64,000 nt of DNA from Oleomonas cavernae (GTDB lineage Bacteria > Pseudomonadota > Alphaproteobacteria > Zavarziniales > Zavarziniaceae), in NCBI RefSeq assembly GCF_003590945.1, contig NZ_QYUK01000011.1, positions 2,818,001 through 2,882,000 on the forward strand, written 5' to 3'. The translations under genes and the position numbers were made by a program. Shown piece after piece: positions 1 to 64,000 of this stretch. Under the pieces are notes generated by a model. It did not search any database. It had not been told where the DNA came from and saw only the letters and a list, made by a program, of their open reading frames with translations. The stretch's first letter is position 1. Each line of letters starts with the position of its first letter.

Positions 1-43
1 GGGCGCCATCATCTTCCTGGTGCTCTGGCGCGCTGTGAGCTGA
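1..43 (+). CDS. C-terminal end of an unidentified protein (partial)
   Basis: An open frame enters from the left edge and stops with TGA at 41-43. It encodes thirteen mostly hydrophobic residues ending IFLVLWRAVS, which would fit the last membrane segment of an integral membrane protein. The fragment is too short to assign a family. It lies 76 bp upstream of the next gene on the same strand. Confidence 0.3.
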   Translation, partial: GAIIFLVLWRAVS

Positions 44-63
44 CCGCATCGCAGGAAGCCTCA

Positions 64-118
64 GGGGTCGCACGTTCATGCCTGTAGCTGGAACATGAAC
101 GTGAAGGAACACGACCCC
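64..118 (+). promoter_or_regulatory. Nested inverted repeat overlapping the leader of the LTXXQ-type gene
   Basis: GGGGTCG at 64-70 pairs with CGACCCC at 112-118. Inside it, ACGTTCATG at 72-80 pairs with CATGAACGT at 94-102. The AAGGA ribosome-binding sequence (about 103-107) of the gene starting at 120 lies inside the outer stem. The structure could be a terminator-like hairpin for the upstream gene, an operator, or an RNA element masking the ribosome-binding site. The pairing is seen directly; the role is inferred. Confidence 0.5.
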
Positions 119-119
119 G

Positions 120-719
120 ATGAAGACGCCTTTTCTTGCGACCCTCGGCCTGCTGGCGACGGTTGGCGCCGTTGCCCTGGGCGCCGGCATCAGCGCTGCT
201 GAAACCACCCCGCCCGCGGCAGGCGGCAAGCCCGCCCATGCCATGCGGGCGCAAGATCCCGACCGCATGGCCGACCGCTGCCAGACCCGCTTTGCCTTCG
301 AGGCCGGCCGGCTCGCCTTCCTCGAGGCGCGGCTGGACCTGACCCCGGCGCAAAAGCCGCTGTGGGATGCCTATAAGACGGCAGCCGCGACAGCCGACGC
401 CAAGACCCGGGACGACTGCGTCGCCGCGGTCCCCGCCAAGGCGGAGGCCGAGGACAAGACTACGATCGTCGACCGTGAAACCATGAAGATCCAGCGGCTG
501 GAAGCCGAGCTGGCCAATCTGAAGGCGACCCAGCCGGCCCTGGCCGCGCTCTACCCGACGCTGACTGCCAAGCAGCAGGAAATCATCGACCAGCCACCTC
601 GGCACGGCCGCCATGGCGGGATGACCCGCGCCCGCTTCGAGCAGCACGACCGCCACGGCGACTCCAGTCGCGGCCCCGGCGGGGCACCCACGCCACTCCC
701 ACCCCCGGCATTGCCCTGA
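120..719 (+). CDS. Periplasmic Spy/CpxP-like LTXXQ-motif protein
   Basis: This 199-residue protein has an N-terminal signal peptide (a hydrophobic run to about residue 28, ending AAAE-like in SAAE). The mature part is helical and charged and contains LTPAQ followed by KPLWDAY at about residues 75-87. That matches the LTXXQ motif of the Spy/CpxP family, whose members act as periplasmic chaperones or envelope-stress sensors. The C-terminal 45 residues are rich in His, Arg, Gly and Pro and look disordered. A rho-independent terminator follows directly, so it is probably transcribed alone or with the gene cut by the window edge. The family assignment is fairly good; a specific chaperone role is inferred. 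Confidence 0.7.
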   Translation: MKTPFLATLGLLATVGAVALGAGISAAETTPPAAGGKPAHAMRAQDPDRMADRCQTRFAFEAGRLAFLEARLDLTPAQKPLWDAYKTAAATADAKTRDDCVAAVPAKAEAEDKTTIVDRETMKIQRLEAELANLKATQPALAALYPTLTAKQQEIIDQPPRHGRHGGMTRARFEQHDRHGDSSRGPGGAPTPLPPPALP

Positions 720-733
720 TCCCTTGGCCACGC

Positions 734-770
734 GCCGCCCCGTCCTTAAGGTGACGGGGCGGCCTTTTTC
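734..770 (+). terminator. Rho-independent terminator after the LTXXQ gene
   Basis: GCCGCCCCGTC at 734-744 pairs perfectly with GACGGGGCGGC at 753-763 around an 8-nt loop. CTTTTTC follows, giving a classic terminator 15 bp after the stop codon at 719. Confidence 0.9.
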
Positions 771-811
771 GTATTTTGATGTGCAGGTTCGATCGCGGGG
801 TGTTTCTTATC

Positions 812-1483
812 ATGACCATCAGGTCCTCGACGGTTGCCGGCGCGCTGCTCGCCGGCTTCCTGACACTCGGGGGCCTGACGGCCTGCGGGGGCGACTCCCC
901 CTCTTCCACCCGCCACGGACCGCCCAGGACCGTGCTGTCGCCGCCACCGCTGCGGCCGCCGCCGGTCAGCCTGGCCGGCGAGGTGCTCGATTCGACGCCT
1001 GACGTTGCCTGCTGGCCCGCCACCCATGCCTGGTTCAAGGCAACGGACACCAATGGCAACGGCAAGCTGGAACTGCCCGAGATACAGGCCGACAGCGCCC
1101 GCTTCTTCGCCAGGATCGACGCCAACGGCGATCATGCCCTGACGTCGAGCGAACTGACCGCCTACCGCGAGGCCGCAGCGCCCAGCGCCTATCGCGATCA
1201 GCCGGCGCCCCCGGCCCGCCGCAGCGCGGGCGACTCGCCGATGACCGCCGACCAGCCGCCGAGCCCGGGCAGCGCCCCGCCACCCGGCAGCCGGACGGAA
1301 CGGCGGGACAGCGGCCTGCTGGCCCAGCCCGACCCGGTCATGGCCGCCGACACCAATCTGGACTTCCGGGTGACCCCGGAAGAACTGGCCGACCGCGTGA
1401 AGAGCCGGGTTGCCAAGCTGGACACCAACCAGGACGGTGCGCTCGACAGCGCGGAACTCGCGGCCTACTGTCCACCCGAATAG
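812..1483 (+). CDS. EF-hand lipoprotein (first of a tandem pair)
   Basis: The chosen start is the ATG at 812, because it places a short hydrophobic signal directly before the lipobox LTAC; an upstream in-frame ATG at 776 would add 12 unlikely residues. The 223-residue product has four EF-hand loops with Asp/Asn ligands: DTNGNGKLELPE, DANGDHALTSSE, DTNLDFRVTPEE and DTNQDGALDSAE. They form two pairs separated by a Pro/Ser-rich linker. It is therefore expected to be a lipid-anchored periplasmic calcium-binding protein. The next gene is a clear paralogue with the same layout, 32 bp downstream. No enzymatic domain is visible, so the role is probably calcium sensing or buffering. Confidence 0.75.
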   Translation: MTIRSSTVAGALLAGFLTLGGLTACGGDSPSSTRHGPPRTVLSPPPLRPPPVSLAGEVLDSTPDVACWPATHAWFKATDTNGNGKLELPEIQADSARFFARIDANGDHALTSSELTAYREAAAPSAYRDQPAPPARRSAGDSPMTADQPPSPGSAPPPGSRTERRDSGLLAQPDPVMAADTNLDFRVTPEELADRVKSRVAKLDTNQDGALDSAELAAYCPPE

Positions 1484-1515
1484 TGAGGGCAGATCACTAT
1501 CGAGGTCGCATCTCC

Positions 1516-2139
1516 ATGCCCACACTTCGGCGGCTCGACACCCGGCCGGGTTCTCTGCTCCTTGCAACATGTCTGATCTCGGCGCTCGGCGCCTGCGGTG
1601 ACGGCCGGCCCGCCGGCATGGTGGCCCTTGCCGCCCTGCCCACGGCGCCGGCGACCACGCTGGCCGGCGACCTCCTCAATGCCGGCCACGAGGGCGATTG
1701 CCCCACCCTCATGGCGCAATGGTCGAGCAGCGCCGACGGCAATGGCGATGGCCTGCTGGAACTGGACGAGGCGCAGGCCGATGCCGCCCGCCTCTTCGCC
1801 CTGCTGGATCGCAACGGCGATCGTTTCCTGAGCCCCAGCGAGCTGGCCGCCTATCGCGACAGGGTGGCCCCGGCCGCCTATGCGGACCGGGCGGTTTCGC
1901 TGGCCAGCCACAACACCGCCGACAGCGACAGCCAGAAAAAGAAGACGCTGCCGGCCACCCATGACGTCGGCCTGCGCGGCGAGCCTGATCCGATCATGGC
2001 CGCCGACGGCAACCTCGACTTCCGCGTAAGCCCGGACGAACTGGCGGCCAAGGTCGCCGAGCGCTTTGCCCGCCTCGACCGCGATCACGACGGCAAGCTC
2101 GACGCGGGCGAACTTGCCGCCTACTGCCCGGGCCGTTGA
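1516..2139 (+). CDS. EF-hand lipoprotein (second of a tandem pair)
   Basis: The start is set at ATG 1516, giving 207 residues with a signal sequence and the lipobox LGAC. Four EF-hand loops are present: DGNGDGLLELDE, DRNGDRFLSPSE, DGNLDFRVSPDE and DRDHDGKLDAGE. The third loop has Asn-Leu-Asp-Phe in place of the usual glycine-containing core, exactly as in the neighbouring gene. Gene order, the ending AAYCP and the domain layout show that the two arose by tandem duplication. A bidirectional terminator follows. Function beyond calcium binding is unknown. Confidence 0.75.
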   Translation: MPTLRRLDTRPGSLLLATCLISALGACGDGRPAGMVALAALPTAPATTLAGDLLNAGHEGDCPTLMAQWSSSADGNGDGLLELDEAQADAARLFALLDRNGDRFLSPSELAAYRDRVAPAAYADRAVSLASHNTADSDSQKKKTLPATHDVGLRGEPDPIMAADGNLDFRVSPDELAAKVAERFARLDRDHDGKLDAGELAAYCPGR

Positions 2140-2151
2140 GCCCCGATAAAG

Positions 2152-2183
2152 AAAAAGCCGCGCAGGGTTACCTGCGCGGCTTT
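2152..2183. terminator. Bidirectional terminator between convergent genes
   Basis: AAAGCCGCGCAGG pairs with CCTGCGCGGCTTT around the 4-nt loop GTTA. A-rich sequence lies on the left and T-rich on the right, so it can end both the EF-hand transcript and the leftward transhydrogenase transcript. Confidence 0.9.
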
Positions 2184-2204
2184 GTTCAGTCCGGCGTCAA
2201 AGGA

Positions 2205-3641
2205 TCAGTGGCCGAGGCCCTTGACGATCTCCTCCACCATCTTCTTGCCGTCGCCGAACAGCATCATGGTGTTGTCGCGGAAGAACAGCTCGTTCTCGAC
2301 GCCGGCGTAGCCGGACGCCATGCCGCGCTTGACGAACAGCACCGTCTTGGCCTTGTCGACCTCGAGGATCGGCATGCCGTAGATGGGCGAGGCCTTGTCG
2401 GTCTTGGCCGCCGGGTTGGTGACGTCGTTGGCGCCGATGACGAAGGCGACGTCGGCCTGGGGGAAGGCCGAGTTGATGTCTTCGAGCTCGAAGACCTCGT
2501 CATAGGGCACGTTGGCCTCGGCCAGGAGCACGTTCATGTGGCCGGGCATGCGCCCCGCCACCGGGTGAATGGCGTAGGACACCTTCACGCCTTCCTCCTT
2601 CAGGAGGTCGGCCATTTCGCGCAGCGCATGCTGGGCCTGGGACACCGCCATGCCGTAGCCCGGCACGATGATGACCGAGCCGGCGTTCTTCATGATGAAG
2701 GACGCATCGTCGGCCGAACCCTGCTTCACCGGCCGCGCTTCCTTGGTGCCGCCGGCGGCAGCAGCCGCCGAATCGCCGCCGAAGCCGCCCAGGATGACGC
2801 TGATGAACGAGCGGTTCATGCCCTTGCACATGATGTAGGACAGGATCGCACCCGACGAACCCACCAGCGAGCCGGTGATGATCAGCGCCGTGTTCTGCAG
2901 GGTGAAGCCGATGCCCGCCGCCGCCCAGCCAGAGTAGCTGTTCAGCATCGAGACGACCACCGGCATGTCGGCGCCGCCGATCGGGATGATCAGGGTGATG
3001 CCGATCACGAAGGCCAGCCCCGTCGCCACCCAGAACGCCCACAGGGCCTCGCCGCCGGTGACGATGAAGAAGGCGATCAGGCCGACGATCGCGGCAATGA
3101 GCGCGATGTTCAGCAGGTGCCGGGCGGGCAGCATGATCGGCGCGCCCGACATGTTGCCGTTCAGCTTGGCGAAGGCGATGATCGAGCCCGAGAAGGTGAT
3201 CGCGCCGATCACCACGCCGATGCCCATCTCGACCAGGCTCTGCGCATGCAGGTGGCCGGCCGTGCCGATGCCGTAGTTGTCGGGCGAATAGAGCGCACCG
3301 AAGGCGACCAGCACCGCCGCCATGCCGACCAGGCTGTGGAAGGCTGCGACGAGCTGGGGCATCGCGGTCATGGCGACGCGGCGGGCGATCACCGCGCCGA
3401 TGCCGCCGCCGATCGCGATCGCCACCAGGATCATGGCGACGGTGACCGGGTCGAGGCCGGGCAGGACCGACGGCGAGACCAGGGTGGTCACCACCGCGAT
3501 GGCCATGCCGATCATGCCGTAGCGGTTGCCGGTGCGCGAGGTCGCCGGCGACGAGAGGCCGCGCAGCGCCAGGATGAAGAGAATACCCGAGACGAGATAG
3601 AGAAGCGCCGCGATATTCGGGTTCAAGGCCATATCAGTCAT
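2205..3641 (-). CDS. pntB: NAD(P) transhydrogenase subunit beta
   Basis: PntB (478 residues, normal length) carries about nine membrane helices of the proton channel in its first 270 residues. The C-terminal NADP(H)-binding domain III includes the fingerprint GYGMAVSQAQ, the segment FVIGANDVTNPAA and the VDKAKTVLFVKRGM region. With the alpha subunits it couples proton movement to hydride transfer from NADH to NADP+, supplying NADPH at the inner membrane. It is the last gene of a leftward operon pntAA-pntAB-pntB, 10 bp after pntAB, and is closed by the bidirectional terminator. Confidence 0.96.
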   Translation of the reverse strand: MTDMALNPNIAALLYLVSGILFILALRGLSSPATSRTGNRYGMIGMAIAVVTTLVSPSVLPGLDPVTVAMILVAIAIGGGIGAVIARRVAMTAMPQLVAAFHSLVGMAAVLVAFGALYSPDNYGIGTAGHLHAQSLVEMGIGVVIGAITFSGSIIAFAKLNGNMSGAPIMLPARHLLNIALIAAIVGLIAFFIVTGGEALWAFWVATGLAFVIGITLIIPIGGADMPVVVSMLNSYSGWAAAGIGFTLQNTALIITGSLVGSSGAILSYIMCKGMNRSFISVILGGFGGDSAAAAAGGTKEARPVKQGSADDASFIMKNAGSVIIVPGYGMAVSQAQHALREMADLLKEEGVKVSYAIHPVAGRMPGHMNVLLAEANVPYDEVFELEDINSAFPQADVAFVIGANDVTNPAAKTDKASPIYGMPILEVDKAKTVLFVKRGMASGYAGVENELFFRDNTMMLFGDGKKMVEEIVKGLGH

Positions 3642-3651
3642 CGCCCGCCCC

Positions 3652-3954
3652 TCACTTCTTCTCTTTTTTCTTGTACATGGCGAGCATTCGGCTGGTTACC
3701 AGGAACCCGCCGAAGATGTTCACCGATGCAAAGACCACCGCAACGAAGCCCAGCACCTTCGAGAACCAGTTCTCGGCCGTGATCGCCGGCACGGCGACCG
3801 CGATGACGGCGCCGACGATGATCACGCTCGAGATGGCGTTGGTGACGGCCATCAGCGGCGTATGCAGGGCGGGGGTGACGCTCCAGACCACGTAGTAGCC
3901 GACGAAGACGGCCAGCACGAAGATCGAGAGGAAGAAAACGAAATCATCGACCAT
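3652..3954 (-). CDS. pntAB: NAD(P) transhydrogenase subunit alpha part 2 (membrane)
   Basis: The start is ATG 3954; the frame is open further upstream but the family begins with MVDDFVFFLSIFVLA. The 100-residue protein has three or four membrane helices and a basic tail ending YKKKEKK. It is the membrane part of the alpha subunit, encoded separately as in Rhodospirillum-type three-gene transhydrogenases. The gene lies 10 bp downstream of pntAA and 10 bp upstream of pntB, so co-translation of the complex is likely. Confidence 0.93.
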   Translation of the reverse strand: MVDDFVFFLSIFVLAVFVGYYVVWSVTPALHTPLMAVTNAISSVIIVGAVIAVAVPAITAENWFSKVLGFVAVVFASVNIFGGFLVTSRMLAMYKKKEKK

Positions 3955-3964
3955 GGTTGTCTCC

Positions 3965-5101
3965 TCAGGCCGAAGCGAAGGCGGGATGGACCACCGCACC
4001 GCCCTTGGTCAGGATCGATGCCTTGATGATCTCGTCTTCCCAATCGATCGCGAGCTGCTTGGTCTCCTTGGAGACCAGCGGCGTGATGAAATTGAGCAGG
4101 TTCTTGGCGTAGAGCTGCGAACTGTCAACCGCGGTGCGGCTGGGCACGTTGAGGTGCCCGACGATCTTCACGCCATTGGCCGTCACGACGATCTCGCCCG
4201 GCCTGGACAGGGGGCAGTTGCCGCCCTGCTCGACCGCCAGGTCGACGATGATCGACCCCGGCTTCATGCTCGCCACCATTTCCGGGGTGACCAGCACCGG
4301 TGCCGGCCGGCCCGGGATCAGGGCGGTGGTGATGACGATGTCCTGCTTCTTGATGGTATCGGCCGTCAGCGCCTGCTGCTTGGCCTGATACTCCTTGGAC
4401 ATTTCCTTGGCATAGCCGCCGGCCGTCTGCGCGTTCTTGAACTCCTCGTCCATGACCGCGATGAAGGTGCCGCCCAGGGACTCGACCTGTTCCTTGGTCG
4501 CCGGGCGCACGTCGGTGGCCGAGACGATGGCGCCCAGGCGCTTGGCCGTGGCGATGGCCTGCAGGCCGGCGACGCCGACGCCCATGATCAGGACGCGGGC
4601 CGGGGCCACGGTGCCGGCCGCGGTCATCATCATCGGGATGGCGCGGGCATATTCCGCGGCCCCGTCGATGACCGCCCGGTAGCCGGCGAGGTTGGCCTGG
4701 CTGGAGAGGATGTCCATCGACTGGGCGCGGGTGATGCGCGGCACGAATTCCATGGCGAAGGCATCGATGCCGGCATCGGCATAGGCCTTCACGCTGTCGC
4801 GGTCCGCATAAGGATTGAGGCCGGCGATCAGAACGGCGCCACGCTTCATCAGCGGCAGTTCTTCGGCCACGGGACGCTGCACGTGGAAGACCACGTCGGC
4901 GCCCGACAAGGTGCTGGCAAGATCCGGCGCGATGGTCGCGCCGGCACCCGCGAAGGCCTCGTCGGTGACGGCGGCACTGAGGCCGGCACCGGCCTCGACC
5001 ACCACTTCGGCACCCAAGGCGATCAGCTTCTTGACGGTTTCAGGAGATGCGGCGACGCGCTTCTCGTTCGACCGCCGCTCCTTTGGAATGGCAATCCTCA
5101 T
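3965..5101 (-). CDS. pntAA: NAD(P) transhydrogenase subunit alpha part 1
   Basis: This 378-residue soluble domain I binds NAD(H). It begins MRIAIPKERRSNEKR, the signature of the alanine dehydrogenase/PNT N-terminal domain. It continues with ITRAQSMDILSSQANLAGY and the dinucleotide-binding motif GVGVAGLQAIATAKRLGA at roughly residues 170-190. The length fits a split alpha subunit with no membrane region. It is the first transhydrogenase gene in the operon and lies 75 bp downstream of the small oxidase-subunit gene. Confidence 0.95.
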   Translation of the reverse strand: MRIAIPKERRSNEKRVAASPETVKKLIALGAEVVVEAGAGLSAAVTDEAFAGAGATIAPDLASTLSGADVVFHVQRPVAEELPLMKRGAVLIAGLNPYADRDSVKAYADAGIDAFAMEFVPRITRAQSMDILSSQANLAGYRAVIDGAAEYARAIPMMMTAAGTVAPARVLIMGVGVAGLQAIATAKRLGAIVSATDVRPATKEQVESLGGTFIAVMDEEFKNAQTAGGYAKEMSKEYQAKQQALTADTIKKQDIVITTALIPGRPAPVLVTPEMVASMKPGSIIVDLAVEQGGNCPLSRPGEIVVTANGVKIVGHLNVPSRTAVDSSQLYAKNLLNFITPLVSKETKQLAIDWEDEIIKASILTKGGAVVHPAFASA

Positions 5102-5176
5102 CTGGCCCCCAGACTTGACACTAGAGAATGAACAGGCCCCGGCCGCCAGCGCCGACGGCAGGAGCCCGATCGAAAA

Positions 5177-5290
5177 TTAAAGCAGGAAGATCGCCATCAG
5201 GATGACCAGGCCGATCGTGCCGATGATGCCCCATTTGGTGAGGCTCATGAACAGGCCGTAAGTCTTCCGCTGTTCGGTAATGTCCATCAT
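5177..5290 (-). CDS. aa3-type cytochrome c oxidase subunit IV-like miniprotein
   Basis: This short gene encodes only 37 residues: MMDITEQRKTYGLFMSL, then TKWGIIGTIGLVILMAIFLL. The short polar head containing a TY...GF/LF-like segment followed by a single membrane helix matches the bacterial aa3 oxidase subunit IV family, whose members are 40-50 residues long. It lies directly upstream of pntAA on the same strand and probably shares its transcript. An alternative start is the second ATG, one codon later. The call rests on pattern recognition of a tiny protein; the reading frame itself was translated base by base. Confidence 0.75.
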   Translation of the reverse strand: MMDITEQRKTYGLFMSLTKWGIIGTIGLVILMAIFLL

Positions 5291-5442
5291 GTGCGTAAGT
5301 CCCGAGGCCCCGGCGATCCTCTTTCCATTTTGGCCCGGAAAGGGACCACCGGCAGCAGATCCAAGTTTACGATTTCTTGGGTGCCCGGCACGACGGGCGG
5401 GGATACCCCACCAACCACACCCGACCCCTTATTGCGCGCGCA

Positions 5443-5470
5443 CTATTACAAAAGGGAAACGGTCAAACAA
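5443..5470 (-). promoter_or_regulatory. Possible sigma70-type promoter for the coxIV-pnt operon
   Basis: On the minus strand TTGTTT (complement of 5465-5470) is followed after 16 nt by TAATAG (complement of 5443-5448), about 150 bp upstream of the miniprotein start. The gap 5291-5545 holds no convincing gene. The promoter is a consensus guess only. Confidence 0.3.
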
Positions 5471-5545
5471 GCATTGTCTCGTTGCGCGGCGCGGTTGGGC
5501 GCTTGGGGAAAGTTGCCGGAACCGGCGGCTTTGCCGGCCCCTGCG

Positions 5546-6607
5546 TCAGCCGGTCGCGTCCGCTTCCAGCTCCAGCAGCCGGCGTTTGCGCTGGGTGCCC
5601 CAGCGATAGCCGGTCAGGGCACCGTCGGCCCCCACCGCCCGGTGGCAGGGCACCAGGATCGAAACGGGATTGGCGCCGCAGGCCCGGCCCACCGCCCGCG
5701 CCGCGCCCGGCTTGCCGATCGCGGCTGCCAGGGCGCCGTAGGTCCTGGTTTCGCCCACCGGAATATCGCGCAGGGCATTCCACACGGCGATTTCGAACGC
5801 CGTCCCCCGCAGGTCCAGGGACAACTCGCCGCCCGCCGCCGGGGTCGCCGCCCTGGCCGCCACCGCCGCCAGGATCGGCGCCAGACGGGCATCGTCACGG
5901 ACGATTCGGGCCCGGGGGAAGCGGCGGGCCAGGTCGCCCACCATCGGCCCGTCCTCGTCGCCCATCAGCAGGGCGGCGATGCCCTGGGCGGTCGCGGCGA
6001 CCAGGGTGCGGCCCAGAATCGTCTCGACGACGCCGTAAGTGATTTCGACATCACTCGCCTTCAGGCGGGCCGGCGTGGTGCCGGTGGCGCTCTTCACGGC
6101 CTTGTAGGCGTGGCTGGGCGCCCCGAAGCCGGCTTCGTACAAGGCACCGGCGACGCCGTCGCCCTGGGCCAGGGCGGCCACCAGCCGCCCCTGCTTCAGG
6201 CCGGCGGCATAGTCGCGCGGGGAAACCCCGGTCAGGCGCTTGAACAGGCGCTGGAAGTGGAAGGGCGACAGGTTCACCGCGCTGGCCAGGCCCGGCAGGG
6301 TGGGCGGCGCCTCGCCGTCAGCCAGGGCCTGCTCGATCAGGGCGCAGGCCTTCTCCACCGCCTTGCGGGCGCGGCCGGCGGCGGCCATCTGGGCCTGGTC
6401 GGGGCGGCAGCGCTTGCACGGCCGGAAACCGGCGGCCAGCGCATCCGCCAGTTCGGCGAAAAAGCGGACATTCTTCCGCTTGGGCCGCCGCGACGGGCAG
6501 CCGACGCGGCAGGCGATCCCCGTGGTGACCACGCCGACGATGAAATCGGGCCCCTCCAGGGCCGGCTCGACCAGCCGCGCCCAGCAGGCATCGGCGTCCA
6601 GCGTCAT
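5546..6607 (-). CDS. ada: Bifunctional Ada: DNA methylphosphotriester/O6-methylguanine repair and activator
   Basis: This 353-residue protein has the full Ada layout. The N-terminal zinc domain has Cys33, Cys37, Cys64 and Cys67 (TTGIACRVGC and RPCKRC), where the first is expected to accept methyl groups from phosphotriesters. An AraC-type helix-turn-helix follows at about residues 85-170 (LSPFHFQRLFKRLTGVSP). The C-terminal O6-alkylguanine transferase has its acceptor Cys321 in ILVPCHR. It removes alkyl damage and, once methylated, activates alkylation-response genes. No alkB or alkA gene is adjacent in this window. Confidence 0.93.
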   Translation of the reverse strand: MTLDADACWARLVEPALEGPDFIVGVVTTGIACRVGCPSRRPKRKNVRFFAELADALAAGFRPCKRCRPDQAQMAAAGRARKAVEKACALIEQALADGEAPPTLPGLASAVNLSPFHFQRLFKRLTGVSPRDYAAGLKQGRLVAALAQGDGVAGALYEAGFGAPSHAYKAVKSATGTTPARLKASDVEITYGVVETILGRTLVAATAQGIAALLMGDEDGPMVGDLARRFPRARIVRDDARLAPILAAVAARAATPAAGGELSLDLRGTAFEIAVWNALRDIPVGETRTYGALAAAIGKPGAARAVGRACGANPVSILVPCHRAVGADGALTGYRWGTQRKRRLLELEADATG

Positions 6608-6768
6608 CGGGGCGGGGCAAGGGCTTTCATGGCAACAGCATACATGGCTCGCATCTCCTGTGTTGCAACCGAGGATGCCGGACGGGCCGGGGCCGTACTG
6701 CCCCGATCTTGCGCTTCAATCCCGGCAACCCGCTTGCCGGCATCGCCGGGCCGAGGCATCAATGAGCC

Positions 6769-7394
6769 ATGTCCGCCGCCTTCACGACCCAAGAACTTCG
6801 TGCCGCGTTCGATGAAATCGGCCGCGCCGCCGTCGCGGCGCAGACCTGCCTGGACATCGCGGTCTATGGCGGCGCGGCGCTGATGCTCGCCAGCCGCTTC
6901 CGTTTCAGTTCCGAAGATGTCGATATCGCCGAAATCGGTTCTCCCTGGCCGGATTGGCTGAGCGACGCTGTCGCCAGGATCGCCAACGCCAATGGCTGGG
7001 GCGCGGCATGGCTGAACGAAGCGGTACAGTTTCATCTGAGCCCGCTCGCGACGCTGGCGCAGGACCACGTGGCCCTTGGCACATTCCCGCGGGGCGGGGC
7101 ACCCCGGGCTTGCGTGTTTTCGTGCCCAGCGCCGACTACATGCTGGCGCTGAAACTGAAGGCCATGCGGGTGTCTGACCCGGTCAAGGGCCCGGTCGAGA
7201 TCGATGACATCCGCCACCTCTTGCGGGCAGCCAACGTCGCATCGGTGGATGACGCGGTGGCCGTGCTGGGGCGATACTTCCCGCGCAGCGCCGCCGATGC
7301 CGACAAGCAGCGATTTTTGCTGCGCCATATTTGGCCGTCGTTGACGGCAGATGAGGAGACCGATGCCGCCCGCTACCCTGTCGCAGGCGATTGA
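6769..7394 (+). pseudogene. AbiEii/DUF6036-like nucleotidyltransferase, frameshifted
   Basis: The first reading frame (6769 to about 7100) carries VYGGAALMLASRFRFSSEDVDI at residues about 32-53, the GG...(S/T)xDxD signature of the nucleotidyltransferase fold seen in AbiEii and DUF6036 proteins. The rest (RVFVPSADYMLALKLKAMR to the stop at 7394) continues in the frame one base lower. A base is therefore missing between about 7091 and 7105, where GGGG, GGGG and CCCC runs crowd together. Restoring it gives one protein of about 208 residues. Its last 32 bp overlap the next gene. Such proteins act as toxins in some two-gene modules; that role is inferred here. Confidence 0.65.
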
Positions 7395-7773
7395 GCGCAT
7401 CGCTGCCGGCGAGGCGCGCGACCTCGTGTTCGCCGGCTTCCTGGATGCGCTCTACGGCGCGGCATCGGACGATGCCCGCCTGGCGATGATCGTGGACGAG
7501 CCGCCGATGACAGGCGACGAACGGCTCAATGCCCTGGCGGCGGCGATCGCCGAATACCTGGCCCGCCAGCTTTGCCTGGCCACCGTCCCTGCCTGGATCG
7601 CCCACCCTTCGCGCCGTCTCGTCGAGCCCTGGTTCACGACCACCGTCGACAGCCCGGGCATGAAGAATTATCTCGCCTGGGCCAGCCCGGCCGAGTTCCG
7701 CAACCACAACATCTTCACCGAGGAGCAGCCGTTGCGCCGCGCGCGCAGGGTCAGCGCTGTTCGAGCACCTTGA
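7363..7773 (+). CDS. Conserved hypothetical partner of the nucleotidyltransferase gene
   Basis: The ATG at 7363 is chosen because AGGAG lies just upstream (about 7354-7358); the gene overlaps the preceding frame by 32 bp. The 136-residue protein is soluble, with AWIAHPSRRLVEPWF followed by MKNYLAWASPAEFRNHNIF and a basic tail. From memory, proteins with this W-x-x-P...SP(A/P)xFRxRN(I/L)F pattern are encoded beside DUF6036-type nucleotidyltransferases in other bacteria, which suggests a two-gene module. No helix-turn-helix is obvious and the molecular role is unknown. Its end overlaps the convergent thioesterase gene by 23 bp. Confidence 0.65.
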   Translation: MPPATLSQAIERIAAGEARDLVFAGFLDALYGAASDDARLAMIVDEPPMTGDERLNALAAAIAEYLARQLCLATVPAWIAHPSRRLVEPWFTTTVDSPGMKNYLAWASPAEFRNHNIFTEEQPLRRARRVSAVRAP

Positions 7774-8233
7774 AGACGCCCGAACCGGTGGCCACGGTGC
7801 GCTCGCCGACCCAGATGCGGCCCTGGACGGTGTAGAACGAGCCGTCGATGCCCGTCACTTTGCCGGTCCCTTCGACCCATTCGCCGAGGCTGGCGCCGGC
7901 GATGAAATCGACCAGCAGGCGCACGGTGATCCAGTTGCGCCGGTTGCCGTGGGAGATGACATGGCCGAAGGTCATGTCGGCAAAGCCCATCAGCATGCCG
8001 CCGTGGCAGTTCTTCAGCATGTTGGTCTGGTGCTCGCCCACCTTGAACGCCCGCACGAAGCCGCCGTCGGGCGTATCGCGTTCGTACAGAGGCCCCACCG
8101 TGGCGCCGTAGCCGCTGCGCCATTTCAGGCGGCGGAAGCCTTCGGGGATGTCGGCGTCGGCTAGGGAATCACTGCTCATGAGATTGCTCATGCCTATGCT
8201 CATGCCCCTTCGGGCGAGTTCATCCCGTTTCAA
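7751..8233 (-). CDS. PaaI-family hot-dog thioesterase
   Basis: The 160-residue product has the hot-dog fold pattern of PaaI/acyl-CoA thioesterases. NCHGGMLMGFADMTFG at about residues 73-88 corresponds to the HGG-x3-x3-D active-site helix, followed by the strands TVRLLVDFIAGASLGEWVEG. It probably hydrolyses an acyl-CoA; the substrate cannot be read from sequence. Several Met codons lie near the start (MKRDELARRGMSIGMSNLMSS), so the true start may be a little downstream. It is convergent with the preceding gene. Confidence 0.75.
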   Translation of the reverse strand: MKRDELARRGMSIGMSNLMSSDSLADADIPEGFRRLKWRSGYGATVGPLYERDTPDGGFVRAFKVGEHQTNMLKNCHGGMLMGFADMTFGHVISHGNRRNWITVRLLVDFIAGASLGEWVEGTGKVTGIDGSFYTVQGRIWVGERTVATGSGVFKVLEQR

Positions 8234-8357
8234 ATCGGGCGATATGTTGACGTCTTAAGCATGTCCCGAAAACGTGTCGAAAAAATCCACTTTCTTCGAC
8301 ATATGGGTCGGTAACCCTTTGATATCTTTAAGTGCCATTTTTTTGCCACTCTAGATT

Positions 8358-8455
8358 CGTCATCCCGGCCCTGAGCCGGGATCTCTCCACCAGGGTTCTC
8401 GGTGCATGATTGTCACAAGATCCCGGCTCTGCGCTGCGCTTCGGCCGGGATGACG
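8358..8455. repeat. Dispersed REP-like inverted repeat, copy 1
   Basis: The element begins CGTCATCCCGGCC and ends CCGGGATGACG, so its termini are inverted repeats, with internal GAGCCGGGATC and GATCCCGGCTC arms. It lies between the thioesterase gene and the ABC1 kinase gene. It shares the inner block CTGCGCTGCGCTTCG with the copy at 26333-26430. Confidence 0.85.
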
Positions 8456-8469
8456 CAAGAAGGGGAGTG

Positions 8470-9828
8470 TTATCCGGGCGGTACCCCCGCCGCCGCCAAC
8501 GCCGCCGCCTGGGCCGGGCCGATGCGGTCGACCGAGAAGTCGGCCAGGGCGTCGTTGAACAGGCGGTACCAGTTCTGCTGGGCGTCGAGATGCAGGAAGA
8601 CGGCGCCCAGGCCGATCGCGGCGCGGTCCATGAAGACGAATTCGCGCGGCGGGCGGATCGGGCCCAGGGCCTTCAGGCGGCCGTGGACCAGCGCCATTTC
8701 CTTGCGGCCGTATTTGGCCGGGCTGATGCCGTCGGCGATCGAGCGCACCCGGTCGTCGAGCAGCGGGCCATAGATGAAGCGCGCCCAGATGTTGAGCGTG
8801 TCGATCAGTTCCTGGCTGAGGTTCTTGAAGCCCCAGGTCTCGTAGGCATGGACCGCGCGGGCCTCATCGCCCGTCTCCAGCGCCCGGTACAGGTCGACCA
8901 CGCCGGCGACGAAGCGCGGCGGGAAGATGCGCACGCAGCCGTAGTCGAGCAGGTTGATGCCCTCGCCGCCGGCCCGCACCGTGTAATTGCCCAGGTGCGG
9001 GTCGCCATGGATCACGGCGATGCGGGTGAAAGGCAGCCACCAGGCCCGGAACAGGGTGGCGCCCAGATGGTTGCGGACCTCGGGCGCCGCACTCTTCCAG
9101 TCCAGGATCGGGGTGCCGTCCAACCAGGTCATGGTCAGCAGGCGCCGGCTGGACAGGTCCATCACCGGCTGCGGCACGCGGATCCCGGCCTGGTCGCCCA
9201 GCACCGTGTGGTAGAGGCGCATGTGCGCCGCCTCGCGGCCGTAGTCGAGTTCCTCGCGCAGGCGGGCGGCGACCTCGTCATAGATCTCGCTGGTGTCGAT
9301 CACCCCGTCCATGCGCTTGTGCAGGGAGAGCAGCAGCTTCAACTGCTTGAGATCCGCCTCGATCGCCGAGAGCATGTCGGGATATTGCAGCTTGACCGCC
9401 AGGGCCGCGCCGTCGTGGCCCGTCGCCCGGTGGACCTGGCCCAGCGAGGCGGCACCCACCGCCTCGTGGCCGAATTCGGCGAAGCGGCCGAGCCAGTCGG
9501 GGCCCAGTTCGGCGCTCATGCGCCGGCGCACGAAGGGCCAGCCCATGGGCGGGGCGTTGGCTTGCAACGTCGCCAGTTCCTTGGCAAATTCCTCGGGCAC
9601 CGCTTCGGGAATGGTCGCCAGCATCTGGGCGACCTTCATCAAGGGCCCCTTGAGGCCGCCCAGGATGCGGCGCATCTCGCCCGCCATCTGGGCATTGTCG
9701 ACGGCGCCGCCGATCAGCCGCCGGCCGGCCTCGCGCAGGGCGACGCCGCCGACGGCGCCCGAGACCTGCGCGTAACGCCGGACGCGGCGGCCAAGTCGAT
9801 TGCCTTCCGCGTCCGGCTCGTCACTCAT
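8470..9828 (-). CDS. ABC1/UbiB-family atypical kinase
   Basis: The 452-residue protein carries the hallmark motifs of the UbiB/COQ8 family: GPLMKVAQ (KxGQ-type) at about residues 60-67, the Ala-rich loop VGAASLGQVHRA, the catalytic segment HGDPHLGN, and LLDYGCVR in the DFG position. Family members support ubiquinone biosynthesis or lipid-soluble metabolite handling through ATP binding. Glutamine in KVAQ rather than KxGQ glycine context is a small deviation. No ubiE or ubiJ lies nearby, and the gene ends five bases from pepF on the same strand, so the two may be co-transcribed. Confidence 0.85.
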   Translation of the reverse strand: MSDEPDAEGNRLGRRVRRYAQVSGAVGGVALREAGRRLIGGAVDNAQMAGEMRRILGGLKGPLMKVAQMLATIPEAVPEEFAKELATLQANAPPMGWPFVRRRMSAELGPDWLGRFAEFGHEAVGAASLGQVHRATGHDGAALAVKLQYPDMLSAIEADLKQLKLLLSLHKRMDGVIDTSEIYDEVAARLREELDYGREAAHMRLYHTVLGDQAGIRVPQPVMDLSSRRLLTMTWLDGTPILDWKSAAPEVRNHLGATLFRAWWLPFTRIAVIHGDPHLGNYTVRAGGEGINLLDYGCVRIFPPRFVAGVVDLYRALETGDEARAVHAYETWGFKNLSQELIDTLNIWARFIYGPLLDDRVRSIADGISPAKYGRKEMALVHGRLKALGPIRPPREFVFMDRAAIGLGAVFLHLDAQQNWYRLFNDALADFSVDRIGPAQAAALAAAGVPPG

Positions 9829-9832
9829 CAGA

Positions 9833-11620
9833 TTACATCGCCTCGAGCTGGTCGATGAAGCCCGAGACCACGCCCAGGCCCTTGGACCAGAAGGTCGGGT
9901 CCGAGGCGTCGAGGTTGAACGGCGCCAGCAGCTCCTTGTGGCGCAGGGTGCCGCCGGCCTTCAGCATGTCGAAATACTTCTGCTGGAAGCCCGCCTCGGC
10001 GCCCTGGTAGACGGCGTAGAGCGAGTTTACCAGGCAGTCGCCGAAGGCATAGGCGTAAACGTAGAAGGGTGAATGGATGAAGTGCGGGATGTAGCACCAA
10101 TAGGTCTCGTACCCCGGTCCCAGGCGGATCGCCGGCCCTAAACTCTCGCGCTGGATGTCCAGCCAGATTTCGCCAATGCGCTCGGCCGTCAGCTCGCTCT
10201 GGCGGCGCTCGTCATGGACGCGGCGCTCGAACTCGTAGAAGGCGGTCTGGCGCACCACCGTGTTGATCATGTCCTCGACCTTGGAGGCGAGGAGGACCTT
10301 GCGGCGCTTGGGGTCAACCTCCTTGCGCAGCAGGGCCTGGAAGGTGAGCATCTCGCCGAACACGCTGGCGGTCTCGGCCAGGGTCAGCGGGGTATCCGCC
10401 ATCAGGGCACCCTGGCCCGCAGCCAGCACCTGGTGCACGCCGTGGCCCAGCTCGTGGGCCAGCGTCATCACATCCCGGGTCTTGCCCTGGTAGTTCAGCA
10501 GCAGATAGGGATGGGCCGAGGGCACGGTCGGATGGGCGAAGGCGCCCGGCGACTTGCCCGGGCGCACCGGCGCATCGATCCAGGCCTGGTCGAAGAAGCG
10601 CTTGCCGATGGCGGCGAGTTCCGGCGAGAAGTCGCCATAGGCGCCCAGCACGGTTTCCCGCGCCTCGTCCCAGGAAATCGCCCGGTCGCCGTCGTCGGGC
10701 AGCGGCGCGTTGCGGTCCCAGAAATCCAGCGCCTCGACGCCGAACCACTTGGCCTTCAGGGCGTAATAGCGATGGCTGAGCTTAGGGTAGGCTGCACGCA
10801 CGGCCGTGACCAGGGCATCGACCACCGGCGCCTCGACCGCGTTCGAGAGATGGCGCGACGACGCGGGGGTCGGGTACTTGCGCCAGCGATCCTCAATCTC
10901 CTTGTCCTTGGCCAGCGTGTTGGTGATCAGGGCGAACAGGCGGATGTTCCTGGCGAAGACGTCGGACAGGGCGGCGGCGGCCTTGGCCCTGACCGCGCTC
11001 TGGCGGTCTGACAGCAGGTGCAGAGCCTCGGCGCTGGTCACCTCCTTGCCGTCGATGGTGAAGCGCAGGCCGGCAAAGGTCTCATCGAACAGGCGCGTCC
11101 AGGCGGCGCGGCCGGCGACATATTTCTCGTGCAGCAGCTTCTCGATCTCGTCAGGCAACTGGTGCGGGCGGAAGGCGCGCAGGTCGCGCAGCCACGGCCG
11201 GTAATGGGCAAAGCGCGGCGACTGCGCCAGCTTGGCTTCCAGCACGGCGTCTTCCAGCTTGTTCAGCTCCAGCGTGAAGAACAGCATGATGCTGGAAATA
11301 TCGGTCAGCCGCTCGGTCGCGGTCTGGTTGAACTGCGAGATCTTGGGGTCGGCCATGTCGGCCGAATAGACCAGGCCTGAGTAGGAGCCGATGCGCCCCA
11401 GCAGGTCCTGGATCCTCTCGTAGCTCTCCAGCGCCTCGCCCAGCGCCTCGCCCGGCAGCGCCTCGAGCTTGCCCTCATAGGCCGCGGCAAAGGCCTTGGC
11501 TTGCGCGGTGGCGGTCTCGAAGGCGGCGGCCAGTTCGGGCGAATCGGGGCCGGGGTAGAGGTCGCTCAGGTCCCATTCGGGCAGGCGCCCCAGTTCGTCA
11601 CTGCGCTTGGCTTCGCTCAT
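9833..11620 (-). CDS. pepF: M3-family oligoendopeptidase F
   Basis: The start is ATG 11620, preceded by a strong AAGGAAGG ribosome-binding site; the frame stays open far upstream but no homology is visible there. The 595-residue protein has the M3 zinc-peptidase motif TLAHELGHGVHQ at about residue 385, with glutamates supplied by the downstream LAETASVFGEML helix. The length is normal for PepF. It should degrade short peptides in the cytoplasm. It is transcribed leftward immediately before the ABC1 kinase gene. Confidence 0.9.
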   Translation of the reverse strand: MSEAKRSDELGRLPEWDLSDLYPGPDSPELAAAFETATAQAKAFAAAYEGKLEALPGEALGEALESYERIQDLLGRIGSYSGLVYSADMADPKISQFNQTATERLTDISSIMLFFTLELNKLEDAVLEAKLAQSPRFAHYRPWLRDLRAFRPHQLPDEIEKLLHEKYVAGRAAWTRLFDETFAGLRFTIDGKEVTSAEALHLLSDRQSAVRAKAAAALSDVFARNIRLFALITNTLAKDKEIEDRWRKYPTPASSRHLSNAVEAPVVDALVTAVRAAYPKLSHRYYALKAKWFGVEALDFWDRNAPLPDDGDRAISWDEARETVLGAYGDFSPELAAIGKRFFDQAWIDAPVRPGKSPGAFAHPTVPSAHPYLLLNYQGKTRDVMTLAHELGHGVHQVLAAGQGALMADTPLTLAETASVFGEMLTFQALLRKEVDPKRRKVLLASKVEDMINTVVRQTAFYEFERRVHDERRQSELTAERIGEIWLDIQRESLGPAIRLGPGYETYWCYIPHFIHSPFYVYAYAFGDCLVNSLYAVYQGAEAGFQQKYFDMLKAGGTLRHKELLAPFNLDASDPTFWSKGLGVVSGFIDQLEAM

Positions 11621-11869
11621 CGAGACCTTCCTTGGAAACTCATGTCTGCGATCATATGGGGCGACGGCGGTCCGCCGCCAATCGATATCCTGGCGAGGCC
11701 GAAAGGCTGTTTCGGGCCTTTTGCCTTGTGCCCGAACCGCCCCCGCTTCGCAACCATCGGCCGCGGCGGGTTTTTTGACCTGACGCAATGACACGGGAAC
11801 CCGCCCGGGCGCAGATGGCAGTCGGACTTGCAGGCGGTTGCCCGCCGTCCCATGCCGAGGGAGGCCACA

Positions 11870-12184
11870 ATGATCGATGAACCAAACACCGAGTTCACGC
11901 CGCCGTTCGATGCCTTTGAGGCCTCGCAACAGATCATCGAGTTCTGGCGTCAAGCGACCAATCTTCCGCTGACCATCGCCATCGAGGGCCTGCGCTTCAG
12001 CGCCAGGCGCCTGCGCGCCCAGGCCGATCATTTGGCCCTGCTGGCGGGCAGCGGGGATGCCACCGCCGTCTTGAAGGAACAGACGGCCTTCGTTGAGCAG
12101 ACCCTGGCGGACTACCGCGACGAGGCGACGGTCGTTGCCAAGGAAATCGGCGACCCGATCGCGACGCTCGAAGAAGCGGCCTGA
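11870..12184 (+). CDS. Phasin-like helical protein
   Basis: ATG 11870 follows a GAGGGAGG ribosome-binding site. The 104-residue product is fully helical and amphipathic. It has the run IIEFWRQATNLPLTIAIEGL and later LKEQTAFVEQTLADYRDEA, which resembles the short alphaproteobacterial phasins that coat polyhydroxyalkanoate granules. No phaC or phaR is present in the window, so the assignment rests only on composition and pattern. Confidence 0.5.
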   Translation: MIDEPNTEFTPPFDAFEASQQIIEFWRQATNLPLTIAIEGLRFSARRLRAQADHLALLAGSGDATAVLKEQTAFVEQTLADYRDEATVVAKEIGDPIATLEEAA

Positions 12185-12202
12185 CAGGCCCGCGCCGTCC
12201 AC

Positions 12203-12234
12203 CGGACGACGCCCGCCCGAAGGGACGTCGTCCG
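12203..12234. terminator. Stem-loop between convergent phasin-like and gapR genes
   Basis: CGGACGACG and CGTCGTCCG pair around a loop of about 14 nt between two convergent stop codons. No clear T-run follows on either side, so termination is probable rather than certain. Confidence 0.45.
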
Positions 12235-12241
12235 CCGGCGA

Positions 12242-12508
12242 CTACTCCTCGCCGCCGCCGCCGGCCATCATGCCCAGCGCCTCGAGATAAAGCTCGAGAA
12301 TCGCGTCCATTTCCTGGCGCTCGGCCTTGTCGATCTTGCGCAGCTTGATCACCTGGCGCAGCACCTTGGTGTCGAAGCCATTGCCCTTGGCCTCGGCATA
12401 GACTTCGCGGATATCGGCGGTCAGGGCCGCCTTTTCTTCTTCCAGACGCTCGATACGCGCAACGAACTGACGGAGCTGTTCGCCGGCGATGCCGACCACT
12501 TCGGCCAT
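12242..12508 (-). CDS. gapR: GapR-like DUF2312 nucleoid protein
   Basis: The 88-residue protein contains EQLRQFVARIERLEEEKAAL followed by a basic segment (VLRQVIKLRKIDKAERQE) and an acidic helix (AILELYLEALG). This is the DUF2312/GapR family, which in Caulobacter clamps overtwisted DNA ahead of forks and polymerases. The length matches. It is a marker of Alphaproteobacteria and is probably a housekeeping gene here. Confidence 0.92.
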   Translation of the reverse strand: MAEVVGIAGEQLRQFVARIERLEEEKAALTADIREVYAEAKGNGFDTKVLRQVIKLRKIDKAERQEMDAILELYLEALGMMAGGGGEE

Positions 12509-12593
12509 GATCCGACCCTTTACTGAGATTGAATGCGGGGGCGGACGTTAGCCGGGCACGGCAGCGCTGGCAATCGCATCGGCGAATAAGAAA

Positions 12594-12887
12594 TCAGGCC
12601 TTGGGCGCGGCCGCGAATTTGGCCAGTTGGTCGGGGTTGGCCTCCTTCTGGTGCAGCGCCTTCCAGTCGTCATAGGGCATGCCGTAGACCTGCTCGCGCG
12701 CACCGTCCTTGGTCAGGGGCACGCCCTGGGCATCCGCCGCGTCCTTCAGCCAGTTGGACAGGCAGTTGCGGCAAAAGCCCGCCAGATTCATCAGATCGAT
12801 GTTTTGCACGTCATGGCGCTCGCGCAAGTGGTCCAGCAGCCGGCGAAAGGCGGCTGATTCGAGCTTTGTTCTGGTTTCCTCGTCCAT
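12594..12887 (-). CDS. DUF1244 family protein
   Basis: The start is ATG 12887 with GGGAG upstream. The 97-residue protein shows the DUF1244 signature: AFRRLLDHLRERHDVQNIDLMNLAGFCRNCLSNW, including the invariant FCRNCL(S/A)xW block, then REQVYGMPYDDWK. Members are small cytoplasmic proteins widespread in Proteobacteria with no established reaction. It follows gapR's neighbourhood on the same strand. Confidence 0.9.
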   Translation of the reverse strand: MDEETRTKLESAAFRRLLDHLRERHDVQNIDLMNLAGFCRNCLSNWLKDAADAQGVPLTKDGAREQVYGMPYDDWKALHQKEANPDQLAKFAAAPKA

Positions 12888-12972
12888 TTTTGGTCTCCCT
12901 TGCCGGCCGATGCTCAAGGTTGATTAACGCTTCTGGCCGCAGAATGCAGGCGTTAATCCACGAGGAACAGGC

Positions 12973-14862
12973 ATGACCAGAACGGTCGACCCTGTCCAGC
13001 CGCCGCCCGCCGAGGCGACGCGCCGTGACCGGGCAGTGGCGAGAGCACAGGAAGGCGAGGACAATGTGCCCGGGCGCCTGCGGGCGCTGCTGTGGCCGAT
13101 GGCCGGCTTCCTGATGGCCTTCGCCCTGCTGATCGTCGACCTGTTCTTCGATCTCCAGATGGCCCTGGCGTTTGGCCTGGCCGCGGCCGCCGTGATCGTC
13201 CTCGGGGCCCTGTCCGTCCATCACCATATGGGCGAAATCGAACGGCGGCGCCAGGCCCTGACCCGCGCCGGCGCCCAGGCCAACGAGGCCAACCGCGCCA
13301 AATCCCAGTTTCTGGCGGTCATGAGCCACGAGTTGCGCACCCCGATGACGGGGATGATCGGTACGCTCGACCTGCTGCGGGAAACCTCGCTCACCCCGGC
13401 GCAACGGCGCCTGACCGAAACCCTGGCCGGGTCCTCGACCGCCCTGCTCACCGTCCTCAACGACATCCTCGACTTCTCCAAGATCGAAGCCGGGATGCTG
13501 CAGATCGAGACGCTCGATTTCCGCCTGTGCGACAGCCTCGGCGCCACCCTCAACCTGTTCCGCGCCCAGGCGGAGCGCAAAGGGATCCGGCTTGTCGGCG
13601 AAATCGCGACCGACGTGCCGCCGGTCATCAGGAGCGATCCCACCCGCCTGCGCCAGATCCTCACCAACCTGATCGGCAACGCGGTGAAGTTCACCGATTC
13701 GGGCCAGGTGGATGTGCGCGTCGTCAAAACCGGGGAATCGCCCCTGCGCCTGCGCTTCGAAATCCAGGACACCGGCGTCGGGATCTCCAGCGAGAAGCAG
13801 GCTGCCCTGTTCCAGCCCTTCGTCCAGGCCGACGCCCATACCTCGCGCCGCTTCGGCGGCACCGGCCTCGGCCTTGCCATCTGCTCGCGCCTCGCCGCGG
13901 CCATGGGCGGGCGCATCGGCCTGACCAGCGCCATCGGCCTGGGCAGTTGTTTCTGGTTCACGATCACGACGGAACCCGGCCTGGAGGCGGCGGTCGACTC
14001 TTCCCTGGCCGAGGAGGCCGATCCCGAGCGCGCCACGCCGCCGCCGGCGCAAGCCCGGCCCGCGGGCGGCCGCCTGCTGGTGGCCGAGGATAACGACGTG
14101 AACCGTTTCCTGATCGAGGAGCATCTGCGCCGGCGAGGCTATGACGTCACCATGGTCGAACACGGCTGGGCCGCGGTCGAAGCCCACCGGGCACAGGCGT
14201 TCGACATCGTCCTGCTCGACATGCGCATGCCGGTGATGGACGGCCCGACTGCGACCAAGCGCATCCGCGCCCTGCCGCCACCCGCCTGCAACGTCCCGAT
14301 CATCGCCTTGACCGCCGATGCCATGCGCGACGACGCCCAGCGCTACCTACGGTCGGGAATCGATGCCCTGCACACCAAGCCGATCGACTGGGACAGCCTG
14401 GACCTCACCATCCGCCGCTTCCTCGAAGACGGCGGCAGCCGGCCGAAGGCGCCGGTCCTGCCGCCGCGCCCGCCCGGCCAGGCCGTCGACTCGCAAGTGG
14501 ACACCCAGACGATTGCGCGCCTGCGCCAGGTGATGGGCGACGGTGGCATGGTCGATCTTATCGCCGCGTTCCGCGCCACCCTGGCCAACGAGGGCGCAAA
14601 ACTGCATGCCGCCGCCGCCGGCCAGGCGGCCCGGGAAGTGCGCGAGGCCGCCCATGCGATCCAGGGCATGGCGGCGGAGCTGGGCGCCCGGGGCGTCGCC
14701 GACATCGCGCGCACCATCCGCATCGACGGGGCCGGGGCCCTCAACGGCGCGGCGCTTGCCGAGCGGCTGGAGTCCTATGACGCTATGGTGGCGGCAACCC
14801 TGCGCCGCCTCGACCTTCTGGCCGAGGAACACGGCACCGCCAGCGTTCAGATGAAAGCGTAG
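12973..14862 (+). CDS. Membrane hybrid histidine kinase with receiver and HPt domains
   Basis: This 629-residue protein has two membrane helices at about residues 35-80 and no large periplasmic sensor. The HisKA domain has phospho-acceptor His119 in VMSHELRTPM. HATPase_c shows N-box NLIGNAVKFTDSG, DTGVGISSE and GGTGLGLAI. A receiver domain has Asp416 in VLLDMRMPVMDG. The C-terminal HPt-like domain has His561 in EAAHAIQGMAAELG. All phosphorelay residues are present, so it should pass phosphate His-Asp-His to an unlinked regulator. No response regulator is adjacent. Its last 16 bp overlap the convergent RTX gene. Confidence 0.92.
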   Translation: MTRTVDPVQPPPAEATRRDRAVARAQEGEDNVPGRLRALLWPMAGFLMAFALLIVDLFFDLQMALAFGLAAAAVIVLGALSVHHHMGEIERRRQALTRAGAQANEANRAKSQFLAVMSHELRTPMTGMIGTLDLLRETSLTPAQRRLTETLAGSSTALLTVLNDILDFSKIEAGMLQIETLDFRLCDSLGATLNLFRAQAERKGIRLVGEIATDVPPVIRSDPTRLRQILTNLIGNAVKFTDSGQVDVRVVKTGESPLRLRFEIQDTGVGISSEKQAALFQPFVQADAHTSRRFGGTGLGLAICSRLAAAMGGRIGLTSAIGLGSCFWFTITTEPGLEAAVDSSLAEEADPERATPPPAQARPAGGRLLVAEDNDVNRFLIEEHLRRRGYDVTMVEHGWAAVEAHRAQAFDIVLLDMRMPVMDGPTATKRIRALPPPACNVPIIALTADAMRDDAQRYLRSGIDALHTKPIDWDSLDLTIRRFLEDGGSRPKAPVLPPRPPGQAVDSQVDTQTIARLRQVMGDGGMVDLIAAFRATLANEGAKLHAAAAGQAAREVREAAHAIQGMAAELGARGVADIARTIRIDGAGALNGAALAERLESYDAMVAATLRRLDLLAEEHGTASVQMKA

Positions 14863-17800
14863 TCGCTGGCGTGAACGGCGGCGGCGTTGGCCAGGATAAT
14901 CGTATTGTGGATCGTGCCGTCGGCCGAGTTGATCTGCCAGTGGGTGGCATCGACCTGGACGAACGTGGCCCCTGCCGCCGCCGTACCATAGCCGCTGAAG
15001 TTGAAGCGATCGCCTGCCGATGCGCCGTTGCCGGTAAAATCGCCCACCGTATCGCCCTGGGCCTGCCCCGCGGCAAAGACAAAGATGTCGTTGCCGCCGC
15101 CGCCCGTCAGGCTATCCACCCCAGCGCCGCCATTCAGCGTGTCGCCGCCGCCCAGGCCGCTCAGCGTGTCGTTGCCGCCCAGCCCCGATAAGACGTTGGC
15201 CCCGCCGCCGCCGATTATGGTGTTGGCCGAGGCATTGCCGGTGCCGGCAACCGCGACGCTGGTAGTGATCACCAGATTCTCGAAACCGTTGGCCAGGGTG
15301 AAGGCGACGGCGCTGCGCACCGTATCGATGCCGCCGCCGCCCGCCTCGCTGACCGTGTCGCCTGCCGCATCCACAATATAGGTATCGTCACCGGTACCGC
15401 CGCGCAGATCGTCGTTGCCGGCGCCACCGTCCAGACTGTCGTTGCCGGCCCCACCCAGCAGGGTGTCGTCGTCGGCATTGCCGCTCAGCGTGTCGTTGTT
15501 GTCGCCGCCATCCAATGTATCGCCGCCGTTTCCGCCGCCGATCGTGTCATTGCCGGCCATGCCGTAGAGGCGGTTGATCGCATTGTTGCCGGTCATGGCG
15601 TTGTCGAGGCCGTTGCCCGTGCCTGTGGTGGTGGCGCTGCCCAGTTGCTGCAGATTCTCGACCCCGGCCGACAGGGTGTGGGTGGCGCTCGTCTGCACCA
15701 AGTCGGTGCCGCTGCCGCCGGCCTCGTCGACCACGTCGCTCAGGTGGTCGACCATGTAGGTATCGTTGCCGGTTCCACCGCGCATCACGTCGGCGCCGCG
15801 CCCGCCCAGCAGTGTGTCGTCGCCGCCATTGCCGGTCAGCGTGTCGTTGCGCGAGGCGCCGGTCAGCGTGTCGTTGCCACCGCCGCCGGCAATCGCATTG
15901 GCCGCCGTGTTGCCGGTGCCGACGAAATCGCCACCGCCGAGATAGCCGAGGTTCTCGAAGTTACTGCCCAGGGTGAAACTGCCCAGAACGGTGAGAACCG
16001 TATCCGTGCCGGCCCGGCCAGCCTCCACGGTCACGTCGCCGGCAGCATTGACGACGAAGGTGTCATCGCCCTTGCCGCCCTCCAGCCGGTCGTCGCCCAG
16101 GCCGCCGTCCAGCGTGTCGTTGCCGTCGAGCCCCTTCAGCGTATTGGCCCCGTCATTGCCCGTCAGGCTGTCGCCGAAGGCGGAGCCGACCAGGAATTCG
16201 ACGTTGCTAACATTGGCGATCGCCGTGATGCCCAGAAGCACATTGCCCGTCGCCAGATTTGCGGTCACGCCGGTCGAGGCGTCGGTGTAGTCGAGCGTGT
16301 CCGTGCCGTCGCCGCCGTCGACCGTGTTGAGCCCGGTGGTGCCTTCCGTGGCGCCGCCGCCTGTCGACAGCAGGTCGTCGCCATCGCCGCCGTTGATCGT
16401 ATCGGCTCCGGCACCGCCGGCGATCGTGTCATTCTCGGCCCCGCCGCTCAAAACATTGGCGCCGTCATTGCCGATGACGATGTTGGCAAGGTCGTTGCCG
16501 GTGCCGTCGATGTCGGCAAGCCCGGTCAAGGTCAGGTTCTCGAAGAAGCTGCCCAGCACCCAGGACGCGCTGGCGCGGACGAGTTCGGTCCCTTCCCCAT
16601 CGTTCTCGTACGCGGCATCGCCGGTCGAGTCGACAACAAAGACATCGTCGCCGGCGCCGCCCTCCAAGAAGTCGTCGCCGGCGCCCCCGTCCAGCGTGTC
16701 GTTGCCGGCATCGCCGTGCAACTCGTCACCGCCGGCGCCGCCTTCGAGCGTGTCGTTGCCGTCGCGGCCATAAAACCGATCGACTTCCCCGCCACCAATA
16801 ACATGGTCCCCGCGCGCGCCGGCATCGACGGTCAGATCCTCGACTCCCACTACCGTAATGCCATCAGTTGCATCGAGCGTGAAGGCGGAAACCCTGGCCG
16901 ACCGGTCGAAAGTGCCGTAGTCGACGCCGTCGCCGCCGTCGATCCGGTCGCTGGCGCCGTACTCGGTGAGCATGGTGTCGTTGCCGTCACCGCCATAGAG
17001 GCGGTCGTTGCCGTCGCCACCCACCAGGAGGTCGTCGCCCACACCGCCTTCGATGACGTCGTTGCCGACCTCGCCGCGCAGTTCGTCGCCACCGCCGCCA
17101 CCGCGCAGCACGTCATTGCCGTCCAGGCCATAGAAACGGTCGATTTCACCGCCGCCGGTGACGTGGTCGGCACCGCTGCCGCCACCCACGAAGAGTTCCT
17201 CGATCCCCAGCACCGCAATGCCGTCGGTTGCATCCAAGGCAAAGCCGGCAACCATGTCGCCACGCTCGAAATTGCCGTAGTCGAAGCCGTCGCCGCCGTC
17301 GATCCGGTCGCCCAGGCCCGTGCCGGCGTAAATCGTGTCGTCGCCATCCCCGCCACTCAGCGTGTCGTCGCCACTGCTGCCATCCAGATAGTCGCCGCCC
17401 GCGCCGCCATCAATCGTGTCGGTGCCGTCGCCGCCGTAGATGGAGTCGCCGCCGCCCAGGCCGTTCAGGGTATCGTCGCCGTCATTGCCGCGTATCTCGT
17501 CCGCCGTCTCCAGTGCCGTGATCTGGTCCGCCCCGCTGCCGCCCTGGACGGTGAGATTCTCGATCCCGGCCACCGTGGTGCCGTCGTTGGCCGGCCCGGC
17601 CAGGATGTCGAAGATGAAGGTCGTCGTCAGGTTGCTGCGGTCGAGCGTACCGAAATCGTAGCCGGCACCGCCGTCGAGGTGATCGACGCCGAAGCCCGAC
17701 AGCAGGATATCGTCGCCGAGTCCGCCATTCAGCGTGTCGTCGCCGTCACCGCCTTCCAGTAGCTGGCCGCCATCGCCGCCGGTCAGCACATCGTTGCCGG

Positions 17801-18098
17801 CATCGCCGTAGGCGTATTCCGCGAGATGGGGCCCGAAGAAATAGGCGGTCGGGCTGCCCAGCCCCGTGTCGATCGTGTCGTTGCCGTCGCCGCCATAGAT
17901 CAGGTCGTCGCCCGCCCCGCCGGTCAGCGTGTCGGTGCCGCCGTAGCCGGCGATCGTATCGTTGCCATCGAGGCCCGAGATCGTGTCGACGCCCGTATCG
18001 AGCGCCGGGTCGGTGCCTTCGGCGTTGCCGTAGAGTTCGTCGGAGTTCGCGGTGCCGACGAAATTGTCGGAACCGTTCGTGCCGTAGATGATCGCCAT
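14847..18098 (-). CDS. Large RTX calcium-binding repeat protein (type I secreted)
   Basis: The 1083-residue protein begins MAIIYGTNGSDNFVGTANSD and consists almost entirely of GGxGxDxLx nonapeptide RTX repeats in about ten blocks, which fold into calcium-loaded beta rolls outside the cell. Blocks alternate with spacer modules of the type FENL...GTGN.(A/L)AN. Two long modules (plus strand around 16920 and 17280) repeat with an exact 360-bp period. No protease or lipase catalytic motif is visible. The C-terminus ends in a hydrophobic tail, SDYAFI, as in type I secretion signals. No ABC/MFP/OMF exporter is in the window. It could be a surface or matrix protein. Confidence 0.88.
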   Translation of the reverse strand: MAIIYGTNGSDNFVGTANSDELYGNAEGTDPALDTGVDTISGLDGNDTIAGYGGTDTLTGGAGDDLIYGGDGNDTIDTGLGSPTAYFFGPHLAEYAYGDAGNDVLTGGDGGQLLEGGDGDDTLNGGLGDDILLSGFGVDHLDGGAGYDFGTLDRSNLTTTFIFDILAGPANDGTTVAGIENLTVQGGSGADQITALETADEIRGNDGDDTLNGLGGGDSIYGGDGTDTIDGGAGGDYLDGSSGDDTLSGGDGDDTIYAGTGLGDRIDGGDGFDYGNFERGDMVAGFALDATDGIAVLGIEELFVGGGSGADHVTGGGEIDRFYGLDGNDVLRGGGGGDELRGEVGNDVIEGGVGDDLLVGGDGNDRLYGGDGNDTMLTEYGASDRIDGGDGVDYGTFDRSARVSAFTLDATDGITVVGVEDLTVDAGARGDHVIGGGEVDRFYGRDGNDTLEGGAGGDELHGDAGNDTLDGGAGDDFLEGGAGDDVFVVDSTGDAAYENDGEGTELVRASASWVLGSFFENLTLTGLADIDGTGNDLANIVIGNDGANVLSGGAENDTIAGGAGADTINGGDGDDLLSTGGGATEGTTGLNTVDGGDGTDTLDYTDASTGVTANLATGNVLLGITAIANVSNVEFLVGSAFGDSLTGNDGANTLKGLDGNDTLDGGLGDDRLEGGKGDDTFVVNAAGDVTVEAGRAGTDTVLTVLGSFTLGSNFENLGYLGGGDFVGTGNTAANAIAGGGGNDTLTGASRNDTLTGNGGDDTLLGGRGADVMRGGTGNDTYMVDHLSDVVDEAGGSGTDLVQTSATHTLSAGVENLQQLGSATTTGTGNGLDNAMTGNNAINRLYGMAGNDTIGGGNGGDTLDGGDNNDTLSGNADDDTLLGGAGNDSLDGGAGNDDLRGGTGDDTYIVDAAGDTVSEAGGGGIDTVRSAVAFTLANGFENLVITTSVAVAGTGNASANTIIGGGGANVLSGLGGNDTLSGLGGGDTLNGGAGVDSLTGGGGNDIFVFAAGQAQGDTVGDFTGNGASAGDRFNFSGYGTAAAGATFVQVDATHWQINSADGTIHNTIILANAAAVHASDYAFI

Positions 18099-18185
18099 GA
18101 TTCCCCCCCGGGGCAGAGCGAACGGCTACGCAAACTTCACAGAAGTATTACCAGATTCACCGGGGGCGGGCAGCAGGCGATAGGG

Positions 18186-19219
18186 TCATTCCGGGGGCAT
18201 TGCCGGCGGCGAATTCGCGCAATGCATGCAACTTCCGCCACTATTCGCCGTCAGCCGGCGGCGGACTTGTTCTGCAATCCGTGGCATCTCATCAAGCGGC
18301 GGGTAGGACCAGGTGTCGAAGCGGCCGTCGAACCAGCGGACATAACCATCGGCGACCAGGTCGTCGACGAAGCGGCCGAGACGGCGGGAGCGTCCGGGCA
18401 GGCGCACCACGTGAACCGGCCGGCCAGTCATCAGCGCCTCGGAAATCATCGACACCGAGTCGGCGGTGATCACCAGGTGCGCCGCCAGCCCCAGCAGGCC
18501 GAAATAGGGGTTGTCACCCTTGCCATCCCAGATGAAACGCGGCACATCGCCCAGGGCCGTGCGCAGCCTCTCCAGCGTGGCCGGCGCCGTGCGCCGCGAC
18601 GGCGTCACCGCCAGGCCGCCGTCCAGCGCCCGGACCGCTGCCGCGACCTCGGCACCCAGCGCCGCGCCGACCTTGCCGTCGAGGCGATAGCGCCGGTTGG
18701 AGCCGCCGAGCAGCAGCGCCACCAAGGGCCGGGGCAGATGGGCCAGGCGGTCGGCCCAGGCATCGGCCCCGGCGGCGATCTTCTGTACCGTCACCCGGTG
18801 CAGGCCGGCCCGGGTCTCGATCACGCTGGGGCCGGCCAGGCGGTCGTGACGGGGCGCGATGACCGCATCGAACAGGCCCAGGTTCATCTTGGGGTTCTGG
18901 AGATGGACCAGCCGGGTCCTGCCCCGCTGGCGCGCTTGATCGCCACGGCCAAAGGGGCAGCGACATTGCCGGTCGAGATGATCAAGTCGGGCCAGGGCGG
19001 CACCAGGGGGTCGCTGTCGGCGGTAGGCGCGCGCAGGGGCCAGGGCCACAGGCGGCCGGGCAGCCAGTCCCAGGGCAGGCGGACGCGCACGCGCTTCAGC
19101 GTATAGGCAAGGCCCAGCGCCTCGGCCAGGCCCACCACCTGCGTCTCCATGCCGGCATGGCCCTCGGTCAGGCACCATACACCGGCCGGGGCCGCCGCCG
19201 TCGCCAGGGCCGTCGTCAC
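18186..19219 (-). pseudogene. ELM1-like (mitochondrial fission ELM1 family) protein, frameshifted
   Basis: The N-terminal part from GTG 19219 (GGGGAG upstream) reads VWCLTEGHAGMETQVVGLAEALG...PPWPDLIISTGN, and the C-terminal part reads RLVHLQNPKMNLGLFDAVIAPRHDRL...VVRLPG. Both are typical of the ELM1 family, glycosyltransferase-like proteins of alphaproteobacteria. They sit in different frames joined at a C4 run at 18922-18925, where one base appears missing. Restoring it gives about 344 residues with conserved sequence throughout. The function of the family is not established. It lies 87 bp upstream of the RTX gene on the same strand. Confidence 0.8.
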
Positions 19220-19335
19220 GCCACTCTCCCCGCAGGAACACCGGCGCAGAGGGTAGCGAGGCCGGCGCCCGGCACAAGTCCGCATTTCCGATTTGTGCCT
19301 GTCTGGCGGGCACGCCCCTCGGCTATAAGCGGATC

Positions 19336-20234
19336 ATGACCGCGCCCGCCCTCGCCAGCCCCAAGCCCGCCGCCCCCACCTGGGCCTTGCCCGCCCTGAT
19401 TCTCGGGGCAGCGGCCATCGGCTGTTCGCCGATCTTCGTGCGCCTGTCGGAACTGGGGCCGATCGCCACCGCCTTCTGGCGCCTGGCCCTGGCCCTGCCG
19501 CTGTTCTGGGCCTGGGCCGCGGTTTCGGCCCGCCGCGCCAGGGCCCCGCAGCCCCTGCCGCCGGGTTCGCGCCGGCGCCTGATTCTGGCCGGCCTGCTGT
19601 TCACCGGCGATCTCGCCACCTGGCACTGGTCGATCCACCTGACCAGCGTCGCCAATTCGACCCTGTTCGCCAATTTCGCCCCGGTCTTCGTCGTCTTCGG
19701 CGCCTGGGCCCTGTTCGGCGACAAGCCCAAGCCGGTCTTCCTGGCGGGCCTGGCGCTGACCGTGCTGGGCGCCGCCAGCCTGATCGGCAGCAGCTTCACC
19801 ATCAGCGCCGACCATGCCCTGGGGACGGCCTGGGCCTGGTCACCGCCGTGTTCTTCGGTGCCTATCTGCTGGCGATCAAGGATCTGCGCGACCGGGTCGA
19901 CGCCCCGCGCATCATGCTGTGGTCGAGCCTGGTCACCGCCATCGCCCTGCTGCCGATTGCCCTGGCCGCCGGCGAGACCATCCTGCCCACCTCCTGGCAC
20001 GGCCTGGCCGTGCTGGTCGCCCTAGCCTGGGTCAGCCAGGCCGCCGGCCAGGGCCTGATCGCCGAGGGCATGGGCCACCTGCCCGCCGGCTTCTCGTCGC
20101 TGGTGATCCTGGTCGAACCGGTGGCCGCGGCGATCCTGGGCTGGCTGGTGCTGGACGAAGCGCTGGGGCTGGTCGAAGCCACCGGCGGCCTGCTGATCCT
20201 GGCCGGCATCATGGTCGCCCGGCGGGGCACATGA
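19336..20234 (+). pseudogene. EamA/DMT-family transporter, frameshifted
   Basis: The product would have ten membrane helices in two EamA repeats of five. The first half (ILGAAAIGCSPIFVRLSELGPIATAFWR...) and the second half (FFGAYLLAIKDLRDR...LVILVEPVAAAILGWLVLDEAL) are both intact but in different frames. The junction is GGGG at 19821-19824, where one missing G would restore ALGDGLGLVTAVFFGAY. Family members export amino acids or metabolites; the substrate is unknown. The stop overlaps the next start as ATGA at 20231-20234. Confidence 0.85.
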
Positions 20235-20642
20235 AGGCCGTGCCGCCACCCCTGCCGCCGTCCAGGCGGTGTTCGAGACCTACCCGACAGCGCTTCGCCT
20301 GCGGCTGCTATCCTTGCGCCGGCTGATCCTGGAAACCGCCGCTGCCACCGCTGGCGTGGGGCCGTTGGACGAAACCCTGAAATGGGCCAGCCCAGCTACC
20401 TCACCCCGTCAAAGAGCGGCAGCACGGTGCGCATCGACCAGGTGAAGGCGCTGCCCGGGCAATATGCGATGTATTTCCATTGCCAGACCGACCTGGTGGA
20501 AACCTTCCGCCACCTCTATCCCGATGACTTCAGCTTCGGCGCCAACCGCGCATTGCTCTTCGATGTGAAGCGGGCAGTCCCGGAAGTGCCGCTGCGTCAC
20601 TGCATCGCACTCGCCCTGACCTACCATCTGAAGAAGCGATAG
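20231..20642 (+). pseudogene. DUF1801 (YdhG/YjhG-like) protein, twice frameshifted
   Basis: The expected start is ATG 20231 in an ATGA overlap with the EamA gene. Family sequence then runs AATPAAVQAVFETYP...LILETAAATAGVGPLDETLKW in a second frame and GQPSYLTPSKSGSTVRIDQVKALPGQYAMYFHCQ to the stop in a third. Two single bases are missing, one between 20236 and 20246 and one at GGG 20384-20386. Reconstructed, it is a DUF1801 domain protein of about 137 residues (iron-binding frataxin-like fold in some members). The cellular role is unclear. Confidence 0.75.
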
Positions 20643-20665
20643 GGCCCAACGCCATCTCCTCCAAT

Positions 20666-20770
20666 CGTCATCCCGGCGCAGGCCGGGATCCATTGCTCCG
20701 ACAGGCGAGATCCAAACGAGATATGTCCTGCGTTGCATCGAAATGGATCCCGGCCTGCGCCGGGATGACG
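20666..20770. repeat. Dispersed REP-like inverted repeat, copy 2
   Basis: Between the DUF1801 gene and glcF, CGTCATCCCGGCGCAGGCCG is matched in reverse complement at the other end (CGGCCTGCGCCGGGATGACG). The outer arms are 20 bp and perfect. The centre is unrelated to copies 1 and 3. Confidence 0.88.
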
Positions 20771-20790
20771 AGATCATAGCACTCTAGGAA

Positions 20791-22083
20791 TTACACGACC
20801 GAGTTGATAGACATCCCTGCCGGTGCCGGCCCGCCGGTGGCCCAGTCCAGCAGTTCCACGCTGTGCACCACCGGCAGGTCGCCATGGGTCTCGATCTGGG
20901 TCAGGCAGCCGATGTTGCCGGCGGCGATGACGGTGCCGCCGGTCGCCGCCAGGGCCGCCGCCTTGTTGCGGCCCAACGGTGCCGAAAGTGCGGGCTGGAG
21001 CATGTTGTAGGTGCCGGCCGAGCCGCAGCACAGGTGCGCATCCTTGGGCTCGGTCACGGTGAAGCCCAGTTGGGCCAGCAGGCGCTTGGGCGCGGTGACC
21101 CGCTGGCCGTGGCGCAGCGAACAGGCATCGTGATAGGCGACCGAGACGCCCGAGACGTCGCGCGCCGGTTTCAGGGCCAGGCCGTCCAGCACCTCGCTGA
21201 CGTCGCGGGCCAGCGTGCCCAGCCGCGCCGCCGCCGACGCCCGCGCCGGATCGTCCTTCAACAGGTGCCCGTAGTCCTTCAGCGTGGTGCCGCAGCCCGA
21301 CGCGGTGACAATGATCGCATCCAGCGTGTCGAGATAGGGCGCCAGCGCGTCCACCAGGTTCGCGGCCATGGCCTGGGCCTGTGCCTCCTTGCCCATGTGC
21401 AGGGGCAGGGCCCCGCAACAGCCGGCCGCCGGCGGCACCACCACCTCGACCCCGTGGCGGGTCAGCAGGCGCACGGCCGCGGCATCGACCTGGGGCCGCA
21501 GCACCGGCTGGATGCAGCCGATGACCAGGGCCACCCGGGCCCGCCGCTGCCCTTGCGCCGGGTACACCTGGCCCGCCTTGATCGTGGCCGGGGGCGGCAG
21601 GCGGTGCGGCACCAGGGCGCCCAGCGCGCCCAGGCGCCCGGGCAGGCGACGGGCGATGGCGCCGAAGGCGACACCCGCCAGCAGGGCCAGGCGGAAGCGG
21701 CGCCGGCCGGGCAGCAGCCGGGCGATGGCCGTGCGCATCAGGCGGTCGACCGCCCCACGCGGCGCCGTCGCCTCGACATGGGCCTTGCCATGTTCCACCA
21801 GGCGGCCGTAGTCGACGCCCGAGGGGCAGGTGGTCATGCAGTTGAGGCAGCCCAGGCAACGGTCCAGGTGGTCGCGCACGGTCTCGTCGGCGGGCACATC
21901 GGCCTCGAACATCTCCTTCATCAGGTAGATGCGGCCCCGCGGCCCGTCGAGTTCGTCGCCGGTCAGAAGATAGGTGGGACAGGTCGCGGTGCAGAAGCCG
22001 CAATGGACGCACTTGCGCAGGATCGAGTCGATCTCGGCAATTGCCGGATCGGCCAGGCGCGCGAGCGAAAAACTGGTCCGCAT
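20791..22083 (-). CDS. glcF: Glycolate oxidase iron-sulfur subunit
   Basis: The 430-residue protein has two 4Fe-4S motifs near the N-terminus, KCVHCGFCTATCPTY and RCLGCLNCMTTCPSGVDYG. They are followed by two cysteine-rich CCG domains (GCCGALPLHMG and CCGSAGTYN). It passes electrons from the GlcD/GlcE flavin subunits to the respiratory chain during oxidation of glycolate (or D-lactate) to glyoxylate. It is the third gene of glcD-glcE-glcF, its ATG overlapping the glcE stop as TGATG at 22081-22085. Confidence 0.94.
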   Translation of the reverse strand: MRTSFSLARLADPAIAEIDSILRKCVHCGFCTATCPTYLLTGDELDGPRGRIYLMKEMFEADVPADETVRDHLDRCLGCLNCMTTCPSGVDYGRLVEHGKAHVEATAPRGAVDRLMRTAIARLLPGRRRFRLALLAGVAFGAIARRLPGRLGALGALVPHRLPPPATIKAGQVYPAQGQRRARVALVIGCIQPVLRPQVDAAAVRLLTRHGVEVVVPPAAGCCGALPLHMGKEAQAQAMAANLVDALAPYLDTLDAIIVTASGCGTTLKDYGHLLKDDPARASAAARLGTLARDVSEVLDGLALKPARDVSGVSVAYHDACSLRHGQRVTAPKRLLAQLGFTVTEPKDAHLCCGSAGTYNMLQPALSAPLGRNKAAALAATGGTVIAAGNIGCLTQIETHGDLPVVHSVELLDWATGGPAPAGMSINSVV

Positions 22084-23285
22084 CAGCCGAGCTTGCCCGG
22101 GTTGAAGACGCCCGCCGGATCGAAGGCTTCGCGCACCCGGGCATCCAGCGCGGCGCGGGCCGGCGACAGCGGCTCGAACACCGGCACCTGCTGGCGCAGC
22201 GCCGCCGGCCCCCGCATCAAGGTACTGTGCCCACCCGCCCGGGCGGTGGCGGCCCGGATCGCGGCGGCACCGGCGTCACCGGTGGGCGGCACTGCCAGCC
22301 ACAGGCGGCCGCCGGCCCAATCGGCAAACCAGTGGCAGCCATGCAGCTTGCCGCACAAGTCCGCCGCCAGCGGCGTGCCGGCGGCAGGCGGCACCACCAG
22401 GCGCCAGATCGCCCGCTCGTTGCCGTTCAGCAGATCGGCGACATCGCGCACGGATTTCCACAACTCGGCCGAGACCGGATCCTCCACCAGTTCGACCGGC
22501 GCCCGCGCGCCCACCAGGGCCTCGAGATCGGCGATGCGCTCGTCCAGCGCGTCGGGCGGCCCGTCGAAGCGCACCAGCACCGTGGCCGCGGCCTGCGGAT
22601 GGCCGGCATGGACCGCGACATCCGCCGGCAGATAGGCGATGGCCACCGGCTCGAGCGCGCTGCCGGCGATTTCCTGCATCAGCCCGCCCGCCGCGAGCGG
22701 ATCCAGATCGAGCAGCAGGACCGAGACCGACGCCGTCGCCTGTCCGGCCAGCCGCAGGGTGAGGCGGGTGACCGCGAACAGCGTGCCATAGGATCCGGCG
22801 ACCAGCTTGGGCAGGTCGTAGCCGGTCACATTCTTCACCACCCGGCCACCGGCCTTGAAGATTTCGCCCCGCCCGGTCACCCCGTCGACCCCCAGCAGGT
22901 GATCGCGCGCCGCCCCGGCACGCGGGCGGGGCGGGCCCGAGAGGTTGGCCGCGATCACCCCGCCGATGGTGCCGAGGCCGGCCGGTTCGCCGTAGAGCGG
23001 CCCCAGGTCCGGCGGCTCGAAGGCCAGGCGCTGGTTGTGCCGGGCCAGCACCGCCTCCAGCGTGGCAAGCGGCGTGCCGGCGCCCAGCGTAATGATCTGC
23101 TCGTCGGGCTCGTAGACCTCGATACCGGCAAAGCCCGACAGGTCGAGCACGGCGTCCGCCTGCACCACATGGCCCAGGCCCGCCTTGGTGCCCCGGCCGA
23201 CCAGGTGCAGCCGGCGTTTGTGCGCGGCGGCCTCGCCCACAAGGGCGGCCAGATCGGGAAGCGTGTACGGCGCCAGGCGTTCCAT
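22083..23285 (-). CDS. glcE: Glycolate oxidase FAD-binding subunit
   Basis: The 400-residue protein has the FAD-binding PCMH fold: HLVGRGTKAGLG near residue 28, and PPDLGPLYGEPAGLGTIGG...VKNVTGYDLPKLVAGSYGTL in the middle. The C-terminus ends RVREAFDPAGVFNPGKLG, the usual GlcE ending. It partners GlcD and GlcF. The start codon overlaps the stop of glcD (TGATG at 23283-23287), so translation is coupled. Confidence 0.94.
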   Translation of the reverse strand: MERLAPYTLPDLAALVGEAAAHKRRLHLVGRGTKAGLGHVVQADAVLDLSGFAGIEVYEPDEQIITLGAGTPLATLEAVLARHNQRLAFEPPDLGPLYGEPAGLGTIGGVIAANLSGPPRPRAGAARDHLLGVDGVTGRGEIFKAGGRVVKNVTGYDLPKLVAGSYGTLFAVTRLTLRLAGQATASVSVLLLDLDPLAAGGLMQEIAGSALEPVAIAYLPADVAVHAGHPQAAATVLVRFDGPPDALDERIADLEALVGARAPVELVEDPVSAELWKSVRDVADLLNGNERAIWRLVVPPAAGTPLAADLCGKLHGCHWFADWAGGRLWLAVPPTGDAGAAAIRAATARAGGHSTLMRGPAALRQQVPVFEPLSPARAALDARVREAFDPAGVFNPGKLG

Positions 23286-24780
23286 CAGAACCTCGGCAGG
23301 TCGGGGAAGCGCAATTTTCCCCCAGAGACATGGACACGGCCCAGTTCGGCACAGGCATGGAGCGTGGGGAAGACCTTGCCGGGGTTGAGCAGGCCGGCGG
23401 GGTCGAAGGCGCATTTCAGGCGCTGCTGCACGGCCAGATCGGTGTCGTCGAACATCGTCCCCATCAGGTCGCGCTTCTCGATGCCCACGCCATGCTCGCC
23501 GGTCAAGACACCGCCCACGGCCACGCATTGGCGCAGGATATCGGCGCCGAAAGCCTCCGCCCGCTCCAATTCGCCGGGCCGGTTGGCATCATAGAGGATC
23601 AGCGGGTGCAGGTTGCCGTCGCCGGCATGGAAGACATTGGCGCAGCGCAGGCCGTATCGGGCCGACAGTTCGGTGATGTGGGTCAGCACCTCGGCCAGGC
23701 GGCCGCGCGGGATCGTGCCGTCCATGCACAGATAGTCGGGCGAGATGCGGCCGACCGCGGGAAGGCCGCCTTGCGCCCGGCCCAGAAGCCCAGGCGCTCG
23801 GCCTCGTCGCGGGTGCGGCGCAGGCTGGTGGCGCCGCCCTGGGTCAGGATGCCGGCGACCCGGTCCATCTGCGCCTCGACCTCGCCGGCCGGGCCGTCCA
23901 GTTCGACGATCAGCAGGGCCGCGGCATCGCAAGGATAGCCGGGCGCGCAGAAGGCTTCCGCGGCATTGATCGCGAGATTGTCCATCATCTCGATCCCGCC
24001 CGGCACGATGCCGGCGGCGATGATCGCGGCCACCGCCGCGCCGCCCGCCTCGACCGTGCCGAAGCCGGCCAGCAGGGCACCCGCCGCCTGGGGCTTTGGC
24101 GTGATGCGCACCGTTACCTCGGTGACCACGCCCAGCAGGCCTTCCGAGCCGGTGACGACCCCCATCAGGTCGTAGCCCGGCCCGTCCAGCGCCTTGCCAC
24201 CGCCCACGCGAACCACCGTGCCGTCCATCAGGACCAGCTCGAGCGCCAGGACATTGTGGGTGGTGAGGCCGTATTTCAGGCAATGCACGCCGCCCGAATT
24301 CTCGGCGATGTTGCCGCCGATGGTGCAGGCGATCTGGCTCGACGGGTCGGGGGCATAGAAGAAGTCGTCGGCCTCCACCGCCTTGGTCAGGCCCAGATTG
24401 GTCACGCCGGGCTGCACGACCATGCAGCGGTTGGGAAGGTCGATGTCCAGGATCCTGTTGAAGCGGGCGAGGCTGAGCACCACGCCGTCGACCAGCGGTA
24501 GCGCCCCGCCCGAGAGCGAGGTGCCGGCGCCGCGGGGCACCACCTTCACCCGCCGGTGATGGCACTCTGCCAGGATTTTCGAGACTTGCGCCGTATCGCG
24601 CGGCAGCAGCACCGCCAGCGGCCGCTGGGCATAGGCGGTCAGGGCATCGCATTCATAGGCGCCCAGCGCCGTGGGCGCCGAGATGACCGCGTCGGCGGGC
24701 AACAGCGCACGCAGCGCGGCGACCAGATCGTCGCGCCGATCGAGCACGGCGCGGTCCGGCAGCGGCATCGTCAGCGCCAT
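23285..24780 (-). pseudogene. glcD: Glycolate oxidase FAD-linked subunit GlcD, frameshifted
   Basis: From ATG 24780 (GGGAGGA upstream) the protein reads through the FAD-binding region [16 protein letters not shown]...[21 protein letters not shown] to [10 protein letters not shown]. The remainder, [20 protein letters not shown]...[12 protein letters not shown]...GEHGVGIEK to the stop, continues in the frame one base lower. The break is at GGG 23759-23761 on the plus strand, where one missing base restores a normal 497-residue GlcD. Both halves keep all family motifs, so sequencing error is more likely than decay. It heads the glcDEF operon. Confidence 0.9.
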
Positions 24781-24961
24781 TGATCCTCCCTTGTTGGCCC
24801 CAGGATGGCAGGTCGGTGCCCTGTTGCAAGAGTGCGACTCATCGCCGATGACCCCGAGGATACAACCAATCTGGAGACTCTTTCCCAGGAGGAGCGGTTG
24901 GATTTGTGTCGCTATACCGCCGAGCCGCAGGCTTTGGGGGCGGCAAGACCGGGGTTGGACG

Positions 24962-25804
24962 GTGCGAGAACGCAAGCGAGGGCATGGGCCGGGCCACGGC
25001 GGGCGCAACTGGTGCCTGGCGGTGCTTTGCTGCCTGTTGCTGGTGGCCGGGTGGGGTGGATCGGCCCGGGCCGAGACCATCGTCGTCCTGGGCCGCCCGC
25101 TGGAGTTGTCGGTGCCGCAGGGCTTCTGTCGGCTGGACCCGGCCATCCCGCGCGAGGCGGCCCTGACCCAATCGATCGCCCGGGACCACGCCGTGCCGGG
25201 GCGGCCCTTTCTCACCTTCGTCGATTGCCAGGCCCTGGAAGCCTGGCGTGCCGGCGGCCCGGCCCGGTTCGGCCGTGTCGGCTGGCTGGGCCTGCCCGAC
25301 GTGGCAGTCGACAGCATGAAGGGGGCCTGGGGCAGCGGCTATATCGACGGGGTCAAGGAGCGCCTGCCCCGGCATTCCGCCGCCGAGATCGCCGCCACCC
25401 CCGGCAGCGGCGAACCGGCCCTGCTGATCGAAGCGCCGCGTTACTTCATCCAGGCGAGCATGACGCCGGCCCAATTGAAGGTCACCGCCCTGGTCAACAT
25501 CGCCGGGATGGCGCTGGCCTTCGCCACGGTCGAGGCGCCGGCCGCCACCGCCGACGAGACTGCCCTGCGCCTGGTCGAGAGCGCCGGATCGCTGGCCGCG
25601 ACCATCGGCGAGATGTTTGCCGTCAACGACATTTTCGACGATGTCGACGTGCTGAGCGAGAACCCGCCGAACGAAGGCGCCACGATCATCACGATCGTGG
25701 CGGTGGCGTTCAGCCTGCTCAGCTTCATCGGGGTCCGGGCGATGTGGCTGCTGCTGCGAGCGCCGCGCCGGCGTAGCTGGCCCCTGGTGCCGCCCGGCGT
25801 ATAG
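24962..25804 (+). CDS. Secreted, C-terminally membrane-anchored hypothetical protein
   Basis: I do not recognise this family. The frame is open well upstream of the likely start; GTG 24962 is chosen because it leaves a standard signal peptide (LAVLCCLLLVAGWGGSARA, cleavage before ETIVV). The 280-residue product has a periplasmic domain of about 210 residues with three cysteines and one membrane helix near the C-terminus (IITIVAVAFSLLSFIGVRAM) followed by a basic tail. An alternative start is ATG 24848. The gene diverges from glcD and precedes the Nudix gene by 31 bp. Confidence 0.6.
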   Translation: MRERKRGHGPGHGGRNWCLAVLCCLLLVAGWGGSARAETIVVLGRPLELSVPQGFCRLDPAIPREAALTQSIARDHAVPGRPFLTFVDCQALEAWRAGGPARFGRVGWLGLPDVAVDSMKGAWGSGYIDGVKERLPRHSAAEIAATPGSGEPALLIEAPRYFIQASMTPAQLKVTALVNIAGMALAFATVEAPAATADETALRLVESAGSLAATIGEMFAVNDIFDDVDVLSENPPNEGATIITIVAVAFSLLSFIGVRAMWLLLRAPRRRSWPLVPPGV

Positions 25805-25835
25805 TGACCCCGCCTGGCCCAGGCGGGAGAGTCGC

Positions 25836-26306
25836 ATGTCCTTGTTGCACCGGACCAAGCCGCTGGTCGTTGCCACCCTGTCGGTGATGGGGCGGCTGTC
25901 CAAGGGCATCACCTTCGGGGTGCGCGGCCTGGTGCTCGACGGTGACCGCGTGCTGCTGGTCCGCCATTCCTATGTGCCGGGCTGGTACCTGCCCGGCGGC
26001 GCGGTGGAACCCCGCGAGTCCGCGGTCGACGCCATCCGCCGGGAATTGCTCGAGGAGGCAAACCTCACGGTGACCGGCACGCCCGTGCTGGCCGGCCTGT
26101 TCTTCAATCGCGAAATGGCCGCGCGCGACCATATCGCGCTCTACCATGTGACCGACTGGACGCTGCCGGCGCTGCCCAAGCCCAACCACGAAATTGTCGC
26201 CGTCGATTTCTTTCCCCTGGCTGCCCTGCCCGAGGGCACGACCGCCGCCACAAGGCGCCGCCTCGACGAGCATCTGACGGGCGCGGCGCCCTCGCCGACC
26301 TGGTAG
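25836..26306 (+). CDS. Nudix hydrolase
   Basis: The 156-residue protein carries a Nudix box at about residues 51-73, GAVEPRESAVDAIRRELLEE, with the catalytic REx2EE core intact. The small residue usually found near its end (EExGU) is Asn here (EEANL). It should cleave a nucleoside diphosphate-linked compound; the substrate is unknown. The N-terminal LLHRTKPLVV...GVRGLVLDGDRVLLVRHSYVPGWYLPGG is typical of membrane-proximal or NADH/nucleotide-sugar Nudix proteins. Confidence 0.88.
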   Translation: MSLLHRTKPLVVATLSVMGRLSKGITFGVRGLVLDGDRVLLVRHSYVPGWYLPGGAVEPRESAVDAIRRELLEEANLTVTGTPVLAGLFFNREMAARDHIALYHVTDWTLPALPKPNHEIVAVDFFPLAALPEGTTAATRRRLDEHLTGAAPSPTW

Positions 26307-26332
26307 GTCGGCATAGAGACCATCTCAAAACT

Positions 26333-26430
26333 CGTCATCCCGGCCTTGAGCCGGGATCTTGTGACGCTCACACGCCGGAAACACTGGTCAAAAGATCCCG
26401 GATCTGCGCTGCGCTTCGTCCGGGATGACG
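26333..26430. repeat. Dispersed REP-like inverted repeat, copy 3
   Basis: The element starts CGTCATCCCGGCC and ends CCGGGATGACG. It shares the internal TCTGCGCTGCGCTTCG block with copy 1 and the same length (98 bp). It sits between the Nudix gene and a convergent small membrane-protein gene. Confidence 0.88.
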
Positions 26431-26454
26431 ATAAAAATCTTTAGAAATGACTTC

Positions 26455-26667
26455 TCATGCCGCGTGCAAGTGGCCGGACACAACGGCAGCACCGCCCCGG
26501 CGCCAGGCCCGCTCGTGGAAGAAGAACACCACGGTGTTCACGGCCGGCTCCACCAGGGCCACACCGGTCGCGATCGAGACCGAGCCGGTGAAGGCATAGG
26601 TGACAGCAAAGCCGACGGTGAAATGCAGCGCCGCGAAAGTGGCCGTCTTCAACAGATCACGGGTCAT
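26455..26667 (-). CDS. DUF2061 small membrane protein
   Basis: The 70-residue protein has two hydrophobic helices (AALHFTVGFAVTYAFTGS and IATGVALVEPAVNTVVFFFHERAW). The pattern KT.TF...HF.V.F.V.Y..TGS...A..V...EP..NT..Y..HER.W is diagnostic of DUF2061. It is an inner-membrane protein of unknown function. It ends 24 bp from repeat copy 3. Confidence 0.85.
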   Translation of the reverse strand: MTRDLLKTATFAALHFTVGFAVTYAFTGSVSIATGVALVEPAVNTVVFFFHERAWRRGGAAVVSGHLHAA

Positions 26668-26776
26668 GATAATCCCTGCATCTTAGTTGCGAATGATTAT
26701 TAATATAAGATCAAACCCACGCTTGCCATTGCGCGGGAAGCACCGGCCAGGCATGCCGGCGTCGCATATCCAGCAC

Positions 26777-27983
26777 TCAGGGCTTCAGGTCGTCGCTGAC
26801 CTTGATGCTGGCGCGGATCAGTTCCTCGTACAGGGTGAACTCGTCCACCCGGTCGGCGGGATAGCGGATGGTCAGCCGCAACAGGCCGCCCGGCCGGCCG
26901 TGAACCACCACCGTCTCGCGCTGACCCTTCTCCTCGGCCTGGAGCCACAGATCCTGGTTGCTGCGGCTGTAGCTGCCGACCGAGCGGGTCTTGGTCTCGG
27001 CCTTGAGGCTTTCCCACATCACGTCGAAGGCCTCGTCGCCCAGCGGCGGCTTGACCGTGATCTCCAGGCTGAAGAAGCCGTTGGCCCGAGCAGGCGGCGC
27101 CCGCCCTTGATCTTGGCGCTCTCGGTCAGGACGTTGGCGGGATAGGACAGCGACCAGCCGGCCTTGTCGTCGGCCAGCGTGGTCCAGCCGGCAGCCTGGG
27201 CGGCGGTGTCCGCCTCCTGCTGCAGCAGGGCCCAGTCGGCGGCGGCGACCAGGCCGGTGGGGTGCTTGTCGTGGGCCCGCTGCCAGGCGGCGAAGGCCGT
27301 CCGTTCAGAGGCGGAGGGCGGCGTGCCTTCCTCGGCATATTGATCCGGGATGAACCCGGCCAGGGACAAGGCCTGACCCAGGCCGGCCGCGTCGAGCTTG
27401 CCGGCCAGGCCGAGGTCGACGTCCTCGCCGGCCAGGGCGGTCAACTCGACCGTGCCCTCGACATCGGCCGCCGACCAGGTGTCCGGCGCCACGGTAAAGG
27501 TGCCCTTGACCGCGGCGCCGGCGAAATCGAGCCGCAGGGTCAGGCGGCCGCGATCGCTAAGATCGGCGGTGATCACGCACAGGGTGGCCAGGCAACTGCC
27601 GCTGAGCCCGCCGAAGCCGACCGTCGGCGCCAGCGAGGCGATCCAGCCCGAGACATCGAAGCGGTCGGGCTCGTAGCCCGGCTGGCGGTGCAGATCGACG
27701 ACGAACTCGAGCGGCTGCGGGTAGCGGGCGCCGACCGCCTTGCCGCGCAGCACATCATGCAGGGCCGGCCGCTCGGCGGGCTGGCTCTCCTGGGCCGGGG
27801 CGTGGCGGGATCCTCGACATACCATTCGGCCGGCGCCGCACCGGCGGCGGGTGGCGCCGGCGCATCCGCTGGCAGGACCTGCGCGGTCGGCGCGTCGGCC
27901 GCCGGGGCCGGCGTCGTTTCCTGCGCCAGGGCCGGCACGGCGGTGGCCATCGCCAGGGCAAATAGGTACGGCGCCCGCATCAT
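26777..27983 (-). pseudogene. Secreted hypothetical protein, twice frameshifted
   Basis: From ATG 27983 a signal peptide (YLFALAMATAVPALAQE) and a Pro/Ala-rich segment are read. The frame then shifts at GGGG 27797-27800 (plus strand) into AQESQPAERPALHDVLRG...PLEFVVDLHRQPGYEPDRFDVSGW. It shifts again at CCC 27085-27087 into ANGFFSLEITVKPPLGDEAFDVMWESLK...VSDDLKP. Each shift equals one missing base. Restored, the protein has about 401 residues and is periplasmic. I do not recognise the family. Confidence 0.7.
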
Positions 27984-28052
27984 GGTCTCCCCGTCGCACG
28001 GCTTCGACCCGCAGGCTGCACGCTTGCGCCCGCGGGGGCAAGGGAGGCGGCG

Positions 28053-29396
28053 TCAGCCCTCGACCGGGATGCCCCACAGGTCGTAGTCGCCGGCGGCGTC
28101 GATCCTGACCTTTACCATCTGGCCGGGGCGCAGGCGGCCGGGCGCCTCGATGATGACATTGCCGTCGATCTCGGGCGCATCGGCATAGGAGCGGCAGATG
28201 GCCCCCTCTTCGGCGTCGATCTCGTCGACGATGACATCCATCACCCGGCCGACCTTCTCGTCCAGCTTCTGCGCGCTGATTTCCTGCTGAACTGCCATCA
28301 GGCGGTTCCAGCGCTCGTCCTTCACCGCCTCGGGCACCGCGCCGTCCAGCGCATTGGCCGGGGCACCGTCCACCGGCTCGTAGCGGAAGCAGCCGACCCG
28401 GTCGAGCCGGGCCTCCTTCAGCCAGCCGAGGAGATGCTCGAAATCCTCGTCCGTCTCGCCGGGGAAGCCGACGATGAAGGTGGAGCGGATGGCGATATCG
28501 GGTACGTCGCGGCGCCAGGCGGCCAGGCGGTGCAGCACCTTCTCCTGGTTGGCCGGGCGGCGCATGGCCTTCAGGACCTTGGGCGCCGAATGCTGGAACG
28601 GGATGTCCAGGTAGGGAAGGATCTTGCCTTCCGCCATCAGCGGGATGACGTCGTCGACATGCGGGTAGGGATAGACATAGTGCAGGCGCACCCAGGCGCC
28701 CAGTTCGCCTAAGCTGGCCGCCAGGTCGGTCATGTGGGCGCGGCGGTCGCGGCCGCGCCAGGGCGCTGCGGCATGGCGCACGTCGACACCATAGGCCGAG
28801 GTATCCTGGCTGATTACCAGGAGCTCGCGTACCCCGGCCTTGACCAGGTTTTCCGCCTCGCGCAGCACCTCGTCCACCGGGCGCGAGACCAGGTCGCCGC
28901 GCAACTGCGGGATGATGCAGAAGGAACAGCGATGATTACAGCCCTCCGAGATCTTCAGATAGGCGTAATGCCGGGGGGTGAGCTTAACGCCGGCCGGCGG
29001 CACCAGGTGCAGGAAGGGGTCGTGCCGGGGCGCGACGACCTTGTGCACGGCGGTCATCACCTGCTCGTAGCGATGCGGGCCGGTCACCGCCAGGACGCTG
29101 GGATATTTGTCCATGATCAGGTCCGGCGTCGCCCCCAGGCAGCCGGTGACGATGACCTTGCCGTTCTCGGCCAGGGCCTCGCCGATCGCCTCGAGCGATT
29201 CCGCGCGGGCCGAATCCAGGAAACCGCAAGTATTGACCACGACCACATCCGCCCCGGCATAGTCCGGGCTGATCTCGTAGCCTTCGGCCTTGAGCTGGGT
29301 GACGATCTGTTCGGAATCGACCAGGGCCTTGGGACAGCCCAGGCTGACCAGGCCGACTTTGGGAGCGGCCTTGATCGCGGCGGCGGTAGTGGACAT
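28053..29396 (-). CDS. rimO: Ribosomal protein uS12 methylthiotransferase RimO
   Basis: The start is ATG 29396. The 447-residue enzyme has the MTTase N-terminal domain with cluster cysteines in [16 protein letters not shown] and TGCLGA, the radical-SAM motif CNHRCSFC at about residues 155-162, and a C-terminal TRAM domain. It adds a methylthio group to an aspartate of ribosomal protein S12 using SAM and two 4Fe-4S clusters. It is transcribed leftward as a single gene. Confidence 0.95.
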
Positions 29397-29504
29397 GACT
29401 GTATTCTCAGGGAAACGGTTAATTGGCGCCTTTATCGGCTCGCCCGCCCGCTTCCGCAAGGGCGGCCTGCGCCATAGCCCCTGGAAACGGCTGCATAGGT
29501 GCCG

Positions 29505-30381
29505 CTAGGACACCGCCCCCACCCTTAGCGTGAACTGGCGCACGGCGCCGGGTTCCAGGTTGAAGACACCCGGCTTGTCCTTGAATTCCCCGGTAAAACC
29601 CGCCGGGCTGGCAAAGCCGGACCAGGGCTCGATGCACAGGAATTCGCCCCCGCCCTTGGACCACAGGCCCAGTTGATCGAAGCCCTCCCAGCCGATCCGC
29701 AGGGCGAAGGCCGGCCCGCCGTAGACCAGCCCCCGGCTCGCCACCCGGTCCAGGATGAGTGCATCCGCGTCGAACAAGGCATCATCCAGCGCCAGCAGAT
29801 CGCCCTCGATCGGGCTTTCAACCACCTCGGGCGCCAGCAGGCCGCCTTTCAGGCGGCGGGCCGGGGCCGGCTCGGCCGGTCGAAGCGCAGCCAATGGGCG
29901 GTCTTGGGGGCGTCGAGGTCCAGCGGCCAGCGAAACGCAGGGTGCGCGCCGATACTGGCGGGCAGCGGTTCGTGCCCGCCATTGCGCAGGCGATAGGTCT
30001 GGCTCAGCCCCGCCTGGGCATCCAGCCGGTAGATGACCTCCAGGTTGAAGGCGAAGGGATAGTGTTCCCGGGTCGCCGCGCTGTCGGTCAGGACCGCGCG
30101 GCAGAAGCCTGCCCCCAGTTCCACCCAGGCAAAATCGAGGTCGCGGGCGAAACCGTGCTGCGACAGGGGTAGGATCGCCCGCGGTGGACCAGGGCATCGC
30201 CCGCCAGGCGCCCGACGATGGGAAACAGGTTGGGCGCATGGCGCGGCCATACCGCCCCCGCCTGCCAGATCAGTTCGCCCTGGCCATCGAGGGTGAGCGA
30301 GCACAACTCGGCGCCGCGGGCGGCGATCGTCGCCGTCCACGGCCCGGCGGTGATGATGTGCTTGGCGATGGAATTGTCCAC
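29505..30381 (-). pseudogene. Aldose 1-epimerase family protein, twice frameshifted
   Basis: From GTG 30381 (GGAACG upstream) the first part is IAARGAELCSLTLDGQGELIWQAGAVWPRHAPNLFPIVG. It joins, after one missing base at GGGG 30166-30169, to LSQHGFARDLDFAWVE...ASIGAHPAFRWPL. After another missing base near 29873-29877, it joins to PAPARRLKGGLLAPEVVES...WSGFASPAGFTGEFKDKPGVFNLEPG. The combined sequence of about 292 residues fits the galactose-mutarotase superfamily, YeaD/aldose-epimerase-like branch. His and Glu active-site candidates lie in GAHPAF and the C-terminal EPWSG segment. Confidence 0.8.
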
Positions 30382-30559
30382 GATCGTTCCGGTCAGGGGC
30401 GGGTTGGGCGGTGGATCATGGCCCAGCGCCCAGGCGGATGCCAGGGTGACGGGGCCGGCGCCGCCTGCTACGACCAAAGCCGGTGTTGCCCCGCCCGGCG
30501 TTCGGCCGCTAGGGTCAGCCCAAGCAGAACGGGCATGGCCCGCAGCCAGGAAGAGCGCC

Positions 30560-31300
30560 TTGCCGATCGCATTGATGGCCGACATTCATTCCAACCGCGA
30601 GGCGTTCAGCGCCTGCCTCGCCCATGCCCGGGCCCAGGGCGTCGACCGCTTCGTCTTCCTGGGCGACTACGTCGGCTATGGCGCTGACCCGGAATGGACC
30701 GTCGAGACCCTGGCCGAGCTCATCTCCCGGGGTGCCATCGCCATCCGCGGCAATCATGACGAGGCGGTGTCGCATCACAGCGGCACGATGAACAGCGACG
30801 CCGCCGTTGCCGTCGAATGGACGCGCGGCCGCTTGCCCCCGGAAACCCGCCGCTGGCTCGACACCCTGCCCATGACGGTCGAGGAAGACGACCGCCTCTA
30901 TGTCCACGCCGACGCGTCCCAGCCCGAGCGCTGGCTCTACGTCAGCGACGGCGAAGCCGCCCGCCACAGCCTGGAAGCGACCCACACGCGGCTGACCTTC
31001 TGCGGCCATGTCCATGTCCCCGGCATCTACGGCCTCTCGGGCCTGGGCAAGCTGACGCCCTTCAAGCCGCAGCCCGGCATCGCCGTTCCCCTGCTGGTCC
31101 AGCGGCGCTGGCTGGCGGTGATCGGCTCGGTCGGGCAACCGCGCGACGGCGATCCGGCCGCCTGCTACGCCACCTACGATCCCGACCGTGCCGAGCTTAC
31201 CTGTCACCGCGTCGCCTATGACATCGACCGCACGGCCAGGAAGATCCGCGAGGCCGGCCTGCCGGAAGCGCTGGCGGCACGCCTCTATCGCGGGCGCTGA
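30560..31300 (+). CDS. Calcineurin-like metallophosphoesterase
   Basis: TTG 30560 is chosen as start because AGGAAG lies 7 bp upstream and the sequence then begins LPIALMADIHSN, the usual N-terminus of this family. The 246-residue protein has all metal-binding blocks: ADIHSN, GDYVGYG, GNHDE and GHVHVPG, with His in VHADAS. It should hydrolyse phosphate mono- or diesters or dephosphorylate protein. The next gene, a Ser/Thr kinase, starts 9 bp after its stop, so the two probably form an operon with opposing activities. Confidence 0.88.
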   Translation: MPIALMADIHSNREAFSACLAHARAQGVDRFVFLGDYVGYGADPEWTVETLAELISRGAIAIRGNHDEAVSHHSGTMNSDAAVAVEWTRGRLPPETRRWLDTLPMTVEEDDRLYVHADASQPERWLYVSDGEAARHSLEATHTRLTFCGHVHVPGIYGLSGLGKLTPFKPQPGIAVPLLVQRRWLAVIGSVGQPRDGDPAACYATYDPDRAELTCHRVAYDIDRTARKIREAGLPEALAARLYRGR

Positions 31301-31309
31301 GCGGCGATC

Positions 31310-32706
31310 ATGGGCGAGCCGCGTATCGCCACGGGCAAGGTCATCGACGGTTTTCTGATGGGCGAGCGGATCCACATGGGCGGCATGGCGGTCCTGTGGT
31401 CGGTAACCCGTCCCGATATCGACCTGCCGCTGGCGATGAAAGTGCCCCGGCTGAGCGAAGGCGAAGACCCGGCCGCCATCGTGGGCTTCGAGATGGAGCA
31501 GATGATCCTGCCGCGCCTGAGCGGCCCGCATGTGCCCAGGTTCATCGCCGCCGGCGATTTCGCCGCCCAGCCCCATATCGTCATGGAGCGCATCGCCGGG
31601 CCGGCCCTGCACGCCCGCCTGCCCGACCTGCCGCTGGACCCGGCCGAGGTCGCCGGCATCGGCGCGGCGGTGGCGACCGCGCTGGACGCGCTGCACCGGC
31701 AGCATGTCGTCCACCTGGACGTCAAGCCCTCGAATCTGATGTGGCGCAAGCCCGGCGAGATCGTGCTGATCGATTTCGGCCTGTCGCGACACCTGCAGTT
31801 ACCCGACCTGCTCGACGAGGAATTCAGGCTGCCCTACGGCACCGCCCCCTACATGGCCCCCGAACAGGTCCTGGGCCGCCGCGACGACCCGCGCAGCGAC
31901 CTCTTTGCCCTGGGCGTCTTGCTGTATTTCTTCGTCACCGGCCAGCGCCCCTTCGGCGATCCGCAAGGCTTGAAGGGGCTGAAACGCCGGTTGTGGCGCG
32001 ATCCGGTGCCGCCGCGCGCCAAGAGGCCCGATTGCCCCCCTGGCTGCAGGAGGTGATCCTGCGCTGCCTGGAGGTCGATCCGTCGCGGCGTCATCCGACC
32101 GCGGCGCAACTGGCCTTCGATCTGCGCAATCCCGACCAGGTGGCCCTGACGGCACGGGCGGCGCGGATGCGGCGGGACGGCTTCTGGACCGTGCTGAAAC
32201 GCCGCTTCGATCCCCTCGCCGGGATGGCCGGCGACACCGCCCCGCCCGCCGCGGGCCAGGCGGCGCCCATCGTCGTCGCCGCGATCGACCTGGGCGACAG
32301 CACCGATCTGCTGGCCGATGCCATGCGCGCGATGATCCGGCGGATGATCGATGCCGTTCCCGCCGCCCGCCTCGCCTGCGTCAACATCCTGAAGACACGT
32401 CGCATCGGCCTCGACACGACCCTGGACGACGAGGGCGAGAGCAAGCACGTCCAGCGCCTGGTCGAACTGCGCCACTGGGCGCGGCCCCTGGAACTGCCGG
32501 CCGACAAGATCACCTTCCACGTGCTCGAGGCGACCTCGCCGGCCGCCGCCCTGCTGGACTATGCCCGCGCCAACCAGGTCGATCACATCGTGATGGGCGC
32601 ACGCACCCGTTCGCTGATGCGCAGCCTGCTGGGCAGCGTCTCCGCCGAGGTGGCGGCCGAAGCGCCCTGCACGGTCACTGTCGTGCGCCCGGCCGACCGC
32701 CGCTGA
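31310..32706 (+). pseudogene. Ser/Thr protein kinase fused to a UspA-like domain, frameshifted
   Basis: The kinase half (residues 1 to about 245) shows a Gly-rich loop (GERIHMGGMAVLW), the ATP-binding Lys in LAMKVP, the catalytic loop HLDVKPSNL, LIDFGLSR and APEQ. The frame breaks at about 32030-32034. One missing base there joins RAKRPD to LPPWLQEVILRCLEVDPSRRHPTAAQLAFDL, the kinase C-lobe. A UspA-like domain follows (VVAAIDLGDS...VDHIVMGARTRSLMRSLLGSVSAEV). The restored protein has about 465 residues. It probably phosphorylates Ser/Thr targets and binds a nucleotide in the C-terminal domain. Confidence 0.85.
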
Positions 32707-32717
32707 GGCGGCGCCCG

Positions 32718-33143
32718 TCAGGGTGTCTTCCGGTGGAACACCACAAGCCTGCCGCCGCGCGCGTCCAGCAGCAGCAGCCTGTCGCCATCGAAGGCATAGC
32801 GCGTCGCCTGCTCAAGGCTTTGCAGGAAGGCCGTCTCTTGGGCCATGGCATCCTCGCAGAACATGCGCGTGGCGAAGACCTGATCGAAATCGATCGTCTC
32901 GCCCTCGACCCGCGCCGTGCCGCCATAGCTGTTGCAGCCCGCCTGGCCCGAGACGCGGCCGTCGGCGGCAATCGTCATGGTCGGCGCCCGGCCCTTGACG
33001 ATCGGGCCCAGCGTCATCTCGTCGGCCACCCAGTCGACGCCGGCAAGCCCGGCACCGGCCGGCCGCGCCGCCACATATATCGTACCGCACCCGGCCATTG
33101 CCAGGCCCAGGGCCAGGGCGCTCGCTTGTCCCAACCGCCTCAC
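32718..33143 (-). CDS. META/HslJ-domain lipoprotein
   Basis: GTG 33143 is preceded by GGAAGGAG. The 141-residue protein has a signal peptide ending in the lipobox MAGC and a META domain, including GRVSGQAGCNSYGGTARVEG and MFCEDAMAQETAFLQSL. HslJ-type META proteins sit in the envelope and have been linked to heat or drug resistance. It is convergent with the kinase gene (11 bp apart). Confidence 0.82.
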   Translation of the reverse strand: MRRLGQASALALGLAMAGCGTIYVAARPAGAGLAGVDWVADEMTLGPIVKGRAPTMTIAADGRVSGQAGCNSYGGTARVEGETIDFDQVFATRMFCEDAMAQETAFLQSLEQATRYAFDGDRLLLLDARGGRLVVFHRKTP

Positions 33144-33165
33144 CTCAACGCTCCTTCCGATCTGC

Positions 33166-33618
33166 CTAACCGCGCCCGCGATAGGGGGCAACCCCCTGGT
33201 CGGGCAGCCACAGCCCCTGGGGCGCCGGGCCGGTCGCATAGAAGACATCAATGGGGATGCCGCCGCGCGGATACCAGTAGCCGCCGATCCTGAGCCACTT
33301 GGGCGCCAGTTCCGCGACCAGCCGCTTGCCGATGCCCACGGTGCAATCCTCGTGGAAGGCACCGTGGTTGCGGAAACTGCCCATGTAGAGTTTCAGCGCC
33401 TTGCTCTCGACCAGCCAGCCGTCGGGCACGTAGTCGATGACCAGATGAGCAAAATCCGGCTGGCCGGTGACTGGGCACAGCGAGGTGAATTCCGGACAGA
33501 CGAAGCGCACCAGATAGTCGGTCTCGGGGTGCGGGTTGGCAATGCGCTCCAGCACCGCCTCGCCTGGCGAGGCCGGCAGATTGGCGTGGTGGCCGAGAAG
33601 GTGCAGGTCGGTGGTCAT
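33166..33618 (-). CDS. queF: preQ0 reductase (NADPH-dependent 7-cyano-7-deazaguanine reductase)
   Basis: The start is ATG 33618. The 150-residue enzyme is the short, single-domain QueF type. [14 protein letters not shown] carries the nucleophilic Cys and catalytic Asp, and [21 protein letters not shown] is the QueF motif that binds NADPH and substrate. It reduces preQ0 to preQ1 in queuosine synthesis. queE, queD and queC lie 3 kb away on the opposite strand. Confidence 0.95.
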
Positions 33619-33684
33619 CGGAAAACAGCCGCGGTTGGAAATCGCGGCCACCCTGCCACAAGCCGCCCCATCAAAGCCATTCGG

Positions 33685-34701
33685 TCAAAGCCACCCAGCC
33701 TTGCGGAAGCGGTAGTAAAGCGCACCGCAGACCCCGGCGATGAGGCCCAGCACGAGGAAATAGCCGTATTTCCAGCCGAGTTCAGGCATGTGCTCGAAAT
33801 TCATGCCGTAGATGCCGGCGATGGCCGTGGGCACCGCCAGTATCCCGGCCCAGGCGGCCAGCCGGCGGGTGATCACGTTCTGCTCGGCCTGGCCGGTCAT
33901 CAGGCTGGCCTCGAAGGCGAAGGCCAGCACCTCGCGCAGGGCGTCGATATCCTCGCGCGCGCGCTTCAGGTGATCGCCGACATCGCGGAACAGGGGCTGC
34001 ATGGCCGCGTCGATGGCGACGACCTCGGCATGCTCGAGGCGGCTGCAGACATCGATCAGCGGCACCGCGGCATTGCGCAGGCGCAGCAGGTCGCGGCGCA
34101 GCAGGTAGAGGCGGTGAACGTCGGTCTGCCCGGGCGGCGTGCCGAAGACCGTGTCCTCGATCCCCTCCACCTCGGCGTGGATCGCGGCCAGCACCGGCTG
34201 GTAATTGTCGGCGATGAAATCGAGGATCGCATAGAGGATGTAGTCCTCGCCATGGGCCAGGACCTTGGGACAGGCTTCGGTATGCTCGCGCACGGCCGAA
34301 TAGGAGACCGAGGCGCCGTGGCGCACCGAGACGACGTAACCCCGGCCCAGGAACAGGTGGGTCTCGCCGAAGGCGATCTGCCCGTCCACCATCTGCGCCG
34401 TGCGCGCGACCACGAAGATCCCGTCGCCATATTGCTCCAGCTTGGGGGCCTGGTGGGCCTTGCCCGCGTCTTCGATCGCCAGGTCGTGCAGGTGGAACTG
34501 GGCCTGGACCCGGCGCAGCAGGGCTTGGCTCGGCTCGAACAGGCCGATCCAGACGACGTGATCGGGGCGGCTCGCCCACTGGCCGGCCTCGTCGATCGCG
34601 ATGTCGTTGATCCGCCGGCCGCCGGCATAGACCCCGGCGGCGACCACACCCGCTTCCAGCCTCGGTTTGGCGCCCGCCGCGGTTTCGGTATTGCCGTCCA
34701 A
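33685..34701 (-). CDS. CorA-family divalent metal transporter
   Basis: The 338-residue protein has the CorA architecture: a cytosolic alpha/beta domain, a long helical stalk (about residues 160-270), then two membrane helices with the signature YGMNFEHMPEL between them. The loop after GMN is of the type that distinguishes CorA from ZntB only weakly, so magnesium, cobalt or zinc is possible. It lies 18 bp downstream of a second, unusual GMN-containing membrane protein on the same strand. Confidence 0.88.
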   Translation of the reverse strand: MDGNTETAAGAKPRLEAGVVAAGVYAGGRRINDIAIDEAGQWASRPDHVVWIGLFEPSQALLRRVQAQFHLHDLAIEDAGKAHQAPKLEQYGDGIFVVARTAQMVDGQIAFGETHLFLGRGYVVSVRHGASVSYSAVREHTEACPKVLAHGEDYILYAILDFIADNYQPVLAAIHAEVEGIEDTVFGTPPGQTDVHRLYLLRRDLLRLRNAAVPLIDVCSRLEHAEVVAIDAAMQPLFRDVGDHLKRAREDIDALREVLAFAFEASLMTGQAEQNVITRRLAAWAGILAVPTAIAGIYGMNFEHMPELGWKYGYFLVLGLIAGVCGALYYRFRKAGWL

Positions 34702-34719
34702 ATCAGGCTCCTCGCCGGT

Positions 34720-36384
34720 TCAACCGGCCTTGTCTTTATTGCGCAAGAGGCCGGCGAATTTGTGGCGGATGGGCAGCCGCTCGTCGGACAGGGATTCCAG
34801 GAAATCCGAGAGTTTGCGCGACTTCATGATGGTGAACAGGATCAGCCAGACCGTGGGCAGGAAGACGATCAGGAAGTAGAAGACCTGCATCCAGATCGGC
34901 TCGTCCGCCGCCGCGATCAGGTTCATGCCCAGGAAGCCGGTGGCCAGCGTGCCGACCAGGCCGAAGATGGTGACCACGGTGAGGCGCAGCACCGAATTCG
35001 ACTGGCGCCGCTGGCTGTCGGAATCGAGGTAGTTGCTCATGTCCTCGACCTCGGCGCGCACCTCCTCGAACAGGCGATCGGTGTCGAGATGGTCGCTGGT
35101 GCGGCGGAACAGGTCGGCGGCGGCCAACTGGTTCGAGACTTCGTGGAACCAGTAGCGGTGCGTGAAGCGCAGGAAGTTCTCGCGGATGCGCCGGATGTCG
35201 CGCTTGAAGCGCTTGATCGAGTCGACATCCGAGACGTCGAGGTCGCTGATCGCCGTCACCAGCCGGTCGGAAAACATGAGCAGGGCCGCCCGGTGCAGGT
35301 GGGCGATCAGGCCGATCAGGAAGTATTGATGGCGAAACAGGCTGAGCCCGCCCACTTCCGGGTCGGTGTAATGGGGATCGGCGACATTGCCGACGATGGT
35401 CACCGAATGGCGCGAGCAGATGATGCGCAGGGGCGTGCCGTCGTGCCCGCCCAACTCGTCCCAGAAGCGGTCGTAGCAGAAGCGGGCCTCGAAATCGGCC
35501 ATGAAGCGGCGCGAGAACGGCAATTGCCCGGGCGGCCCCGGCGGCGAGGCCAGGCCGATGCGCATCCAGTCGCTGCGCGACAGCGACGCGGGATCGTCGA
35601 CCGCGAGATAGGCGAGCAGCGGCATGCGCTGGTATTCGAGCTGGCGGTAGCGGATCGCCCCCGCCTCGCCCGAATGATGCAACACCATGGGGCGCAGCAG
35701 ATAGGCCCAGTGGGCGGCGATATAGGGCGCCTTGTTGGTGCAGACGAATTCCATGTACTGCGCGCGCCGCTCGTAGTCCGACGCGGCGAGCACCGTACCG
35801 TCGTGGCCCAGCCATTCGATCTTGTGGCAGCAGTAGACGGCGCTGCCGTCGGGATTCCACGAGGTCGGATAGGCGCGGCCGAAACGGAACAGCACATCCT
35901 GGACTTCGGCCAGGGGAAGATCGTCGGCATAAAGCTCGATCACCAGGAAGGCGACGTCGATATCGTAGAAGAAATAAAGGTCGACATGGGCGATCTCGAA
36001 GCCGATCACCGGCCCGTCGGCCCGGCCCTGGACCCGGGCCTGCGCCACATCCTTGCGGCGATAGACCTTGATCGGCGAGGCGCCGTAGCCCGCGCGCTTG
36101 GGGTCCGTGGTGCCCTCGCCATAGAGGAAGCGCTGGACATGGGGCATGAAGGCGACGAATTCGACGTAATGGCGTTCCTTGAATTCCTGGCAGTCGGCCG
36201 TGAATTCGTCGGTCAGTTCGGTCCAGGCGCAATTGTCGCCGCCCAGCTTTTCCCAATGGTTCTGGATGGCGCCGCCGCCCGGCAGCGGCATCAGTTGCAC
36301 CGGCCAGATCAGGATCTCGCGAAACTGGCGGGCGATGGGGCTTGTGCTGCCGGGTTCGACCGGCGGAATCATCGGATCGGTCAT
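34720..36384 (-). CDS. Divergent CorA-like protein with large N-terminal domain
   Basis: This 554-residue protein resembles CorA only at its end. A helical segment (DRLFEEVRAEVEDMSNYLDSDS) leads into two membrane helices, with TLATGFLGMNLIAAADEP between them, so the GMN selectivity motif is present. The first 400 residues are longer than in CorA and contain many aromatic residues. A second cytosolic tail of about 40 residues follows the last helix. It probably forms an ion channel-like oligomer. It is co-oriented with the canonical corA gene. Confidence 0.7.
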   Translation of the reverse strand: MTDPMIPPVEPGSTSPIARQFREILIWPVQLMPLPGGGAIQNHWEKLGGDNCAWTELTDEFTADCQEFKERHYVEFVAFMPHVQRFLYGEGTTDPKRAGYGASPIKVYRRKDVAQARVQGRADGPVIGFEIAHVDLYFFYDIDVAFLVIELYADDLPLAEVQDVLFRFGRAYPTSWNPDGSAVYCCHKIEWLGHDGTVLAASDYERRAQYMEFVCTNKAPYIAAHWAYLLRPMVLHHSGEAGAIRYRQLEYQRMPLLAYLAVDDPASLSRSDWMRIGLASPPGPPGQLPFSRRFMADFEARFCYDRFWDELGGHDGTPLRIICSRHSVTIVGNVADPHYTDPEVGGLSLFRHQYFLIGLIAHLHRAALLMFSDRLVTAISDLDVSDVDSIKRFKRDIRRIRENFLRFTHRYWFHEVSNQLAAADLFRRTSDHLDTDRLFEEVRAEVEDMSNYLDSDSQRRQSNSVLRLTVVTIFGLVGTLATGFLGMNLIAAADEPIWMQVFYFLIVFLPTVWLILFTIMKSRKLSDFLESLSDERLPIRHKFAGLLRNKDKAG

Positions 36385-36584
36385 GATCGCCCTTGAACCA
36401 TTTCCCTGACGATCCGCGCCTATTGGCCCAAGATCAAGGGCGTCGCTGCAAGGGGTTCCGGACCTTCTGCGACATCGTGCTGTGCAGCCTTGCTGAAATT
36501 TTGCTGGTCAAAGCCGGCTTTGCGTACATCTTGTGCCGCTTTGCCGGCCTGGGGCCGGCGGTTTGAACGGGATTAGGCTTGGCC

Positions 36585-37220
36585 ATGGGCTATGCCGTGA
36601 AAGAGATCTTCAAGACGCTGCAAGGCGAAGGCGCCCAGGCCGGCCGGGCGGCCGTGTTCTGCCGTTTTGCCGGCTGCAACCTGTGGTCGGGCCGCGAGGC
36701 GGACCGCGCGGACGCGGTCTGCACCTTCTGCGATACCGATTTCGTCGGCATGGACGGCGACGGCGGCGGCCGCTTCGAGACGGCGCAGGACCTGGCCGCG
36801 GCGATCGAGCGGGCCTGGGCGGACGCGTCGCACGAGCGCCGCTATATCGTCTTCACCGGCGGCGAGCCGCTGCTGCAGCTCGACGAAGCGCTGCTGGAGG
36901 CCGTTCATGCCCGCGGCTTTGCCGCCGCGGTCGAGACCAACGGCACGCAGGAAGCGCCCGCGGGGCTGGACTGGGTCTGCGTCAGCCCCAAGGCCGGCGC
37001 GCCCCTGAAGCTCGACCAGGGCGACGAGATGAAGCTGGTCTACCCCCAGGCGGGGCTGGACCCGGCGCAGGTTGCCGACCTGGCCTTCGAGCATTTCTGG
37101 CTCCAGCCCATGGACGGCCCCGACCGCCTCGCCAATACCGCCGCCGCCGTCGCCTATTGCCTGGATCATCCGCGTTGGCGCCTGAGCCTGCAGACGCACA
37201 AGCTTATCGGAATTCCCTGA
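36585..37220 (+). CDS. queE: 7-carboxy-7-deazaguanine synthase
   Basis: The start is ATG 36585; an in-frame TTG at 36579 is less likely. The 211-residue radical-SAM enzyme has the expanded cluster motif CX14CX2C (GCNLWSGREADRADAVCTFC) of the proteobacterial QueE branch, and TGGEPLLQLD. It converts carboxytetrahydropterin to carboxydeazaguanine. The stop overlaps the start of queD (TGATG at 37218-37222). Confidence 0.95.
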   Translation: MGYAVKEIFKTLQGEGAQAGRAAVFCRFAGCNLWSGREADRADAVCTFCDTDFVGMDGDGGGRFETAQDLAAAIERAWADASHERRYIVFTGGEPLLQLDEALLEAVHARGFAAAVETNGTQEAPAGLDWVCVSPKAGAPLKLDQGDEMKLVYPQAGLDPAQVADLAFEHFWLQPMDGPDRLANTAAAVAYCLDHPRWRLSLQTHKLIGIP

Positions 37221-37591
37221 TGTTCGAACTCTCCAAGCAGTTTCGCTTCGAGGCGGCCCACACCCTGCACCGCGCGGTCGATGCCGAGCCCAGCCGGCGC
37301 ATTCACGGCCATTCCTACCGCGCCGAGGTGATCCTGCGCGGCCCGGCCGACCCGGTCACCGGCATGGTGATCGACTTAGGGCTGTTCGAGCGTTCGCTGG
37401 CGATGGTGCGCGATGCCCTGGACCACCGCCTGCTCGACGAATTGCCCGACCTGGGGCCGGCGACCATGGAGAACCTCTCGGCCTGGATCTGGCGCCGGCT
37501 GGCGGCCGATGCCCCGCAACTGGCCCGGGTCACGATCTACCGCGACTCCCTGGGCGATGCCTGCAGTTACTTCGGGCCCGATCATGGCTGA
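37220..37591 (+). CDS. queD: 6-carboxy-5,6,7,8-tetrahydropterin synthase
   Basis: The 123-residue protein has the zinc ligands of QueD: His in FEAAHTLHR and the pair in [12 protein letters not shown]. The catalytic DHRLLDELP and PTxENL-type segment ([12 protein letters not shown]) are present, with Glu in the C-terminal region. It acts on dihydroneopterin triphosphate. It overlaps queE by one base and queC by eight, so all three are translationally coupled. Confidence 0.95.
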
Positions 37592-38282
37592 CGGCGGCGC
37601 CCTGGTGCTGTTTTCCGGCGGCCAGGATTCGGCCACCTGCCTGGCCTGGGCGCTGGACCGCTTCGAGCGGGTGGAGACGGTCGGCTTCGATTACGGCCAG
37701 CGCCACCGGGTCGAACTCGCCTGCCGCGCCACCCTGCGCGCGGGCCTTGGGCGGATGCGGCCCGACTGGGCAGCGAAGCTGGGCGACGACCACACCATCG
37801 GCCTGAGTGCCCTGGGCGAGGTCTCCAACACCGCGCTGACCCGTGACGTCGCCATCGAGATGACCCAGGGTGGCCTGCCCAACACCTTCGTGCCCGGCCG
37901 CAACATCGTCTTCCTGACCTTCGCCGCGGCGCTGGCCTATCGCCGGGGCCTGCGCCACATCGTCGGCGGCATGTGCGAGACCGATTTCTCGGGCTATCCC
38001 GATTGCCGCGACGACACGATCAAGGCCCTGCAAGTGGCCCTGAACTTAGGGATGGACAGCCGCTTCGTGCTGCACACGCCGCTGATGTGGATCGATAAGG
38101 CGCAGACCTGGGCCCTGGCCCGCTCCCTGGGCGGCGACGCGCTGGTCGACCTGATCGTCGAGGACAGCCACACCTGCTACCTGGGCACCCGCGAGATGCG
38201 CCACCCTTGGGGTTACGGCTGCGGCACCTGCCCGGCCTGCCTGCTGCGCGCCGAAGGCTTCCGGCGGTTCAAGTCGGCCTAG
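37584..38282 (+). CDS. queC: 7-cyano-7-deazaguanine (preQ0) synthase
   Basis: ATG 37584 lies inside the end of queD. The 232-residue enzyme starts with the ATP-pyrophosphatase P-loop [15 protein letters not shown]. It has GYPDCRDD and the C-terminal zinc cysteines in CYLGTRE...[17 protein letters not shown]. It makes preQ0 from carboxydeazaguanine, ammonia and ATP. It is the last gene of queEDC and is followed by repeat copy 4. Confidence 0.95.
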
Positions 38283-38338
38283 CGGATAGAATGTTACCGA
38301 TGGCCCCCTGTTTGTGAGCCTGTGGATCTCACCCCCAT

Positions 38339-38418
38339 CGTCATCCCGGCGGAGGCCGGGATCCATTCCGGGGCAGCGCGCGACGTCGCAATGGATTCCG
38401 GCCTTCGCCGGAATGACG
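38339..38418. repeat. Dispersed REP-like inverted repeat, copy 4
   Basis: CGTCATCCCGGCGGAGGCCG at the left end is matched by CGGCCTTCGCCGGAATGACG at the right with a few mismatches. The element is 80 bp and lies between queC and the convergent SDR gene. Confidence 0.85.
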
Positions 38419-38465
38419 CGATAATCCTGGTGCCTTCACGGGGACAGGGCGTCAGAGCCCGTCCA

Positions 38466-39215
38466 CTAGAAATGGGCGAGGTAGCCGCCGTCGACCGCCA
38501 GGGTCTGGCCGGTGACATAGGAGGCACTGGGGCTGGCGAAGAACACCACGGCGCCGGCGATCTCGTGCGGGGCGCCCCAGCGCGCCAGTGAGGTGCGCCG
38601 GGCGAGCCAGGCGCCCACTTCCTTATCGGCGACCATCTCGGCATTCGCCTGCGTGGCGAAATAGCCCGGCGCCACCGCGTTGACGGTGATGCCCCGCACG
38701 CCCAGTTCCGCGGCCAGCGCCCGGGTCAGGGCGTCCAGCCCGCCCTTGGCCGCGGTATAGGCGGGATCGCCGGAACGGGCGATCGGCCCGGCGATCGAGG
38801 TGATGTTGATGATGCGCCCGCCCGCCGGCATCAGCGCCGCCGCCCGCCGCGCCAGATGCAGGGGCGCCACCAGCGAGACCTCGAGCAGGTCGCGCACGGC
38901 GGCCAGGTCGATCGCGTCGAGACCCCGGCGATCACGCCTGGCGGCATTGTTCACCAGGATGTCGAGCCGGCCGTGGCGGGCGCGGACATCCTCGATCGCG
39001 GCATCGACCGCCGCCGCATCTGTCAGGTCGAAGACGAGCGGCGAAGCCTCCCCGTCGGCCGCGCGAATCAGCTCGACCGCCGCACCCACCGTCGCCCCGT
39101 CCCGGCCATGCACCAGAACATGGGCCCCGGCAGCGGCCAGCGCCTTGGCGATTTCCAGGCCCAGCCCCCGGGCAGCACCGGTGACCAGCGCCACCTTGTC
39201 GTCGAGATCAAACAT
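38466..39215 (-). CDS. Short-chain dehydrogenase/reductase
   Basis: The 249-residue SDR shows the cofactor motif VTGAARGLGLEIAKAL, the structural NNAA, the active-site Ser in ITSIAGP and the YTAAK catalytic pair. The C-terminus ends VTGQTLAVDGGYLAHF, as in classical SDRs. An acidic residue after the second strand is not evident (HGRDGAT), which suggests NADP(H). The substrate is unknown. Confidence 0.88.
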   Translation of the reverse strand: MFDLDDKVALVTGAARGLGLEIAKALAAAGAHVLVHGRDGATVGAAVELIRAADGEASPLVFDLTDAAAVDAAIEDVRARHGRLDILVNNAARRDRRGLDAIDLAAVRDLLEVSLVAPLHLARRAAALMPAGGRIINITSIAGPIARSGDPAYTAAKGGLDALTRALAAELGVRGITVNAVAPGYFATQANAEMVADKEVGAWLARRTSLARWGAPHEIAGAVVFFASPSASYVTGQTLAVDGGYLAHF

Positions 39216-39282
39216 GGGCCGCAGTCTAGCGCGGGAAACTGTCCAGGAAAGGCGGCAGTGGCCGCTTGAGCGGGAACCGACA

Positions 39283-39312
39283 GACGGGCCGGCGGAAAAT
39301 TGCCGGCCCGTC
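39283..39312 (-). terminator. Strong GC hairpin downstream of the GST gene
   Basis: GACGGGCCGGC and GCCGGCCCGTC pair perfectly around GGAAAATT, 16 bp past the GST stop codon. No T-run follows on the minus strand, so it may act as an intrinsic-like or processing hairpin. Confidence 0.55.
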
Positions 39313-39327
39313 CGCGGTTGCCACGAT

Positions 39328-39948
39328 TCAGGCCGCGCGCCTGGCCCGCTCGCTCATCTCCTCGGCCATGGCCTGGGCAACCGCGGGCCGCGCCAGGTGG
39401 GCCTGGTAATAGGCATTGATGTTGGGCCAGCGCGCAATGTCGGTGCCGATGAAGCGGAACCAGTTCAACAGGGTGACAAAATACGCATCCGCCACCGTGA
39501 ATCCGTCGGCAACCAGATAGGCGCGCTCGCCCAGCCGGCGCGACAGGTAGTCGAGGGTCGGCTCCAACGCCGCCATCGCCGCGGCCTTGGTCGGCTCTGC
39601 CGCCGTGCCCGAGAAGATCGGCTGGAACAGGCGCTTGTGCACCTCGGTCGAGAGATAGTTGAGCGTGTCGATCAGCAGGTAGCGCTCGGTCGTGCCCCAG
39701 GCCGGCGCCAGGCCCAGTTCGGGCTTCTGGTCCGCCAGGTATTGCAGCACCGACGGGCCTTCGTTCAGCACCTGGCCCGAGGCCAGCACCAGGGCCGGGA
39801 CATAGCCGTTGGGCGCGATCTCGCGGTAGTCGCGGCCATCGGCGGTCTTGGCCCCTTCGACGTAATGCACGGTGACCGGCAGGCCGGCTTCGAGCGCGGT
39901 GATGTGCGAGGCCAGCGAACAGGCCATCGGCGAAGCGTAAAGTTCCAT
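39328..39948 (-). CDS. Glutathione S-transferase
   Basis: ATG 39948 follows GGGAGGG. The 206-residue protein has an N-terminal thioredoxin fold starting MELYASPMACSLASHITALE, of the bacterial beta class with the Cys/Ser active-site region at residues 10-11. NEGPSVLQYLADQ is the glutathione-binding ES-type segment, and a helical C-domain has VADGFTVADAYFVTLLNW. It diverges from a TetR gene, which probably controls it. Confidence 0.88.
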   Translation of the reverse strand: MELYASPMACSLASHITALEAGLPVTVHYVEGAKTADGRDYREIAPNGYVPALVLASGQVLNEGPSVLQYLADQKPELGLAPAWGTTERYLLIDTLNYLSTEVHKRLFQPIFSGTAAEPTKAAAMAALEPTLDYLSRRLGERAYLVADGFTVADAYFVTLLNWFRFIGTDIARWPNINAYYQAHLARPAVAQAMAEEMSERARRAA

Positions 39949-39964
39949 GACACCCTCCCAGGTT

Positions 39965-40033
39965 TTATGCGATACAGTACAGAAATAGACGAAAGGCGGC
40001 GTGTCAACGGATATTATGCGGAACAGTACAGAA
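39965..40033. promoter_or_regulatory. Direct-repeat operator candidate between GST and TetR genes
   Basis: The 20-bp sequence TTATGCGNNACAGTACAGAA occurs at 39965-39984 and again at 40014-40033, spaced 49 bp. The first copy is just upstream of the GST start; the second overlaps the start of the TetR gene. The pair probably binds the TetR protein and would give both GST control and autoregulation. The repeats are seen; the function is inferred. Confidence 0.6.
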
Positions 40034-40636
40034 TCAACGAAGCGCGCGCCCGGGCGCCCCCGCGGCTTCGACAAGGCCGAGATCCTGAACCGTGTGCGCC
40101 GCGTCTTCATGATGAGCGGCTTCTCCGCCACCTCGCTCGACGACCTGGCCGCCGCGACCGGGCTCAACCGCCCCAGCCTCTATGCCGCCTTCGGCAACAA
40201 GGAACAGCTCTACCTCGCTGCCCTGCGCGATTACGGGACGCAGGCGGCCGCGGCGATCGACGCGGTCCTGGGCGCCGGCACGGGGCCGATCGCCGAGCGG
40301 CTGGGCCTGCTTTACGCACTGGCGATCGACGCCTATTGCACGCCGCACCCGGCGACCGGCTGCATGATCATCGGCACCGCCGCGGTCGAAGCCCCCACCC
40401 GCCCGGCGATCGCCGCCGCGGCCGCCGAGATCCTGGGCAGTTTCGAGGCCGCCCTGGCCGGCGCCTTCACCCGGGCAGTGGCGGCGGGCGAACTCTCGGC
40501 CGAGCCCTCGCCCGCGATCCGCGCCCGCTTAGGGAGCGCCATGTTCGACACCCTGGCGATCCGTGCCCGCTTAGGGAGCCCACCCGACGAGCTCAAGGCC
40601 TTCGCCCGCTCGATCGTGCCGATGATCTGCCGCTAG
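40001..40636 (+). CDS. TetR-family regulator
   Basis: GTG 40001 has AAAGGCGG just upstream; ATG 40016 is an alternative. The 211-residue protein has a TetR helix-turn-helix at about residues 25-70 (FMMSGFSATSLDDLAAATGLNRPSLYAAFGNKEQLY). The C-terminal ligand domain contains CMIIGTAAVEAP, a pattern of the AcrR/YbiH-like branch. It is divergent from the GST gene. Confidence 0.88.
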   Translation: MSTDIMRNSTESTKRAPGRPRGFDKAEILNRVRRVFMMSGFSATSLDDLAAATGLNRPSLYAAFGNKEQLYLAALRDYGTQAAAAIDAVLGAGTGPIAERLGLLYALAIDAYCTPHPATGCMIIGTAAVEAPTRPAIAAAAAEILGSFEAALAGAFTRAVAAGELSAEPSPAIRARLGSAMFDTLAIRARLGSPPDELKAFARSIVPMICR

Positions 40637-40652
40637 ACGTAGCCACAACAGT

Positions 40653-40678
40653 GGATCCCGGCCTTCGCCGGGATGACG
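40653..40678. repeat. Half copy of the dispersed REP-like repeat
   Basis: GGATCCCGGCCTTCGCCGGG followed by ATGACG matches the right end of copies 2 and 4. No left end is found nearby, so only half of the element is present, 16 bp after the TetR stop codon. Confidence 0.75.
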
Positions 40679-40725
40679 AGGTAAGTTATGTCTGCCTCTC
40701 AGGCGAAGAACCGGTTGTCCGGGCA

Positions 40726-42105
40726 TCATCGGCGAGAGGCGAGCAATCCCAGTTCCTGCCACAGCCAGGTGAAATCGTAGTCGGCCAGCGGCTCCCCCTT
40801 GGGGTGCGCTGCCGACTGGTTCTCGAGATACTTGAGCCACGCCACGACGCGCTCGCGCCCCTCGGCCGTCTGCACTGCCTCGCGTGGCGCCTCATTGCCG
40901 ATCATCGCGACCGGCTGGTCCATCACGCTCCGGTAGTGCGCATCCAGCGTTTGCCAGATGATCTCCCGCTCGGCCTCGGGCGAGAGGCCGGTTGTCACTG
41001 GCCGGCCGGGCGATGCCGGGTCCGGTACGTCGGGCGCGGTCACTGCCTGTCCCAGCAGGCCAGGCAATGCCTGTTCGAGCATCAGCCGCCCGGCATCGCT
41101 GCGCCGTATGGAATTGACGCGCAGGGTCAGGGTTTGCCCTGTCAGTTCGATGCTGCCGTGCAGGGTGGCCCCACTATCGTTCAGCGAAAGATATCGAACC
41201 CCTTGGATCGCGGGGGAAGGCACTGGGCCGACATCGAACCAGTCCCAGATCTGGTCGCCCGCGGGCTGGAGCCCAGGCAGGTCGTCGAGCCGATCGCCAA
41301 TCTCGACTACCGACACTCCCTCAGCCAGGGGAAAGCGCACGATGGTAAATTCCAGCGGATCGCCATCGGTATTGCTCAGTTGCGGCTCGGCATCGCCCAG
41401 CACTTTGTCGAGCAGGGCACCCAACCAGATATTGGTAAACAGCGATGCCGCAGCGGCGAGCGACGCATCACCCGACAGCAGTTCGCCAAGCGCGGCCGAT
41501 TGGGGTGCCACGCCCTCCTCCTCGGCCAGATTCTTGATGTATTCCTGTGCTTGGCGCCTTAGCTGGGCCAGCGCATCCAGAACCTCCGTCGCCGTTCGAT
41601 GTTCGAACCGAAGGGCACCGCCGCCCATGATCGTTTTGCCACCGACCGTCACCAAGCGGGCCGCGAGTCGATCCCATTGACGCATGGCCTTGGTTGCCGA
41701 GACTTCGGAAACGCGTACCGGCTCGCCGCCGCGTACCAGATCGCGGGCGAGGAAGGATTGACCGGGCAGGATGTCGCTGACTTCATAGAGGCTCATCACC
41801 GAGCGGCGCAAGGCGGCGAGATAGTCGCGGATGCGCGCGGTCTCCTTCCAGCCGCGGCGTTTGAGATAATCGTCGACGATGTTGGCACCGTCGTCGAACT
41901 CGACGGTCAGAAAATCCTCGAAGGCGCAGCCCCAGAGAGTCGCGACGAAATGCTCGCCGACAAGCTCGGGAAGCTCCTCGAAATCGACCTCGTTTTCGGC
42001 GCAGGCATCACCGAGATGCCGCTCGAGCGCCTCGGCCAGCGCTTCGCGCCACTCCTCTCGCTGGGCCCATTTGATGATGCCGCCGAGCAGATGGCCTCCA
42101 GCCAT
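40726..42105 (-). CDS. Hypothetical protein with MbcA/ParS-like C-terminal domain
   Basis: I do not recognise the whole 459-residue protein. It is soluble and acidic. Residues about 395-440 (HYRSVMDQPVAMIGNEAPREAVQTAEGRERVVAWLKYLE) resemble the toxin-binding domain of Xre/MbcA/ParS antitoxins and similar tails of SEC-C-type proteins. The end YDFTWLWQELGL is also typical of that group. No helix-turn-helix or RES-domain toxin is found nearby, so an antitoxin role is not supported. Confidence 0.6.
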   Translation of the reverse strand: MAGGHLLGGIIKWAQREEWREALAEALERHLGDACAENEVDFEELPELVGEHFVATLWGCAFEDFLTVEFDDGANIVDDYLKRRGWKETARIRDYLAALRRSVMSLYEVSDILPGQSFLARDLVRGGEPVRVSEVSATKAMRQWDRLAARLVTVGGKTIMGGGALRFEHRTATEVLDALAQLRRQAQEYIKNLAEEEGVAPQSAALGELLSGDASLAAAASLFTNIWLGALLDKVLGDAEPQLSNTDGDPLEFTIVRFPLAEGVSVVEIGDRLDDLPGLQPAGDQIWDWFDVGPVPSPAIQGVRYLSLNDSGATLHGSIELTGQTLTLRVNSIRRSDAGRLMLEQALPGLLGQAVTAPDVPDPASPGRPVTTGLSPEAEREIIWQTLDAHYRSVMDQPVAMIGNEAPREAVQTAEGRERVVAWLKYLENQSAAHPKGEPLADYDFTWLWQELGLLASRR

Positions 42106-42187
42106 GGTTCACCGTGCAGAATCGAAAAATCCCTGAGAGTTCGGAAGTTAAGCGCCTGCCCGCGGCAGGCCAAGCCTTTCCCACCCT

Positions 42188-43507
42188 TCAAGCGAAAAAG
42201 CGGTTATCCGGCCGCGGCAACCCTAAGTTCTCGCGCAGGGTCTTGCCCTCGTACGCCCGGCGGAACAGGCCGCGGCGCTGCAACTCGGGCACCACCTTGT
42301 CGACGAAATCGTCCAGGCCCTCGGGGACATAGGGGAACATGATGTTGAAGCCGTCGCTGGCCTCGGTTTCCAGCCATTCGGCCATTTCGTCGGCGATCGT
42401 CTGGGGCGTGCCGACGAAGGCGAGGCCGGCGTAACCGCCCAGGCGCTGGGCCAGTTGACGCACCGTGAGGTTGTCGCGCCGGGCCAGGGCGATCACCCGT
42501 TCCTGGGCGCTGCGGCTCTGGTTGGTCAGGGGGATTTCGGGCAGCGGGGCGTCGGGATCGAAGCCCGAGGCATCGTGGCCCAGCCAGACCGAGAGCGAGG
42601 CGATGGCGCTTTCGTAATGCACCAGGCTGTCGAGATGGGCGCGCTTGGCCCGGGCCTGTTCGACCGTATCGCCCACCACCACGAAGGCGGCCGGCAGGAT
42701 CTTCATGTGGTCGCGGTCGCGGCCCAGTCTTTCCATCCGCCCCTTCACGTCGGCGTAGAAGCGCTGGCCTTCGCTCAAATTCGGCGCCGCACCGAAGATG
42801 ACCTCGGCGGTTTCGGCGGCCAGTTGCCGGCCCGCCTCCGACGCGCCGGCCTGCACGATCACCGGCCAGCCCTGGACCGGCCGGGCGATGTTCAGCGGGC
42901 CCCGCACCGACAGGTACTTGCCCTTGTGGTCGAGGACATGCAGCTTGGCGGGATCGAAATAGATGCCGCCGTCGACATCGCGGATGAAGGCATCGTCGGC
43001 CCAGCTATCCCACAGGCCGGTGACGACGTCATAGAACTCCCGCGCCCGGACATAGCGCTCGTCATGTTCCATGTGCTCGTCGTGGCCGAAATTCGCCGCC
43101 GCGTCGGGGTTCGACGTGGTGACGATGTTCCAGCCGGCGCGCCCGCCGCTGATATGATCCAGCGACGAGAATTTCCGCGCCACGTGATAAGGCAGGTCGT
43201 AGGTGGTGGAACCGGTGGCGATCAGGCCCAGGTGCTGCGTCACCGTGGCCAGCGCCGGCAGCAGGGTGAGCGGATCGAAGGAGGTCACCGTGTGGCTGCG
43301 CTTCAGGGCGTCGATCGGCATGTTCAGCACGGCCAGGTGATCGGCCATGAAGAAGGCGTCGAAGCGCCCGCGCTCCAGGGTCTGGGCCAGGCGCTTGAGA
43401 TGCTCGAAGTTGAAATTGGCGTCCGGCCAGGCGCCCGGATAGCGCCAGGCGCCGGTGTGGATGGTGGTCGGGCGCATGAAGGCGCCCAAGCGTAATTGAC
43501 GCGCCAT
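42188..43507 (-). CDS. NtaA/SnaA/DmoA-type FMN-dependent monooxygenase
   Basis: The start is ATG 43507 with GAGG upstream. The 439-residue protein is a luciferase-like flavin monooxygenase of the NtaA/DmoA group: AWRYPGAWPDANFNFEHLKRLAQTLERGRFDAFFMADH at the N-terminus, GRAGWNIVTTSNPDAAANFG in the middle, and PVIVQAGASEAGRQLAAETAE. Relatives oxidise nitrilotriacetate, sulfonates or dimethyl sulfide using reduced FMN from a partner reductase. No flavin reductase lies next to it. Confidence 0.9.
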   Translation of the reverse strand: MARQLRLGAFMRPTTIHTGAWRYPGAWPDANFNFEHLKRLAQTLERGRFDAFFMADHLAVLNMPIDALKRSHTVTSFDPLTLLPALATVTQHLGLIATGSTTYDLPYHVARKFSSLDHISGGRAGWNIVTTSNPDAAANFGHDEHMEHDERYVRAREFYDVVTGLWDSWADDAFIRDVDGGIYFDPAKLHVLDHKGKYLSVRGPLNIARPVQGWPVIVQAGASEAGRQLAAETAEVIFGAAPNLSEGQRFYADVKGRMERLGRDRDHMKILPAAFVVVGDTVEQARAKRAHLDSLVHYESAIASLSVWLGHDASGFDPDAPLPEIPLTNQSRSAQERVIALARRDNLTVRQLAQRLGGYAGLAFVGTPQTIADEMAEWLETEASDGFNIMFPYVPEGLDDFVDKVVPELQRRGLFRRAYEGKTLRENLGLPRPDNRFFA

Positions 43508-43760
43508 AACTGTACTACCTCGCGTACCCCAGGACGAGATGGCAGCGTGGCCACCTCCGCCAACAACGGTCAAGCGCGCGCGGACGCATGACCGACCGCC
43601 GGATTTGGTATGGGCGGCAGAAGATGCGACAGGACGCCGCACCCCAAAGGCGTTATGCTCGGTCCCGGCGGGTCGCGGCTCTCTCGTGGCTGGCGGTCGT
43701 ACTGGGCTTACCGCCACGACTGGCCCGTGCCCCCGTAACCTTGTTCGGGAGGACGAAGTC

Positions 43761-44627
43761 ATGACCATCCGAAATCCGGTCGAGTGGGGGGCGGATCTGT
43801 TTACCCAGACGTCGCGTGCCGTCGGCTCGGCGAGTCACGCCATCTATCACGACGAGGAAGACGCGAACCTGGCCGCCCCGGCGATCCGGAAAATCGGTCT
43901 CGCCGATCTGCGCGACGCCTTGCGCAAGGGCTTTGCGGATTTCGGCGCCTACCGCACCGATGTCATCTTTCTGTGCGTCGTCTACCCCATCATCGGCCTG
44001 GTCCTGGGCCGGGCGGCGGTGACGCAGAACATGCTGCCGCTGGTCTTCCCCCTGGCCTCGGGCTTCGCCCTGATCGGCCCCCTGGCCGGCGTCGGCCTCT
44101 ATGAAATGAGCCGGCAACGCGAACACGGCGCCACGGTGAACTGGCTCCAGGCCTTCGCCGTGCTGCGCTCGCCATCCTTTGCCGCGATCGCCCTCCTGGG
44201 CGCGACACTCGTGGCGCTGTTTGCCCTGTGGCTGTACCTGGCCCAGGTGATCTACGACCAGACCCTGGGGCCGCTGCCGCCCGTGTCGATCGAAGCCTTT
44301 ATCAGCGCCCTGCTCACCACCAGCGCCGGCTGGACCATGATCGGCGTGGGCACCGGGGTGGGCTTTGTGTTCGCCGTGGTCGTGCTGGCGATCAGCGTGG
44401 TCTCGTTCCCCATGCTGCTGGAGCGCAAGGTCCGGGCCGACACGGCCGCCTGGACCTCGATCCGGGCCGTGGCCGCGAACCCTGTGCCGATGGCGGCCTG
44501 GGGCCTGATCGTCGCCGGCAGCCTCGTGCTGGGCTCGATCCCCGTGTTCATCGGCCTGGTCGTCGTCCTGCCCGTGCTGGGCCATGCCACCTGGCACCTC
44601 TACCGCAAGGTGCTGGAACCGCTCTGA
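43761..44627 (+). CDS. DUF2189 integral membrane protein
   Basis: The start is ATG 43761 (GGAGGACG upstream). The 288-residue protein has about six membrane helices and the DUF2189 features RKIGLADLRDALRKGFADF near the N-terminus, FALIGPLAGVGLYEMSR and VVSFPMLLERKV. Family members are inner-membrane proteins of unknown function, some annotated as cytochrome c oxidase-related in older databases. It diverges from the monooxygenase gene. Confidence 0.85.
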   Translation: MTIRNPVEWGADLFTQTSRAVGSASHAIYHDEEDANLAAPAIRKIGLADLRDALRKGFADFGAYRTDVIFLCVVYPIIGLVLGRAAVTQNMLPLVFPLASGFALIGPLAGVGLYEMSRQREHGATVNWLQAFAVLRSPSFAAIALLGATLVALFALWLYLAQVIYDQTLGPLPPVSIEAFISALLTTSAGWTMIGVGTGVGFVFAVVVLAISVVSFPMLLERKVRADTAAWTSIRAVAANPVPMAAWGLIVAGSLVLGSIPVFIGLVVVLPVLGHATWHLYRKVLEPL

Positions 44628-44629
44628 AG

Positions 44630-45115
44630 CTATCGGGCCGCGATGGCGGCGATATAGAGCGCACTGGCGGCAAGGCACGCCGCCGTGCGCACATGGTTCC
44701 ACAAAGTCCAGTCCTGCAGGTAGCGCGCCCAGACGGGTGCGGCCTGGGCACTGGCCGGATCGACGGCGTCGAGCGCATTGTTGAGCGGCACGTTGAAGAT
44801 CACCGTGCATACGAACATGCCCAGGACATAGACGACCCCGGCGGCGAGCATCAGTGCTGTGCCGGGCTCGCCCCAGCGAAACAGCGCCAGGACCGCGAGC
44901 GCCAGGCTGACCAGCGTCGTGCCGAAGAAGAACGGCATGAACAGCGAGCGCTGGATCACCGCGTTGATCGCGTTCATGGCCGAAATGCCGGGCGCCTGCC
45001 CGATCTGCCCCAGTGCCGTCATGATGAAGGTCGAGAAGGCGAAATAGAGCCCGGCCAGCAGGCCGCAGCCCAGGGCGGAAAACCACAGCAGGGTCGTGAT
45101 GATGGACTGGGTCAC
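44630..45115 (-). CDS. DUF1772 (anthrone oxygenase-like) membrane protein
   Basis: GTG 45115 is chosen because GGAGGG lies about 8 bp upstream. The 161-residue protein has four membrane helices. LLAGLYFAFSTFIMTALG near the start and FNVPLNNALDAVDP in the third loop are the DUF1772 marks. It is convergent with the DUF2189 gene, with only 2 bp between the stop codons. The reaction is unknown. Confidence 0.85.
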   Translation of the reverse strand: MTQSIITTLLWFSALGCGLLAGLYFAFSTFIMTALGQIGQAPGISAMNAINAVIQRSLFMPFFFGTTLVSLALAVLALFRWGEPGTALMLAAGVVYVLGMFVCTVIFNVPLNNALDAVDPASAQAAPVWARYLQDWTLWNHVRTAACLAASALYIAAIAAR

Positions 45116-45303
45116 GGTCAGGCCCTCCAAGCGCCGCTCTAGTCGGTGCCGCCGTTGATCGGAACGGTCGTGGCAGCCACCACGAGACTATCTCGTATAG
45201 GCCATGCGATCACCACCCTGGCGCCCCCGGAGGCACGGAACCCTGCGCAAGCGCATGCTGCCGACGAACCTGTCGGCGCTGGCCTGAGGCCGCTCGTGCA
45301 TTT

Positions 45304-45319
45304 AATTCATCAATGAATT
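45304..45319. promoter_or_regulatory. Palindromic operator candidate upstream of the aldo/keto reductase
   Basis: AATTCAT and ATGAATT form a perfect inverted repeat separated by CA, 70 bp upstream of the reductase start, in an AT-rich spot of an otherwise GC-rich gap (45116-45388). No regulator gene is adjacent; that gap holds no convincing gene. Confidence 0.45.
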
Positions 45320-45388
45320 GTCTCCGCACAGTCTAGTCATGAGCCTGCCCGCCTCCACCTTGTGGTGATCGCAGACGGGAGCACGACC

Positions 45389-46423
45389 ATGGACTACAGA
45401 CCGCTTGGCGCATCGGGCCTGAAGGTGCCCGCCTTGAGCTTCGGCGCCGGCACTTTCGGCGGCCGGGGACCGCTGTTCAGCGCCTGGGGCAACAGCGATG
45501 CGGCCGAGGCGCGCCGCCTCGTCGACATCTGCCTGGAGGCCGGCGTCACCCTCTTCGACACCGCCGACGTCTATTCAGGCGGCGCCTCGGAGGAGGTGTT
45601 GGGCGCGGCCATCAAGGGCCGCCGCGACCAGGTGCTGCTCTCGACCAAGACCGGGCTGCCGATGGGCGATGGTCCGGGCGACGCCGGCACCTCGCGCAGC
45701 CGCCTGATCAAGGCGACCGAGGATGCCCTGCGCCGCCTGGGCACCGACTATATCGATCTTCTCCAGTTACACGCCTTCGACGCCGCCACGCCGATCGAGG
45801 AGGTGTTGTCGACGCTCGACGCGCTCGTGCGCGCCGGCAAGGTGCGCTATGTCGGCGTGTCCAATTTCTCCGGCTGGCAACTGATGAAGTCGCTCGGGAT
45901 CGCCGATAGGCACGGCTACCCGCGCTATATCGCGCACCAGGCCTATTACTCGCTGGTGGGCCGCGACTATGAATGGGAATTGATGCCGCTGGGCCTCGAC
46001 CAGGGCGTGGGGGCCTTGGTGTGGAGCCCGCTGGGCTGGGGCCGGCTGACGGGCAAGCTGCGGCGCGGCCAACCCCTGCCGACGCAGAGCCGGCTTCACG
46101 AGACCGCGGATTTCGGCCCGCCGGTCGATGACGAGCAGCTCTATCGTGTGGTCGACGCGCTAGACGAGATCGCCCGCGAAACGGGCAGGACCATCCCCCA
46201 GGTCGCCTTGAACTGGCTCCTGGCACGGCCGACGGTTTCTTCGGTGATCATCGGCGCCCGCAACGAGGCGCAACTGCGGGACAACCTGGGTGCCGTGGGC
46301 TGGTCGCTTGCTGCCGACCAGATCGCCCGGCTCGATGACGCCAGCACTGTTACCGCCGCCTATCCCTATTTCCCCTATCGCCGCCAGGCGGGATTCGCCC
46401 GGCTGAATCCGCCGCCGGTGTAA
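45389..46423 (+). CDS. Aldo/keto reductase
   Basis: The start is ATG 45389. The 344-residue protein has the AKR barrel with catalytic Asp and Tyr in DTADVYSGGASEE, Lys in LLSTKTG, and His in LLQLHAFD. NADPH-binding residues lie in SSVIIGARNEAQLRDNLGAV. It is of the YajO/IolS-like branch. The substrate is unknown. A palindrome upstream may control it. Confidence 0.9.
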   Translation: MDYRPLGASGLKVPALSFGAGTFGGRGPLFSAWGNSDAAEARRLVDICLEAGVTLFDTADVYSGGASEEVLGAAIKGRRDQVLLSTKTGLPMGDGPGDAGTSRSRLIKATEDALRRLGTDYIDLLQLHAFDAATPIEEVLSTLDALVRAGKVRYVGVSNFSGWQLMKSLGIADRHGYPRYIAHQAYYSLVGRDYEWELMPLGLDQGVGALVWSPLGWGRLTGKLRRGQPLPTQSRLHETADFGPPVDDEQLYRVVDALDEIARETGRTIPQVALNWLLARPTVSSVIIGARNEAQLRDNLGAVGWSLAADQIARLDDASTVTAAYPYFPYRRQAGFARLNPPPV

Positions 46424-46468
46424 GGACGGCGATGCTGGCGCGGCACGGTCGGGGCGACCGGGCCGCGA

Positions 46469-46594
46469 TCAGTAGGGGTCGTGTTCGCTCTCGGTGATCT
46501 GGGCGGAACCGCGCGTGAGGCGGGAACCAGCGGCGATACCGACGACGAAGACGCCGACCGTGGCGACAAAGCCCAGGACGATCAAGCCAAACAT
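46469..46594 (-). CDS. 41-residue single-helix membrane protein
   Basis: ATG 46594 is preceded by GGAAGGA at ideal spacing. The product reads MFGLIVLGFVATVGVFVV then GIAAGSRLTRGSAQITESEHDPY: one membrane helix with a short polar tail. No homologue is recognised; the strong ribosome-binding site and the membrane pattern support a real gene. Confidence 0.55.
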   Translation of the reverse strand: MFGLIVLGFVATVGVFVVGIAAGSRLTRGSAQITESEHDPY

Positions 46595-46913
46595 ACCCGT
46601 TCCTTCCGCGTCCAGAGCGGATCTTGTTGACAAGTCGATTCCTGAGAATCACTCACGTCCGTCCGCTTCATGAACAAAGCGTGACACGAATTTCCTTACA
46701 AAACGTGAATTGCTTCAGGCAGCCTCGCGCAAAGCGTGCGGCAACGCACAATAGTCCCGCAGATGCGAGAAGATACGGCCGGCCGAGTGTCGGCCCTGAG
46801 AATCAAAACTTCTCCGGCTGGCTGGGGATGCTCGGAGCGCCTTGACTCACAGGTCGATCGCAGGCAATTTTTTTGCACCGCAGCACAACTGTATTGCTTT
46901 CTGGGGGTCACTG
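46595..46913. other. 319-bp intergenic region
   Basis: No convincing gene is seen on either strand. The stretch is less GC-rich than its flanks. TTGACT at 46844-46849 could be a -35 box for the gene starting at 46914, with a poor -10 region near CAATTT about 17 bp later, in front of a T7 run. Confidence 0.4.
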
Positions 46914-47242
46914 ATGGGACGACTGTTTCTGTTGACCAAGCCCATGGGCATCATGATCGTCCGGCTGTTCTATCTGGCCGGCCTTGCCCTGCTCGCCGCC
47001 TATGTTGTGCATGATCTCTATGCTCAGCTGGTAGCATCGCCCCCCCTGAGGTCGCCCGCGATCCCGTCATGTCCCTGCTGCAAGACCTCGGTGTGTTGCT
47101 GGGCGGCTTCGTGGTTCTGCGCCTGGCCGCCGAGGTGCTGGTGGCCCAGTTGGAAATCCGCGACAAGCTGGGGGCGATCGAGCAGAACACGCTCGACGCC
47201 CGCCACAAGCTGGGCGCGGTCGAACGCAACACCACCCGGTAG
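46914..47242 (+). pseudogene. Small membrane protein, frameshifted at a C7 run
   Basis: From ATG 46914 (GGGGG upstream) the frame reads MGRLFLLTKPMGIMIVRLFY, then LAGLALLAAYVVHDLYAQLVASPP. Its natural continuation, PEVARDPVMSLLQDLGVLLGGFVVLRLAAEV...GAVERNTTR, lies one base lower after the C7 run at 47040-47046. An eighth C would make a single protein of about 109 residues with two membrane helices and a charged tail. I do not recognise the family. A terminator follows. Confidence 0.6.
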
Positions 47243-47243
47243 C

Positions 47244-47283
47244 GCCCGCCCGACCGTGCCGGCACATCGGGCCGGGCGGCTTT
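47244..47283 (+). terminator. Probable rho-independent terminator
   Basis: GCCCGCCCGA pairs with TCGGGCCGGGC (one bulge) and CTTTC follows, immediately after the stop codon at 47242. Confidence 0.6.
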
Positions 47284-47372
47284 CGGGGCGTGGAATCAGG
47301 TAACACGCCTGGTTTCATGCCGCCGGCTCGACGTTTATCCATCGATACGCGCTCGTGACGGCGCGGCCGGGC

Positions 47373-48143
47373 CTAGCGATTCCAGGGCGAGAGCTTCACC
47401 ATCAGGCCGAACTGGAGATAGCGCTTGGCGAAATGGCCGCGGCAGCGGGGCTGACGATCCGCCTCGGCACTGAAGGTCGGCCACAATTGCTCCTGCTGGT
47501 CGAGCAGGGGCAGGCGCTCGAACACCGCCGATAGCTCGGCCGGGTTGAGGCGCCAGGCGTGCATGCCGGTGGCATCGATCAGCACGCCCCGCATCATCAG
47601 ATGGGCCTCCACCCCTTGAGCCTGCGGCACGTGGCCATTGGTGTTGAGGATGACGGCCTCGGCCACCCGGTGCTTGCGCGCTGCATCCCAGCCGGCCTGG
47701 TGGGCGATGTCGCAGGCGCAGCGGGCACTGCGGATCGTGAAGCAGGCGGCATCCGGCGTCGCTGCGGCGTAAGGCCCATAGAAGCCCAGATCGTGGGTGA
47801 GGCTGGCCAGGTACAGGATCTCGTCATCGAACGGGAGGCCGGCGGCCAAGCCGATGAGCCGGCTGAACCAGTAGGTGCGCAGGGAATGGTTCACCATGAA
47901 CGGCGGCGTCAGCTCGCCGAGCAGGGTCTCGGCCGCGCGCGCCGCCGCGGTGTCCGGCGCCTTCAGCGCCGCAAAACCCACCGCCGCCGGAAACCGCCGC
48001 TTCAGCCCCAACCGGTACAGCGCCATGTCCGGCAGTTCGGCAAACAAGGAGACGGCGGCGAGCCTGGTCAGCGCCAGACGATCCTTGAAATCGATCCGCC
48101 CGCCCGTCTCGCGCGCCCAGGCCAGCGTCCCTACCCCGCTCAT
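47373..48143 (-). CDS. HD-domain phosphohydrolase-like protein
   Basis: ATG 48143 has GGAGGGGCGG upstream. The 256-residue protein contains the HD-type metal motifs: His in FMVNHSLRTYWFS, then His-Asp in LASLTHDLGFY. It resembles proteins annotated as HD domain/cyanamide hydratase-like. The substrate is unknown. Confidence 0.75.
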   Translation of the reverse strand: MSGVGTLAWARETGGRIDFKDRLALTRLAAVSLFAELPDMALYRLGLKRRFPAAVGFAALKAPDTAAARAAETLLGELTPPFMVNHSLRTYWFSRLIGLAAGLPFDDEILYLASLTHDLGFYGPYAAATPDAACFTIRSARCACDIAHQAGWDAARKHRVAEAVILNTNGHVPQAQGVEAHLMMRGVLIDATGMHAWRLNPAELSAVFERLPLLDQQEQLWPTFSAEADRQPRCRGHFAKRYLQFGLMVKLSPWNR

Positions 48144-48209
48144 GCCGCCCCTCCACGATCGATCAAGCATCGAGCATGAAGCTGAATTAGGGAAAAGTCC
48201 CAGGCCTAC

Positions 48210-48812
48210 TCAGCCCTTCCACGTCGGCTGGCGGGGGTGGATGTCGTCCTTGAAGACGTCGAAGCTCTTCCAGGCCGGCTCGATGGGCTCCTCGCCCGGC
48301 CGGGGCGTGTAGGGCGACGGATCGACGAGTTGCATGGTCGGGATGTAGCGCGGGCAATTGGGGAAGATGACGCGCGCCTCCACCCGCACGATCATCTGCG
48401 CCCCGACGGTCTGGTTCAGCAACGGGTCGGCCCGGTCGATGCGCGCCGTGCCATTCACCCTGAGGCGCCGCGGCGTCCCGTGCAGGGCGATGAACAGCAG
48501 GGCGACGTTGGGGTTGAGCGCGAGATTGCCGAGACTCTTGAACATGCCGTTGCCGTCGTAATCGGGGAAGGCCAGTTCGGACGGCCCGGTGACGCGGACG
48601 AAGCCCGCCGGGCCGCCCTTGAACGAGCAATCCGGGCGCCCCTCGTCATCCGCCGTGGCGAGGAAGAAGTAGATGGCGCTCTCGATGAAGCTCTTGTCTT
48701 CGTCGGTGAAGGCTGGCCGCGCAAGCTGTTCCAGACGGTCGGCGATGCGCCGGCTCTCGAAGCGGTCCTGCAAGGCGCGGTTGCCGTCGTGGTAGAGGGT
48801 GCTGTCGGACAT
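48210..48812 (-). CDS. FMN-binding split-barrel (PNPOx-like) protein
   Basis: The 200-residue protein begins with a helical extension, then DEDKSFIESAIYFFLATADDEGRPDCSFKGG, the common start of the pyridoxamine-phosphate-oxidase-like split barrel, followed by FPDYDGNGMFKSLGNLALNPNVALLFI. It probably binds FMN or F420-like flavin. It is next to SnoaL-like and AhpD-like genes on the same strand, which together look like a small redox or stress cluster. Confidence 0.85.
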   Translation of the reverse strand: MSDSTLYHDGNRALQDRFESRRIADRLEQLARPAFTDEDKSFIESAIYFFLATADDEGRPDCSFKGGPAGFVRVTGPSELAFPDYDGNGMFKSLGNLALNPNVALLFIALHGTPRRLRVNGTARIDRADPLLNQTVGAQMIVRVEARVIFPNCPRYIPTMQLVDPSPYTPRPGEEPIEPAWKSFDVFKDDIHPRQPTWKG

Positions 48813-48865
48813 CGATATTCTCCTCCTGGCCGTGACCGGTTGCCGAACAGTTCGGCGCTGTAATG

Positions 48866-49228
48866 CTATTCGTCCCAGGCCTGGACGATCGTCTGGTCGA
48901 CGATCAGCCCGTCCTTCAATTCGAGCAGGGCGATGCAGAAGACCTTGGCGCCGTCGGGATAGACGCAGGCCTGGGTGAAGGCCACGCGGTCGCCGTCGGC
49001 GAGGGTGGTGTCCACGCGATGCGTCATCGCGCGGCCGCAGATGTCGCCCCAGAACGCCGCAATCGCCGCCCGCCCCTTGATCTCCCGGGGCCTGCTAGGG
49101 GGATTGTTGCGGTCGACGATGCGCGTCACCGCATGATCGGCATAGAAGCCGGCGAGCGCCTGGCCGTCGCGCGTCTCGATGGCGCGCTTGATCGCAGCGC
49201 CCGTCACTGGTTTCGTCTTGGTAATCAT
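48866..49228 (-). CDS. SnoaL/NTF2-like protein
   Basis: The 120-residue protein has the cone-shaped NTF2-like fold pattern: AIKRAIETRDGQALAGFYADHAVTRIVD at the start, GRAAIAAFWGDIC, and THRVDTTLADGDRVAFTQACVYPDG. Members can be isomerases, cyclases or non-catalytic. The reaction is not inferable. It lies between the split-barrel and AhpD-like genes. Confidence 0.82.
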   Translation of the reverse strand: MITKTKPVTGAAIKRAIETRDGQALAGFYADHAVTRIVDRNNPPSRPREIKGRAAIAAFWGDICGRAMTHRVDTTLADGDRVAFTQACVYPDGAKVFCIALLELKDGLIVDQTIVQAWDE

Positions 49229-49256
49229 GCCCCCTCCTGTTCGCCCGGCCCCGCCG

Positions 49257-49751
49257 TTACTTGGCGCTGGCCTTGGCCGTTTCCGCGGCGCGCGCGAGTA
49301 CAGCGTCGGTCTCCTGCCTGAACGTCGCAGGATCGACCTGCATGCCGTTCAGCACCGTCGACCAGTGCCGGACGATGGCGGCCATGGCGACGGCTTCGCG
49401 GATCTCCTCGTCGGTCGCGCCGTTCAGCTTCGCCGCCGCGGTATGGAAATAGACGCAGTACTCGCACGGGATCTGCGCCGCGACGGCAAGCCCCAGCAAC
49501 TCCTTGGTCTTGCCGTCGAGCGCGGTCCCGGGGTTGAGCTGGACGGACTTGAATTCCGCCCAGGCGCCGGCGATGCCGATCTCCGGGAAGACCTTGAACA
49601 TGCCGGGCACGGAACCGAGCGTCTGCTCGATATCCTTGTACGTCGCCTCGGCCGACGCATCCTCGGCCAGAGCGGCGGGCATGCCGCAGACGAGTGTGCC
49701 GAATCCGGCGACGAATGCGAGCGTCGCGATGGTTCCCCTGAGCTTTTGCAT
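49257..49751 (-). CDS. Exported carboxymuconolactone decarboxylase/AhpD-like protein
   Basis: The start is ATG 49751. The 164-residue protein has a signal peptide (TLAFVAGFGTLVCGMPAALAE). Its CMD domain has a CxxC pair in IPCEYCVYFHTAAAKLNGATDEEI, the AhpD-type redox motif followed by the conserved His. It may act as a periplasmic thiol peroxidase-like protein. Export is unusual for the family. Confidence 0.82.
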   Translation of the reverse strand: MQKLRGTIATLAFVAGFGTLVCGMPAALAEDASAEATYKDIEQTLGSVPGMFKVFPEIGIAGAWAEFKSVQLNPGTALDGKTKELLGLAVAAQIPCEYCVYFHTAAAKLNGATDEEIREAVAMAAIVRHWSTVLNGMQVDPATFRQETDAVLARAAETAKASAK

Positions 49752-49879
49752 CGAAGCCTCCCCATTCTTCCGGTCTGTCGGCGGTGCGCAATGACGGAAG
49801 CAACCTAGCGCGGTGGTGCGGACGGGCGCTTCCCTCGAAAGCACCACGCCGGCAATGGCCCGTTCGAGCCAGCGCCGGC

Positions 49880-51439
49880 TCAGGGTGCCGGCTGGCGGGC
49901 GACCAGCCCGGCGGCGGCCGTCCGGGTGGGCAGATCGAGTTTCAGGAGGATGTTGGCGACGTGACGCTTGACCGTGTGCTCGCTGAGGCCGAGCTGCAAG
50001 GCGATGTGGGTGTTGCTCGACCCCTCCGCCACCAGGGCCAGCACTTCCCGTTCGCGCGGGGTGAGAATGCCGGGATCGGGTGCGCGAGGCTTGCGGCCGA
50101 CCGGCTCGAGGTGCCGCTCCGTCGCCAGCGCCACCACCCGCAGGGGATCGTGCCCCTCCTCGCCCGCGAGAGGGCCGCGGTCGATGAACTGCATGCCGGC
50201 GCCGGACACCAGATCGCTCGCCAGCCGCGACAGCAGGATGTCGGGCGCCCGGGCGGACGCCGCGATCCTCTCGGCGATGTCGACCGGGGCGCCGGCCAGC
50301 GGCGAAAGCGACAGGTCGATCTCGCCGACATGAATGCCCTGGGCGATCGCAAGCCCCAGCGCGACGGCTGCCTCGCGCAGGGCGACGGCCGCGCCGACGG
50401 CCCGGGCCGGCCCGTCGAAGCGCGCGGCGATCCTGTCGGCGCCGAGCCATTCGGCATGGCCGCTGTAGCGTTCCATCACCTTGGGCACCGCCTCGTGGAA
50501 CAGCGCCGAGCGTTCGCCCGGGTGCGCTGCCCCGGGGCGGGACACCGGGCGGCCCGGCAGCTCGGCCAGCCGCGCCACCAGCAGGATGGCGAGCACGCGG
50601 TCGCTGTCGGCCACCGGTCGCATCCCGGTCAGGAACTCCTCGACAAGGGCGGCCACCTGGTCGACATCGCCCATCCAGATCGGGTGTTCGCGGCCTGGAA
50701 GCTCGACGAGGCGCGCGCCTTCGATGGCACGGGCGAGGTCTCGGCTGCCCTTGGAGTCCGCATAGGCGTCATCGGTGCGGTGGATGAGGAGCGTCGGCGC
50801 CTTGACGCCCGACGGCAGGCCGCCCAGGTCGATCGCGCCGTTCATCCGGGCCAGCGCGAGCGCGCAGGTCGGGCTGGCCGACAGGCGCTCGAAGCGGGCC
50901 CACCATTCGGCGAAGCGGCGGTCGTCGGCGCGGCCGGGCGCGAAATGGGCCAGGGTTGCGCTGCCGCCCCAGGATGTTTCAATCGAGTCGAGGAAGGCCC
51001 GGCGCCGCCTGGCATCCATGACCGACCCGTCGAACCGGGCATAGCCGCCGTAGAGCACGAGATTCCGCACCCGCGCCGGCCAGGTCGCCGCGAAGACGAT
51101 GGCCATCGCAGCACCTTCCGAGGCGCCGAGCAGGGCGGCGCGGGTGCTGCCTGTAGCGTCCATGACGGCGCGGATATCGTCACTGCGCGCCGACAGATCG
51201 GGCAGGGCCGCCATGGGGACCGGGTCGCTCAATCCCGTCCCGCGCTTGTCGAACAGGATCAGCCGGCTGAATCTCGACAGGCGCCGGACCAGGCGGGCAT
51301 AGCCCGGATCCTCCCAGAGAATGTCGAGGTTGGACAGGAAACCCGGCACCAGCACGAGGTCGAGCGAGCCCTGGCCGATCACCTGGTAGGCGATTCTGGT
51401 CTCGCCGCTTCTCGCATATCGAGTCTCGACCGGTCGCAT
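49880..51439 (-). CDS. Alpha/beta-hydrolase, cyclase-like and LuxR HTH fusion regulator
   Basis: The 519-residue protein has three parts. Residues 1 to about 270 are an alpha/beta hydrolase with the nucleophile elbow GASEGA and a His in GREHPIWMGD. Residues about 285-430 resemble a class III nucleotide cyclase (ARFDGPARAV, GIHVGEIDLS, GAPVDIAERIAASA), but the metal-binding aspartates seem replaced (LLVARLA, WLGADRI), so it is probably inactive. The C-terminal LuxR helix-turn-helix is LTPREREVLALVAEGSSNTHIALQLGLSEHTVKRH. It is probably a ligand-sensing transcription factor, perhaps for the neighbouring AhpD-like gene. Confidence 0.85.
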   Translation of the reverse strand: MRPVETRYARSGETRIAYQVIGQGSLDLVLVPGFLSNLDILWEDPGYARLVRRLSRFSRLILFDKRGTGLSDPVPMAALPDLSARSDDIRAVMDATGSTRAALLGASEGAAMAIVFAATWPARVRNLVLYGGYARFDGSVMDARRRRAFLDSIETSWGGSATLAHFAPGRADDRRFAEWWARFERLSASPTCALALARMNGAIDLGGLPSGVKAPTLLIHRTDDAYADSKGSRDLARAIEGARLVELPGREHPIWMGDVDQVAALVEEFLTGMRPVADSDRVLAILLVARLAELPGRPVSRPGAAHPGERSALFHEAVPKVMERYSGHAEWLGADRIAARFDGPARAVGAAVALREAAVALGLAIAQGIHVGEIDLSLSPLAGAPVDIAERIAASARAPDILLSRLASDLVSGAGMQFIDRGPLAGEEGHDPLRVVALATERHLEPVGRKPRAPDPGILTPREREVLALVAEGSSNTHIALQLGLSEHTVKRHVANILLKLDLPTRTAAAGLVARQPAP

Positions 51440-51526
51440 GGCCCCGTTTTCGCGCGGATCAGTGGAAGTGACCTGCCGCCACCATAGCAAACCCTGCGCA
51501 AATCGGCAGTTCGATGCCGCCCCCGT

Positions 51527-52423
51527 TCAGCCGGCGCCGGCGCAGACCTCCCGCACGCAGCCGCGCAGCCAGCGATGCGCCGGATCGGCATCCAGCCGCG
51601 GATGCCAGAGCAGGGAAATCGTGACCTCGGGCAGGGAGAGCGGCAGGGCGAAGCTGTGCATGCCGACGCGCAGGTTGCCGGTATAGCGCTCGGGAACCGT
51701 GGCGATCAGGTCGGCGGCCCGGGCCAGCGCCAGCGCGGTCGAAAAGCCGCCGACGATGGTGACGATGTCCCGGCTCAGCCCGAACGGCTCCAGCGCTTCA
51801 TCGATCGGCCCCTTGTCGAGGCCCCGCCGCGAGACGCAGATATGTGCGCCGGCGGCGTAGCGGGCAGGCGTGATCTTGCCCTGGCTCAGCGGATGTTCCA
51901 GGCGCACGACGCCGACGAAGCGATCCTGGAACAAGGCCTGCGTCCGCACCTCCGGTCCTGTCGTCTTGCCCACGACACCGGTTTCCAGATCGACCTCCCC
52001 CTCGCGCAGCGGTGCGCTGTCCTTGTTCGACTTCTGCACGAAGCGCAGCCGCACGCCCGGCGCCTGCGCCCGGACGCGCGCGATGAGGGCCAGGCCGAAG
52101 TTCTCGACAAAGCCTTCGCGGGTCCGCAGCGTGAAGGTTCGAACCAGTTGCTTGAAGTCGGGCTTTTCCGCCGGGCGCAGGACCGCCCTGGCATCCTCCA
52201 CGAGCTGGCCGGCCCGCTCGCGCAGTTCGAGCGCCCGAGGGGTGGGCACCAGGCCGCGCCCGGCCCTGACCAGCAGCGGATCGCCCACCGTCTCCCGCAG
52301 CCGCGCCAGGGCCCGGCTCATTGCCGACGGGCTCAGCCGCAAGCGCCGGGCGGCGCGCGCGACGCTGCCTTCGGCAAGCAGCACGTCGAGGGTGACCAGC
52401 AGGTTGAGATCGGGTGTGGACAT
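51527..52423 (-). CDS. LysR-family regulator
   Basis: The 298-residue protein has the LysR winged helix at its N-terminus (LNLLVTLDVLLAEGSVARAARRLRLSPSAMSRALARLRETVGDPLL) and a periplasmic-binding-like effector domain. It diverges from an MFS exporter gene (76 bp gap), which it probably regulates. The NodD-like branch is suggested by DLNLLVTLDVLL. Confidence 0.9.
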   Translation of the reverse strand: MSTPDLNLLVTLDVLLAEGSVARAARRLRLSPSAMSRALARLRETVGDPLLVRAGRGLVPTPRALELRERAGQLVEDARAVLRPAEKPDFKQLVRTFTLRTREGFVENFGLALIARVRAQAPGVRLRFVQKSNKDSAPLREGEVDLETGVVGKTTGPEVRTQALFQDRFVGVVRLEHPLSQGKITPARYAAGAHICVSRRGLDKGPIDEALEPFGLSRDIVTIVGGFSTALALARAADLIATVPERYTGNLRVGMHSFALPLSLPEVTISLLWHPRLDADPAHRWLRGCVREVCAGAG

Positions 52424-52499
52424 GGACCGAGCCTAGCATTGTTTGCCCGTCATGTGGCGCCAGACGCACGAATAGACTGCAAATGATGCATCTTCCGCC

Positions 52500-54038
52500 A
52501 TGTCGACCAAAGGACCATGGTTCATGGCGACACCGGTTCGGGTGCCGCCTGAACAGGAGTTCACCTTGAATCCGATCATTGCCGGGCGAGACCAGGCCGC
52601 CGCAGCGGCGGGGCAGGCACCGGCGGCGCGATGGGCGCTCGCCGGCCTTTCGCTCGCCATGTTGCTGGCCTCGCTCGGCACCAGCAGCGCCAATGTCGGC
52701 CTGCCGACCCTGGCGCAGGCGTTCGACGCCTCCTTCCAGGCGGTCCAGTGGGTCGTGCTGGCCTATCTCCTGGCCATCACCACCCTGATCGTCAGCGTCG
52801 GGCGGCTTGGCGACATCATCGGTCGCCGGCGGCTGCTGTTGGCCGGGCTCGCCCTGTTCACCGCGGCCTCCATCCTGTGCGGCGCGGCCCCCACGCTCGG
52901 CTGGCTGATCGCCGCCCGGGCGGTGCAGGGCCTGGGCGCGGCCATCATGATGGCCCTCGCCATCGCCCTGGCGGGCGAGATCGTGCCCAAGGCACGGACC
53001 GGCAGCGCCATGGGACTGCTCGGCACCATGTCGGCGATCGGCACCGCGCTCGGCCCCTCGCTGGGCGGGGTGCTGATCGCCGGCCCCGGCTGGCGCGCGA
53101 TCTTTCTCGTCATGGTGCCGCTGGGCCTCCTGAATTTGCTGCTCGCCCGGCGCACCCTGCCCGCGCCCGGACAAGGCATGCCCGGACCACAGGCGACGCG
53201 CCAGCGTAGCGGCTTCGACCATCCGGGCACCCTGTTGCTGGGCCTCACGCTCGCGGCCTATGCCCTCGCCATGACCGTGGGGGGCGGCCGCTTCGACGGG
53301 GTCAACCTGGCCCTGCTCCTGGCCGCGGCCGTCGGCGGCAGCCTCTTCGTGCTGGTCGAGGCGCGGGTGGCCTCGCCCTTGATCGCCCTGGCGGTGTTCC
53401 GCGAGCGGGCGTTGAGCGGCAGCCTGGGCACGAACGCGCTGGTCTCCACCGTGATGATGGCGACGCTGGTGGTCGGCCCGTTCCACCTCTCGCGTGCGCT
53501 GGGGCTCGACGCGGCCCTGGTCGGGCTGGTCATGTCGATCGGCCCGGTGATCTCCGCCCTGATCGGCCTGCCGGCGGGCCGCCTTGTCGACCGTTTCGGC
53601 GCGGCCTTCATGGTCGTCGCCGGGCTCGTCGCCATGGCGGCCGGCGCCTTGGCGCTTTCCGTGATCCCGGCCGGTTTCGGCGTTGCCGGTTACATTGGCG
53701 CCATCGCCGTTCTCACCCCCGGCTATGCGCTGTTCCAGGCGGCCAACAACACGGCCGTCATGCGGGATGTTCACCCCGACCGGCGCGGCACCGTCTCCGG
53801 CATGCTCAGCCTGTCGCGCAACCTGGGCCTCGTCACCGGCGCCTCAGTGATGGGTGCCGTGTTCGCCGCGGCCGCGGGCGCGACGGATATGGGCACGGCC
53901 CCGCCGCAGGCGGTTGCCTGGGGCATGCACATGACCTTCGCCGTCGCGGCGGCGCTGATCGTCGTGGCACTCGCGATAGCGATCGCCGCCCACCGCCGCA
54001 CCGCGCGCGATGGGGCGCCGGCGGGCAACAGGGGCTGA
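52500..54038 (+). CDS. DHA2-type MFS drug exporter
   Basis: The 512-residue protein has about 14 membrane helices and the MFS motif A GRLGDIIGRRRLLLAG after the second helix, with TLSAIGTALGPSLGG-type motif C (MSAIGTALGPSLGGVL). These mark a proton-driven multidrug exporter. Three starts are possible: ATG 52500, ATG 52524, and TTG 52566, which has CAGGAG six bases upstream. The first helix begins after all of them. The divergent LysR gene is the likely regulator. Confidence 0.9.
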   Translation: MSTKGPWFMATPVRVPPEQEFTLNPIIAGRDQAAAAAGQAPAARWALAGLSLAMLLASLGTSSANVGLPTLAQAFDASFQAVQWVVLAYLLAITTLIVSVGRLGDIIGRRRLLLAGLALFTAASILCGAAPTLGWLIAARAVQGLGAAIMMALAIALAGEIVPKARTGSAMGLLGTMSAIGTALGPSLGGVLIAGPGWRAIFLVMVPLGLLNLLLARRTLPAPGQGMPGPQATRQRSGFDHPGTLLLGLTLAAYALAMTVGGGRFDGVNLALLLAAAVGGSLFVLVEARVASPLIALAVFRERALSGSLGTNALVSTVMMATLVVGPFHLSRALGLDAALVGLVMSIGPVISALIGLPAGRLVDRFGAAFMVVAGLVAMAAGALALSVIPAGFGVAGYIGAIAVLTPGYALFQAANNTAVMRDVHPDRRGTVSGMLSLSRNLGLVTGASVMGAVFAAAAGATDMGTAPPQAVAWGMHMTFAVAAALIVVALAIAIAAHRRTARDGAPAGNRG

Positions 54039-54051
54039 TATCACCGCTTGT

Positions 54052-54384
54052 TCAAGCAGCGGAGTCCTCGGCGTCGAGTTCGCCAAGTCCAGCGAGCTTG
54101 ACCGGCGGCCGATCGGGAAAAGTCGCCACGAGTTCGAGCGTGCCGCCCATCGCCGCGACGGTCTCGCGCAGCGTCGAAATCAGCAGGTCGGCGCGCTTCT
54201 CGAGCTGGGAAATATTCGCCTGTTTCACCTTCAGGGATCTCGCCAGTTGCTCTTGTGTAACCGCAAGCGCACGGCGCAGATCGCGCAGCGTCATTTCCTC
54301 GGCGATCAGGTCGGCGGTGCGGGCCTCGACCGCCCGCCGCTCGGCGACAGGCAGGCCGGCGACCACATCCTTGAGTATTTTCAC
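54052..54384 (-). CDS. HigA-like XRE antitoxin
   Basis: The 110-residue protein has an XRE helix-turn-helix in its middle (LRRALAVTQEQLARSLKVKQANISQLEKRADLLISTLRETVAAMG), the common form of antitoxins paired with HigB/RelE toxins. It starts 4 bp inside the end of the truncated toxin gene. It appears intact, so it may survive as an orphan repressor. Confidence 0.82.
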   Translation of the reverse strand: MKILKDVVAGLPVAERRAVEARTADLIAEEMTLRDLRRALAVTQEQLARSLKVKQANISQLEKRADLLISTLRETVAAMGGTLELVATFPDRPPVKLAGLGELDAEDSAA

Positions 54385-54599
54385 CGCTTCTTCTCCTTCT
54401 CCAGCGCGGCCAGATGCGCGTCGAACCTGGCATCGGCCTTGACGATCAGCGTCTTGTAGAACCGCTTCTCGTTCACCCCCGACTTGTCGCCACCCACCAG
54501 CAAGAGGGCCTGTCGCTTAGGGTCAACTCGATGCCTATGCGCCAGCAAATCGATACTCAATTTTTCCAAACAGGCAAATTTACGAGTCATTAGAATCAC
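54381..54599 (-). pseudogene. HigB/RelE-type toxin lacking its N-terminal part
   Basis: Residues from VDPKRQALLLVGGDKSGVNEKRFYKTLIVKADARFDAHLAAL are the C-terminal half of a phage-derived Gp49/HigB-like toxin. The usual first 70 or so residues are missing: upstream of about 54528 the frame holds unrelated, AT-rich sequence up to the next gene. The break looks like an insertion or deletion junction, and the toxin is presumably inactive. Confidence 0.75.
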
Positions 54600-54609
54600 T
54601 TAGCAAAAT

Positions 54610-54637
54610 TTGACTAACCTACTGATTCTGTTAATCT
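54610..54637 (+). promoter_or_regulatory. Promoter of the methyltransferase gene, possibly leaderless
   Basis: TTGACT at 54610-54615 and TAATCT at 54632-54637 are separated by 16 bp. The start codon at 54644 is only 6 bp past the -10 box and no ribosome-binding site is visible, so a leaderless transcript is plausible. Confidence 0.4.
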
Positions 54638-54643
54638 TTCTCC

Positions 54644-55237
54644 ATGGACACGACATACCACCTAAACGGCGGGTTTAAGCCGACCATGAAGCGGTTTGCC
54701 GATCTTGATGGCCCCGACTTCTTCCCGACCCCGGCTTGGGCTACCCATGCCCTCATCGACAATGAACCGTTTAAGGGAGACATCTGGGAAAGCGCATGTG
54801 GGGATGGCGCGATGTCGAAAGTTCTTGAACTCGCGAGCCAGAAAATCACGAGTTCAGACTTATACAATCGCGGTTACGGTGAGCCTGGGGTCGACTTCCT
54901 ACGCCCGAAGCGTCGCGCCGCCAATATCGTCACTAATCCGCCATACAATGCGGCTGAAGGTTTCGTGCAATCTGGGCTCAAAGCCGCTGAGCGAAAATTT
55001 GCACTCTTGCTGCGATTGGCCTTTCTTGAAGGCGCAAATCGGCAACGGACGATATTTACGGAGGCGCCACCGTCGCGTGTATGGGTGTTCAGCGAGCGCA
55101 TTACGTTCTATCCCGCGGGTGCTGTGCAAAAAGGCACTGGCACAACAGCATATGCTTGGTTCGTCTGGGACAAAGACGCTCCAAGTCAGACAGAACTCAA
55201 ATGGCTCCAGCCAGGCTATAAGGCTCGCTACAGCTAG
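54644..55237 (+). CDS. Phage-type DNA adenine methyltransferase-like protein
   Basis: The 197-residue protein contains FFPTPAWATHALID, SAM-binding motif I in ESACGDGAMS and the catalytic motif TNPPYN at about residues 98-103. There is no recognition domain. The layout fits small phage or island adenine methyltransferases. Its codon use and base content are visibly more AT-rich than the chromosomal genes, consistent with transfer. Its end overlaps the convergent next gene by 4 bp. Confidence 0.78.
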   Translation: MDTTYHLNGGFKPTMKRFADLDGPDFFPTPAWATHALIDNEPFKGDIWESACGDGAMSKVLELASQKITSSDLYNRGYGEPGVDFLRPKRRAANIVTNPPYNAAEGFVQSGLKAAERKFALLLRLAFLEGANRQRTIFTEAPPSRVWVFSERITFYPAGAVQKGTGTTAYAWFVWDKDAPSQTELKWLQPGYKARYS

Positions 55238-55557
55238 AATCCTTTGCGCTTAAGATAAGCACGGCCAGCGTCGGTAATGGCCAGATGACCCTTCCGATAC
55301 GAAAGTAGGCCGAGATTCACAAAATTCTCGGGAGAGTCCTTTCTGTGACTAACAATATTTCCAACCACCTGAACCCACATCTCTTCATTTGGACGGGTCT
55401 CCGATGGCTCATGATCGCCAGCCGTTAAATTGATAAACTCAGGGACACTCTGCTTAATCACGCCGGTGGTAGATTCACCCTTTGGAAGAGTGGAGAGATA
55501 GCGCAACACTGCAACCGAGATGTCGTGCTCGCTTGATCGCCCGATCTTACCTGGCAT
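55234..55557 (-). CDS. Hypothetical protein, winged-helix-like
   Basis: The 107-residue protein reads SEHDISVAVLRYLSTLPKGE near the start and NFVNLGLLSYRKGHLAITDAGRAYLKRKGF at the end, the pattern of Mrr-N-like or restriction-associated winged helices. No catalytic domain follows. It is next to the methyltransferase gene on the AT-richer patch. Function unknown. Confidence 0.55.
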   Translation of the reverse strand: MPGKIGRSSEHDISVAVLRYLSTLPKGESTTGVIKQSVPEFINLTAGDHEPSETRPNEEMWVQVVGNIVSHRKDSPENFVNLGLLSYRKGHLAITDAGRAYLKRKGF

Positions 55558-55848
55558 TCAACTCTCCCTGGATCGGAAAAGAGCAATGACGAGCATTAGC
55601 ACACGGAAGTGGGCTACCGCTAGCGTAGCGTGCATACCCCAACCTTCGAACAATCCGGTAAAAATTAGCGAATAGGGTCTGACCCAAATCTCCGCGATTT
55701 TACGGGGGTTCGCTCCAACTTCATCCGATTTCTCGCCCGACCTTTTCCAAATCGAGATGCTGATAAGTTCCGTGGCCCTTCGCAACCTGATTGCAAGTCG
55801 AGCGGGAATGGGGATGAAACCAACAGTAGTCGCCGCTACAATGTATGC
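55558..55848. other. Intergenic region with a GGGTCTGACCC element
   Basis: A 75-residue frame on the minus strand here lacks any family pattern and is not called. The notable item is AATAGGGTCTGACCC followed by AAATCTCC near 55672, which recurs in related form near 56684 and 56221. It may be the remnant of a REP-type element. Confidence 0.4.
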
Positions 55849-56199
55849 ATGACCGAACTTATCCCGCTTTTGACCGCATTTGGTCTTGGATCGATCGCAA
55901 CCGCGCTAATCCAATCGTGGTTGGCCCAGCGCTCAAAGCACAACGATCGCCGCTTTCAAGAAAGGCAAACGGCATACATCGGCCTGTTGGAAACCTACCA
56001 TCGCGCCGCCGTTGAAGGGACAGACGAAACGTCGAAGCTATTTGCTTACTGGCAGATGCGATGTGAGTTGGTGGCGCCTGAAGCCGTGCGAGAGGCGATC
56101 CGCCGTATCGTCGAAACCAACGATGACCGCCCGTTGCGGATGGCAGCCGATCGCGACATGAAGGAAGCGATGCGCGCCGACCTTGGAATAACGAAGTGA
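55849..56199 (+). CDS. Hypothetical protein with one membrane helix
   Basis: The 116-residue protein has an N-terminal helix (LIPLLTAFGLGSIATALIQSWL), a charged segment (RSKHNDRRFQERQTAYIGLLETYHRAA) and a helical remainder. Similar proteins occur as island-borne hypotheticals in many bacteria. Function unknown. Confidence 0.6.
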   Translation: MTELIPLLTAFGLGSIATALIQSWLAQRSKHNDRRFQERQTAYIGLLETYHRAAVEGTDETSKLFAYWQMRCELVAPEAVREAIRRIVETNDDRPLRMAADRDMKEAMRADLGITK

Positions 56200-56244
56200 G
56201 TGTCCAAGGCCTATTCAACTGCAGTCTGACCCGGATTTACGTCG

Positions 56245-56697
56245 ATGAGCGGTGATGCGGAAATCGAGTTCATCAACGAGATCGATTGCTGCTTCCCCTA
56301 CAATGACGAGGCGCGTTGGACCGAGCTCATCGCTCGCGGCGTCAGGATTTCGCCCAATGCAGCTTTCATGGTCCTCCATGAGATCTGCCGGCCGCCAAAT
56401 CTGGCGCGCGTCACGCCCACCAAGCTTCGTCAAATTCTGGCCCACTGGCGCGGAAGCTTCGATCATCCCCTCCTGGAAATGATGGTGGGTGTCGCCGAGG
56501 CGATGATCGAAGGGAGGGAGTTGCCAGTACAGGAGGTCATCGATTGGATGCATAGGGTCGCAGAATATCGGGATCTCTACACAGCGCTCGGGATCCTGAA
56601 TTGCGCGAGTGAGGATGCAGATGGCCTGGTACAAACGACATACGAAAATATCGTTCGGCAGTGGCGCTCGCCCCACGGCGAGCCAATAGGGGTTTGA
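56245..56697 (+). CDS. Hypothetical protein
   Basis: The 150-residue soluble, acidic protein begins MSGDAEIEFINEIDCCFPYND and contains LIARGVRISPNAAFMVLHEICRPP and VIDWMHRVAEYRDLYTALGIL. I do not recognise a domain; the pattern looks like a small helical protein. It follows the previous gene by 45 bp on the same strand. Confidence 0.55.
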   Translation: MSGDAEIEFINEIDCCFPYNDEARWTELIARGVRISPNAAFMVLHEICRPPNLARVTPTKLRQILAHWRGSFDHPLLEMMVGVAEAMIEGRELPVQEVIDWMHRVAEYRDLYTALGILNCASEDADGLVQTTYENIVRQWRSPHGEPIGV

Positions 56698-56879
56698 CCC
56701 CGATCTCCCCTAGATTTCATCAAAGTTGAGTCTGCACCACCCTGCAGCATCGATTCACATTCGATGCATCAAATGCTAACGTAGGGGAATGGCCGAGCTT
56801 GACTTGGCCGAAATGGTCCAGAACGGACCTGGTCGGTTCTCTTCAGCGTTCAGCGACCGACAGAAAAAGGAGGGGGAAA

Positions 56880-57695
56880 ATGCCAAACGCGCGCGCGCAG
56901 GAGCTTGTGGAAGGCCTGCAGAAGACCATTTTCGAATTCATGCGTGAACACAAGGTCACGCATGACGAATATCGGGTGGCCACCGATCTGCTGGCGGAGA
57001 CCATCCAGGCGGGTGAACAGTCTCTCTTGTACGATATCTTTTTTGAAGCCGAGGTAACCGATATCGCCAATACTGGCCGCGATGGCAGCCCGGAAGCCAT
57101 CGAGGGGCCATTCTATTTGCCCGGCGCGCCTGAACTCGAAGCCCCCTTCATGCTGACGCAACGGGCTGACGAGAAGGGAGACGTCCTGCTTTTCATGGGG
57201 CGCGTCACCGACACGGCCGGCAGGCCGCTGGCCGATGCCGAAATCGACCTGTGGCACGCGGACGCCGATGGCCGCTACTCGAACATCGACCCGTCCGTTC
57301 CCGCCTGGAATCTGCGCGGGCGTTTCCGCACGGATGCCGAAGGCCGCTACAAGGTGCGGACGATCGTTCCCCAATCCTACGAGATTCCCAAATGTGGCCC
57401 GACCGGCCGGGTGCTCGATGCCTTGGGCCGTCACTGCTTCCGGCCGGCCCACCTGCACGTGAAAATCCGTCATCCCGACGTCGGTGAAATGACCTCGCAG
57501 ATCTATTTCAAAGGCGGCCGTTACCTGGAGAGTGACAGCGCCAATGCCGTGCGCGACGGCCTGATCGCCGAATTGATCCGCCATGAGCGCGACGAGGATC
57601 TCGCGGCGCACAACCTGGACAAGCCGTACTTCGACGTGACCTACAATTTCGTGCTGCCTTCGGGCGTCTTGGCCGTGGCGCGGGCGGTGGCATGA
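56880..57695 (+). CDS. Intradiol ring-cleavage dioxygenase (catechol or hydroxyquinol type)
   Basis: ATG 56880 has AAGGAGGGGG upstream. The 271-residue enzyme has the four ferric-iron ligands of the family: Tyr133 (GRYSNIDP), Tyr167 (PQSYEIPKCGPTG), His191 and His193 (RPAHLHVKI). The N-terminal dimerisation domain and the family core IEGPFYLPGAPELE are present. It cleaves a catechol-type ring between the hydroxyls to give a muconate. The substrate (catechol, chlorocatechol or hydroxyquinol) cannot be fixed from sequence. No muconate-pathway genes are nearby. Confidence 0.9.
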   Translation: MPNARAQELVEGLQKTIFEFMREHKVTHDEYRVATDLLAETIQAGEQSLLYDIFFEAEVTDIANTGRDGSPEAIEGPFYLPGAPELEAPFMLTQRADEKGDVLLFMGRVTDTAGRPLADAEIDLWHADADGRYSNIDPSVPAWNLRGRFRTDAEGRYKVRTIVPQSYEIPKCGPTGRVLDALGRHCFRPAHLHVKIRHPDVGEMTSQIYFKGGRYLESDSANAVRDGLIAELIRHERDEDLAAHNLDKPYFDVTYNFVLPSGVLAVARAVA

Positions 57696-57716
57696 GCCTT
57701 CACGAATAGGGGCCAG

Positions 57717-58119
57717 CTAGAACCAGAGATCGCGCACGCAGCGGCCGTCGCGCGGCAGGTCGTCGAAGCTGTCGAGGCCGTCGAAATGGTCGATCAGGAG
57801 GTCCGCCACCGCTTGCGGCGGCGCGAGCCTGACATTGACCGCGATACGGCGGCGGCCGTCCGGATCGAGGCGGCGGCCGCGCCAGCACAGCACACAGCCG
57901 CAGGTGGGGCAGAAGTGGATCTCGAGCGCCGGATCGGCCTTGCCCGCGCGGGTGTAGGCAGTGCTCGGCCCCGAGACGCGGGATGCGCTCGTTCTCGTAG
58001 TCATAGGCCCACAGCGCGCCGTAGCGACGGCATAGCGTGCAGTTGCACGCGGTGACCGATCCGGGATCGCCCACGAGGGTCCAGTGACTGGCGCCGCAAT
58101 GACAAGAGCCTGTAAGCAT
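57717..58119 (-). pseudogene. GFA-family (glutathione-dependent formaldehyde-activating-like) protein, frameshifted
   Basis: From ATG 58119 the zinc-binding start MLTGSCHCGASHW...GSVTACNCTLCRRYGALW is intact. The rest, RVSGPSTAYTRAGKADPALEIHFCPTCGCVLCWRG to the stop, lies in another frame. Here one base is extra: removing one G of GGG at 57980-57982 restores ERIRVSGPSTAY and a protein of about 133 residues with all zinc cysteines. This is the only +1 event among the shifts in the window. Confidence 0.8.
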
Positions 58120-58512
58120 GGCTGTCGACCACCCCTCGGCGAGGCTGCACGCTGCGAGGCCGCGCGGCGCTGGTCCGACCAGCCCGGGAAGTGGCGGTGT
58201 GCGCAGTCGCCTGCGAACCCTGCTTCTGGCCAAATTCCCTATCAACAGGGATTTATCAGAGAATTTGCCACCCAAAACCGCCTCGGACCTCGGGGCGAGG
58301 CAGGAATTCTCCGGTATCTTCAGGGAGTTAGCGGATTTCCCCGGCGTTGCGGGCGGTCAACCTGCAGGGAATTTCAAAAACCATAACAGGGAATTTTTTG
58401 GCCTTGATCAGTGAAAGCACGCCCGTTGAACAGGCAGGCTTTGGTTTCACCACCCGTGATGAAACCAAGGCACGATCAGCTGCGGCCATCGCCATACATC
58501 GGCGAGTGGCGA
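58120..58512. repeat. Cluster of AGGGAATT-like short repeats, no convincing gene
   Basis: AAATTCCCTATCAACAGGG (about 58222-58240), AGGAATTCTCC (about 58303), CAGGGAATTTC (about 58365) and ACAGGGAATTTTTTGG (about 58386) are related AT-rich units spaced irregularly in a 180-bp stretch. Frames here encode only low-information sequence. Similar cassettes are seen in proteobacterial islands near integration sites; that link is inferred. Confidence 0.45.
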
Positions 58513-58899
58513 TCAGTCCTCTTCCTCGATTGTGCCGACCCGGCGCCCATAGGAATCGCGGATCACGCGCTCACCGGTAATACCGGGGCTGATGGAGTAA
58601 GTCCGCCGGCCGCCGGCGTCGCGCACGATCTGGCGGCCGCCAGGCCCCTCTTCAACGGTCCCGATACGTCAGCCATCACGGTCATAGAGCCTCAGCCGAT
58701 CTCCGGCCCCCGGTTTGACGGTGCCCAGCCTCCGCCCCTCGGCATCGCGCCGGATCAGCGTGTCGCCGGTACCCGGCGACACGCGTTCCACGACCCGGCC
58801 GCGGGCATCCCGCACCACCAGCCGACCCCGATCGTCGGCATGGCCTGGCGACGCTGCCAGGACCAGCAAGAGCCCCACCAAGGTGACATACCCCTTCAC
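58513..58899 (-). pseudogene. Secreted RDxxGRxxGTV-repeat protein with in-frame stop
   Basis: GTG 58899 (AAGGGGG upstream) begins a signal peptide (YVTLVGLLLVLAASPGHADD). The mature part repeats an RDxxGRRxGTV-type unit about five times. TGA at 58669-58671 interrupts the unit YDRDG-stop-RIGTVEEG, and the same frame continues with RDAGGRRTYSISPG and RDSYGRRVGTIEEED to a second TGA at 58513. A CGA-to-TGA change at an Arg codon explains it. Uninterrupted length is 128 residues. Function unknown. Confidence 0.65.
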
Positions 58900-58983
58900 G
58901 ACACACGCCCCCTTGTGCAGCGGATTCTGTTCATCACGGATCCGGCGTAGCTGATAGCGCGCGCCCAAGCCGAATGACAGCAG

Positions 58984-59553
58984 CTACTCATCGAGGGCGA
59001 CGCCATTCTGCACCGCATGCTCTTTGCCAGAACCCAAATTGATCTCCTGCTCGGCGGCCGCGCCGAATAACGCCCTGACGATGTCGTCTATCGTCGGAAC
59101 GGAGGAGAACCGGCCCTTTTCCACGATGCGAATGTTGGGACGTTCGGTCTTGACCCCCGCACTGTTTCCCTTCGTGTGCTTGGCTATTCGGTCCCCGAGC
59201 GGCGGCAGCGGCTCGCCGGGCCGGCCGCCGAACCATCGGAAGGGGCCAAGCTGCAGCGTATCAGGATCAAACCAGATCCAGATCACGCAGCCACCGGCTT
59301 TTTGGGCGAGGCCCGTGTGGATCCCAACCCTCGCGGTCTTGGCATCGCGATAGCTCGCCTTGAACTGGACATGTCGCGTGACGTCCCCAACTGCCAGAAC
59401 GATGTCGTAGCCGGCCCGGTCGACCTCGGCCCGCAGCACCTCGATGTCCCGCACGCCCCGCCGCCACAGGCACCGCAGCAGGTCACCCACAAACAGGTGC
59501 TCGATGATTTTCTCGCGCAGGCCGGAGTCGAGAGAATGGGTGGCGGTGTTCAT
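58984..59553 (-). CDS. PD-(D/E)XK nuclease-like hypothetical protein
   Basis: The start is ATG 59553. Residues 34-65 (VRDIEVLRAEVDRAGYDIV...RHVQFKAS) show a possible PD-(D/E)XK core: Glu38 or Glu43, Asp50 after a Gly-Tyr, then Gln63-x-Lys65 after a hydrophobic strand. This is the pattern of restriction-endonuclease-fold proteins. The C-terminal half is basic and has no recognised domain. The gene is divergent from an XRE regulator and a ParB-methyltransferase gene, so a DNA-modification role is plausible. Confidence 0.65.
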   Translation of the reverse strand: MNTATHSLDSGLREKIIEHLFVGDLLRCLWRRGVRDIEVLRAEVDRAGYDIVLAVGDVTRHVQFKASYRDAKTARVGIHTGLAQKAGGCVIWIWFDPDTLQLGPFRWFGGRPGEPLPPLGDRIAKHTKGNSAGVKTERPNIRIVEKGRFSSVPTIDDIVRALFGAAAEQEINLGSGKEHAVQNGVALDE

Positions 59554-59686
59554 GGTCTTATCCCCCTGTCGAGCATCTGCGGGTCGGTGAGTGGGGACAG
59601 TGATGGCTTCCATTCCACGCCAAGTCCACAGAAATGAGACTCATAGTCTGTAGACCAAAAATCATCACGCCGCACCTTGTTGCGGC

Positions 59687-59914
59687 ATGGGTGTGCAGCA
59701 GCGGGTCGGCCTCAATGTGCGGAGATTTCGCAAGGAGCGCGGGCTCTCGCAGGAGGGGCTCGCCTTCGAGTGCGGGATCCACCGGACCTATATCAGCGGC
59801 GTCGAGCGCGGCATCCGCAACCCGACCGTGGTCATCCTGGAGGAGATCGCAATGGCGCTGAAGGTGCCCACCTGGCGCCTGCTGGAAGACCTGCCGGACA
59901 AGAGCAAAGGTTGA
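59687..59914 (+). CDS. XRE-family regulator resembling restriction-modification controller proteins
   Basis: The 75-residue protein is a bare XRE helix-turn-helix (VGLNVRRFRKERGLSQEGLAFECGIHRTYISGVERGIRNPT) with a short tail, the size and layout of R-M C-proteins. Its TGA overlaps the next ATG (TGATG at 59912-59916). A paralogue, frameshifted, lies at 62403. It probably controls the divergent nuclease-like gene and the downstream methyltransferase. Confidence 0.85.
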   Translation: MGVQQRVGLNVRRFRKERGLSQEGLAFECGIHRTYISGVERGIRNPTVVILEEIAMALKVPTWRLLEDLPDKSKG

Positions 59915-60365
59915 TGCAGAACGACAGCCAGGAAGGCAGCCAAGGGCGCAGCCGGTTCGTCGTGGAGGTCAACCACATGGCGCGGCTCGAACAGCGTATC
60001 GCAGCGGGCGATATGATCGACGGCCCAGACCTCGCGGCGGTGCTCCGCCAGCACGGATCCCGGCCCATTCCCGATGCAGTGCTCGACTACCTGTGCCGGT
60101 TTCTTGAAGGCTCCATCAGTAAGCCGAAGGGCCGCAGACCTTTGCCCGAGCTGGATCGCCGCAAGCGCGACATGATCATCGCCGACCTCTACCACCGTTA
60201 TCTCGGCTGGCTGGCCGCGCGGGCGCGTCGCTACGGCCATCCGGCCGGTTGGACGAGTCTCGATTATCCCCCGCCGAACTGGCCGCCCGCTTGGTGGCCC
60301 GGCGGTTCCTCAATGGCGAGGCCTCATGGCATCAGGTCCAAAACATCGCCTCTTCCCGGAAATAG
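59914..60365 (+). pseudogene. Hypothetical island protein, frameshifted
   Basis: The frame from ATG 59914 gives SRFVVEVNHMARLEQRIAAGDMIDGPDLAAVLRQHG...YLGWLAARARRYGHPAG. It then appears to jump one base down near 60241-60250 to LDESRLSPAELAARLVARRFLNGEASWHQVQNIASSRK with a stop at 60363. One missing base in GGCCGG/TTGG restores about 151 residues. I do not recognise a domain. It is translationally coupled to the XRE gene. Confidence 0.6.
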
Positions 60366-60443
60366 CGCTCGAATTGTTGTGAATGAGCCTGCGGCGGCAC
60401 GGGCCTACCTTCGTCCCGGCTGATTACCAGCCAGGAGGACGAC

Positions 60444-61742
60444 ATGCCCGCGCCCACGGCGGATCCTTTGATCGAGATGGTTCCCGTCTCATCGCTCCGC
60501 CCCTATGCGCGCAATCCGCGGACCCACACCAAGAAACAAATCCGCCAGATCGCGGAGTCGATCCGGACCTTCGGCTGGACCAATCCGATACTGGTCGATG
60601 GCGAGGACGGGGTGATCGCCGGCTACGGCCGCCTGGAAGCGGCAAAGCAGCTCGGTATCGAGCGCGTGCCAATCATCCGCCTCGCAAACATGACCGAGGC
60701 CCGGAAGCGCACCTACATCATTGCCGACAACAGGCTGGCCGAACTCGCCGGCTGGGATGACAATCTCCTGGCGATCGAGTTGCAGGGGCTGCTTGAGATC
60801 GATCTCGACTTCAATATCGAGATCACCGGGTTCGAGACCGCCGAGATCGACATGCTCATCCTCGGTCTGAACGACGCCGGCGACGAGGATGAAGCGGACA
60901 ATCTGCCGCCGATCGGCGGACAGCCGATCACGCAAATAGGCGATCTGTGGCTGCTGGGCCGCCATCGCCTGCTGTGCGCCGATGCGACCCAGGCCACATC
61001 CTATACGCGGCTGATGGCAGGCGAACAGGCACAGATGGTGTTCACCGACCCGCCTTATAACGTGCCCATCGACGGTCATGTTTGCGGCCTGGGTTCGGTG
61101 AAGCATGCCGAGTTTGCCATGGCGTCGGGCGAGATGTCGGAGGCCGAGTTCACGGCATTCCTCGAAACCGTGCTGGGGCAGCTGGCATCACACAGTGCTG
61201 ACGGGGCGATTCACTTCGTCTGCATGGATTGGCGCCATCTCTTCGAGCTGCTCAAGGCCGGGCGGCGGGTATACGGCGCCCTTCAGAACCTGTGCGTCTG
61301 GAACAAGACCAACGGCGGCATGGGATCGCTCTATCGCTCGAAGCATGAGCTGGTCGGCGTATTCAAGGTGGGGCGTGCGGCGCACGTCAACAATGTCGCG
61401 CTGGGCGCCCATGGGCGTTATCGCACCAATGTCTGGGACTACCCCGGGGTCAACGCCTTCGGCAAGGACCGGGAGGCTGCGCTGGCCATGCACCCCACGG
61501 TGAAGCCGGTCGCCCTGGTCGAGGATGCGATCCTCGACTGTTCGCGGCGGGGCGACATCGTGCTCGACGCTTTCTCAGGGTCGGGCACGACGTTGATTGC
61601 AGCGGAACGTGCAGGCCGGCGCAGCTTCGGCCTCGAACTCGATCCCGGCTATGTCGACGTGACCCTGAAGCGGTTCCGTGACCAGACCGGCATCGAGCCG
61701 GCGCATGCGGATAGCGGCCTGACCTTGGCCGAACTGGAGTAG
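60444..61742 (+). CDS. ParB-like nuclease/binding domain fused to a DNA methyltransferase
   Basis: The 432-residue protein has an N-terminal ParB-like domain at about residues 10-100 (VSSLRPYARNPRTHTKKQIRQIAESI, then GVIAGYGRLEAAKQLG). A beta-class amino-methyltransferase follows, with catalytic TDPPYN at Asp202 and the SAM motif DAFSGSGTT at Asp375. It should methylate adenine-N6 or cytosine-N4; the ParB part may bind or act on DNA. Such fusions are carried by prophages and islands. It lies downstream of the XRE gene. Confidence 0.9.
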   Translation: MPAPTADPLIEMVPVSSLRPYARNPRTHTKKQIRQIAESIRTFGWTNPILVDGEDGVIAGYGRLEAAKQLGIERVPIIRLANMTEARKRTYIIADNRLAELAGWDDNLLAIELQGLLEIDLDFNIEITGFETAEIDMLILGLNDAGDEDEADNLPPIGGQPITQIGDLWLLGRHRLLCADATQATSYTRLMAGEQAQMVFTDPPYNVPIDGHVCGLGSVKHAEFAMASGEMSEAEFTAFLETVLGQLASHSADGAIHFVCMDWRHLFELLKAGRRVYGALQNLCVWNKTNGGMGSLYRSKHELVGVFKVGRAAHVNNVALGAHGRYRTNVWDYPGVNAFGKDREAALAMHPTVKPVALVEDAILDCSRRGDIVLDAFSGSGTTLIAAERAGRRSFGLELDPGYVDVTLKRFRDQTGIEPAHADSGLTLAELE

Positions 61743-61753
61743 GAGGAACAGAG

Positions 61754-62197
61754 ATGTCACGCAGCTATGAGGTCGGCTACAGGAAGCCGCCCAAAGATAC
61801 CCGGTTCAAGAAGGGCCAGTCAGGCAACCCCAAGGGCCGGCCCAGGGGGCGGACGGATATCGCAGCGATCCTGGAAAAGGTGCTTCAGGAGGCCGTCATG
61901 ATCAAGCAGAACGGGCAGGTGCGGCACGTCCGTTTGATCGAGGCTTACACGCGGCAGTTCATCCTGAAATCGATGGACGGGTCACCTCGGGAGATGGCGG
62001 AACTCCTGAAGTTCTTGAAGGACTACGCGCCGAACCTGCTGGTGGCAAGCGATCTGCCCTCGAGCATACAAATCCGGTTCATTGAGTCGGATGGGCATGG
62101 ACGCCCGGCCGATAAAGCGCTGTGGAAAGAACTTGGGCTTGAGCCTCTGACAGAGCCGATCGAGGGAAAGACGGATGACGAAGCTCCTAAGGAGTAA
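61754..62197 (+). CDS. DUF5681 family protein
   Basis: The 147-residue protein starts with the DUF5681 signature VGYRKPPKDTRFKKGQSGNPKGRPRG and then a helical region (DIAAILEKVLQEAVMIKQNG). Family members are island or phage proteins often encoded beside ParB-methyltransferases; their role is unknown. It follows the methyltransferase gene by 11 bp in the same direction, so co-transcription is likely. The gap 62198-62402 shows no further gene. Confidence 0.88.
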   Translation: MSRSYEVGYRKPPKDTRFKKGQSGNPKGRPRGRTDIAAILEKVLQEAVMIKQNGQVRHVRLIEAYTRQFILKSMDGSPREMAELLKFLKDYAPNLLVASDLPSSIQIRFIESDGHGRPADKALWKELGLEPLTEPIEGKTDDEAPKE

Positions 62198-62402
62198 CCG
62201 CGGCGTCTAAGGCCGTCGGCCCTGTGGACGAAGACAGCGTAGAAGTGTTTGTACCTGTGCGGGACCTTCCAGTTTGGAGCCATGTCCGCCGGCCGGCAAC
62301 GGAGCGCCGTTACCCGCACTCCCTGTCGATGATCAGGGCTTAAATGGACCCCTCGCTGTGGGCCGGCAATCAAGGCGACTGTCACTGATCGTCTGTATAC
62401 CG

Positions 62403-62632
62403 ATGGTCGACAGGCGGGTGACCTCGCGGGTGGATATCAAGGTCCGTCTCGCCCGCAGCCTCCGACGCCTTCGCAAGCCAAAGGCTGGTCATTGGAAGAA
62501 TGTGCGTATGAGGCCGGGCTGCACCGGACCTCTGTCGGCGACCTCGAGCGCGAGGCCAGGTACCCCAGCATCTCCATCATTGGCAAGCTTGCTGGGGCGC
62601 TGCGCGTAAAGGCTGGGCAACCCCTCGAATGA
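62403..62632 (+). pseudogene. Second XRE regulator, frameshifted
   Basis: VDIKVRLARSLRRLR in one frame continues as QAKGWSLEECAYEAGLHRTSVGDLEREARYPSISIIGKLAGALRV in the frame one base lower, after a missing base near 62471-62476. The two halves align with the XRE protein at 59687 over their whole length. The start may be ATG 62403 or GTG 62430. Restored length is about 76 residues. Confidence 0.7.
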
Positions 62633-62873
62633 TGAAGACCGCCGCCGCCGCATCTGCCTTGCCACCTTTATTAGGTCGGACGCAGCGCGAACTGTCAGAC
62701 CCTCCGCCATGCCAGCGCTGAACTGCGTCCAAAAACCCGTCCGACAATCAACTTGTCCGGAATGTCATCGCCGGCATCGTTTGCGGACAGATTGATGCTT
62801 GCCCGCCAAACGGCTGTTTAGCGGCCACTGCGTGGACCGCCACAGCACTACCGTGCCGCCCCATTGCATTACG

Positions 62874-62900
62874 ATCATTCAATGATATTATGATCATAAT
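62874..62900. promoter_or_regulatory. Twin palindromes upstream of the TetR-reductase pair
   Basis: ATCATTCAATGAT (62874-62886) and ATTATGATCATAAT (62887-62900) are two perfect adjacent palindromes, 26 bp before the TetR start, in AT-rich sequence. They are good candidate operators for the downstream TetR protein. The rest of the gap 62633-62873 shows no gene. Confidence 0.65.
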
Positions 62901-62925
62901 TTAACGCGGCTGCACGGGAGAGGCA

Positions 62926-63498
62926 ATGCGCTACGAGAAAGGTCGAAAGGATGAATCGCGTCGTCGGATCGTCGAAGCCGCCGCCGCGCGGTTTCGGGGT
63001 GACGGCATCGCGGCATCCGGTGTCGCCGCCATCATGAGCGACGCCGGCCTGACGAACGGGGCCCTCTATCCGCACTTTCAGTCGAAGGCGGAACTTGTTC
63101 GCGAGAGCGTCGGGACGGCGCTGGCGGAACAGTCCCGGCAACTGCAGGAAACCCTCGCCAGCGGCGGCCCTGAGGCCGCCATTGACACTTATCTGTCCGC
63201 AGCACATCGGGACAATCCCGGCACAGGCTGCACTCTTGCAGCACTCCTACCGGAACTTGCGCGTCAGCCACCTGAGGCCCGCAGCTTCTATGCCGAGCGC
63301 CTGTCGGCCATGGTCGACCGCATAGCGGCGGCGTTGCCGCCGCAGACCCCGAATGCACAGGGAATTGCGCTTGCTGTTCAGGCGACCCTCGTTGGTGCGC
63401 TGCAACTCGCCCGCGCCGTGGAAGGGACAGAACTGTCGGATCGGATCCTGGCCGCGGCGGCGGATGCGGCGCGCGCACTGGTTGCGCCACACCAATAG
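62926..63498 (+). CDS. TetR-family regulator, AcuR-like position
   Basis: The 190-residue protein has a TetR helix-turn-helix at about residues 10-50 (RRRIVEAAAARFRGDGIAASGVAAIMSDAGLTNGALYPHFQSKAELV). The C-terminal domain contains DNPGTGCTLAALLPELARQP, typical of the quinone/aldehyde-responsive group. It lies 14 bp before an AcuI-like reductase gene on the same strand, so the two form an operon that is probably autorepressed through the upstream palindromes. Confidence 0.88.
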   Translation: MRYEKGRKDESRRRIVEAAAARFRGDGIAASGVAAIMSDAGLTNGALYPHFQSKAELVRESVGTALAEQSRQLQETLASGGPEAAIDTYLSAAHRDNPGTGCTLAALLPELARQPPEARSFYAERLSAMVDRIAAALPPQTPNAQGIALAVQATLVGALQLARAVEGTELSDRILAAAADAARALVAPHQ

Positions 63499-63512
63499 AA
63501 GAGGAGCGCGCA

Positions 63513-64000
63513 ATGGCATTCAAGGCACTGCTCGCAACAAAGGCAGAGAAATCGGTCTCGGCCAGCGTGGTCGAGATGAACGAGCAAGATCTCATGCCGG
63601 GGGATGTCACCGTCGCTGTCGACTATTCGACAGTGAACTTCAAGGATGCGCTCGCCCTTACCGGGCGCGCGGATGTCATCCGCCGGTTTCCTTTGATCCC
63701 GGGCATCGATCTGGCGGGCACGGTCGAGGCATCTTCCTATCCAGGCATTGCGGCGGGAGACCGGGTCGTCGCCAACGGCTGGGGGCTGAGCCAGACCCAT
63801 CACGGCGGGTTTGCGCAGAAGGCACGATTGAGCGGCGAGTGGCTGGTCAAGCTGCCACAGACTTTCTCGACCAAGGATGCCATGGCCATTGGCACCGCCG
63901 GCTATACGGCCATGCTCAGTGTCCTGGCGCTCGAAAACGGCGGCGTGACCCCGGAGCGTGGCGACATCCTCGTGACCGGCGCCAACGGTGGGGTGGGCTC
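63513..64000 (+). CDS. AcuI/YhdH-type acrylyl-CoA or quinone reductase (partial)
   Basis: ATG 63513 has AGAGGAG upstream. The visible 162 residues are the N-terminal part of a medium-chain reductase of the YhdH/YhfP group: FKALLATKAEKS, VDYSTVNFKDALALTGRADVIRRFPLIPGIDLAGTV, and the start of the nucleotide-binding motif LVTGANGGVG at the edge. It would reduce acrylyl-CoA or related activated alkenes with NADPH. The gene runs off the window. Confidence 0.88.
   Translation, partial: MAFKALLATKAEKSVSASVVEMNEQDLMPGDVTVAVDYSTVNFKDALALTGRADVIRRFPLIPGIDLAGTVEASSYPGIAAGDRVVANGWGLSQTHHGGFAQKARLSGEWLVKLPQTFSTKDAMAIGTAGYTAMLSVLALENGGVTPERGDILVTGANGGVG

Follow-up and report, generated by a model that had tools for sequence, protein, structure and literature searches.

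A phosphoesterase gene paired with a Ser/Thr kinase–universal stress protein gene in Oleomonas cavernae and distant bacteria, probably acting as one signalling unit

Layout of the locus and its frame break

The window, by which we mean the whole 64,000-nucleotide stretch of Oleomonas cavernae DNA analysed here, contains a gene for a calcineurin-like phosphoesterase and, directly behind it, coding sequence for a Ser/Thr kinase with a C-terminal universal stress protein (Usp) domain. The features are as follows.

~30548-30555, plus strand: Shine-Dalgarno-like sequence AGGAAGAG, 5′ of the phosphoesterase start, read from the sequence
30560-31300, plus strand: calcineurin-like metallophosphoesterase of the 3rqz type, 246 aa, TTG start (PF12850/PF00149)
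31301-31309, plus strand: intergenic gap of 9 nt between the phosphoesterase stop (31300) and the kinase ATG (31310)
31310-32056, plus strand: Hanks-type Ser/Thr kinase part, 248 aa, ending at a premature stop (PF00069)
32011-32056, plus strand: frame break, from the kinase frame to the frame of the kinase C-lobe and Usp domain (model switch point 32034)
32034-32706, plus strand: remainder of the kinase C-lobe and C-terminal Usp domain (PF00582)

The pair described in the original prediction is real and correctly placed, including the TTG start behind a ribosome-binding site and the 9-bp separation. The first protein is indeed calcineurin-like, with matches to Metallophos_2 (PF12850, E=9.9e-16) and Metallophos (PF00149, E=1.8e-14). 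The kinase–UspA fusion that had been predicted is present as far as its domains go, a protein kinase (PF00069, E=8.3e-29, residues 24-219, profile positions 10-201 of 263) and a Usp domain (PF00582, E=3.8e-16, ~32275-32688), but not as a single ORF. The kinase frame stops at 32056, short of the end of the kinase domain, and what remains of the C-lobe lies, together with the Usp domain, in another frame, open over 32011-32706; the original prediction had run across this break. The window copy thus does not hold both domains in one open frame, as the RefSeq bifunctional protein does. The suggestion that the TTG codon keeps the phosphoesterase low found no support: start codons are ATG in 67 and GTG in 11 of 78 relatives (from the best 80 of 186 loci), and GTG or TTG in 6/6 Zavarzinia genes. 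A CAGGAA upstream of the phosphoesterase start is also present in five Zavarzinia loci.

The downstream neighbour is a convergent gene for a META-domain protein and the coding sequence upstream is on the minus strand, so the pair stands alone in the window. No terminator-like site and no plus-strand promoter-like site was found at 30300-32900, and the window gave no Rfam match. Elsewhere in the source genome there was no second close copy, the only other matches being two kinases of 28-29% identity. Further downstream, a QueF-like protein (33166-33651, minus strand) and, by reading of the sequence, a queE-queD-queC run (36579-38282, plus strand) put two CorA-type transporter genes between queuosine genes: an ordinary CorA (33685-34701) and, adjoining it, a 554-aa CorA relative (34720-36384, minus strand) whose N-terminal part, approximately residues 1-375, has no Pfam match.

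We ranked three causes of the frame break: an indel in the assembly, a recent genuine frameshift and, very unlikely, programmed frameshifting. In 5/5 Zavarzinia relatives, which are 74-77% identical to the window in the kinase part, kinase and Usp form one ORF of 464-467 aa, and the frame is open through both domains in 80/80 of the best 80 of 186 loci (L105 runs to its contig end, L099 begins at kinase residue 32, and four of the five Zavarzinia relatives are also in this set). That single frame argues strongly against programmed frameshifting as the way in which the two halves are joined in the window, a reading we find scarcely credible even though the break sits at a run of C at ~32034.

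In the 400 kb around the window a coding-frame model gave 48 same-strand switches whose outgoing stop was distant, whereas two Zavarzinia relatives, each represented by 200 kb, gave 1 and 6; counting all direct same-strand switches, the source assembly had 77 and the Zavarzinia relatives 33, in 400 kb each. These comparisons are between stretches carrying different genes, and the kinase break, with its outgoing stop 20 nt away, is not one of the 48. The 64-kb window holds 12 direct frame switches, and two fall in the reading that adjoins the pair. This is an epimerase-like reading spread over three frames (29505-30585, minus strand, model switches at 29878 and 30180), likened to an aldose epimerase by eye, with two pieces lacking a Pfam match. 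A second stretch, 27019-28077 on the minus strand, also has a frame-broken appearance (model switch at 27087). The look of these neighbours points to indel errors in the source assembly.

A different count, of homology-based frameshifts, did not clearly separate the genomes, at 5/29 and 1/22 genes for the source assembly and 2/17 and 1/19 between Zavarzinia relatives (6/51 against 3/36 in total). This failure to single out the source assembly favours a genuinely broken kinase gene, recently frameshifted, with the phosphoesterase alone functional in the window copy. So do the break itself, a natural instance of kinase loss with the phosphoesterase retained (genome G471, below), and the pN/pS values between the window and Z. 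aquatilis, which at 0.48 (Usp half) and 0.35 (kinase part) exceed those between two intact Zavarzinia relatives (0.24 and 0.30, respectively). We nevertheless consider a broken gene unlikely, given the excess of switches (48 against 7 per 400 kb), the two direct switches in the adjoining reading and the almost equal similarity of the kinase and Usp halves to Z. aquatilis (76% and 74%), both halves still looking constrained. An assembly indel is the most likely cause, and the module is therefore probably intact in the organism.

Occurrence and co-inheritance of the pair

Conservation of the pair outside this genome, the lack of which the original prediction had named as a refutation, was found in three sets of sequences. 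For the first, contigs were scanned with two peptide patterns; 186 loci encoded a relative and the best 80 were used, a procedure that makes the set lean towards close relatives. By title these loci belong to Rhizobiales, Acetobacteraceae-type genera, Holophagaceae and others, within the Alphaproteobacteria and Acidobacteriota. The phosphoesterase lies directly 5′ of the kinase–Usp gene, on the same strand and in constant order, in 78 of these 80 (the best 80 of 186), with a gap of −1 to 122 nt that is 6 nt or less in 69/78. Of the two exceptions, L090 has only ~660 nt of upstream sequence before the contig edge, and in L099 the apparent first codons of a phosphoesterase are joined to the kinase from residue 32. 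The latter looks like a single deletion that removed the phosphoesterase and the kinase N-terminus, and with them both functions at once.

The other two sets were genome samples searched with profiles from two alignments, with the best few candidates scored per genome. The class sample covered 289 genomes, four of them Zavarzinia (cut-offs E ≤1e-60 for kinase–Usp and E ≤1e-30 for the phosphoesterase). The kinase–Usp gene was found in seven genomes, patchily (4/223 genera), and had an adjoining phosphoesterase in 7/7; the phosphoesterase was found in nine. The phylum sample covered 398 genomes and shares three (G000, G001 and G193) with the class sample. At a cut-off of 1e-50 the kinase profile matched 24 genomes, again patchily (14/212 genera), one match (G379) covering the kinase part only. 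An adjoining phosphoesterase accompanied 22 of the 23 kinase–Usp genes, the exception (G534) having the same N-terminal truncation as L099. Phosphoesterase matches were present in 55 genomes of this sample, 32 of them being weaker relatives.

Pairing at this frequency far exceeds what chance would give. The phosphoesterases and the kinase–Usp proteins also diverge in step, their pairwise distances being strongly correlated (Mantel r 0.908, 0/999 permutations; 77/78 pairs, L105 left out). When the loci are divided into 30 kinase groups (76% single linkage), the flanking genes vary from group to group, and the unit is thus the pair alone. Every kinase–Usp gene examined that had undeleted upstream DNA was accompanied by the phosphoesterase. 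The reverse does not hold, since G471 retains a close phosphoesterase for which neither the surrounding 10 kb nor the profile search yielded a kinase–Usp gene. This pattern is what would be expected if an unopposed kinase were not tolerated. Because the two are retained together in very distant bacteria, they probably act as one signalling unit.

Features of the kinase, the Usp tail and the phosphoesterase

The kinase has the hallmarks of the Hanks type. The window sequence contains GGM, MKVP (catalytic Lys), HLDVKPSN (HxDxxxxN), LIDFGL (DFG) and APEQ (APE), and under strict patterns these motifs are kept in 63-76 of 80 relatives (the best 80 of 186). A model of the Z. aquatilis kinase–Usp protein (mean pLDDT 82) shows a PknB-like fold (Z 28.5). 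The protein thus appears to be an active Ser/Thr kinase of the PknB type, and phosphotransfer would be its expected activity.

The Usp tail is less canonical. In the part available of one study, the ATP motif of Usp proteins is given as G-2X-G-9X-G(S/T) (PMC3673472). The corresponding nucleotide-loop segment of the window is GARTRSLMRSLLGS, and the family consensus is G-A-R-x-x-S-x-x-R-x-L-L-G-S, with a spacing of 8. The first Gly and the final Gly-Ser are kept, as is an adenine-side Asp at position 325 (79/81 rows), but the second Gly is present in 2/80 and missing in 78/80 aligned rows, so that the full motif of ATP-binding Usps is not found; in the Z. aquatilis model the loop (residues 431-440) is poorly modelled, with a pLDDT of 40. 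That same part describes NE1028, which has a spacing of 8, binds AMP and was solved with it, and a partially degenerate Klebsiella Usp (3FDX, 3FH0) with ATP/ADP (PMC3673472); 3FDX and 3FH0 are among the six PDB matches here. Given nucleotide-bound Usps with partial motifs, and the retained Gly, Gly-Ser and Asp, it is plausible on these sequence features that the UspF/G-like tail binds a nucleotide. One candidate ligand, c-di-AMP, was set aside: a diadenylate cyclase (PF02457) was found in 0/20 carrier genomes searched and in 11/14 control genomes.

The phosphoesterase was predicted with high confidence (AF2 model, pLDDT 96.1). Its best PDB sequence match is 3rqz (E=2.7e-37), which also heads the structural matches (Z 34.3), ahead of 2gju/1nnw (~28; 1nnw 27.7) and SapH (3qfn, 26.2); thereafter Z falls to ~16-17, with PnkP, calcineurin and PP5. 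Metal-site residues D8, H10, D36, N65, H116, H150 and H152 are kept in at least 97% of sequences, and the motifs of calcineurin-like metallophosphoesterases recur in nearly all of 79 relatives (DxH 78, GDxVGYG 78, GNHD 78, GHxH 79). By contrast, the signatures of PPP protein phosphatases, GDXHG, GDXXDRG, GNHE and (I/L/V)D(S/T)G as listed in the available part of PMC2887360, occur in 0, 0, 1 and 3 of these 79, respectively, and the enzyme does not qualify as a PPP phosphatase. Among relatives to which an activity is assigned SapH is the closest, by its PDB title an asymmetric Ap4A hydrolase and phosphodiesterase. The fold is shared (rmsd 2.6 over 223 residues), at 22% identity and with the QPRDG block unaligned in SapH. 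The missing PPP signatures, together with an Ap4A hydrolase as nearest assigned relative, make a nucleotide substrate a live rival to a phosphoprotein.

Among the 32 weaker phosphoesterase relatives of the phylum sample, 27 belong to one family (f176). In the eight weaker ORFs that were read (f176, G292, G515 and G657) the enzyme, ~30-36% identical to the window, sits at the C-terminal end of a longer reading frame. In L160, L162, L163 and L177 (f176) and in L164, L165 and L166 (other families) it stands behind a domain of ~260-290 aa, an uncharacterised architecture. With its conserved K, D...N and DDD motifs this domain seemed kinase-like to the eye; it gave no Pfam match above cut-offs (7/7 scanned) or NCBIfam match (4/4), a probability of 0.3% against kinase profiles in hhalign, and no PDB chain matching its profile. 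We therefore rejected the fused relatives as a Rosetta stone for a kinase link.

Possible modes of action and relation to known systems

The explanation we favour, tentatively and at rather less than even confidence, is a co-transcribed phospho-signalling module in which a nucleotide-sensing kinase is paired with a phosphoesterase as eraser. The two genes would form one co-transcribed and co-inherited unit; the UspF/G-like tail would bind an adenine nucleotide and set kinase activity according to the state of the cell; and the phosphoesterase, made first from the shared transcript, would dephosphorylate the kinase or its targets. This fits the constant upstream position and co-divergence of the phosphoesterase, the kinase motifs and PknB fold, a kept metal site with calcineurin and PP5 among the next folds, and a Usp loop spaced like that of NE1028. 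A parallel is offered by a short KdpD, a Ser kinase that c-di-AMP is reported to stimulate, with the Usp domain as the presumed site of action (PMC11018627, part available). The scarcity of PPP signatures, the Ap4A hydrolase title of SapH, the missing second Gly in a poorly modelled Usp loop, the orphan phosphoesterase that persists in G471 and the frame-broken kinase of the window all speak against it.

Several of the same observations suit a module in which the kinase is controlled through its ligand and not by protein dephosphorylation. The Usp domain would sense an adenine (di)nucleotide, for instance Ap4A or ATP, and the phosphoesterase would break that nucleotide down. The 3rqz–SapH relationship (the title of 3rqz names no activity), the absence of protein phosphatase signatures and a nucleotide-compatible Usp loop favour this reading. 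So does the distribution of ApaH, which exceeds its family cut-off in 0/14 carriers of the window's class and in 6/6 other carriers, though its absence may be normal there, as only 1/14 control genomes exceeded the cut-off. With SapH a distant cousin and the proposed Usp ligand itself a candidate, we regard such signal turnover as a close rival, though somewhat less probable than the eraser reading.

Upstream regions offered a clue to when the phosphoesterase–kinase pair is expressed. A perfect TTGAN6TCAA, a form of the FixK2 box in PMC9104804 and close to the FnrL sites of PMC2908626 (both in the parts available), lies upstream of 14/108 loci, against 0.22 expected from shuffles and ~0.96 from control windows; 13/108 lie within −150 to −40 (0.78 expected). 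The 108 regions include near-duplicate loci, and nine of the 14 box-bearing loci form one Bradyrhizobium-related group (5/30 groups overall have a box). No perfect FNR/FixK box was found in Zavarzinia, and the best in the window has two mismatches. In the lineages that carry it, the box suggests microoxic control of the pair. Speaking against a FixK role, a term search of the main text of two papers on microoxia in Bradyrhizobium diazoefficiens (PMC9104804, PMC6515984) found no mention of a phosphoesterase. Boxes in several lineages could indicate a common expression condition and nothing further, the two proteins both serving stress or energy limitation without acting on each other. We think this improbable, because both the one-to-one retention across phyla amid changing neighbours (30 groups) and the co-divergence exceed what membership of a regulon needs.

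A possible output came from the flanks (5-10 kb), where an MFS transporter was found in 6/30 kinase groups and an acetyl-CoA synthetase (55% identity or more) in 3/30, the query loci being included in both counts. The nearest NCBIfam model of the transporter is TIGR00883, below cut-off. Neither gene lies near the pair in the window or in the Zavarzinia loci, and none was found at the same similarity in 800 kb of Zavarzinia DNA, a weak control. We keep the acetate-gene link as a lead. Its most far-reaching version is a mobile checkpoint for energy or oxygen limitation, in which the phosphoesterase would destroy the nucleotide read by the Usp domain and the output branch would be uptake and activation of short-chain acids through the MFS metabolite transporter and acetyl-CoA synthetase. 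This is more speculative still; if true, signal turnover and kinase output would be encoded as a single bicistronic unit.

Parts of the pair have been recorded before. RefSeq names the proteins 'metallophosphoesterase family protein' and 'bifunctional serine/threonine-protein kinase/universal stress protein', and its pairs in Rhodobacter sp. CZR27 and Pseudoroseomonas cervicalis have the same architecture, order and spacing, with kinase–Usp proteins 51 and 60% identical to the Z. aquatilis query. These are names without an assigned function, and the window copy differs from them by its frame break. A 2005 study had already noted, in Mesorhizobium loti and Bradyrhizobium japonicum, STYKs that carry a USPA domain; they combine kinase and Usp in one protein, and the part available of that paper does not mention a phosphoesterase neighbour (PMC1262709). 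To call the pair an unusual unit, as had been done, is therefore too strong. Of the structures sharing the phosphoesterase fold, 3rqz is from Sphaerobacter and SapH is Spr1479 (3qfm/3qfn), at Z 34 and 26. The short KdpD shares with the pair a Usp domain presumed to act as the sensor of a serine kinase. It differs in being a Walker-type atypical kinase (PMC11018627, part available) and in its response to c-di-AMP, whose cyclase was found in none of the 20 carrier genomes searched. Operonic STK–PPM (PP2C) pairs likewise set a kinase beside its candidate antagonist, but there the partner is a PPM and here a calcineurin-fold enzyme (PMC6213207, part available). A term search in the available text of two phosphorylation reviews (PMC7020829, PMC6213207) found no universal stress protein, and no paper dealing with the pair or with what it does came up in the open-access collection searched.

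For most bacterial Ser/Thr kinases, to our knowledge, neither a signal nor a dedicated antagonist beyond the PP2C class is known. The present unit of two genes, retained one-to-one in groups as far apart as the Alphaproteobacteria and the Acidobacteriota, would supply both in a small and easily expressed form: the kinase carries a candidate nucleotide sensor, and its neighbour is a candidate eraser of an unusual class. Whether its substrate is a phosphoprotein or an Ap4A-like nucleotide is a directly testable question.

Two further arrangements were seen around the pair. Fifteen Rhizobium/Agrobacterium-type loci have a sensor kinase upstream that is closest to NahK/ErcS (396.7 bits against a model cut-off of 400, one copy scanned); these loci are related and so provide no independent evidence. 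On a plasmid of Rhodobacter sp. CZR27 (L152), a set of MFS transporter, adenylate kinase and acs genes is divergent from the pair, and nosR-nosZ lie a few genes downstream of it.
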